Part shown: one piece after another, positions 1 through 23,955 of the stretch
How positions within the stretch are numbered: position 1 is the stretch's first letter
Layout of the letters: each line of letters begins with the position of its first letter
DNA from: a virus
IMG/VR virus record: IMGVR_UViG_3300027970_000142
Span: 1-23,955 of that record
Length of the DNA: 23,955 nucleotides
Direction: 5' to 3' (one strand)
Made by a program: the position numbers and the translations under genes
Notes under the pieces: model-generated
The model's database searches: none
What the model was told of the DNA's origin: nothing
What the model saw: the letters and a program-made list of their open reading frames with translations, nothing else

Positions 1-91
1 AATGATGGTTTTAGCTGAGGCTTTGCTGTGTGTGCCCGCTAGTCAGCGCGATGTGTTTGAAAATATTATCAATAAAATTAAGGAAATATGA
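1..91 (+). CDS. C-terminal end of an unrecognised protein (partial, cut by window start)
   Basis: The frame that runs from position 2 to a TGA at 89-91 is open to the window edge and encodes about 29 residues ending in ENIINKIKEI. Its stop overlaps the next start codon in an ATGA arrangement, which is typical of translationally coupled phage genes. Too little is present to identify it. Confidence 0.5.
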   Translation, partial: MMVLAEALLCVPASQRDVFENIINKIKEI

Positions 92-330
92 TGAGTTTAT
101 GTATTAGTTTTGATGTTGATGATGAGTTGTTATCAAGCCTTGCTGAAGAGGCACACGATCTTGATGAGTTTATTTGGTTTGCGCAGGAAGAGATTGCGCA
201 AGCGTCTGAAAATAGCCTTGCTGAGTTTTATAAAGATTTTTATGCGCCAAAAAACGTAAGCAATGTGGCGGCGAACGTGTCTAAACAACCAACGTTAAAA
301 GAGCAGTTTTTAAGGTTTTTTAGCCGATGA
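88..330 (+). CDS. Small acidic hypothetical phage protein, 80 aa
   Basis: I do not recognise this family. The product is acidic in its first two thirds (DVDDELL, EEAHDLDEF, AQEEIAQ) and ends in a short basic tail (FLRFFSR). No membrane segment or cysteine motif is visible. The start is ATG at 88 or 91, with AAGGAAA just upstream as ribosome binding site. It overlaps the preceding stop and its own stop overlaps the start of the VRR-NUC gene by four bases, so it is part of a tightly packed operon. It may accompany the nuclease, but nothing in its sequence shows how. Confidence 0.6.
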   Translation: MMSLCISFDVDDELLSSLAEEAHDLDEFIWFAQEEIAQASENSLAEFYKDFYAPKNVSNVAANVSKQPTLKEQFLRFFSR

Positions 331-683
331 CTGAGCATGAGCATCAGGTGACGTTAATGAAGTGGGCGGCGTTGCAGTCTAAAGCTTTGCCAGATTTGGA
401 GTTGTTGTTTGCGGTGCCTAATGGCGGGCATAGACACCCCGCTACGGGCGCAAAGCTTAAAGCTGAGGGCGTTAAGCCGGGTGTGCCTGATTTATTTTTG
501 CCCGTGCCTAGACACGGTTTTCATGGCCTGTGGCTTGAGCTTAAAACTGAGCTTAAAGCAAGTAAAGTCAGTGCCGTGCAGGATTGGTGGCTGAATGCTC
601 TGAGTAATCAAGGCTATAAAACGGTGGTGTGTAAGGGTTGGGATTCCGCTCGCAAGGAGATTTTGGAGTATTTAAACGCTTAA
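327..683 (+). CDS. VRR-NUC domain nuclease
   Basis: This is a compact stand-alone VRR-NUC protein of 118 residues, of the PD-(D/E)XK nuclease superfamily often found in phages. Visible family marks are the N-terminal HEHQ segment, PNGG at 31-34, the GVKPGVPDL loop at 48-56 with the metal-binding Asp55, and the LELK strand at 70-73 giving Glu71 and Lys73. A QxWWLxxLxxQGY helix-strand follows. All expected catalytic residues are present, so it should be active. Known relatives act on branched or structured DNA, so a role in processing replication or recombination intermediates before packaging is likely. The ATG overlaps the previous stop (ATGA). Confidence 0.85.
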   Translation: MTEHEHQVTLMKWAALQSKALPDLELLFAVPNGGHRHPATGAKLKAEGVKPGVPDLFLPVPRHGFHGLWLELKTELKASKVSAVQDWWLNALSNQGYKTVVCKGWDSARKEILEYLNA

Positions 684-719
684 GTTTTTAGTTAACAATT
701 TAAAGCCAACGAGGTAGGT

Positions 720-1223
720 ATGATTTGTAATGCGGCGATTGATTTAGTTAAGAGTTTTGAGGGGATTCATGACGGGGATTTAACCGTTATTGGTTTACAG
801 CCTAAGATGTGTCCTGCTGGTATCTGGACGGTGGGTTATGGTAGGGCGTTGCGCAGTAAAACCACGAATGCTTTTTTAAAGGGGGCGTCAGGTAAGGCAG
901 AAGCGTTGGCTAAGTATCCTGCGCTGACGGTTGCGCAAGCTGAAGCAATGCTGGCCTTTGATTTAAACAATTTCAGTGCCAAGGTGCAGGGCTTAATTAA
1001 GGTTAAGGTTAATGTTAACCAATATGGCGCATTGGTGTCGTTTGCCTATAACGTGGGTACGGGCAATTTAGCGTCATCAACTTTGTTAAAAAAACTAAAC
1101 GCCAGGGATTATGCGGGCGCGGCGGTGGAGTTTTTAAAGTGGGATAAGGCGGGTGGTAAGGTTTTAAAGGGCTTAACGCTTAGGCGTACCGCTGAGATGA
1201 CGTTATTTTTACAGCCTTGTTAA
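720..1223 (+). CDS. Phage endolysin, GH24 lysozyme (RrrD/T4-lysozyme-like)
   Basis: This 167-residue protein hydrolyses peptidoglycan to release virions. The GH24 signature is clear: catalytic Glu14 in SFEG, WTVGYG at 36-41 with Thr37, and the later AYNVG and LRRTAE motifs. Where T4 lysozyme has its second acidic residue, six residues before the Thr, this protein has Cys31 (MCPAGIW). Cys there is tolerated in T4 lysozyme and is common in prophage lysozymes, so activity is expected. There is no signal peptide or signal-anchor helix at the N-terminus, so export should need a holin. No holin is adjacent; the membrane protein at 16851 is a possible partner. GAGG lies five bases before the ATG. 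Confidence 0.9.
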   Translation: MICNAAIDLVKSFEGIHDGDLTVIGLQPKMCPAGIWTVGYGRALRSKTTNAFLKGASGKAEALAKYPALTVAQAEAMLAFDLNNFSAKVQGLIKVKVNVNQYGALVSFAYNVGTGNLASSTLLKKLNARDYAGAAVEFLKWDKAGGKVLKGLTLRRTAEMTLFLQPC

Positions 1224-1229
1224 CGTTAT

Positions 1230-1251
1230 GCCTAAGTTAGGCTGTTTTCTT
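1230..1251 (+). terminator. Weak hairpin followed by T-rich stretch after the endolysin gene
   Basis: GCCTA at 1230-1234 pairs with TAGGC at 1238-1242 over a three-base loop, followed by TGTTTTCTT. The stem is only five base pairs, so this is at best a weak terminator or attenuator. Confidence 0.25.
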
Positions 1252-1278
1252 GCGCGTTAGGTGTGGAGAATTTATTTT

Positions 1279-1755
1279 ATGGCAATTGATGAGGAGATAT
1301 TTGATTGTATTAAATTAAAGGCACGTTTAGCTAAGCAATCGTGTGCAAAAAGATATTTAAGCAGGAATTTTATTACGTGTTCTGGTTGTGCTGTGGGTGC
1401 TGTGCATGCCGGTGTACAAAGGGATGATGTTCAGGTTATGTTGAAGGATACGTGTGTAAGGTGTCAAAAAAAAGCACAGCGGTTGATTAAAAATAAGTTG
1501 TGTATTAGTTGTTATAACCGTGAGCGTGAGTATTTGGTGGGCAAGGATAGGCGCGGTAAAGCCCCGGTAAATTATACGTTGGGTGTGTTTACGGTGGTTG
1601 TTTCTGATGTGTTGGGTGAGCATTGTTTTGTTACGAAAGCGGCGTCGATTAATGAGGCGATGGTGCTTAATTTGATTGCTTATAAACATCATATTGCTGA
1701 GCATTATTTGTGTCGTCAGCAGACGGAGATTCAGTTTGACTTATTCTATAGTTGA
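1279..1755 (+). CDS. Cysteine-rich zinc-finger-like phage protein, 158 aa
   Basis: Function unknown. Three CxxC pairs are visible at 34/37, 59/62 and 75/78, with His43 close by, a layout that suggests two zinc-binding knuckles in the first half. The segment LCISCYNREREYLVGKDRRGKAP is basic and could contact nucleic acid. The second half has no recognised motif. I chose the ATG at 1279, because GGAG at 1265-1268 precedes it, over an in-frame GTG at 1261. The gene lies between lysis and packaging genes and overlaps another zinc-ribbon candidate. A role as a late-gene regulator, comparable in position to Ogr- or C-type activators, is only a hypothesis. Confidence 0.65.
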   Translation: MAIDEEIFDCIKLKARLAKQSCAKRYLSRNFITCSGCAVGAVHAGVQRDDVQVMLKDTCVRCQKKAQRLIKNKLCISCYNREREYLVGKDRRGKAPVNYTLGVFTVVVSDVLGEHCFVTKAASINEAMVLNLIAYKHHIAEHYLCRQQTEIQFDLFYS

Positions 1756-1984
1756 TCATGTGTGCAAATTTTGTAAAGGACGGTTGTTATCTAGGCCTTT
1801 AGCTCTGGGTAACTTTGAGTTTTTATGTGCCGATTGTGGGCATAAAGAAAGTGGCGTGCATGTGGAGGCTGCGTGTATGTGCGGCTTTAGAATAAAGGGT
1901 AAGAGAATTTATGCGTGTGTGCTGAATGAAAATAAAAGCGCTACGTATCCTTTTCAGGTGATTGCTAAATTTATCGCTTCCTAA
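1736..1984 (+). CDS. Small zinc-ribbon protein, 82 aa, probable TTG start
   Basis: The protein has CxxC pairs at 10/13 and 31/34 and a CxC at 47/49, the look of a zinc ribbon. It is not clearly Ogr or Com, but is of that size class. The start is inferred to be TTG at 1736, because GGAG at 1725-1728 is seven bases upstream and no ATG occurs later at a sensible place. The frame is open further upstream, but that part overlaps the previous gene. It overlaps the preceding gene by 20 bases, and its stop TAA shares a base with the ATG of the small terminase, so the three genes are coupled. Possible regulator or nucleic-acid-binding accessory. Confidence 0.6.
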   Translation: MTYSIVDHVCKFCKGRLLSRPLALGNFEFLCADCGHKESGVHVEAACMCGFRIKGKRIYACVLNENKSATYPFQVIAKFIAS

Positions 1985-2481
1985 TGGCTAATAATTATGA
2001 GGAGTTAGTGGCTGATTTTTATACGGGGGCTTATTCTCAGCGACAGTTAGCGAAGCGCCATGCGGTGTCCTTGGGCACGGTTAATAAGCTAACAAAGGGT
2101 TTGGTTAAAAAAAATGAACAGCTTGTTCATAAAAAAATTGATGTAATTCAAGAGTATAACGCGTTGTCGCCGACAGAAATGAACGCTGTTGATGCGACTG
2201 TTCATTTTAAATTGGGCTTGTTGGCTGAGGTGCAGATTTTTAGCAGTAAGGCGCTTAAAAAAGCGCATGATTTGCTTGAGAATGAGGTCACTGGGCAGGG
2301 TTTTAAGTCTATCGTTGAGGGGGTTGATAAATTAACGGTGACGAATGGCTTAAATCCACGTTTTACAACGTCTACTATTGAGATTTCTAATAGTAATGAG
2401 GTGAGTGTGGGGAAGGCTGTTGTGTTGCCTGATGATCCTATTGAGGCCTCACGATTTTATCAAGAGTTGATGGGTAAGTAA
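1984..2481 (+). CDS. Terminase small subunit (DNA-recognition subunit)
   Basis: A 165-residue protein with an N-terminal helix-turn-helix (about residues 13-40, YSQRQLAKRHAVSLGTVNKL) and a helical middle, placed directly upstream of the large terminase. Known small subunits use an N-terminal HTH to bind the packaging site and oligomerise through a central helical region, and this layout fits. Near the C-terminus, the stretch from about 100 to 125 (GQGFKSIVEGVDKLTVTNGL) is typical of terminase-adjacent HTH proteins. The start ATG overlaps the previous TAA. Identification rests on HTH plus position rather than on a strong family signature. Confidence 0.75.
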   Translation: MANNYEELVADFYTGAYSQRQLAKRHAVSLGTVNKLTKGLVKKNEQLVHKKIDVIQEYNALSPTEMNAVDATVHFKLGLLAEVQIFSSKALKKAHDLLENEVTGQGFKSIVEGVDKLTVTNGLNPRFTTSTIEISNSNEVSVGKAVVLPDDPIEASRFYQELMGK

Positions 2482-2484
2482 TGG

Positions 2485-4200
2485 ATGCCTAATCCTATGG
2501 ATTTTAAAAACCCTGATTACTCGCGTATTTTTAAAAGACGGCTTAAGGCCTTGTCTACGCTTAGGCAGCAGCCTTGCAAAGTGCCTGCTTTAATGCAGTA
2601 TTATCGCGCACATCCTGCGCAGTTTATTTCTGATTGGGGCTGTACTTTTGATCCGCGTAATGTTGAGCGTGGCTTGCCTGCTATTATTCCTTTTGTGTTA
2701 TTTCCTAGACAAGCCGAATGGGTTGAGTGGTTTGTACTTAAATGGCGGTCTCAGCAGCCTGGACTTACGGAAAAAAGCCGCGATATGGGGATGAGTTGGT
2801 TGTCGGTGGCAACGGCGGCGACAATTTGTTTGTTTAATGAGGGGGTGGTGGCCGGGTTTGGGTCAAGAAAGGAGGAGTATGTCGATAAAATAGGCAGTCC
2901 TAAGTCTTTGTTTTGGAAAGCACGGAAGTTTATTGAGTTGCTACCCATAGAGTTTAAGGGGGGGTGGGATGTGAGTAAGCATGCGCCACATATGCGCATT
3001 TTATTTCCTAATACGGGCAGTGCGATGACGGGCGAAAGTGGTGATGGGATTGGTAGGGGGGATCGGTGTTCGTTTTATTTTGTTGATGAGGCGGCGTTTT
3101 TGGAGCGCCCCTTGTTAGTTGATGCGTCGTTGTCGCAGACGACTAATTGCCGCATAGATTTGTCATCGGTTAACGGTATGGGCAATCCGTTTGCGCAAAA
3201 GCGGCACAGCGGCAAGCTTGATGTGTTTGTGTTTGATTGGCGCGATGATCCGCGTAAAGATGAGGTGTGGTATCAAAAGCAGGTGGCTATTTTGTCGCCA
3301 ACGGTGGTTGCTCAAGAAATAGATCGTAATTATAACGCGTCAGTTGAGGGTGTGATTATCCCTAATGAGTGGATTCAATCGGCTATAGATGCGCACCTTA
3401 AGTTAGGGATAACGCCAAGCGGGGTAAGACATGGTGCGCTAGATGTGGCGGATCGTGGCGAGGATTTAAATGCGTTTTGTGGGCGCTATGGCATTGTGCT
3501 TGAGTATATTGAAGAGTGGAGCGGCAAACTTGATGATATTTTTGCCACGACACAACGTGCTTTTCATTTGTGTGAAGATTATCAGTATGACTGGTTTTAT
3601 TATGATGGTGATGGCTTAGGTGCGGGGGTGAGAGGTGATGCGCGGGTAATTAATGAGCGTCGTGCGCGGCCGTTAGTGGTGGAGATGTTTAGGGGGTCTG
3701 ATGGGGTCACGCATCCTAATGAGCGGGTTAATGCAGGTGAGGATGAAGGGCGTACTAATAAAGATTATTTTGCGAATGCGAAAGCGCAGTGGTGGTGGTC
3801 GTTACGCAAGCGGTTTAAAGCTACGCATGACGCGGTGAAGGGTAAGGCTTATCAGGCTGATGAGTTAATCAGTTTGCCTAGTGGGTTAACAGAATTGGGC
3901 AAATTAACGTCAGAATTATCACGTCCAACTTATATGTTTAACGGTGCGGGCAAAATGTTGGTTGATAAAGCTCCTTGCGGTACCAAGTCGCCCAATTTAG
4001 CTGATGCGGTGATGATGTGTTTTTCTGGTTATCGGTCAAGTGCCTGTTTTGCACCTGCACTGTTGTTTATTCCTGATACTTCTAGTCAGCAGGTTGCTTT
4101 AACGTGTGCACACTGCGCTTCGTTTAAGGGCGGTGTATGCAGTGTGAGTGGCTATTTGGTTGCTGTTGAGAGTGTCGCTTGTGAGTTTTTTAGTGAGTGA
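2485..4200 (+). CDS. Terminase large subunit (ATPase/nuclease)
   Basis: This 571-residue protein drives DNA into the prohead and cuts the concatemer. The ATPase has a variant Walker A at 96-105 (EKSRDMGMSW) and a Walker B at 197-202 (FYFVDE). The RNase H-like nuclease has the expected acidic residues at Asp320 (GALDVADRG), Asp374/Asp376 (FYYDGDG) and Asp507 (NLADAVM). The last 50 residues are unusual: C541-x2-C544, C552 and C566 form a possible zinc knuckle outside the normal nuclease domain. The ATG at 2485 lies three bases after the small-subunit stop. A terminator begins at its own stop codon, so the packaging pair ends a transcription unit. Confidence 0.92.
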   Translation: MPNPMDFKNPDYSRIFKRRLKALSTLRQQPCKVPALMQYYRAHPAQFISDWGCTFDPRNVERGLPAIIPFVLFPRQAEWVEWFVLKWRSQQPGLTEKSRDMGMSWLSVATAATICLFNEGVVAGFGSRKEEYVDKIGSPKSLFWKARKFIELLPIEFKGGWDVSKHAPHMRILFPNTGSAMTGESGDGIGRGDRCSFYFVDEAAFLERPLLVDASLSQTTNCRIDLSSVNGMGNPFAQKRHSGKLDVFVFDWRDDPRKDEVWYQKQVAILSPTVVAQEIDRNYNASVEGVIIPNEWIQSAIDAHLKLGITPSGVRHGALDVADRGEDLNAFCGRYGIVLEYIEEWSGKLDDIFATTQRAFHLCEDYQYDWFYYDGDGLGAGVRGDARVINERRARPLVVEMFRGSDGVTHPNERVNAGEDEGRTNKDYFANAKAQWWWSLRKRFKATHDAVKGKAYQADELISLPSGLTELGKLTSELSRPTYMFNGAGKMLVDKAPCGTKSPNLADAVMMCFSGYRSSACFAPALLFIPDTSSQQVALTCAHCASFKGGVCSVSGYLVAVESVACEFFSE

Positions 4201-4248
4201 ATAAGACGCGATAAATGCGTGCTCTGGCGCTTATTTTTCTATTTTTTT
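4200..4248 (+). terminator. Rho-independent terminator after the large terminase gene
   Basis: AATAAG-A-CGC (4200-4209) pairs with GCG-CTTATT (4227-4235) with one bulged A, followed by two T runs (4234-4238 and 4242-4248). The sequence GCGTGCTCTGGCGCTTATTT resembles the terminators at 8354 and 9116, so the phage appears to use one terminator family. Confidence 0.7.
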
Positions 4249-4270
4249 AGTGTGTAACTTTAGGTTTTTT

Positions 4271-4888
4271 ATGGCAATTTTAGCGCGTGTTACCGCTGTT
4301 AATCCTGATTCGCATTCTGTTGATGTGGCGTTACTTGATGACGGCAGGAAGCTTGCGGCGGTGATGGTGTTGTCGCCTTCAGCAAGCGGTACGAGCGGCA
4401 GCAGTAATTTACCTGGCACGATTACTGAGGATAATCCGGTGTATGTCATGATTGATTATTGTTCTCAACAGTTACCGTTTGTGTTGGGCTTTTGGTTTCC
4501 TCAGGTGGGGCAGCTTCAGTTTAAGGATAATCGGCGCATAGATCGGCATTATTCTGATGTGTACTCTACGGTTGATGAGTTCGGTAATGTGGAGTTATAT
4601 CATCCGTCTGGGGTGATGATTGCAATTAATGATACGCAGGTGCATAAGGATTTATCTGGTCAAGATTATGATAAAAAATGGGCGTTAACAAAGAATGATG
4701 ACCGTGAGGTGTTTATTACTTTAATGAATAAAGGCACTAAGATTGTGGTGGGTGGCGACAATGTTATTACGATAACGGGTGATGTTAAGGTTGATGGTGA
4801 TGTTATGGCTAAGGGCATAAGTTTAATAAATCATGTGCATGGTAATGGTAATGCGGGCGAGGATACGTTGGGAGCTAAAATAAAATAA
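4271..4888 (+). CDS. Baseplate assembly protein V / tail spike (gpV- or Mu gp45-like)
   Basis: A 205-residue protein that fits the membrane-piercing spike at the tip of contractile tails. The N-terminal part (about 1-85) looks like the OB-fold (VTAVNPDSHSVDVALLDDG, then LPFVLGFWFPQVG). Then comes the DRHYSD / DEFGNVELYHPSGVMI segment, and a C-terminal beta-helix of alternating short strands ends with NHVHGNG (His188, His190), the usual His-x-His metal-binding tip. I chose the ATG at 4271 (AGG about six bases upstream) over an in-frame GTG at 4250, which would overlap the terminator region. It is the first tail gene after the packaging unit. Confidence 0.8.
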   Translation: MAILARVTAVNPDSHSVDVALLDDGRKLAAVMVLSPSASGTSGSSNLPGTITEDNPVYVMIDYCSQQLPFVLGFWFPQVGQLQFKDNRRIDRHYSDVYSTVDEFGNVELYHPSGVMIAINDTQVHKDLSGQDYDKKWALTKNDDREVFITLMNKGTKIVVGGDNVITITGDVKVDGDVMAKGISLINHVHGNGNAGEDTLGAKIK

Positions 4889-4900
4889 TTAACGCGGTGT

Positions 4901-4919
4901 GCTGTCGTGACAGTAACCT
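4901..4919 (+). promoter_or_regulatory. Candidate phage promoter, palindrome plus -10 (site 1)
   Basis: GCTGTCGTGACAG (4901-4913) contains the inverted repeat CTGTC-GT-GACAG and is followed at once by TAACCT, which fits TAnnnT of a -10 box. The same arrangement occurs at 9178, 16793, 19395 and, inverted, at 19270-19250. No good -35 box is seen here, which suggests an activator-dependent promoter. It stands before the tail gene group. Confidence 0.5.
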
Positions 4920-4926
4920 AAGCAAT

Positions 4927-5745
4927 ATGATTAGATTATTAATTCCCTTGGCCGCCGGTGAGGCGGTAAAAGTAATGCTTAACCCGCCCAGTAATGCGCT
5001 ATCGTGGCGCGTGCTGCGTAATACCACGGGTGATTTTACTGATGCGTCCAGTGCTGTTGAGGTTATTTATGAGGGCGGTGAGTCGGTGTTTATTGATACG
5101 GCTGGCGTGAGTAATGCGGTGTCGTATTTTTACAAGCCTGTCTATTTTGACGGTAAAGTCTGGGATGATCAGTTTTTGGCTAAGCAGGTCACGGTGGCGA
5201 ATAGCTTTACTGATGTGTCGATTGATCCGTTGTTGTGTGTGCGCGATCGCCTTGATTTGGGCCTTAATGCTATGCTGCATGCGGGTAAATTAACACATCC
5301 AAGCAATGCGGTCATTCCGGTATTGTTATCGTCTCCGCAATTTGAGGATGCGCAATTTCCCTTGGTTACGCTGCATGTTGAGCATAATCAGGTGGATAAT
5401 TTTGGCCTTGGCTATGCTTTAGCTGACGATGTGGATGAATTTGGCTGGTATACACAATCACAGTTAAGCATTACGTGTTGGTCACTTAATGGTGATGAAC
5501 GCAATCTTTTTAGAAAGGCTGTTAAAGCTGTGTTGTTGGCAAATTTTGAGGTGTTTGATTTTGCTGGCTTATTACAAATCGATGTGCAGCAATCTGATCG
5601 AGAAGAATTTACTTTATACCCATGGCCTACTTATATGAGCGAAACGCGTTTTAGCTGTGTGTCATTGACTGCATTGGTTATGACGCAATCACCATTATTA
5701 GAGATAATTACTGTAACCAATGTTAACGATGAGATAACTAGATGA
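4927..5745 (+). CDS. Phage tail-associated protein, possibly tail terminator/completion, 272 aa
   Basis: Not firmly identified. The first 95 residues look like a beta-sandwich (ALSWRVLRNTTGDFTD, EVIYEGGESVFIDT, NAVSYFYKPVYFDGK), similar in style to fibronectin type III modules. The rest contains PVLLSSPQFEDAQFPLVTLHVEH, then QLSITCWSLNGDERNLFRKAVKAVLL, a strand-helix pattern seen in tail terminator or completion proteins. The position between spike and sheath genes supports a tail role. Start ATG 4927 is chosen because the natural N-terminus IRLLIPLAAGE begins there. There is no Shine-Dalgarno sequence, and the candidate promoter at 4901 would begin transcription almost at the ATG. The stop overlaps the next gene (ATGA). 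Confidence 0.55.
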   Translation: MIRLLIPLAAGEAVKVMLNPPSNALSWRVLRNTTGDFTDASSAVEVIYEGGESVFIDTAGVSNAVSYFYKPVYFDGKVWDDQFLAKQVTVANSFTDVSIDPLLCVRDRLDLGLNAMLHAGKLTHPSNAVIPVLLSSPQFEDAQFPLVTLHVEHNQVDNFGLGYALADDVDEFGWYTQSQLSITCWSLNGDERNLFRKAVKAVLLANFEVFDFAGLLQIDVQQSDREEFTLYPWPTYMSETRFSCVSLTALVMTQSPLLEIITVTNVNDEITR

Positions 5746-5993
5746 CCACCGCCACAATAATTGATTCAACACTACCTGCTGCGCCCGTAGCACCTTCTGT
5801 TATTAAAAAGAATGATCCTGAGCCGCTTTTGCTTGAGGTCGTGGAGTTTGCGCAGAGGCTGAGAAATGACAATGTTTCGGGCAGTTTAATTGAGGCGTTT
5901 AGTGCGCATGTGCTGTCTACTGGGGGCGCTCAGAACACTGAAGAAGTGTTTACTCTGCAATTTTCTGCCTTTATCAATCGCCCAATTTATTAA
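5742..5993 (+). CDS. Hypothetical protein between tail completion candidate and sheath, 83 aa
   Basis: Family not recognised. The N-terminal 25 residues are Pro/Ala-rich and probably flexible (STLPAAPVAPS); the remainder is predicted helical (PLLLEVVEFAQRLRNDN, LIEAFSAHVLS). It is coupled to the previous gene by an ATGA overlap and lies 14 bases before the sheath gene, so it probably belongs to tail assembly. Confidence 0.55.
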   Translation: MTTATIIDSTLPAAPVAPSVIKKNDPEPLLLEVVEFAQRLRNDNVSGSLIEAFSAHVLSTGGAQNTEEVFTLQFSAFINRPIY

Positions 5994-6007
5994 GTCTAGG
6001 AGTAACA

Positions 6008-7825
6008 ATGAGCTTTAATTTTAATGGTTCAAATTATATCACCCCCGTGACGGCAAGTGCCGTTGATGCCTCGGGTATGGATGCAAAAACGTCAAATTTT
6101 GGCAATGTGTTGGCCTTAGTTGGGGCGACCAAAACTATTAACCCGATGACTGTGGTGCGTTTTAATAGTTATGCAGAGGCCGCCCGTCAATTAAGAGACC
6201 CGGTTGATACCTTTGCCTTAAAGGCGATTGAAAAAGCCTTTAATCCGTCTAATGAGACGGGCTGTCCTGATTATCTGTTATTTGTGAACGCAAAAACTAC
6301 AGGTACTCTGCCAACGCAAACCCTACCCTCAACCACTGGCTCAACTGCTTTAACGTTGACGCAGGCCATAGCGGGGATGAATTTAAAGGTCAGTATAAAA
6401 GACGGTATTCTTCCAAGAGTGGGCAAGCCCACTAAGGATCTTGCGATAATTAATGCTGATACGGGTGCAATCTTGGCTAGTAGCCCGAGTTCTGCTGCGT
6501 ATTATTTTCAACTGACTGCGACTACGGCTACGGCTAATTTATCTGTATCGGTTACGGCGGATAAGCTGACGATAAGTAGCAATGAGTTTTTGTTTTCAGC
6601 GTATGGCACTGTTGGTGCACTTATAGAGGCAATTAATGCTAAAAAAATATCAGGATTGAATTCTATTGATGTCGGCAAAAATGGCGAAGGTGATGTCGAC
6701 AACAAGGGCGCAGGCGTGAAGGGTGCACTGTCCTCTTGGCTGGATCTGATAAGCAATAAAACAATTAGTCAGGCTTCGACCAGCCTCAAACCTATTGAAA
6801 AACATGCGGCGGGTGTGTGGATAACAGGTCATGTGCGTGCTGTGGCACTTCAGTTCTCGAAAATGACAAGCAATGGTTCCCCGTTGGTCACTGTGACGCC
6901 TGGTGTTGAGAAGGATGTGGCGAACATTGAGGTGCTGATGGGCGCGAATACAGCGCCCGTGGCGACTTATCAAAACTGGTCAGATGCCATTGATTTATTG
7001 CGTGTGCATCGTGTTAATTGGCTTGTGCCGTTAACTGACGATGCCGGGGCTACCGCTACAAATAGCATATTTGCGCTTGTTAATGCACATTGTGAGTATA
7101 TGAGTAACACTGTTTTTATGGAGCGTCGCGCTTTGTTTGGGTTGTCTAGTGGCATTTCTGATACGGACGCGGGCAATATAGCGGTAATTATGAACAATGA
7201 GCGTGCTTCTGTTGTGCATTTGGGCTTTTCTGATGTGGAAAAAGATAGTGTCGGTAAGTTAATCATGTATCCGCCTTATTGTACGGCGGCGTTGTTAGCG
7301 GGCATGATTTGCGGGGTTACGCCTGGCACGGCGTTAACGAATAAATCAATCAATGTAACGGGGATGCAAAAGTGGTTGGTGTACCCAGAACAAACGGATA
7401 AGTTAATCAGTAATGGTGTGGTGTGTTGTGTGCGAAACTTTGATGGTGTGGTGAAGGTATTGCAATCAATTACTACTGCACAAACAAATAATTACCATAA
7501 GCGCGAAATGTCGGTGGGGGTTGCAGCCGATTTTACTGCGCAAGCTGTGCGCAATATTTTGGATCCCTTGCGTGGTAAAAAGAAAACGCCGTATATGAGA
7601 GCTGAGGTTATTTCACGCGCTAAAACAGCGTTAGATGAGTTGTCTAAAATGGAGCCACAAGGTTTAGGGGTGTTAGTGGGGGATGCAAAAAATCCATCGT
7701 ATAAAGGCCTTACGGTGTCTGAGGGGGCTGATTGGATACGCTTAGAATTCCAGTGCTCGCCTATCATTCCTGCCAATTATATTGGCATTACTATTCACAC
7801 TGTAGCCTATTCTGGCGCTAATTAA
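6008..7825 (+). CDS. Tail sheath protein (contractile tail)
   Basis: A 605-residue protein that polymerises around the tail tube and contracts on infection. The N-terminal region (YITPVTASAVDASGMDAKTSNFGNVLALVGA, then FNSYAEAARQLRD and AIEKAFNPS) matches the usual sheath start, in which nested domains and ring-spacing residues are introduced. The C-terminal 120 residues (RNFDGVVKVLQSIT, FTAQAVRNILDPLRGKK, WIRLEFQCSPIIPANYIGITIHT) match the conserved sheath core ending in a beta strand. The middle (about 100-260) is a long, likely surface-exposed insertion that makes it larger than many sheaths. AGGAG lies at 5998-6002. The tube gene follows after 16 bases, the classic sheath-tube order. Confidence 0.85.
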   Translation: MSFNFNGSNYITPVTASAVDASGMDAKTSNFGNVLALVGATKTINPMTVVRFNSYAEAARQLRDPVDTFALKAIEKAFNPSNETGCPDYLLFVNAKTTGTLPTQTLPSTTGSTALTLTQAIAGMNLKVSIKDGILPRVGKPTKDLAIINADTGAILASSPSSAAYYFQLTATTATANLSVSVTADKLTISSNEFLFSAYGTVGALIEAINAKKISGLNSIDVGKNGEGDVDNKGAGVKGALSSWLDLISNKTISQASTSLKPIEKHAAGVWITGHVRAVALQFSKMTSNGSPLVTVTPGVEKDVANIEVLMGANTAPVATYQNWSDAIDLLRVHRVNWLVPLTDDAGATATNSIFALVNAHCEYMSNTVFMERRALFGLSSGISDTDAGNIAVIMNNERASVVHLGFSDVEKDSVGKLIMYPPYCTAALLAGMICGVTPGTALTNKSINVTGMQKWLVYPEQTDKLISNGVVCCVRNFDGVVKVLQSITTAQTNNYHKREMSVGVAADFTAQAVRNILDPLRGKKKTPYMRAEVISRAKTALDELSKMEPQGLGVLVGDAKNPSYKGLTVSEGADWIRLEFQCSPIIPANYIGITIHTVAYSGAN

Positions 7826-7841
7826 TTAGGAAATTATAATC

Positions 7842-8267
7842 ATGGCGACTGTTAATTCAAATGTGCAAAGTGGTAATCGTATCGTATTAACGTTTGATAG
7901 TAATGTGATTGGCTTTGCGCAATCGTTTACTTTAAATGAGGATTATTCGCCCGAACCTGCTTTGGGTATTGGCGATATTGCTCCGCTTGAGTATGTGCCG
8001 ACTATGGCGCGGTATCAGGTGCATGTGCAAAAGATGGTGATGCAGAAGGAAACACTTAGAACTTATGGTATTCAGTTTGAGAATGCAAATGATGCGTTGT
8101 CTGGTAGGGTGTTTGATATTTTAATTTTAGATAAATTAACCGGTGACATGCTTAAAAAAATAGGCGGCTGTACGTATGCTTCGGGTAATGTTGAGTTGCG
8201 CAAAAATGCTATTGTTATGTCAACCGTTAGCTTTTTTGCCTTGTCTGTGAGTGGCGCTGGGCTGTAG
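7842..8267 (+). CDS. Tail tube protein
   Basis: A 141-residue beta-rich protein directly behind the sheath gene, the usual place for the inner tube subunit of contractile tails. Visible traits are the N-terminal NRIVLTFDSNVIGFAQSFTLNEDY, a central PTMARYQVHVQKMVMQKETLR and the closing strand AIVMSTVSFFALSVSGAG. The length matches tube proteins. AGGAAAT precedes the ATG. It ends the tail unit: a hairpin-rich, terminator-bearing repeat begins 34 bases after its stop. Confidence 0.75.
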   Translation: MATVNSNVQSGNRIVLTFDSNVIGFAQSFTLNEDYSPEPALGIGDIAPLEYVPTMARYQVHVQKMVMQKETLRTYGIQFENANDALSGRVFDILILDKLTGDMLKKIGGCTYASGNVELRKNAIVMSTVSFFALSVSGAGL

Positions 8268-8300
8268 CGCGAACTTAGCTGTACTACGGGTGTCTTAAGT

Positions 8301-8380
8301 CTGAATTAATCAATTGATACCCGTAGCGCGTCTGCTCTGCCAGACGGTTTAGTTAAGCGTGCTCGGGCGCTTATTTTTTT
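8301..8380 (+). repeat. 80-bp direct repeat, copy 1 (left flank of brnTA)
   Basis: These 80 bases are identical to 9063-9142. Each copy contains the palindrome ATCAATTGAT, a hairpin CGTCTG-CTCTGC-CAGACG (8329-8346 here) and a terminator. In this copy only, ACCCGTAG (8319-8326) can also pair with CTACGGGT at 8284-8291 just outside the repeat. Confidence 0.95.
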
Positions 8381-8381
8381 T
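8354..8381 (+). terminator. Rho-independent terminator after the tail tube gene
   Basis: TAAGCG (8354-8359) pairs with CGCTTA (8368-8373) over an eight-base loop and is followed by eight T (8374-8381). It would end transcription of the tail genes before the oppositely oriented toxin-antitoxin cassette. Confidence 0.75.
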
Positions 8382-8401
8382 CTTGCCTATTTTTTGCGCG
8401 G

Positions 8402-8680
8402 TTAAACCAATTCGCGTTCTGCTGCTTCGATTACGCTATCGGGAACGCCGTGTTTTTTTAATGCGGCAATCAGTTTAGTTGTTGAACTTGCTAAATAACG
8501 TGATTCATCTTGCCGCATTCCTGCACTGATATATGATTTAAGCAAGGTTTGGTATCCGGTAAAGCCCTTGTGCGGGGCGATTGCCTTCATTGATTCAACC
8601 ACATCAACAGGAATACTTAGCGTAATTGACATCATGGGTCTGTCTTTATCTAGGCGTTTTTTCAAGCGTTCAGAAAGCAT
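8402..8680 (-). CDS. brnA: BrnA-type antitoxin (ribbon-helix-helix)
   Basis: A 92-residue antitoxin that neutralises BrnT and represses its own operon by binding DNA. The family signature is the stretch SITLSIPVDVVESMKAIAP followed by GFTGYQTLLKSYI, matching the BrnA ribbon-helix-helix. It lies downstream of the toxin and overlaps it by 11 bases, which is the usual brnT-brnA order. The cassette is on the minus strand among + strand structural genes, as expected of an autonomously expressed moron. Confidence 0.85.
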   Translation of the reverse strand: MLSERLKKRLDKDRPMMSITLSIPVDVVESMKAIAPHKGFTGYQTLLKSYISAGMRQDESRYLASSTTKLIAALKKHGVPDSVIEAAERELV

Positions 8681-8963
8681 AATGTATTTCCTCGTTAGGA
8701 TCGGTGCGGCGTGCAGAAATAATGCGAAGAGCCGTGTTTTCTATCTCAATGTGTACGACATAAAGCAATTGTCCAGTATTATCAAAACCAATAGCGGCAT
8801 TACGGCACTCACCTTGGCGCGATGCATCGAGCAGCACAAATAGGGGGTCGGCGAAAACGCTAGCGGCAACTTCAAAGCGGACGCCATGTTTACGCCAGTT
8901 TTTAGCCGCTTTGTCTTCATCCCAAACAAACTTATCGCCATCAATTTCAACATAAATATCCAT
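8670..8963 (-). CDS. brnT: BrnT-type toxin (RelE-like ribonuclease)
   Basis: A 97-residue toxin of the BrnT family, whose characterised members are RelE-fold ribonucleases that stop translation. Recognisable blocks are KFVWDEDKAAKNWRKHGV, FEVAASVFADPL, and LRIISARRTDPNEE near the C-terminus. All family blocks are intact, so it should be functional. No Shine-Dalgarno sequence precedes the ATG; the best promoter places the transcript start close to the ATG, so translation may be leaderless. It would stabilise the prophage or act in inter-phage competition; this is inference from other TA modules. Confidence 0.87.
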   Translation of the reverse strand: MDIYVEIDGDKFVWDEDKAAKNWRKHGVRFEVAASVFADPLFVLLDASRQGECRNAAIGFDNTGQLLYVVHIEIENTALRIISARRTDPNEEIHYAF

Positions 8964-8969
8964 GCTGGC

Positions 8970-9015
8970 AGTTTAACAAGTGTCTATACATTGTCAATTC
9001 TTACAGAACTATACA
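8970..9015 (-). promoter_or_regulatory. Candidate brnTA promoter with direct-repeat operator
   Basis: On the minus strand, TTGACA (8997-8992) and TAAACT (8975-8970) are 16 bases apart, a fair sigma70 promoter. TGTATAG occurs twice on the minus strand (9015-9009 and 8990-8984), bracketing the -35 box. This repeat is a plausible binding site for the BrnA ribbon-helix-helix dimer. Confidence 0.45.
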
Positions 9016-9062
9016 AGGGCGCACGCAACACTTCTCATTATGCAGGCGTAACGTGATTAGGC

Positions 9063-9142
9063 CTGAATTAATCAATTGATACCCGTAGCGCGTCTGCTCT
9101 GCCAGACGGTTTAGTTAAGCGTGCTCGGGCGCTTATTTTTTT
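9063..9142 (+). repeat. 80-bp direct repeat, copy 2 (right flank of brnTA)
   Basis: Identical to 8301-8380 at an offset of 762 bases. Its terminator hairpin is at 9116-9135 with a T run to 9142, just upstream of the portal operon promoter. Perfect identity points to a recent duplication or to recombination between the copies. Confidence 0.95.
9116..9142 (+). terminator. Second copy of the tail-operon terminator
   Basis: The same TAAGCG / CGCTTA stem followed by seven T. It isolates the portal transcription unit from read-through. Confidence 0.7.
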
Positions 9143-9177
9143 CCTATTGAGGCCCTTGCTAGCTGTTTATTGTTTAA

Positions 9178-9199
9178 GCTGTGGTCGTGACAGTATGCT
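9178..9199 (+). promoter_or_regulatory. Candidate phage promoter (site 2, variant)
   Basis: GCTGTGGTCGTGACAG (9178-9193) is the common motif with three extra bases, followed by TATGCT as -10 box. TTGTTT lies 18 bases before the -10 box and could be a -35 box. It lies between the copy 2 terminator and the portal gene. Confidence 0.5.
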
Positions 9200-9232
9200 A
9201 AATCTATTATCACTCACTTGTCTCGCTTGCTT

Positions 9233-11809
9233 ATGGATAATGCTCAGCATACTGCTTTTAATTTTTTCGCACCAGAAGATGAGCGTATTGACGCGCTGGC
9301 GGCGTTACAGAAAACCTATCAACCCACGGATACTGAGTTATTGTCTGCTGAGGTCTTGGCCGAAATAACGGCGCTGGCTCATAATAATGACCCTCTTTTA
9401 AAGGCGATTGATCCTGCCTTAGTCCCTTTTCCCTCAGCTAATTCAGTACAGCATTCGCCTGGTATGCAGTCGGCTTTTTTAGATGAGTTTCAGCTAAATA
9501 GTCAGGGTGATTACTGGGAACGACCTTCAACCATAAGTTTTGATGGCTTACGCGCTATGGCGGCACAAACGCCTGTTTTAAATGCGGTTATTATGACTCG
9601 CGTAAGGCAGGTGCAGCGGTTTTGTCGGGTCTGTGAGAGCAATACTACATTGCCTGGGTTTGAAATCAGGCATGTGGATAGAAAGCATCAATTAACCGCC
9701 AGCGAGCACGAAAAAATTGCTCAGTACATTAGTTTTATTAGCCATTGTGGTAATGAATCTTCTGCCAGAGCCCGTAAAATTTTGCGGCGTGATAGCTTTG
9801 CGCAGTTTATGGGAAAAGCTACCCGAGATAGTTTACTTTTGGATTCTGTGGCGATAGAAACCGAGCGTGCCAAGGATCGTAGGCTTGGTATTGTGGGTTT
9901 ATATTTGGTTGATGGCGCAACGATACGGTTATGTCCAGAATCAGGCTATAGAAATAATAAAGATCTGTTTGCCGTGCAGGTTGTTAATGGCTTGGTGCGA
10001 ACGGCTTATGGCTATGATGATTTAATCTATGAGGCCAGAAATCCACGCTCAGATGTTTCGGCAATCGGCTATGGTTTGCCTGAAACTGAGCTGTTAGTGC
10101 GCGTGGTGACCAGTTTTTTAAATGCCATGACACTTAATAGTAATGTGTTTGATAAAAACTCGATTCCAAAAGGCATCTTGCATTTAAGCGGTAATTATTC
10201 GCAAGAAGATTTAAGTGCTTTTAAACGCTATTGGCAAGGTATGGTGAAAGGCTTGGATAGCCATTTAACTGTTCCTGTGTTGGTGTCAAAAGATCAGGAA
10301 TCGCGTGCCGCGTTTGAAAAGTTTGGCATTGATTTTAATGAGATGATGTTTGCTAAGTGGATGACTTTTTTAACTTCGCTGATTTGTGCCATTTATGGCA
10401 TGTCACCCAGTGAGATTAACTTTGATAGTTTTACTGGCGGCAGTACCAGTGCGTTAGGGGGTAATGATACCGCTGAAAAATTGGCGGCTTCTAAAGATAG
10501 CGGTTTACGTCCGTTGTTGTCTTATTTTGAGAACGTGCTAACCGATTATGTGGTGAATGAATTAGATAATGATTTTTGCTTTCGTTGGACGGGTTTGGAT
10601 GTTGAGGATCAAGATAAAAAGTATGAATTACGCAAAACCCTGTTGACGCTGAATGAATTACGCGCCGAAGAAGGTTATGAAAAAATTGATGGTGTCCTGG
10701 GCGATGCGCCCGTGGAGGCTTCTTTGTTGAATGCGTGGATGCAGTTGCAGGCACAGCAACAGCCAGAAGGTGAAGATACGCCGGAAGGTGAAATGGACAA
10801 TGACGATACCGACAGTCAATCGGGAAGTCTGGAAGCTGATAGGGAAGGCAGCGGTGAATTGAACAAGTCCTTCAGTCACCCTGAGGGCAGGCAGGGGCAA
10901 CGGGGCGGAAGTTTGCCTAAACAGGCGGTTGACATAGGTGATAGTCAAACGATCCCGCCAAGCTCAACTATTGCGACATATCAGCAAGCGCATGATTATT
11001 ATCAAGCTAACCTTGCCGGAAAATCGTTTTTAATTGATGTGAAAATAAAATCAAATTTACAGCCAATTGCCGTATTTTTTGATAGGCTCAACAGCCATAT
11101 TTATACGCGAGAAGCAAAAGAAGGAGAAACGCCCGACACCTGGGACAATAAAAAACACTATCGTGGGTCGCGTGTTTTTGATGCTAGTCGAGCCGTTCAC
11201 ATGGATAAGATTTTACCTACATTACAACAGCCGACTATTATTCTTGAGTCAAACGGACGTGATTTATATATAGGCAAAAAAATTGATATGGATAGGTTTG
11301 AGATTGTTGTTTTAACTGTGGATAGCGTTAATAAATGCACATTATCAACAGCACAACCAAGAAGCAAAGAAGAAGTCAATCGCCTTCGTGAAAGACTAAG
11401 ACCAGTAAAGCTTGGGCAATTTAGAAAAGCGTTTGAGGGTCTAGCCGAAGCGCAAAATCTGCGCTTGGCTAGTAGAACTGACTTACTGGCGTTAAGGGCA
11501 TCCACCCTGGGATTATCTGATAACCCCCCAGCGCCCACCTTACAGGTCCAGACCGAGGCGGATAAAAATATAGCCCTATATCCGCACCTTGTCAAATCCG
11601 CCACTGACGCACCCGCGACACTTGAGGGCATCTTATCTGGCGATTATCGCCCTGATTCGCCTGAGCAACTGCTTGATTTAATTGAAGCTGCTACCGCGCA
11701 ATTGCCAGACTCAGAACCGTTGCTTGTCAAAGCATTGGATGTTTGGCTTGAACATTATGATGACCGTATCGCCACGCCAAGCTTGCAAGCGGTTGCGCTT
11801 AATGGATAA
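9233..11809 (+). CDS. Portal protein with C-terminal PBECR-like domain fusion
   Basis: The portal forms the dodecameric vertex through which DNA enters and leaves the head. Residues about 85-510 carry portal features: an N-terminal clip/stem region, GLYLVDGATIRLCPE, SFLNAMTLNSNVFDKNSIPKG and GGSTSALGGNDTAEKLAASKDSGLRPLL. Residues about 510-575 are a Gln/Glu/Asp-rich linker. Residues about 583-725 form an extra domain related to the repeated domain of the next gene: SHIYT with His622, ASRAVHMDKILPTL, PTIILESNGRDLYIGKK, then STAQPRS. The 858-residue total is far above a normal portal. The start is uncertain: ATG 9233 is used, TTG 9218 is in frame, and neither has a ribosome binding site. Confidence 0.8.
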   Translation: MDNAQHTAFNFFAPEDERIDALAALQKTYQPTDTELLSAEVLAEITALAHNNDPLLKAIDPALVPFPSANSVQHSPGMQSAFLDEFQLNSQGDYWERPSTISFDGLRAMAAQTPVLNAVIMTRVRQVQRFCRVCESNTTLPGFEIRHVDRKHQLTASEHEKIAQYISFISHCGNESSARARKILRRDSFAQFMGKATRDSLLLDSVAIETERAKDRRLGIVGLYLVDGATIRLCPESGYRNNKDLFAVQVVNGLVRTAYGYDDLIYEARNPRSDVSAIGYGLPETELLVRVVTSFLNAMTLNSNVFDKNSIPKGILHLSGNYSQEDLSAFKRYWQGMVKGLDSHLTVPVLVSKDQESRAAFEKFGIDFNEMMFAKWMTFLTSLICAIYGMSPSEINFDSFTGGSTSALGGNDTAEKLAASKDSGLRPLLSYFENVLTDYVVNELDNDFCFRWTGLDVEDQDKKYELRKTLLTLNELRAEEGYEKIDGVLGDAPVEASLLNAWMQLQAQQQPEGEDTPEGEMDNDDTDSQSGSLEADREGSGELNKSFSHPEGRQGQRGGSLPKQAVDIGDSQTIPPSSTIATYQQAHDYYQANLAGKSFLIDVKIKSNLQPIAVFFDRLNSHIYTREAKEGETPDTWDNKKHYRGSRVFDASRAVHMDKILPTLQQPTIILESNGRDLYIGKKIDMDRFEIVVLTVDSVNKCTLSTAQPRSKEEVNRLRERLRPVKLGQFRKAFEGLAEAQNLRLASRTDLLALRASTLGLSDNPPAPTLQVQTEADKNIALYPHLVKSATDAPATLEGILSGDYRPDSPEQLLDLIEAATAQLPDSEPLLVKALDVWLEHYDDRIATPSLQAVALNG

Positions 11810-11818
11810 CAGCTCACT

Positions 11819-14800
11819 ATGACGATACACCACATCGAAGCCGCCGTCACGGCAATGAAAACCCGCTTTAAAACTGCGCCTGTGCCGGAGCGTATCCGCT
11901 TGGCAAAATGCTTGTTAGCCTTTGAGCGTTATTTAGCCAAAGCTAACCCAACGCATGACCTATTAGGGCGGTTTGCCGCGTCTGAGACGGGCAAGGCTGA
12001 AACTGCCCTCAGCACCTTGCCAGAGGCTGCGCAGTATTATCAAGATCACCTTGCTGGCGTATGGCGGCTAACGATTCAACGCAAAGCGGGTACTTTTGAT
12101 GTGAAGGTCAATTTTAATGAAAACCAAGACCATGCCTACACTAAGACCAACAAAGACACCGGAACGCGTGAATTTGACGCGGTAAGGGCTGAATTTATGC
12201 CGAAAATGCTTGATACCATTAGCGCACCTGATGTTATTTTGCAAAACGGTAACAGGGATTTATTTATCGAAAAACAAATGAACGGCGTGCATTATGCCGT
12301 GGTGTTGGAGTGGAAGGATTCAGCTAAGGAGTACCGCTTTAGATCGGCGCATTGTTGGGATAAGATGGAATATGACCGCAACAAAAAGAATTATACAAAG
12401 CCCGCTGTTAGGGGCAGAAAAGTAGGGCAAAAAAAAGCCCCAGAACGATTAAGTAAATCGTCTGGGGCTGACTCCACATTTACCCACTTGCGTGACACGT
12501 TTGAAAAGTCACAAACGCCTCCGACCTGTCAGAGCGCCCTTGTTCAACTCAATGAGCTGGGTGGGGAACTTGCCGAAACAAGTAGTTGCTATCCCAAGGT
12601 AAGTATTGATGGATTCACTGATTTTGTCAAGCCAATCGATTGGCAGACTATTGCACTTGAGCCCTTCAATAAAGCCAATAGCCATCATGATGGGCTGGGG
12701 CGGTTTGCCGCGTCTGAGACGGGCAAGGCTGAAACTGCCCTCAGCACCTTGCCAGAGGCTGCGCAGTATTATCAAGATCACCTTGCTGGCGTATGGCGGC
12801 TAACGATTCAACGCAAAGCGGGTACTTTTGATGTGAAGGTCAATTTTAATGAAAACCAAGACCATGCCTACACTAAGACCAACAAAGACACCGGAACGCG
12901 TGAATTTGACGCGGTAAGGGCTGAATTTATGCCGAAAATGCTTGATACCATTAGCGCACCTGATGTTATTTTGCAAAACGGTAACAGGGATTTATTTATC
13001 GAAAAACAAATGAACGGCGTGCATTATGCCGTGGTGTTGGAGTGGAAGGATTCAGCTAAGGAGTACCGCTTTAGATCGGCGCATTGTTGGGATAAAGAGG
13101 AATATGAAAGTAATCTTAAAAATTACCTACGTCCTGCACCACACGGTAAAAAAACTACACAAAAAAAAGCCCCAGAACGATTAAGTAAATCGTCTGGGGC
13201 TGACTCCACATTTACCCACTTGCGTGACTCGACTGCATTACTGCAATCGCCGCCGAAACATAACTGCACATCCGACGCGTCGTTGGTCAACTCATTAGAG
13301 CCAGGTGGGGAACTTGCCGAAACAAGTAGTTGCTATCCCAAGGTAAGTATTGACGGATTCACTGATTTTGTCAAGGCAATCGATTGGCAGACTATTGCAC
13401 TTGAACCCTTCAATAAAGCCAATAGCCATCATGATGGGCTGGGGCGGTTTGCTTCTGGACTTTTAGGTCAAGAAACTAATCTGCCATCTTCTGAGAGTAT
13501 TAGCACCTTACAAGAGGCTACGCATTACTATCAAAATCATATTGCTGGGATATGGCAAGTCACTATTCAGCGCAAGGCGGGCAATTTCTCAGCTAAATTG
13601 AATTTAAACGATAACAAAGATCACGCCTATACAAAAACAAATGAGGCAACAGGGCTGCGTGAGTTTGATGTAAAACGTGCAAGACTAATGCAGCACTTGT
13701 TTAATGCTATTACAAAGCCAGATGTTATCTTACAAAATGGTAGCAGGGATTTATTTATTGAAAAACAAATAGACGGACTGCATTATGCCGTGGTTTTAGA
13801 ATGGAAAGAATCAGCTAATGAATACCGCTTCAGATCAGCCCATCCTTGGAGTAAAGAAGAGTTTAATAACAACTTAAAAACGTATAATCGCCCATTAACA
13901 CGAGGCAAAAAAACAGATAAAAATATCTCGCCTAAACGACTAAGTAAGTCGTTAGGCGAGACCACCACATTTTCCCACTTGCGTGACTCGACTGCATTAC
14001 TGCAATCGCCGCCGAAACATAACTGCACATCCGACGCGTCGTTGGTCAACTCATTAGAGCCAGGGGACGCACCTGTATTATCAGGTATTGGCTGGCGTTT
14101 TGCTTTCACTGATAGTATTGACAGATTCACTGATTTTGTCAAGCCAATCGATTGGCAGACTATTGCACTTGAACCCCTCCAGAAGGCCAACAGCCACCAT
14201 GATGGGCTGGGGCGGTTTGCCAAAAACAATGATAACCATCCTTATCTGCCAAAATCTGATGACATTAATACCTTACAAGAAGCTAAAGCTTATTTTAGCA
14301 ACCACATTGCTGGGCATTGGCGTATCACTATCCATCGTAAATCGGGATGCTTTTCAGCGATAATAAATTTTAATGAAAATCAAAACCATGCCTATACAAA
14401 AGCGGACAAAACAACAGGTAAACGCAATTTTGACCAGCAACGTGCGAGGCTAATGCAGCACTTAATCGAGACCATTAGTAAGCCAGACATTATTCTTGAG
14501 AATGGAAATCGTGATGTGTACATCGAGAAACAAAAGACTGACTCTTATTACGCGGTAGTTTTGGAATGGCGGAACGATGCTAAGGAATACCGGTTTAGAT
14601 CGGCGCATTGTTGGGACAAAAAAGAATACGACAGAAACGTACAAACCTATCGCAGACCGAAGGCAAGAGGGTCTAAATTAGAAAAAAACAAAGCCCCAGA
14701 ACGGCTTAAAAAGTCGTTTGGGGCTTCCACCGCCTTTACCCGCTTGCGTGACATGATTGAAGAATTGCAACCATCACCAGATTGCCGGAGCGTCGTTGGT

Positions 14801-16774
14801 CAACTCAATGAGTCGGGCTGGGAACTTGCCGAAACAAGTAGTTGCTCTCCCACTATAAGTATTGACGGATTCACTGATTTTGTCAAGCCAATCGATTGGC
14901 AGACTATTGCACTTGAGCCCTTCAATAAAGCCAATAGCCATCATGATGGGCTGGGACGGTTTGCCGCGTCTGAAGGTACATCCGTCCGTTTATCCCCCAA
15001 TGGCAAGCCGTCTAACCTAACTGCCGAACAATGGGCAATGGTTAGAACGCCTGAGTTTAAAAGGTGGTTTGGTGATTGGGATTTAGCTGCGGCAAAGCCA
15101 ATAAGGGAAGCCTATAATTTTGACCAAGCGCGTAATGCTGTAAAGCAATTTCAAAATAAGCCTTTAGAAAATACGCAAACAGGCATGATCGTTACTTTGT
15201 CTCGCAATAATTTGGATAAGATGTTAAGCAGCAAAGCGGTTGGTAAGTCAGAATCAGCCGCAGGCCATTCATTAGCTGTAGCGAATGTGGATGATTTGTT
15301 TAGGAGGTCAGTCTTGGGGTGGAGTAAGCCAGATAGGGATGGAAATACCAACATAACGGCTATTCATCGATTTTTTGCACCGTTAAATGTCTATGACCAT
15401 GTAAGACTGGTGAAGATGACTGTGAAGGAATTTGCCAGTGATAACCAAGGCAACAAGGTCTATTCAGTAGAATCTATAGAATTTGATGAGTTAACCCCAG
15501 CCGCTCAATGGGTTGACGCGACAATCAGAGAAGATAATCTCGATCCGATTTCAATCCGCTCGGCTGAGGCTGTTATCAGTTTAGCTAAAAGAGTGCAAGA
15601 CTTCAAGGGTGATTCATCCAAAGATGTGGATGAAAACGGCGAACCGTTGGCGTCTAAACTTGCCTATTACCTAGCTGGAGGAGAAAACAACACTATCACC
15701 ACGACACCCACAACAAAGGAGCATCCCTTCCATAAAGCCCATAACCACGATACCCCGCACGATATTTTTGAAGCCCATGAGAACCCGTTTATCCGTGGCT
15801 TGGTTGAGGACTACTATGAAAGCGGCATGCTTAGAGTGTCGGCGCTTCGCGTTGCCTTAAACCAGTGGCTGGCGGGTCAGCGTCAGCAGCTTGATAAGGC
15901 TGGATTGTCGGTGCCTGAGGAGTTGCTGTATGCCAGTGTTTGGCATGACGCCGAGGCGGGGCGGGTGACGGATTATTTAGCGGGTATTCATCCTGAGGCC
16001 TTTACTGTTAAGGATTTAAGTTTATTGACACGGCTCTTGGTGCGTAACTATTTACCCTCCGATGTGCTGATTGATGAGGCACTGACTCAGAGTGCACAAA
16101 GTTTGATGATGGGGGCGGTGCAGGCGCATTGGCAAGCTAGCCATGAGGAGTCTATTTCGTTAGCGCAGGTGGCGGCATTACGCGCTACGCTGCCCACTAC
16201 TTTAGAGGCTGTGGTGCAGGCTTTGCGGTTAGCGCCCGTGGCTAAAGCCTGTTTGGATTATGGTGCGGTGCGTGCGGCGGAAAATATTGTTGCGTTATCG
16301 AGGGAGGCGCGTGCGTCTATTCAACAGGTATTAATGGCGCATGCCTTAAAAAAACAGTCAGGCGATCATACGGCGACACCTCAATATTTGGAGCAACGCT
16401 TAGGCGATACGTTTGCTAACTTAAACCGCGATTGGCGACGTATAGCGTTAACAGAAACGGGTGAAATGTCTTTGCAGGGTTTTGTTGCGGCGCAAGCTCT
16501 TGGCACAAAACTGAAACGCATTGAGCAGTATCGCGGTGCCTGTGGCTTTTGTAAAAAAGTAGACGGCATGGTGATGGAGGTGGTTGATCCTGAACTGCCC
16601 GTTAAAGATGGGCGCACGCAGATATGGGTAGGTAAAACTAATATAGACCGCGCTAGCAGCGCACGAAAACGCACTGAGGCGGGCTTGGTGGCGAGAGCTG
16701 AGCATGAGCTATGGTGGTTGGCGGCGGGGGTTATTCATCCGCATTGCCGTGGTCTTTGGGTGCGTGTTGAGTAA
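11819..16774 (+). CDS. Giant MuF-type head morphogenesis protein with four tandem PBECR-like domains and an LPD3-like domain
   Basis: A 1651-residue polyvalent protein. Five HDxxGRFA motifs (near residues 46, 290, 538, 794 and 1042) begin modules. Four modules hold a roughly 120-residue domain resembling phage Barnase-EndoU-ColicinE5/D-RelE-like (PBECR) nucleases. Conserved in all four: HAYT (His105, His349, His602, His857), P-D-V/I-I-L, NRD or SRD plus IEKQ, YAVVLEW and EYRFRSAH. The fifth module starts LTAEQWAMVRTPEFKRWFGDW and continues as an LPD3-like domain (about 1100-1260). The C-terminus (about 1310-1651) is Mu gpF-like: DWRRIALTETGE, CGFC (1575-1578) and HPHCRG (Cys1643). MuF proteins attach to the portal inside the head. 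Putative nuclease effectors carried in the virion are inferred. Confidence 0.8.
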   Translation: MTIHHIEAAVTAMKTRFKTAPVPERIRLAKCLLAFERYLAKANPTHDLLGRFAASETGKAETALSTLPEAAQYYQDHLAGVWRLTIQRKAGTFDVKVNFNENQDHAYTKTNKDTGTREFDAVRAEFMPKMLDTISAPDVILQNGNRDLFIEKQMNGVHYAVVLEWKDSAKEYRFRSAHCWDKMEYDRNKKNYTKPAVRGRKVGQKKAPERLSKSSGADSTFTHLRDTFEKSQTPPTCQSALVQLNELGGELAETSSCYPKVSIDGFTDFVKPIDWQTIALEPFNKANSHHDGLGRFAASETGKAETALSTLPEAAQYYQDHLAGVWRLTIQRKAGTFDVKVNFNENQDHAYTKTNKDTGTREFDAVRAEFMPKMLDTISAPDVILQNGNRDLFIEKQMNGVHYAVVLEWKDSAKEYRFRSAHCWDKEEYESNLKNYLRPAPHGKKTTQKKAPERLSKSSGADSTFTHLRDSTALLQSPPKHNCTSDASLVNSLEPGGELAETSSCYPKVSIDGFTDFVKAIDWQTIALEPFNKANSHHDGLGRFASGLLGQETNLPSSESISTLQEATHYYQNHIAGIWQVTIQRKAGNFSAKLNLNDNKDHAYTKTNEATGLREFDVKRARLMQHLFNAITKPDVILQNGSRDLFIEKQIDGLHYAVVLEWKESANEYRFRSAHPWSKEEFNNNLKTYNRPLTRGKKTDKNISPKRLSKSLGETTTFSHLRDSTALLQSPPKHNCTSDASLVNSLEPGDAPVLSGIGWRFAFTDSIDRFTDFVKPIDWQTIALEPLQKANSHHDGLGRFAKNNDNHPYLPKSDDINTLQEAKAYFSNHIAGHWRITIHRKSGCFSAIINFNENQNHAYTKADKTTGKRNFDQQRARLMQHLIETISKPDIILENGNRDVYIEKQKTDSYYAVVLEWRNDAKEYRFRSAHCWDKKEYDRNVQTYRRPKARGSKLEKNKAPERLKKSFGASTAFTRLRDMIEELQPSPDCRSVVGQLNESGWELAETSSCSPTISIDGFTDFVKPIDWQTIALEPFNKANSHHDGLGRFAASEGTSVRLSPNGKPSNLTAEQWAMVRTPEFKRWFGDWDLAAAKPIREAYNFDQARNAVKQFQNKPLENTQTGMIVTLSRNNLDKMLSSKAVGKSESAAGHSLAVANVDDLFRRSVLGWSKPDRDGNTNITAIHRFFAPLNVYDHVRLVKMTVKEFASDNQGNKVYSVESIEFDELTPAAQWVDATIREDNLDPISIRSAEAVISLAKRVQDFKGDSSKDVDENGEPLASKLAYYLAGGENNTITTTPTTKEHPFHKAHNHDTPHDIFEAHENPFIRGLVEDYYESGMLRVSALRVALNQWLAGQRQQLDKAGLSVPEELLYASVWHDAEAGRVTDYLAGIHPEAFTVKDLSLLTRLLVRNYLPSDVLIDEALTQSAQSLMMGAVQAHWQASHEESISLAQVAALRATLPTTLEAVVQALRLAPVAKACLDYGAVRAAENIVALSREARASIQQVLMAHALKKQSGDHTATPQYLEQRLGDTFANLNRDWRRIALTETGEMSLQGFVAAQALGTKLKRIEQYRGACGFCKKVDGMVMEVVDPELPVKDGRTQIWVGKTNIDRASSARKRTEAGLVARAEHELWWLAAGVIHPHCRGLWVRVE
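11966..12363 (+). repeat. 398-bp exact direct repeat, copy 1 (PBECR-like domain 1)
   Basis: Base for base the same as 12698-13095, by direct comparison. It covers the GRFA motif and the whole first putative nuclease domain. Identity ends abruptly within the C-terminal part of the domain, where copy 1 reads DKMEYDRNKKN and copy 2 reads DKEEYESNLKN. Confidence 0.93.
12436..12469 (+). other. Conserved coding-sequence hairpin 1
   Basis: AGCCCCAG, bulged A, ACGATT, loop AAGTA, AATCGT, CTGGGGCT: 8 bp, one bulged A, 6 bp and a 5-base loop. It is preceded by eight A. It encodes APERLSKSSGA between domain 1 and its junction. Three further hairpins of the same architecture follow in this gene. Confidence 0.85.
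12698..13095 (+). repeat. 398-bp exact direct repeat, copy 2 (PBECR-like domain 2)
   Basis: Second copy at an offset of 732 bp (244 codons), so the reading frame is preserved. The linker after this copy is shared with module 3 rather than module 1: 13215-13305 equals 13974-14064 over 91 bp, so the array is a mosaic. Confidence 0.93.
13168..13201 (+). other. Conserved coding-sequence hairpin 2
   Basis: Identical in sequence to hairpin 1 (offset 732) although the bases just before it differ. It is also preceded by eight A. Confidence 0.85.
13215..13305 (+). repeat. 91-bp exact direct repeat in the linker, copy 1
   Basis: Identical to 13974-14064. It encodes the linker THLRDSTALLQSPPKHNC onward to NSLEPG between module 2 and its junction. 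Module 1 lacks this version of the linker. Confidence 0.9.
13927..13960 (+). other. Conserved coding-sequence hairpin 3, compensated
   Basis: CTCGCCTA, bulged A, ACGACT, loop AAGTA, AGTCGT, TAGGCGAG. Many stem bases differ from hairpins 1 and 2, yet every pair is restored on the other side, and the bulged A and the loop are kept. Confidence 0.85.
13974..14064 (+). repeat. 91-bp exact direct repeat in the linker, copy 2
   Basis: Second copy of 13215-13305, here after the diverged module 3. Its right end passes into a different sequence carrying ACCTG-TATTAT-CAGGT, where modules 1, 2 and 4 carry ACTTG-CCGAAA-CAAGT. Confidence 0.9.
14691..14726 (+). other. Conserved coding-sequence hairpin 4
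   Basis: AAGCCCCAG, bulged A, ACGGCT, loop TAAAA, AGTCGT, TTGGGGCTT. The same architecture is kept with two G-T oppositions (14699/14718 and 14704/14714). These pair as G-U only in + strand RNA and would be C-A mismatches in the antisense strand. Confidence 0.75.
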
Positions 16775-16792
16775 ATAAAGTTAAGGGCTTTG

Positions 16793-16811
16793 GCTGTCGT
16801 GACAGTAAGTT
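16793..16811 (+). promoter_or_regulatory. Candidate phage promoter (site 3)
   Basis: GCTGTCGTGACAG (16793-16805) followed by TAAGTT as -10 box, 19 bases after the MuF stop codon. It would start the unit from 16851 to the terminator at 18963. The leader would be about 33 bases and contains the ribosome binding site AAAAGGTGGG. Confidence 0.5.
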
Positions 16812-16850
16812 AAGGTCAGGCCAGGTAAATAATAAAAGGTGGGTATTTAG

Positions 16851-17135
16851 GTGGAAATTAAAGAAGTTCCTGTGGAGACTATCAGCACGGCTGCAACAGG
16901 GTTGGCTATAGGCGTACCCGCCTTATGGATGTTTTTTAGGCGCATTATTTTAAGCAATAAGATCACCGATGCGAATACTCATGTAATTGATTTGCTGCGT
17001 GAAGAGGTGACGCGATTAAATGAGTCCAATGCCAAGCTGGCTGAGCAAATAGAACAATTAATAGAGGAACGTGCTGTCAATGACAGGCGTATTTCTGAGC
17101 TAGAAGCCGAGCTGAAATGCAAAAATTGCCTTTAG
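16851..17135 (+). CDS. Membrane-anchored coiled-coil protein, possible lysis accessory/holin-like
   Basis: A 94-residue protein with one predicted membrane helix at about 11-29 (TISTAATGLAIGVPALWMFF), a basic edge (RR at 30-31) and a long heptad-rich coiled coil at about 42-88. It ends in a CKNC pair (Cys90, Cys93). Starts at GTG 16851 with a strong AAAAGGTGGG upstream. Small proteins of this layout are frequent in Mu-like phages next to head or lysis genes. A holin, spanin-like or assembly-anchor function is possible; none is proven by the sequence. First gene behind promoter candidate 3. Confidence 0.6.
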   Translation: MEIKEVPVETISTAATGLAIGVPALWMFFRRIILSNKITDANTHVIDLLREEVTRLNESNAKLAEQIEQLIEERAVNDRRISELEAELKCKNCL

Positions 17136-17197
17136 CTTAAGGACAATAACACACACAGTTTATCCAGTGGGCGTAGAGCCTTAAAAAGGAACACAAG

Positions 17198-17563
17198 ATG
17201 GCAAAAACGGTAATAATCAACAAAACGGCACGATTAGATTTTGTTGAGTATAGTCAAGATAGTTTATCAATTTGTTTAGGTTATGCAGATGCCAAAGGTC
17301 GTTTGTTTGATACCGCAGGCTGGGATGTGCTGATTGAGATAAGAAAAAATTCCCAAGATGTTTTGCCGTTATTAAGTGAAAGCACTCATACGGGGCGTAT
17401 TACTGTGGGCATACAGGGCAAATATAATATCAATATTCTTATTTCAGATCAGCAAACAGCCGCTTTAGGTAAGGGTGAGTTTGTTTATTTTATTCGTACC
17501 ATCGATCTGCGAGGCTTTGTGAATACGCTTGCTAATGGTCGTATTGTGTTAAGAGAGCGTTAA
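17198..17563 (+). CDS. Hypothetical beta-rich phage protein, 121 aa
   Basis: Family not recognised. The sequence alternates short hydrophobic strands (SLSICLGYADAKGRLFDTAGWDVLIEIRK, then YNINILISDQQ and GEFVYFIRTIDLRG), as in small domains at the start of tail fibre or baseplate-attached proteins such as BppU-like N-terminal domains. AAGGA precedes the ATG. The next gene starts two bases after its stop, and that gene has a collagen-like stretch often seen in fibres, which supports a virion-surface role. Confidence 0.55.
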   Translation: MAKTVIINKTARLDFVEYSQDSLSICLGYADAKGRLFDTAGWDVLIEIRKNSQDVLPLLSESTHTGRITVGIQGKYNINILISDQQTAALGKGEFVYFIRTIDLRGFVNTLANGRIVLRER

Positions 17564-17565
17564 TT

Positions 17566-17913
17566 ATGAGTGTTATTGAAAATAACATCATAAAGATTTT
17601 AACCGTAGGCATTCAGGGACCTGCTGGACCCTCGGGTAATACGGGTAGTCAGGGGGTTCCCTTTGCCGAATTAATTACTACGCCAATGCTGCCTATTATC
17701 AATAATTATTGTGATTTACCACGCGAGCCCATTGGCGACTTGGTGTTTAACATGGCGTTAGTGTTTGCCGTTAATGCTAATGAGCAATTTGTGATGGAGG
17801 AGCATGATCAGGTGATGATTATCAAGGCGAGCCAAAAGATTAAATTTTTAGATCAGGAATATGATTTTACAGGCAAATATGCGGTTGTTTCGTATTTGTC
17901 TAAAATTTTATAA
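17566..17913 (+). CDS. Small protein with short collagen-like repeat, 115 aa
   Basis: Residues about 15-31 read GIQGPAGPSGNTGSQG, five Gly-X-Y triplets, a collagen-like stretch of the kind used as trimeric stalks in phage fibres. The rest (LPIINNYCDLPREPIGDLVFNMALVFAVNANEQFVME) looks globular and beta-rich. It probably forms a short trimeric attachment protein with the upstream product; this is inference. Start ATG 17566 is two bases after the previous stop, suggesting coupling. Confidence 0.6.
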   Translation: MSVIENNIIKILTVGIQGPAGPSGNTGSQGVPFAELITTPMLPIINNYCDLPREPIGDLVFNMALVFAVNANEQFVMEEHDQVMIIKASQKIKFLDQEYDFTGKYAVVSYLSKIL

Positions 17914-17914
17914 G

Positions 17915-18106
17915 ATGATTGTTCGTGATCATTATTTTGCTGCGTGGGTGATAGCCAAAGGGTATCGTTACGCGATTATTAAAGCAGATAAAACCATCAG
18001 TTTAGAGATAAGTAGTACGCAGTTTAAGGCGCTTAGAAAAGAATGGAACGCACAGCATAAGCCGTATTTTGACAGCATTAGAAAGCTTATTAAGCAACTA
18101 AATTAA
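17915..18106 (+). CDS. Small basic hypothetical protein, 63 aa
   Basis: Not recognised. The start is set at ATG 17915, one base after the previous stop; the same frame is open upstream but overlaps the collagen-like gene. The protein is basic with a helical C-terminus (TQFKALRKEWNAQHKPYFDSIRKLIKQLN). Confidence 0.5.
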   Translation: MIVRDHYFAAWVIAKGYRYAIIKADKTISLEISSTQFKALRKEWNAQHKPYFDSIRKLIKQLN

Positions 18107-18169
18107 GGTTGCTCTTCTCAGTTGCACGACTATGACACACGTGTATTGTTAATATTTAAGGAGACTATA

Positions 18170-18946
18170 ATGGGACTTTTAAAAAGATCGGAAGCGTCAA
18201 TTGAAGGGTTAACTATTAAGCTTGGTGCCTTAGCGCAAGCAGATGCGGCGTTAACGTCGCGTATTGATAGTTTGGGTAATGTGTTTAACTATGTAAACAC
18301 CCTTGCGGGGGGCTCTACTTCTGCTGCGGCCTTTGATTTGTCAGCTTTGACGCAACGCGATACGGGCGACTATTACAAAGTAAGCACTTCTGGTTGGTTT
18401 GCTGTCGGTGCAAGTGCACCTTTTATGGCAAATGCTAATGATGGCTTAGTGTGGAATGCTTTAGCGGGTGTTGACATTATCGACAACACTAACTCAACCG
18501 TTGCTGGCACTGCTGAGTTTATCTCGGTAACGGGTTCAGCTGATACAGGTTTTTTGGTAGATATTGATACTGCGTTTAAAGGCAGGGTAAGTGCTGTAGA
18601 GACTGGTTTAGGTGATGAAATCACTAATCGTGGTGTTGCCATTACTAATTTGGATGCTTCGTTAAAAACCTATGCTGATGCGGCTGCGGCGGCGGTAGTT
18701 ATTTCAACCAGTGTTGAATCTTTAGTAGTAAGCAATGATCGCATTGTGTTAACGCATAAACCTAAAGATGGTGTAAACACTATTTTAAACTTTGGCACGG
18801 TGCGCTATATCGACAGCAATAATATTGCTTATGATGCGCCTGTTTCTATCGATAGCACTGATGTATCAGGAAAAACCTTGGTGATTGGTGTGGATACTTC
18901 AGGTCAGTGGGCTGGTTTTACTGTATTAGTGCAATATCAGCATTAA
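18170..18946 (+). CDS. Probable virion structural protein, 258 aa
   Basis: Not assigned to a family. The N-terminal 40 residues are helical with a coiled-coil look (SEASIEGLTIKLGALAQADAALTSRID), and the remainder is Ala/Thr/Asp/Val-rich beta sequence (DTGDYYKVSTSGWFAVG, TNSTVAGTAEFISVTGS, VRYIDSNNIAYDAPVSIDS), with a second helical segment at about 140-175. This resembles trimeric fibre or head-decoration proteins. ATG 18170 is chosen because AAGGAG ends seven bases upstream; an upstream in-frame ATG at 18122 has no such site. A strong terminator follows its stop. Confidence 0.6.
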   Translation: MGLLKRSEASIEGLTIKLGALAQADAALTSRIDSLGNVFNYVNTLAGGSTSAAAFDLSALTQRDTGDYYKVSTSGWFAVGASAPFMANANDGLVWNALAGVDIIDNTNSTVAGTAEFISVTGSADTGFLVDIDTAFKGRVSAVETGLGDEITNRGVAITNLDASLKTYADAAAAAVVISTSVESLVVSNDRIVLTHKPKDGVNTILNFGTVRYIDSNNIAYDAPVSIDSTDVSGKTLVIGVDTSGQWAGFTVLVQYQH

Positions 18947-18962
18947 GCCGATATTTTTAGTT

Positions 18963-18999
18963 AACACGGCGCACAGAGTTGTCTGTGCGCCGTGTTTTT
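18963..18999 (+). terminator. Strong rho-independent terminator
   Basis: A perfect 15-bp stem (18963-18977 with 18982-18996), loop GTTG, and T tract to 18999. It closes the unit that starts at promoter candidate 3. Confidence 0.95.
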
Positions 19000-19076
19000 G
19001 CTTTTAAGTCATGATAGTTTTTAATGTTAACGGCTTGCTCAAGCCATCAAGAGCTAAATCAATAGTGTACCTAACG

Positions 19077-19217
19077 TTACGGTAAGGGGCTGCCCGTTGG
19101 ATAACTGTAACGAAGCCCAGAACCTTTGAAAAAAATAACCTTGCCGTCTTTGGTTCGTCGCGTGTGCGCTGGGATAAAGGATTTAGCAAGCGGTTTAATA
19201 AAAATAAGCAGTGGCAT
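19077..19217 (-). CDS. Candidate small minus-strand gene, 46 aa
   Basis: From ATG at 19217 to TAA at 19077, the minus strand encodes MPLLIFIKPLAKSFIPAHTR followed by a basic RTKDGKVIFFKG segment. AGGA lies six bases before the ATG, a proper ribosome binding site. About 33 bases farther upstream is an inverted copy of the phage promoter motif with the best -10 box of the set (TATATT). The basic AHTRRTKDGKV segment resembles sequences found in phage and plasmid proteins, but no function can be given. The short length makes it uncertain; promoter and ribosome site in the correct order are the main support. It would be a moron expressed against the late genes. Confidence 0.4.
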   Translation of the reverse strand: MPLLIFIKPLAKSFIPAHTRRTKDGKVIFFKGSGLRYSYPTGSPLP

Positions 19218-19249
19218 GGAGCATCCTAAGGAATGAGTAACTAAGGCTT

Positions 19250-19270
19250 AATATACTGTCACGACATAGC
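19250..19270 (-). promoter_or_regulatory. Candidate phage promoter, inverted (site 4)
   Basis: On the minus strand GCTATGTCGTGACAG (19270-19256) is followed by TATATT (19255-19250). It is divergent from site 5 at 19395 and points to the small minus-strand gene. Confidence 0.45.
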
Positions 19271-19361
19271 GTAGACCGGATAAGCGCTAGCGTCATCCGG
19301 CAAATAACCCAAAGGTGCATGACGCTATCGCTTATTCGCCCTGCGTTTCTATGCGGTCTAC
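19271..19361. repeat. REP/BIME-like inverted repeat pair
   Basis: GTAGACCG (19271-19278) and CGGTCTAC (19354-19361) form the outer arms. Inside, CGGATAAGCGCTAGCGTCAT (19277-19296) matches the reverse complement of 19319-19338 at 18 of 20 positions. The left arm also forms its own hairpin, CCGGAT at 19276-19281 with ATCCGG at 19295-19300. This is the layout of bacterial REP pairs, so a host-type repeat has probably moved into the phage between the two divergent promoters. Confidence 0.65.
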
Positions 19362-19394
19362 ACGGTAAGCTTTTCCACCGTTATTGCTTTATAG

Positions 19395-19413
19395 GCTGTC
19401 GTGACAGTAGTCT
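19395..19413 (+). promoter_or_regulatory. Candidate phage promoter (site 5)
   Basis: GCTGTCGTGACAG (19395-19407) followed by TAGTCT (19408-19413). TTGCTT lies 18 bases before the -10 box. Transcription would start at about the ATG of the next gene (19421). Confidence 0.5.
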
Positions 19414-19420
19414 ACTAGCT

Positions 19421-20278
19421 ATGAACATTATCAATACTACTCAGCATTTACTTACTCAGCTTCCTGATTACCTTGTGGTAGGCGGGTTACTTAAAGCTAC
19501 GCCTGCCGAAGAGAATGGCGCGCGCTATTTGTATTTTGAAGCGTCTAATGAAGAGGTTGATCATCAAAATGAAATAATCCTTGCCAAGGCCTTAAGCGAT
19601 TCTGCTGAGTATTATTTGCGCCATGGCAATGTTGATTTGTCGCATTATTCTATTTTAGGGGCAAAATCAGGGCTTGCTAATTTTATGGAATATGAGATTG
19701 GTAAGCCGATCGATGTGCAGCTAAATAATACTAAAACTTTTGTAAAGGTGCAGTTGTATACGGGTGAATCAGCCATGGCTAAAAATGCCAATATGGTTTG
19801 GGATTCTTTAACCCGACAACAGCCGCCCAGCCGTTGGTATCCTTCGGTGGGCGGTGTGGTGTTGTCAAAATCGGTGCGTATCGAACCCAGTACGGGCGAG
19901 AAGATTGCCGTGGTGGATAAGGTGCGCTGGAATAATATTGCGTTAGATCGTTGTCCCGTTAATAAAACTGTGCCTGAGGTGTCGGCTGCGCCTGTAGGGG
20001 TGTTTGCTAAAAGCCTGAATGGCTTTGTGATAAAAGCGTTAACCGCAGACGCACAAGGCGCTGATGTGGCGAATTTAACAGGCGGTGCAGCGTTACGCAT
20101 AGCGTCTTTATACGGTAAGCCTTACGCTTATTATCGTAATCTGTTAGCCAAGCAGTTAAGAACTCAGACCTTGTCGCCGCATCATATCACTCAGTATGCA
20201 CAGCATCAGTTTGGTTTTACGACCAGCGAAGCGCAGGCTTTCCAGAACCAATTTTTAACCGATCTTAACCGTGCATGA
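19421..20278 (+). CDS. Prohead-protease-like protein
   Basis: A 285-residue protein first in the capsid gene group. The segment YLYFEASNEEVDHQNEIILAKAL resembles the entry of phage prohead proteases; His75 in VDLSHYS and Ser142 in RWYPSVGG fit the His and Ser positions of the HK97-type fold. It would cut scaffold and capsid during head maturation. The last 70 residues are an additional helical region containing LTGGAALRIASL (219-230), nearly repeated at the N-terminus of the capsid protein. ATG 19421 has no ribosome binding site; a longer frame upstream runs through the promoter motif and is not favoured. Scaffold and capsid genes follow. Confidence 0.6.
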   Translation: MNIINTTQHLLTQLPDYLVVGGLLKATPAEENGARYLYFEASNEEVDHQNEIILAKALSDSAEYYLRHGNVDLSHYSILGAKSGLANFMEYEIGKPIDVQLNNTKTFVKVQLYTGESAMAKNANMVWDSLTRQQPPSRWYPSVGGVVLSKSVRIEPSTGEKIAVVDKVRWNNIALDRCPVNKTVPEVSAAPVGVFAKSLNGFVIKALTADAQGADVANLTGGAALRIASLYGKPYAYYRNLLAKQLRTQTLSPHHITQYAQHQFGFTTSEAQAFQNQFLTDLNRA

Positions 20279-20344
20279 TGCACTAAGCCTTTACCTGATG
20301 GTTTTAATACCATGCTTTTAACACACTTATAGGAATACAACCAT

Positions 20345-20878
20345 ATGAATGATTTTGACGCATTGCTTGAAGAAATTGAAGCGTTACGTTTAGCCAAAGC
20401 ACTGACTGAGCACCACGTTGATGAGAAGGATGATTTGGCTGAGGATAATGAAGAGGTCGATGCTACGTTAAGCAAAGCTTTTTCCGTCCAGTTGCCTGAT
20501 GGCAGCACCGTTGAGGCGGTTGAGGGCACTGAGTTAATTAAAGCGTTGTCTGTGCAAATTGAGGAGCAAGAGGCGTTGTATAGCACGCAGCAAGAGCAGG
20601 TTTTAAAATCAATGGGTGGCTTAATGCAGTTAATTAAGGCGCAAAATGAAGCCATACTGGCATTGCAGCACAGTGTAATAGGGTTGCGTCAGGAGGGCAG
20701 TGGCAGAAAGTCAGTTGTTTCTGCGCCCTTTGTCAATGCCGAAAGCTTTATGGCAAAGGCCTTAAAATTAACTTCTGCTGGGAAACTTTTGCCCGCTGAT
20801 GTTTCTGTTCTGGAACTGGCAGGCTTTAATGAAGCGAATGTACCAGCCCATTTAATTAATAAAATCAATCTGTTATAA
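20345..20878 (+). CDS. Probable scaffolding protein, 177 aa
   Basis: An acidic, helical protein between the protease-like and capsid genes, the usual place of a scaffold. Residues 1-40 are strongly acidic (LLEEIEALRLAKAL, EKDDLAEDNEEVD), and 60-110 form a likely coiled coil (LSVQIEEQEALYSTQQEQVLKSM). The C-terminal third is more basic (GSGRKSVVSA) and could bind capsid. It is expected to be removed by the protease during maturation. AGGA lies about ten bases before ATG 20345. A weak hairpin, ATGGT / ACCAT, lies in the upstream gap. Confidence 0.6.
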   Translation: MNDFDALLEEIEALRLAKALTEHHVDEKDDLAEDNEEVDATLSKAFSVQLPDGSTVEAVEGTELIKALSVQIEEQEALYSTQQEQVLKSMGGLMQLIKAQNEAILALQHSVIGLRQEGSGRKSVVSAPFVNAESFMAKALKLTSAGKLLPADVSVLELAGFNEANVPAHLINKINLL

Positions 20879-20888
20879 GGAGTTTATC

Positions 20889-22298
20889 ATGCAACTATCG
20901 ACGTTAACCGCTGCCACTGAAGAAATGGCACAATTACAAAAAGCCTTGCAAGCAGGGTATGGCACAGATTCAGCCACGTTAACAGGTGGCGGTGCGCTGC
21001 GCATTCAATCCTTAGAGCATTCGTTAATGAGTTTGCTTTATAACACTACGCATTTTGCACTGTACAATAAATTACCTAAAGAAACCTGCACGGCAACGGT
21101 TGATGAGTGGACAGAATTAAGTGATATAGGTGGCTATTTGGGTGGTTCGGTCAATGCTGAGATGGGCATTATTAAAGATGCGACGGGGTCGTTAACCCGA
21201 CGCGTGGGTATGGTCAAGCATTTAATGACGCGTCGGCAAGTGTCGACTATTGCCGCAGCGCAAAATAGTATCTTAGAGCCTGAGTCGGTGGAGGTGCAAA
21301 ACGGTGCTTTGCAATTATTGCGCGATGTAGAATATTTGTTATTTGAGGGTAATTCGGCGGTGGTGGGCGTTGAGTTTGATGGTATTGCGACGCAATTAAA
21401 ATCATTACATTCAAGTGATCATATTATTGACTTACAAGGTGCTGCGCTGAATGATATTAATATGATTTCACGCGCGGCGGAGGTTATTGCCTACCGTGGT
21501 AATGGCAATGCGACGGATATTTTTATGAATTATTCTGTGCAAAAAGATTTAAACGATGCGTTAAATCCAGCGTTTAGAATAAGTTTAAATGATAAGCCAA
21601 CAGAAATAGCCAATGGCGCGGTGATCACTGATATTAATACCAGTTTTGGGGTTATTAAAACCAATCAAGATCGTTTTGTGCGTGATGAGCGCGAAAAAGT
21701 CCCGTTTGAATTATTAAATCCAGCTACCGCAGCGGCTAATGCGTTTAAGCCTGCAAGTGTGAGCATCGATGCAACGGTTACCGATGGTGGTACTAAGTTT
21801 GCCAGTAATACGGGCAATTATTATTACGTGGTGACGGGCATTAATGCTGAGGGTCAATCGCTTGGTGTCGTTACGGCACAAACTGCGGTGGCAGCGGGTA
21901 AAAAAGTAATGTTAACCATTGCTAAATCCGTGGCGGGCACCGAAACAGGCTATGTTATTTATCGGAGTAGAAAAAACGGTACGAATGCGTTAAGCGATGT
22001 GCGTGAAATGGTGCGTATTCCTGTTTCTGGCGGCGCGACTACGGTATATAACGATCTTAATGAAGAGATTCCTGGCACCACTACCGCTTATGTTTTAGAT
22101 TTGGGACAAAACGGTACTAAACCTATTACCTGGCGGTCTTTAATTCCTATGGCACGCGTAGAGCTGGCGGTCACTAATCAGTTGGCGAAAACATGGGCGC
22201 AATTTATGTCTGGCTATTTGCGCGTGGGTATTCGTCAGCGTCATGTGGTGATTAAAAACATCGTGCCAACGGGTGCCAACTGGAAACCCTTCGCCTAA
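20889..22298 (+). CDS. Major capsid protein with inserted fibronectin-like domain
   Basis: A 469-residue protein in capsid position. The N-terminal arm (1-45) contains LTGGGALRIQSL (31-42). Residues about 46-285 and 400-469 look like an HK97-fold core (DEWTELSDIGGYLGGSVNAEMG, RDVEYLLFEGNSAVVGVEFDGIATQL, then MARVELAVTNQLAKTWAQFMSGYLRVG). Residues about 286-395 look like a fibronectin type III or Ig-like insertion (YYYVVTGINAEGQSLG, GYVIYRSRKNG, TTVYNDLNEEIPG), a surface decoration known in several phage capsids. The ribosome site AAGGAG lies ahead of the ATG, and start and stop are tightly spaced with the neighbours. Confidence 0.78.
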   Translation: MQLSTLTAATEEMAQLQKALQAGYGTDSATLTGGGALRIQSLEHSLMSLLYNTTHFALYNKLPKETCTATVDEWTELSDIGGYLGGSVNAEMGIIKDATGSLTRRVGMVKHLMTRRQVSTIAAAQNSILEPESVEVQNGALQLLRDVEYLLFEGNSAVVGVEFDGIATQLKSLHSSDHIIDLQGAALNDINMISRAAEVIAYRGNGNATDIFMNYSVQKDLNDALNPAFRISLNDKPTEIANGAVITDINTSFGVIKTNQDRFVRDEREKVPFELLNPATAAANAFKPASVSIDATVTDGGTKFASNTGNYYYVVTGINAEGQSLGVVTAQTAVAAGKKVMLTIAKSVAGTETGYVIYRSRKNGTNALSDVREMVRIPVSGGATTVYNDLNEEIPGTTTAYVLDLGQNGTKPITWRSLIPMARVELAVTNQLAKTWAQFMSGYLRVGIRQRHVVIKNIVPTGANWKPFA

Positions 22299-22307
22299 GG
22301 AGACGCC

Positions 22308-22511
22308 ATGAAACAAGTATTATGTGTGCTGCCCAATGCGTCAGAAAATATTAATGGGGTGGCGTTTACTGCAACAGCGCAAGGCAGGGTGTCAGAGCCT
22401 ATTGATGACGCGCTTGCCGATAACTTTGCCAGCATAGCTGGGTATACCGTGCTAGAAGTAAGCAAAGCAAAAGCAAAGGCAGACGGCGCAACACCCGTAA
22501 CAACACCGTAG
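22308..22511 (+). CDS. Small hypothetical protein after the capsid gene, 67 aa
   Basis: Not recognised. It opens with MKQVLCVLPNASENINGVAF, a short strand-rich stretch, and ends in a Lys/Ala-rich tail. Proteins of this size and position can be capsid accessory or head-completion proteins. AAGGAGA precedes the ATG, nine bases after the capsid stop. A hairpin follows its stop. Confidence 0.6.
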   Translation: MKQVLCVLPNASENINGVAFTATAQGRVSEPIDDALADNFASIAGYTVLEVSKAKAKADGATPVTTP

Positions 22512-22546
22512 AGCCGCGAGGTAGCGCGTCTAGGTTTCGCGCGGCT
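22512..22546. terminator. Hairpin directly after the 67-aa gene, weak terminator
   Basis: AGCCGCG (22512-22518) pairs with CGCGGCT (22540-22546) over a 21-base loop; only GTTTGAT follows, so termination would be partial. The loop carries GTAGCGCGTCT, also found in the 80-bp repeats beside brnTA. Confidence 0.4.
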
Positions 22547-22585
22547 GTTTGATAACATGCCATACAAGTATTCGTACACGTATGA

Positions 22586-22605
22586 AGACGCGATAAATCG
22601 CGTCT
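22586..22605. repeat. Perfect 9-bp inverted repeat, REP-like palindrome
   Basis: AGACGCGAT-AA-ATCGCGTCT. A related, broken version (AAGACGCGATAAATGCG) occurs in the terminator at 4204, so the palindrome may be a repetitive element. The 137-base gap 22512-22648 holds no gene that I can support. Confidence 0.7.
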
Positions 22606-22648
22606 CTACGCCATTATTTTATTATGATACTCACCCTAAGGATTCCCT

Positions 22649-23881
22649 ATGCCAGCCGCTTTTACAGGCCCCGTACAAATCTACCGCAGTACCGATATTG
22701 GTGCACCATTTATTAATACCAGAGCAGGCTCGTATGTGACCTTGCTTGATGCCGTGTTGGTTAATGGCTATAACGAAAAAACAGTCACGGCTACAGGCGT
22801 GGCAGGCGATACCTCAACAGTAACGATTACCGACACAGCGCATGGACGTTTAAACGGTGAGTGGATAACGCTTTCTGGCGCGAGTAATGCTAATTTAAAT
22901 GGTGTGTTTAAAATTACCTTTACTGGCATAAATACCTATACGATTAAGGTGTCCGCTGCGGGTGGCTTTGCTGGCTCGGCAAGTGGATTAAAAGCCAAGA
23001 AAATGCCCTGCGGCTGGAAGATGGGCTTTACCGATACGACCACGGTGGGCGTACAAGGTGAGACGACCAAGCGCAGTTATATCAGCCCAAATTTAAAACG
23101 GTATGTGGAAATAAATGATACAGGTTCGTCAATAAGTCATCTGATTACGGCGTGTACTTTTGCAATTTACTCTACCTGCACGGCCTATGGGGTCGGTACT
23201 GATAAAATTGCCATTCCCGGGACTTTGTATAAAATCTACAACTACAGCAGCAACGGCGGCCCTGTTCCTGTTGGCAACTTTGAAGAGGCGTGTCATTGGA
23301 TGATTATTTCTAATGGGCGCTTTGTTGTTTTCTTTAATAGCTACAGTGCACGGGATCGGCAGGCGTTTGCATCGAACATTTTTAATGTTAGTTTTTTTGG
23401 CGAATTTAGTTCGGTCTCGGCCTTGGATCAGTACAATTTTGTGATGGGGATAGCCCAAGATGCCGTGTATAACGGCATAAGCTCTTGCGCAGCGGTACAC
23501 CCTGATTTAGGCGCAAAAGCAAATATGCATGTATTGCGGACTTTGGATCAAGCACTGGCGCAGCCCAGTATGCAGTATTTAGTTGATTATCAAAAATGCC
23601 AAATGCCTAACTTACCGACAACTTGCTTAGCTTATCCCGATGTGGAAACGCGTGGCGCAGTCTTGCAACGTGCTAATTTATGGGAGAAAGATGCTTTATG
23701 TAAGCGCGGCTGGTTGCCTGGGATGTGGTTTCCTACGCAAAAAACAAAAACAGCTTTAGGCGCGAGTGCGGTGTTAACGGTTTCTTCTGGTGAGTTGGAG
23801 GGGAAAAAGTTTTTACTGGTGCCTATAGGCCCGACAGTTGAATCACATATTTTTATTGAAATAAGCGATACCTGGGAATAA
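22649..23881 (+). CDS. Probable virion structural protein with Ig-like N-terminal part, 410 aa
   Basis: Family not recognised. Residues about 40-112 form a small beta domain (KTVTATGVAGDTSTVTITDT, ANLNGVFKITFTGINTYTIKV) that resembles repeats in phage structural proteins where a value is tested against a range, with Gly/Ala-rich ends. The rest is a larger domain with many Cys residues (at TACTFAIYSTCTAYG, CHWMII, SSCAAVHP, KCQMPNLPTTCLAYP) and ends GKKFLLVPIGPTVESHIFIEISDTWE. Its position after the capsid genes suggests a head-tail connector, minor head or tail component. AAGGA lies six bases before ATG 22649. Confidence 0.6.
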   Translation: MPAAFTGPVQIYRSTDIGAPFINTRAGSYVTLLDAVLVNGYNEKTVTATGVAGDTSTVTITDTAHGRLNGEWITLSGASNANLNGVFKITFTGINTYTIKVSAAGGFAGSASGLKAKKMPCGWKMGFTDTTTVGVQGETTKRSYISPNLKRYVEINDTGSSISHLITACTFAIYSTCTAYGVGTDKIAIPGTLYKIYNYSSNGGPVPVGNFEEACHWMIISNGRFVVFFNSYSARDRQAFASNIFNVSFFGEFSSVSALDQYNFVMGIAQDAVYNGISSCAAVHPDLGAKANMHVLRTLDQALAQPSMQYLVDYQKCQMPNLPTTCLAYPDVETRGAVLQRANLWEKDALCKRGWLPGMWFPTQKTKTALGASAVLTVSSGELEGKKFLLVPIGPTVESHIFIEISDTWE

Positions 23882-23884
23882 GCC

Positions 23885-23955
23885 GTGGCTGAGTTATGGC
23901 TACCCATTACGGGCACCACTGTTAGCCTGATTGGTAAGGTGGTTGTTTCGGGCTT
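23885..23955 (+). CDS. Start of a further structural gene (partial, cut by window end)
   Basis: A frame from GTG at 23885, three bases after the previous stop, stays open to the window end and encodes MAELWLPITGTTVSLIGKVV and a few more residues. It is probably a further protein of the same operon, with too little sequence to identify. Confidence 0.5.
   Translation, partial: MAELWLPITGTTVSLIGKVVVSG

Follow-up and report, generated by a model that had tools for sequence, protein, structure and literature searches.

The portal protein gene in the window, a 23,955-nucleotide stretch of viral DNA (positions 1 to 23,955 of IMG/VR virus record IMGVR_UViG_3300027970_000142), carries at its 3′ end a region encoding a domain that resembles BECR-fold RNase toxins. 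We propose, with a probability a little below 60%, that this domain is a cargo that would be freed by the protease in the prohead, ejected with the DNA and directed against RNA. Three lines of sequence-based evidence point in this direction: homology to four repeats of a MuF-like protein encoded immediately downstream, the predicted fold, and a short motif, read here as a protease site, that brackets the domain on both sides.

The portal domain and its relatives in the MuF-like protein

The portal open reading frame matches the Pfam family Phage_portal (PF04860) with an E value of 3.4e-16, which passes the cut-off, and the portal family phrog_12 with an E value of 1.1e-37. It comprises 863 aa from a TTG start, although an ATG at position 9233 is a better fit to relatives. 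The same portal is present in four IMG/VR contigs (L001-L004) with 99-100% identity across core, domain and tail, and the family survey found five contigs in which the domain is read in frame with the portal. We considered a frame error in the window portal and rejected it, because the portals of L030 and L039 have the same open frame with the domain; the frame is also open in L001-L004.

The original prediction described the C-terminal domain of the portal as a relative of the MuF-borne domain, preceded by an acidic linker. Indeed, such a linker is found at residues ~515-550, and BLASTP matches the domain to all four MuF repeats with E values of 9e-17, 3e-16, 3e-15 and 1e-12, far beyond chance, at 27-30% identity. 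Genome-level matches between the domain and the repeats range from E 4e-14 to 2e-10. The predicted limits, 10978-11420, located the domain correctly, but the homology extends slightly further, with a core at about 10943-11422 (residues 576-735). The portal copy was also said to have drifted further than the MuF copies, and this is correct because it is 29-31% identical to the MuF repeats, whereas those are 55-93% identical among themselves; in the tree it is highly diverged, with a branch length of 2.5.

The shared sequence blocks named in advance are present in the portal. These are S-H-I-Y-T (residues 626-630; D/N-H-A-Y-T in the MuF repeats), P-T-I-I-L (672-676; P-D-[VI]-I-L), R-D-L-Y-I (681-685; R-D-[LV]-[FY]-I) and S-T-A (710-712; R-S-A). 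Only the N-G expected ahead of R-D-L-Y-I is out of place, the portal having a shifted S-N-G-R-D instead of N-G-x-R-D. Neither the portal domain nor a MuF repeat matched any sequence of cultured phages, even at E 1, a sequence search of the PDB gave no significant match, and a scan of genome contigs yielded no relative.

In the MuF-like protein the repeats occupy residues 42-965 and the MuF-like module about 1304-1651. This C-terminal module has no direct Pfam match; a relative at 28% (L019) matches Phage_Mu_F with an E value of 3.8e-4, below the cut-off. Repeats 1 and 2 (11942-13189) are 93% identical with a dS of 0.14, indicating a recent tandem duplication, and repeats 3 and 4 are much older than this event. 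Just upstream of the portal gene and on the opposite strand (8402-8963, minus), the window also encodes an RNase toxin of the BrnT type (PF04365, E 3.1e-24), accompanied by a CopG-like partner.

Table 1. Features of the portal gene and other head genes in the window. A vertical bar within a motif marks the predicted cut.
Feature	Coordinates	Strand	Evidence or remark
Portal protein gene	9218..11809	+	Phage_portal PF04860, phrog_12, family survey
Portal layout: core aa 1-~515, acidic linker ~515-550, BECR-like domain ~576-735, tail 738-863			
K62, portal N-terminal h-x-K|[AS] site, LLK|AID	9401..9403	+	regional site in 37/38 related portals
K550, predicted protease site LNK|S upstream of portal domain	10865..10867	+	motif
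Portal BECR/PBECR-like domain, predicted protease-bounded unit S551-K737	10868..11428	+	BLASTP, AF2, VIA-align
H627-I-Y-T block, putative catalytic His	11096..11107	+	H, Y, T invariant in 7 aligned copies
K687, invariant Lys of portal domain	11276..11278	+	alignment of copies
S710-T711, putative catalytic alcohol, last core strand of portal domain	11345..11350	+	alignment and AF2 model
K737, predicted protease site FRK|A downstream of portal domain	11426..11428	+	motif
K793, predicted protease site LVK|S, portal tail	11594..11596	+	motif
K838, predicted protease site LVK|A close to portal C-terminus	11729..11731	+	motif
MuF-like protein: four BECR-like repeats, LPD3, C-terminal minor-head (MuF-like) module	11819..16774	+	
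MuF unit 1 (A42-K213), LAK|A to LSK|S	11942..12457	+	motif borders
MuF unit 2 (A286-K457), FNK|A to LSK|S	12674..13189	+	motif borders
MuF unit 3 (A534-K710), FNK|A to LSK|S	13418..13948	+	motif borders; AF2 pLDDT 87.4
MuF unit 4 (A790-K965), LQK|A to LKK|S	14186..14713	+	best single-repeat PBECR2 score, E 6.6e-5
LPD3 domain of MuF-like protein	15125..15463	+	PF18798 E 1.3e-17
Head maturation protease, presumed cutter of the sites	19319..20278	+	phrog_1028 E 4.7e-15
Presumed scaffold, between protease and major head protein	20345..20878	+	six h-x-K-[AS] sites
Major head protein, conserved LQK|A site at K18	20889..22298	+	phrog_752 E 7e-81

Predicted fold and putative active site

AlphaFold2 models were built from the seven known copies of the domain; that of the portal domain is usable (pLDDT 77.9, pTM 0.73) and that of MuF repeat 3 is good (pLDDT 87.4, pTM 0.83). 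Both models contain a helix followed by four strands, which in the portal domain are helix 79-93 and strands 97-101, 105-113, 116-126 and 129-139. Given the portal model, VIA-align puts a Salmonella toxin (7vd7, Z 5.2), BrnT (4.4), RelE2 (3.9), a CDI toxin (3.8) and YoeB in the top rows, and given the MuF repeat model, RelE1, BrnT and RelE (Z 4.3-4.0) and HigB. BrnT, whose family is also encoded upstream of the portal gene, is thus among the top structural neighbours of the portal domain. The Z-scores for BECR folds are modest, with values of 4-5 at the top and under 8 throughout, and the top rows agree across the two models. As anticipated, the modelled portal domain is closest in fold to BECR (RelE/BrnT/CDI-type) RNase toxins, at a modest Z of 4-5. 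Foldseek searches of the models against the PDB and BFVD gave no match under 0.001, the best BFVD match being a phage minor capsid protein (E 0.01), and NTF2-like folds are also listed among the structural matches.

Membership in a PBECR family, for which a profile search had been suggested, was not borne out for the portal copy taken singly, which scores 15.0 bits against a PBECR2 cut-off of 27.1. Single MuF repeats reach 17-24 bits against the same value, and no single copy passes the gathering threshold of PBECR2 or PBECR3 (PF18810/PF18812). The summed MuF repeats do pass both Pfam cut-offs, with 48.8 bits for the summed protein. Because no single copy passes, we name the domain BECR/PBECR-like and not PBECR2 or PBECR3.

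The putative catalytic His and Ser/Thr are kept in all seven copies (H627 and S710/T711 in the portal), the Lys at K687 is invariant, and the H, Y and T of the H-x-Y-T block are invariant across the alignment. In the MuF model a short helix (52-55) contains the His (H54) and strand 120-129 contains the Ser of R-S-A, and the His of the portal model falls within a low-confidence loop. A MAFFT alignment to the PBECR3 domain protein of the L049 record left the placement of that protein's His ambiguous, so the match of the active site is based on the models and on the residues conserved across the family; too few further PBECR3 relatives turned up for a profile. Moreover, the portal copy is without the Glu of I-E-K and the His of S-A-H, both of which are kept in all other copies. 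Because of the loss of these two residues and a PBECR2 score of only 15 bits (cut-off 27.1), the window portal copy may be inactive, and we treat it as a putative RNase of uncertain activity.

The motif h-x-K-[AS] in head proteins and at cargo borders

The motif h-x-K-[AS], defined as [LFMIVWY]-x-K-[AS], was first noticed in portal C-termini, and its expected frequency was taken from within-protein shuffles. It is enriched in four proteins of the window: the scaffold (6 sites versus 0.7 expected, p 0.0005), the protease (5 versus 0.9, p 0.0015), the MuF-like protein (17 versus 5.2, p 0.0005) and the portal (6 versus 2.0, p 0.011). None of the tail proteins of the window is enriched in the same shuffle test. 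The scaffold open reading frame has no family match, and its presumed role is based on its position. The cultured Pseudomonas phage Dolphis has six sites in its scaffold (0.67 expected) and six in its protease (1.1 expected; p 0.001 each), with totals of 27 versus 11.5 expected in head proteins and 48 versus 42.8 in all others.

The positions of the sites recur among relatives. The motif falls within the last 35 residues in 33 of 40 distinct related portals, where 1.6 would be expected, and at about residue 43-76 in 37 of 38 (4.5 expected). Likewise, the major head proteins of all six distinct relatives found carry it upstream of the head fold. The N-terminal scaffold domain of the HK97 major head protein is 103 residues long (PMC10275583), and the sequence at this junction, TFNK103|S104 (TFNK|SLGS), fits the motif. 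The HK97 relative D3 was tried as a second experimental anchor and does not fit, since the junction after its 113-residue scaffold domain lacks the motif; protease specificity therefore varies, and the HK97 match could be luck. On the sequence evidence, the motif is most simply read as the head-maturation-protease site of this clade, which makes the individual occurrences predicted sites.

Sites of this kind flank all ten cargo domains examined, carried on the portals of the window, L030, L039, L049 and L066 and on the MuF-like protein, at distances of 3-42 residues upstream and 2-91 downstream. Only two sites lie inside cargo domains, which hold 137 lysines, versus 29 outside, where there are 93 lysines (Fisher test on lysines, p 4e-11, with sites, repeats and relatives statistically non-independent). 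In the window portal, K550|S551 and K737|A738 delimit a unit of 187 residues, and the MuF units are 172-177 residues long. In the MuF-like protein (11819-16774), each cargo unit is preceded by a predicted cut after which comes the peptide K-A-N-x-x-H-D-x-x-G-R-F-A. This peptide is also found in the portal linkers of L006 and L049; it may be a shared linker or loading signal.

Related portals, alternative readings and known systems

Most related portals in the family survey are without cargo and have only the linker and a short C-terminal peptide. The same domain is present on intact portals of 866-868 aa in two other lineages (L030/L031/L037 and L038-L044), and the MuF-like protein of L030 is short (389 aa) and lacks the repeat. 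By identity and in the tree, the portal copies of L030 and L039 are nearer to the window MuF repeats (49-55%) than to the window portal copy (26-29%), and hence the domain has been transferred, either from one of the two proteins to the other or from phage to phage. One duplication event within this phage was rejected, as it does not explain this closeness. The L030 and L039 portal copies differ from each other with a dN/dS of 0.16, a sign of purifying selection. In three further lineages an LPD3 domain (PF18798) occupies the same place on the portal (L049, E 1.4e-10; L066, E 1.2e-15; L006, E 1.9e-11). The L006 frame is broken at an A-run between the linker and portal core and LPD3, which may be a sequencing error or true slippage.

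Other arrangements were noted in the same neighbourhood. The portals of L054 and L057-L060 continue in frame into a domain that in other relatives has its own gene between portal and MuF. Further toxin-like genes are found in L008 (10136-11941), which encodes a Zeta-toxin-like domain (E 3.9e-17), and in L030 (9277-10587), which encodes an ART-PolyVal and LPD3 protein (E 2e-23). In Rhizobium phage RHph_N28_2 (L095, 1444-1803), a small separate gene located between the portal and major head genes resembles the PBECR3 domain of the L049 record.

The portal ring, which is dodecameric in tailed phages, would bring about 12 copies of the domain into the prohead. If the motif is the cleavage site of the phage head maturation protease, cutting at K550|S551 and K737|A738 would then leave a normal portal and a free cargo of about 187 residues, while each copy of the MuF-like protein would yield four similar units. 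The classical injected head protein is T4 Alt; here the freed domains would leave together with the DNA and, once inside the new host, would cleave or bind RNA, either host mRNA or RNA of a defence system. The passages on PBECR domains in Iyer et al. 2017 (PMC5512222) suggest host or phage mRNA, or CRISPR RNA, as targets. The same cargo families (BECR-like and LPD3) would be loaded interchangeably by way of two platforms, portal and MuF. A wider and more tentative proposal, to which we give somewhat less than even odds, is that this clade of myoviruses uses the C-terminus of the portal as a general slot for cargo. BECR-like and LPD3 effectors bounded by h-x-K|[AS] would pass from phage to phage and from portal to MuF or back, and the head protease would release about 12 copies from the portal ring within the capsid, from where they could be ejected with the DNA.

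The original prediction instead left the domain on the portal in the virion, as an effector at the DNA channel; there it would act as a tethered RNase or RNA-binding domain. The presence of the domain in the portal frame of five contigs, and also in the L030 and L039 lineages, agrees with this. However, sites of the h-x-K-[AS] motif flank the domain exactly, other carriers likewise have them conserved on both sides, the same motif marks the scaffold, protease and major head protein, and portals without cargo keep the same C-terminal site. Because the domain is bounded by protease-like sites, its release by cleavage within the head is more likely than its retention at the channel, where it probably does not stay; a lasting tether is the least probable of the explanations we considered. 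The main rival to released cargo is a propeptide that is cut off and lost, since propeptides generally leave the head (PMC10052503). By analogy, the domain might serve only in assembly, for instance in prohead targeting or scaffold binding, in which case its toxin ancestry would be irrelevant and this copy dead. The long portal propeptides of SPN3US are cut and mostly lost (PMC10052503), and the strong divergence of the window portal copy (branch 2.5), together with its missing S-A-H His and I-E-K Glu, is consistent with such a role. We nevertheless judge it unlikely, as the domain is absent from most related portals, a different cargo (LPD3) takes the same place, and H627, K687 and S710/T711 are kept. 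Purifying selection on the L030 and L039 copies (dN/dS 0.16) and the exchange with LPD3 favour, but do not prove, cargo over propeptide.

An equally improbable reading grants the domain a BECR-like or NTF2/cystatin-like fold with a role other than that of a nuclease, such as binding RNA or DNA inside the head. The NTF2-like folds in the match lists and the Foldseek result, with nothing below 0.001, lean this way, as does the RNA binding that Iyer et al. 2017 (PMC5512222), in the passages on PBECR domains, infer for the inactive PBECR of phage Mu; but BECR RNase toxins are the top VIA-align rows for two models, and the putative active-site residues are invariant. Should the domain indeed be an RNase-like cargo released by the protease, the portal ring would load a fixed dose of about 12 copies, the protease motif would allow cargo borders to be read in other phages, and many annotated portal or MuF fusions would be separate proteins in the virion. 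For the release of virion toxin domains fused to structural proteins, sequence alone would thus offer an answer, namely excision by the head protease.

Fusions of this kind are already known, because Iyer et al. 2017 (PMC5512222), in the passages on PBECR, state both portal-PBECR and MuF-PBECR fusions. Those polyvalent proteins share with this phage a BECR-like domain on portal and MuF, a location in the head gene cluster and a His and Ser/Thr configuration. In contrast, single copies of this phage fall below the PBECR2/3 cut-offs, one phage carries the same cargo on portal and MuF, with four in tandem on MuF, and protease-like sites bracket the cargo; in the same passages we found no mention of a prohead protease releasing cargo from portal or MuF. 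MuF polymorphic toxins (Jamet et al. 2017, PMC5576092) also have toxin-like domains on a portal-adjacent minor head protein, for which delivery with DNA has been proposed. Their order, an N-terminal MuF domain and then a C-terminal toxin, is not that of the MuF-like protein described here, where the cargo precedes the MuF-like module and is found on the portal as well. The RNase toxins BrnT, RelE and HigB and the CDI toxin 6cp9 are the best structural neighbours of both models (Z only 3-5), but they are encoded in toxin-antitoxin or CDI systems and are not virion proteins.

The closest precedent is SPN3US gp53/gp54, where one prohead protease with one motif (AXE) cuts the major capsid protein, the portal and ejected proteins (PMC10052503). 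A motif common to these classes is likewise found here, with h-x-K-[AS] in the major head protein, portal, scaffold and protease and around the cargo, where cutting is predicted. SPN3US differs in using another motif and in encoding its ejected proteins as separate genes and not as cargo cut from the portal. Within the literature searched, the new elements are a cargo shared by portal and MuF in one phage, its exchange with LPD3, and protease-site borders that suggest a route for its release.

Follow-up and report, generated by a model that had tools for sequence, protein, structure and literature searches.

We identified, in the head gene cluster of a contractile-tailed phage, a minor head protein that carries four tandem PBECR-like modules ahead of its head domain and that is probably a virion-borne protein with four putative RNase domains of the BECR fold, which would be injected and would cut RNA early in infection. 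The window analyzed here is the whole of a 23,955-base virus record (IMGVR_UViG_3300027970_000142), which represents part of the phage and includes recognizable genes for terminase, tail sheath, portal, head protease, and major head protein. The open reading frame (ORF) of interest (11819–16774, plus strand; 1651 aa) encodes a 35-aa lead, the four modules, an LPD3 domain, and the minor head protein. A preliminary description of this DNA, made from the sequence, reported the array and overlooked a conserved hairpin in each cassette, the homogenization of the linkers, and the LPD3 domain.

The four modules represent residues 36–1031 of the ORF and are all in frame on the plus strand; they include module 1 (244 codons, 11966–12697; folded core at about 12011–12415), module 2 (248 codons, 12698–13441), module 3 (256 codons, 13442–14209), and module 4 (248 codons, 14210–14953). 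Module starts correspond to GRFA codons at 11966, 12698, 13442, and 14210, while a fifth GRFA at 14954 ends the array; repeat finding at the nucleotide level recovered the same four copies, with spacings of 732, 759, and 765 nt. These positions confirm the four in-frame modules of 244–256 codons in the preliminary description, as well as the start of its array (11966), but not the end (14730), as the array reaches 14953 if the last linker is included. Each module consists of a folded core of about 140 aa and a disordered linker of about 100 aa with HDGLGRFA at its end; all four modules retain HAYTK, FRSAH, and the invariant R and K residues, such that the putative active residues are indeed kept in each. 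Modules 1 and 2, previously described as identical, are identical in their DNA at 11966–12363 (398 nt) and 12428–12496, but not in the stretch between these segments or in the linker, and their protein identity over the whole module is 89%; the variable linker of module 2 is partly identical to that of module 3. Four-module versions of the same protein, with 3–15 codon differences, were found in IMG/VR contigs from three other samples; the repeat is therefore real, and an assembly artefact was ruled out as its source.

The motif HDxLGRFA is found at 11954–11977 and in four further places, and opens every module as well as the LPD3 part. This motif may represent a processing or targeting signal, and cleavage by the prohead protease at HDGLGRFA may be considered as an idea; HDGLGRFA was rejected as a known processing motif, as it had no phage match, was absent from the polyvalent proteins compared, and yielded no paper in a literature search.

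Assignment of the modules to the BECR fold is the best available one and is suggested by several concurring weak signals from profiles and model, none of which is proof alone. All seven copies compared (the four modules, a copy in the portal protein, and the copies of two related lineages, L097 and L109) match the same profile region of PBECR2 or PBECR3 (E values from 1.5e-4 to 0.11), but single copies always score below the curated cut-off (22.4 vs. 27.1 for PBECR2 and 20.7 vs. 30 for PBECR3 with the best single module). The whole protein exceeds both cut-offs (48.8 bits for PBECR2 and 42.6 bits for PBECR3), but does so as the sum of four repeats; because X25 and MATH profiles likewise pass at the whole-protein level by repeat summing, these whole-protein Pfam scores are considered inflated. 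A PBECR2 family search of three records and control genomes yielded no match anywhere, controls included, and is therefore uninformative. An AF2 model of module 4, built with six related sequences, presents a core (residues 10–150) with pLDDT of about 75–96 and a linker (residues 153–253) with pLDDT < 50, suggesting an arrangement of beads on a string; helices at residues 76–80 and 82–90 are followed by strands at 94–98, 101–109, 112–121, and 126–136. In the structural comparison of this core, BECR toxins lead the neighbors, with rows 1–5 and 7–10 representing BrnT, two RelE proteins, Cami1, a CDI toxin, and HigB, but with Z ≤ 4.0 and with no significant match when Foldseek was run with the module model. 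The PBECR-like reading in the preliminary description, which proposed profile searches with each domain and structure prediction as checks, is partly supported. Searches with the modules yielded no match among the sequences of solved structures and no significant relatives among isolated phages. Profile comparison revealed no homology to the BrnT encoded by the phage itself, as the modules did not align to this protein.

PBECR domains are characterized by an alcoholic residue in strand 4 and by a histidine (an arginine in one family) in the N-terminal helix. In the model, the Ser of FRSAH, an alcoholic residue, is located within strand 126–136 in modules 1–4 and in L097 and L109, with a Thr in the portal copy; active-site candidates for the N-terminal helix are the invariant H60 (short helix 58–61) and R78 (helix 76–80). 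The four modules and the two relative lineages show no variation at H, YT, R, K, or the Ser of FRSAH, which, along with a dN/dS of about 0.1 in the cores, argues against the modules being RNA-binding or structural beads without catalysis, in an array that would tether or compact nucleic acid in the head. We consider this non-catalytic alternative rather unlikely, even though the PBECR-type domain of phage Mu gp30 is regarded as inactive (Iyer et al., PMC5512222), the tandem copy number would suit avidity, and the sub-threshold X25 and MATH matches, which reveal how poorly the N-terminal strands are classified, are consistent with it.

The cores of modules 1 or 2 differ from that of module 3 by a silent divergence of >2, with dN/dS of 0.10–0.12, and silent sites are saturated in comparisons of these cores with that of module 4, indicating that the cores are old and constrained; the strong divergence of modules 3 and 4 without decay, as previously described, is thus borne out. 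Silent divergence is only 0.05–0.32 in a 32-codon constant part of the linker. The corresponding linker repeats, which are 89–90% identical, are located on the plus strand at 12595–12709 (after module 1, ending in HHDGLGRFA), 13339–13453, 14107–14221, and 14851–14965. A sliding comparison identified module 2 as a mosaic, equal to module 1 in the core and to module 3 in the variable linker, with a constant linker that equals those of nearly all modules; in a variant of the array found in contig L005, differences are mainly in and adjoining the linkers. Together, the mosaic and the variant suggest gene conversion or unequal crossing-over with the linkers as exchange points, and these sequence comparisons point to cassettes that recombine through near-identical linkers. 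Purifying selection combined with linker recombination fits all three explanations previously offered for the array (i.e., different targets, dose increase, and an immunity race). Dose or recent conversion is enough to account for modules 1 and 2, whose cores are identical, while a difference in target is conceivable for modules 3 and 4.

Each cassette also contains a 34-nt hairpin, and six copies place it at the same distance of exactly 98 nt from the FRSAH start, namely module 1 (12436–12469, 14 pairs), module 2 (13168–13201), module 3 (13927–13960), module 4 (14692–14725), L097, and L109; at the homologous site, the portal copy presents a strong hairpin whose sequence is unrelated (11441–11472). 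Between modules 1 and 3, six of the 14 pairs differ on both sides, with pairing preserved throughout. In an alignment of the five distinct hairpin sequences, 98.6% of cells are paired, and the observed covariation was reached in none of 500 shuffles; only 0–31 of 2000 synonymous-codon shuffles per copy were as stable as the hairpin. A by-product of coding was ruled out by these synonymous shuffles and by the double changes. A frameshift element composed of an A run and the hairpin was also ruled out, because module 3 and L097 keep the hairpin although their A run is not slippery. A DNA pattern for the hairpin, largely unspecified between the arms, matched 12 viral contigs, all of which encode the domain, and recovered the L109 lineage, which protein searches had not returned. 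Based on the agreement of covariation, shuffles, and pattern search, the hairpin is most likely selected as nucleic acid. Two matches to the pattern in bacterial genomes, both without the domain, were taken as chance, and a protein search found no relatives in bacterial genomes.

Two readings of the role of this hairpin were considered, both of which are compatible with a virion-borne RNase array. It is possible, though we hold this tentatively, that the hairpin acts in the sense mRNA as a processing, pausing, or autoregulatory site, perhaps as a target of the domain's own putative RNase. The fixed 98-nt distance from FRSAH in six copies and the presence in module 4, L097, and L109 of G-U pairs, which pair on the plus strand only, are consistent with this reading, whereas most copies of the hairpin are about as stable on one strand as on the other, and an Rfam search with the hairpin found nothing relevant among known RNA families. 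More doubtful is the reading of each cassette as an antisense sRNA gene, in which transcription from a linker promoter on the minus strand would stop at the hairpin, acting as an intrinsic terminator, and yield an RNA of about 170 nt directed against the mRNA of the toxin, on the model of type I toxin-antitoxin systems. A T-rich run follows the hairpin on the minus strand in modules 1–4, L097, and L109, but it is partly explained by lysine codons and is missing from the portal hairpin; a strict minus-strand scan for terminators (stem plus T run) singled out modules 1 and 3 and L097 (1–2 of 300 shuffles), while module 4, whose hairpin is weaker on the minus strand (−16.2 vs. −20.8 kcal/mol), and the portal copy did not stand out. 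Promoter-like TTGACA boxes are found upstream in the four modules, the portal copy, L097, and L109, including TTGACA-17-AATACT in the module 1 linker (12602–12630, minus strand) and boxes in the other linkers (13346–13374, 14114–14142, and 14858–14886, minus strand); the evidence for these linker boxes is weak, and such boxes are not rarer than expected from synonymous shuffles (7–18%), the portal copy (14 of 5000) being the one exception.

Downstream of the array, the ORF encodes an LPD3 domain (15125–15463, plus strand; residues 1103–1215; E = 1.3e-17) and the minor head protein domain (15728–16771, plus strand; residues 1304–1651), which stands alone in relatives. Stand-alone proteins of about 360–390 residues that adjoin the portal in phages of about 90 kb, including Bordetella phage PHB04 and Aeromonas phage ST4, share about 42% identity with the head domain; the relative in Yersinia phage fHe-Yen8-01 was labeled as particle-associated by its depositors. 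In the window and in relatives, the gene for this domain closely follows the portal gene in the head cluster. AF2 confidently predicted a helical bundle for the domain (pLDDT 91.5), along with a small part at the C-terminus. Its position and its Cys/His-rich end make the domain MuF-like; however, the Pfam MuF profile (PF04233) did not match the head domain in the window, and matched one of eight relatives at E = 0.074 and L114 at E = 0.18, while comparison of its fold with solved structures returned helical bundles only, with no MuF fold recognized. As the Pfam MuF profile was not reached and the fold search was uninformative, we refer to the domain as a minor head protein; the carrier, described previously as a MuF protein, is a portal-adjacent minor head protein with a relative labeled as particle-associated. 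In a related lineage, the minor head protein is split by an intein-like insert that carries a HINT domain and a Vsr/DUF559-like endonuclease (L114, 10779–13004; L113, 6730–8103).

The portal protein (9218–11809, plus strand) itself ends in a PBECR-like domain (10961–11440), which is about 29% identical to the modules and keeps H, YT, R, and K, with STAQ in place of RSAH. The L097 and L109 lineages carry a single such domain, fused to the portal, with the L097 copy 51–58% identical to the modules; this suggests that the head protein either has a derived array or gained it as a lineage-specific acquisition. Among 76 distinct head-protein sequences surveyed, which include near-identical contigs of this phage, no other relative carries the array; the long N-terminal extension (1300 residues) is found in this phage only, with the next longest reaching 138 residues. 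A separate protein near the portal-borne PBECR domain of L097 (9286–10593) joins LPD3 to an ADP-ribosyltransferase domain (ART-PolyVal).

Two further features of the window were observed. A BrnT toxin gene (PF04365, E = 3.1e-24) and an antitoxin-like gene are located in the head cluster just before the portal gene (8402–8963, minus strand), flanked by an 89-nt direct repeat (8295–8383 and 9057–9145, 97% identical) that ends in a terminator-like hairpin; this pair looks like a cassette insertion. A very strong intrinsic terminator with a 15-pair stem (18963–18996, plus strand) is found between the genes at 18122–18946 and 19319–20278.

Previous work has described PBECR domains fused to portal and MuF proteins, as well as proteins in which several PBECR domains rearrange, and has identified LPD3 and portal/MuF fusion as marks of injected polyvalent proteins; PBECR domains of head-associated proteins are predicted RNases that are injected with the DNA (PMC5512222). 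By analogy, the 1300-residue N-terminal extension, with four RelE/BrnT-like domains of the PBECR type on disordered linkers followed by LPD3, would be built into the head beside the portal, anchored by the head domain, and the modules would enter the cell together with the phage DNA. There, the domains may cut host or defense RNA early, either for host takeover or to disarm an RNA-based defense. The array would have grown by duplication and cassette exchange via the near-identical linkers, with each core kept by selection, and the hairpin of each cassette probably controls its expression. No immunity gene was found to adjoin the array; regulation of expression is therefore an attractive means of control, for which the hairpin is a candidate. 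Each cassette might even represent a protein-and-RNA unit, composed of a virion-delivered putative BECR RNase and a hairpin that, either as the terminator of an antisense RNA or as an mRNA site, restrains the toxin in the producing cell, a proposal that we regard as speculative; if true, cassette amplification would multiply toxin and control together.

The array differs from known systems in several respects. The PBECR polyvalent proteins (Iyer et al. 2017, PMC5512222) similarly carry predicted BECR RNases on portal/MuF or large head-associated proteins with LPD domains, whereas four tandem copies of one subtype with near-identical linkers are found here, N-terminal to a head protein, with each single module below every PBECR cut-off. 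Helicobacter jhp1044-type polyvalent proteins also contain several PBECR domains and show duplication and rearrangement (PMC5512222), including an H. canis prophage protein with two PBECR1 stretches and LPD3, but they combine different PBECR subtypes with ParB and further domains and have no detectable similarity to the modules. MuF polymorphic toxins (Jamet et al. 2017, PMC5576092) likewise place a toxin-like domain on a portal-adjacent minor head protein; however, their MuF domain is N-terminal and their toxin C-terminal, while this order is reversed here (modules at residues 36–1031, head domain at residues 1304–1651), with no downstream immunity gene identified. BrnT, RelE, and HigB toxins, the leading structural neighbors of the module core, differ in being small stand-alone type II toxins with protein antitoxins, with no sequence similarity to the modules detected.

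The tandem array of one PBECR subtype, in which linkers are homogenized and every copy has a covarying hairpin, represents a new elaboration of the published PBECR theme. It provides a concrete case for addressing why a single effector domain is repeated within a virion protein of a phage, and combines, in one array, old, selected cores with shared linkers that serve as exchange points. The covarying hairpin in each copy suggests how such cassettes may be regulated, a question raised by the lack of an evident immunity protein.
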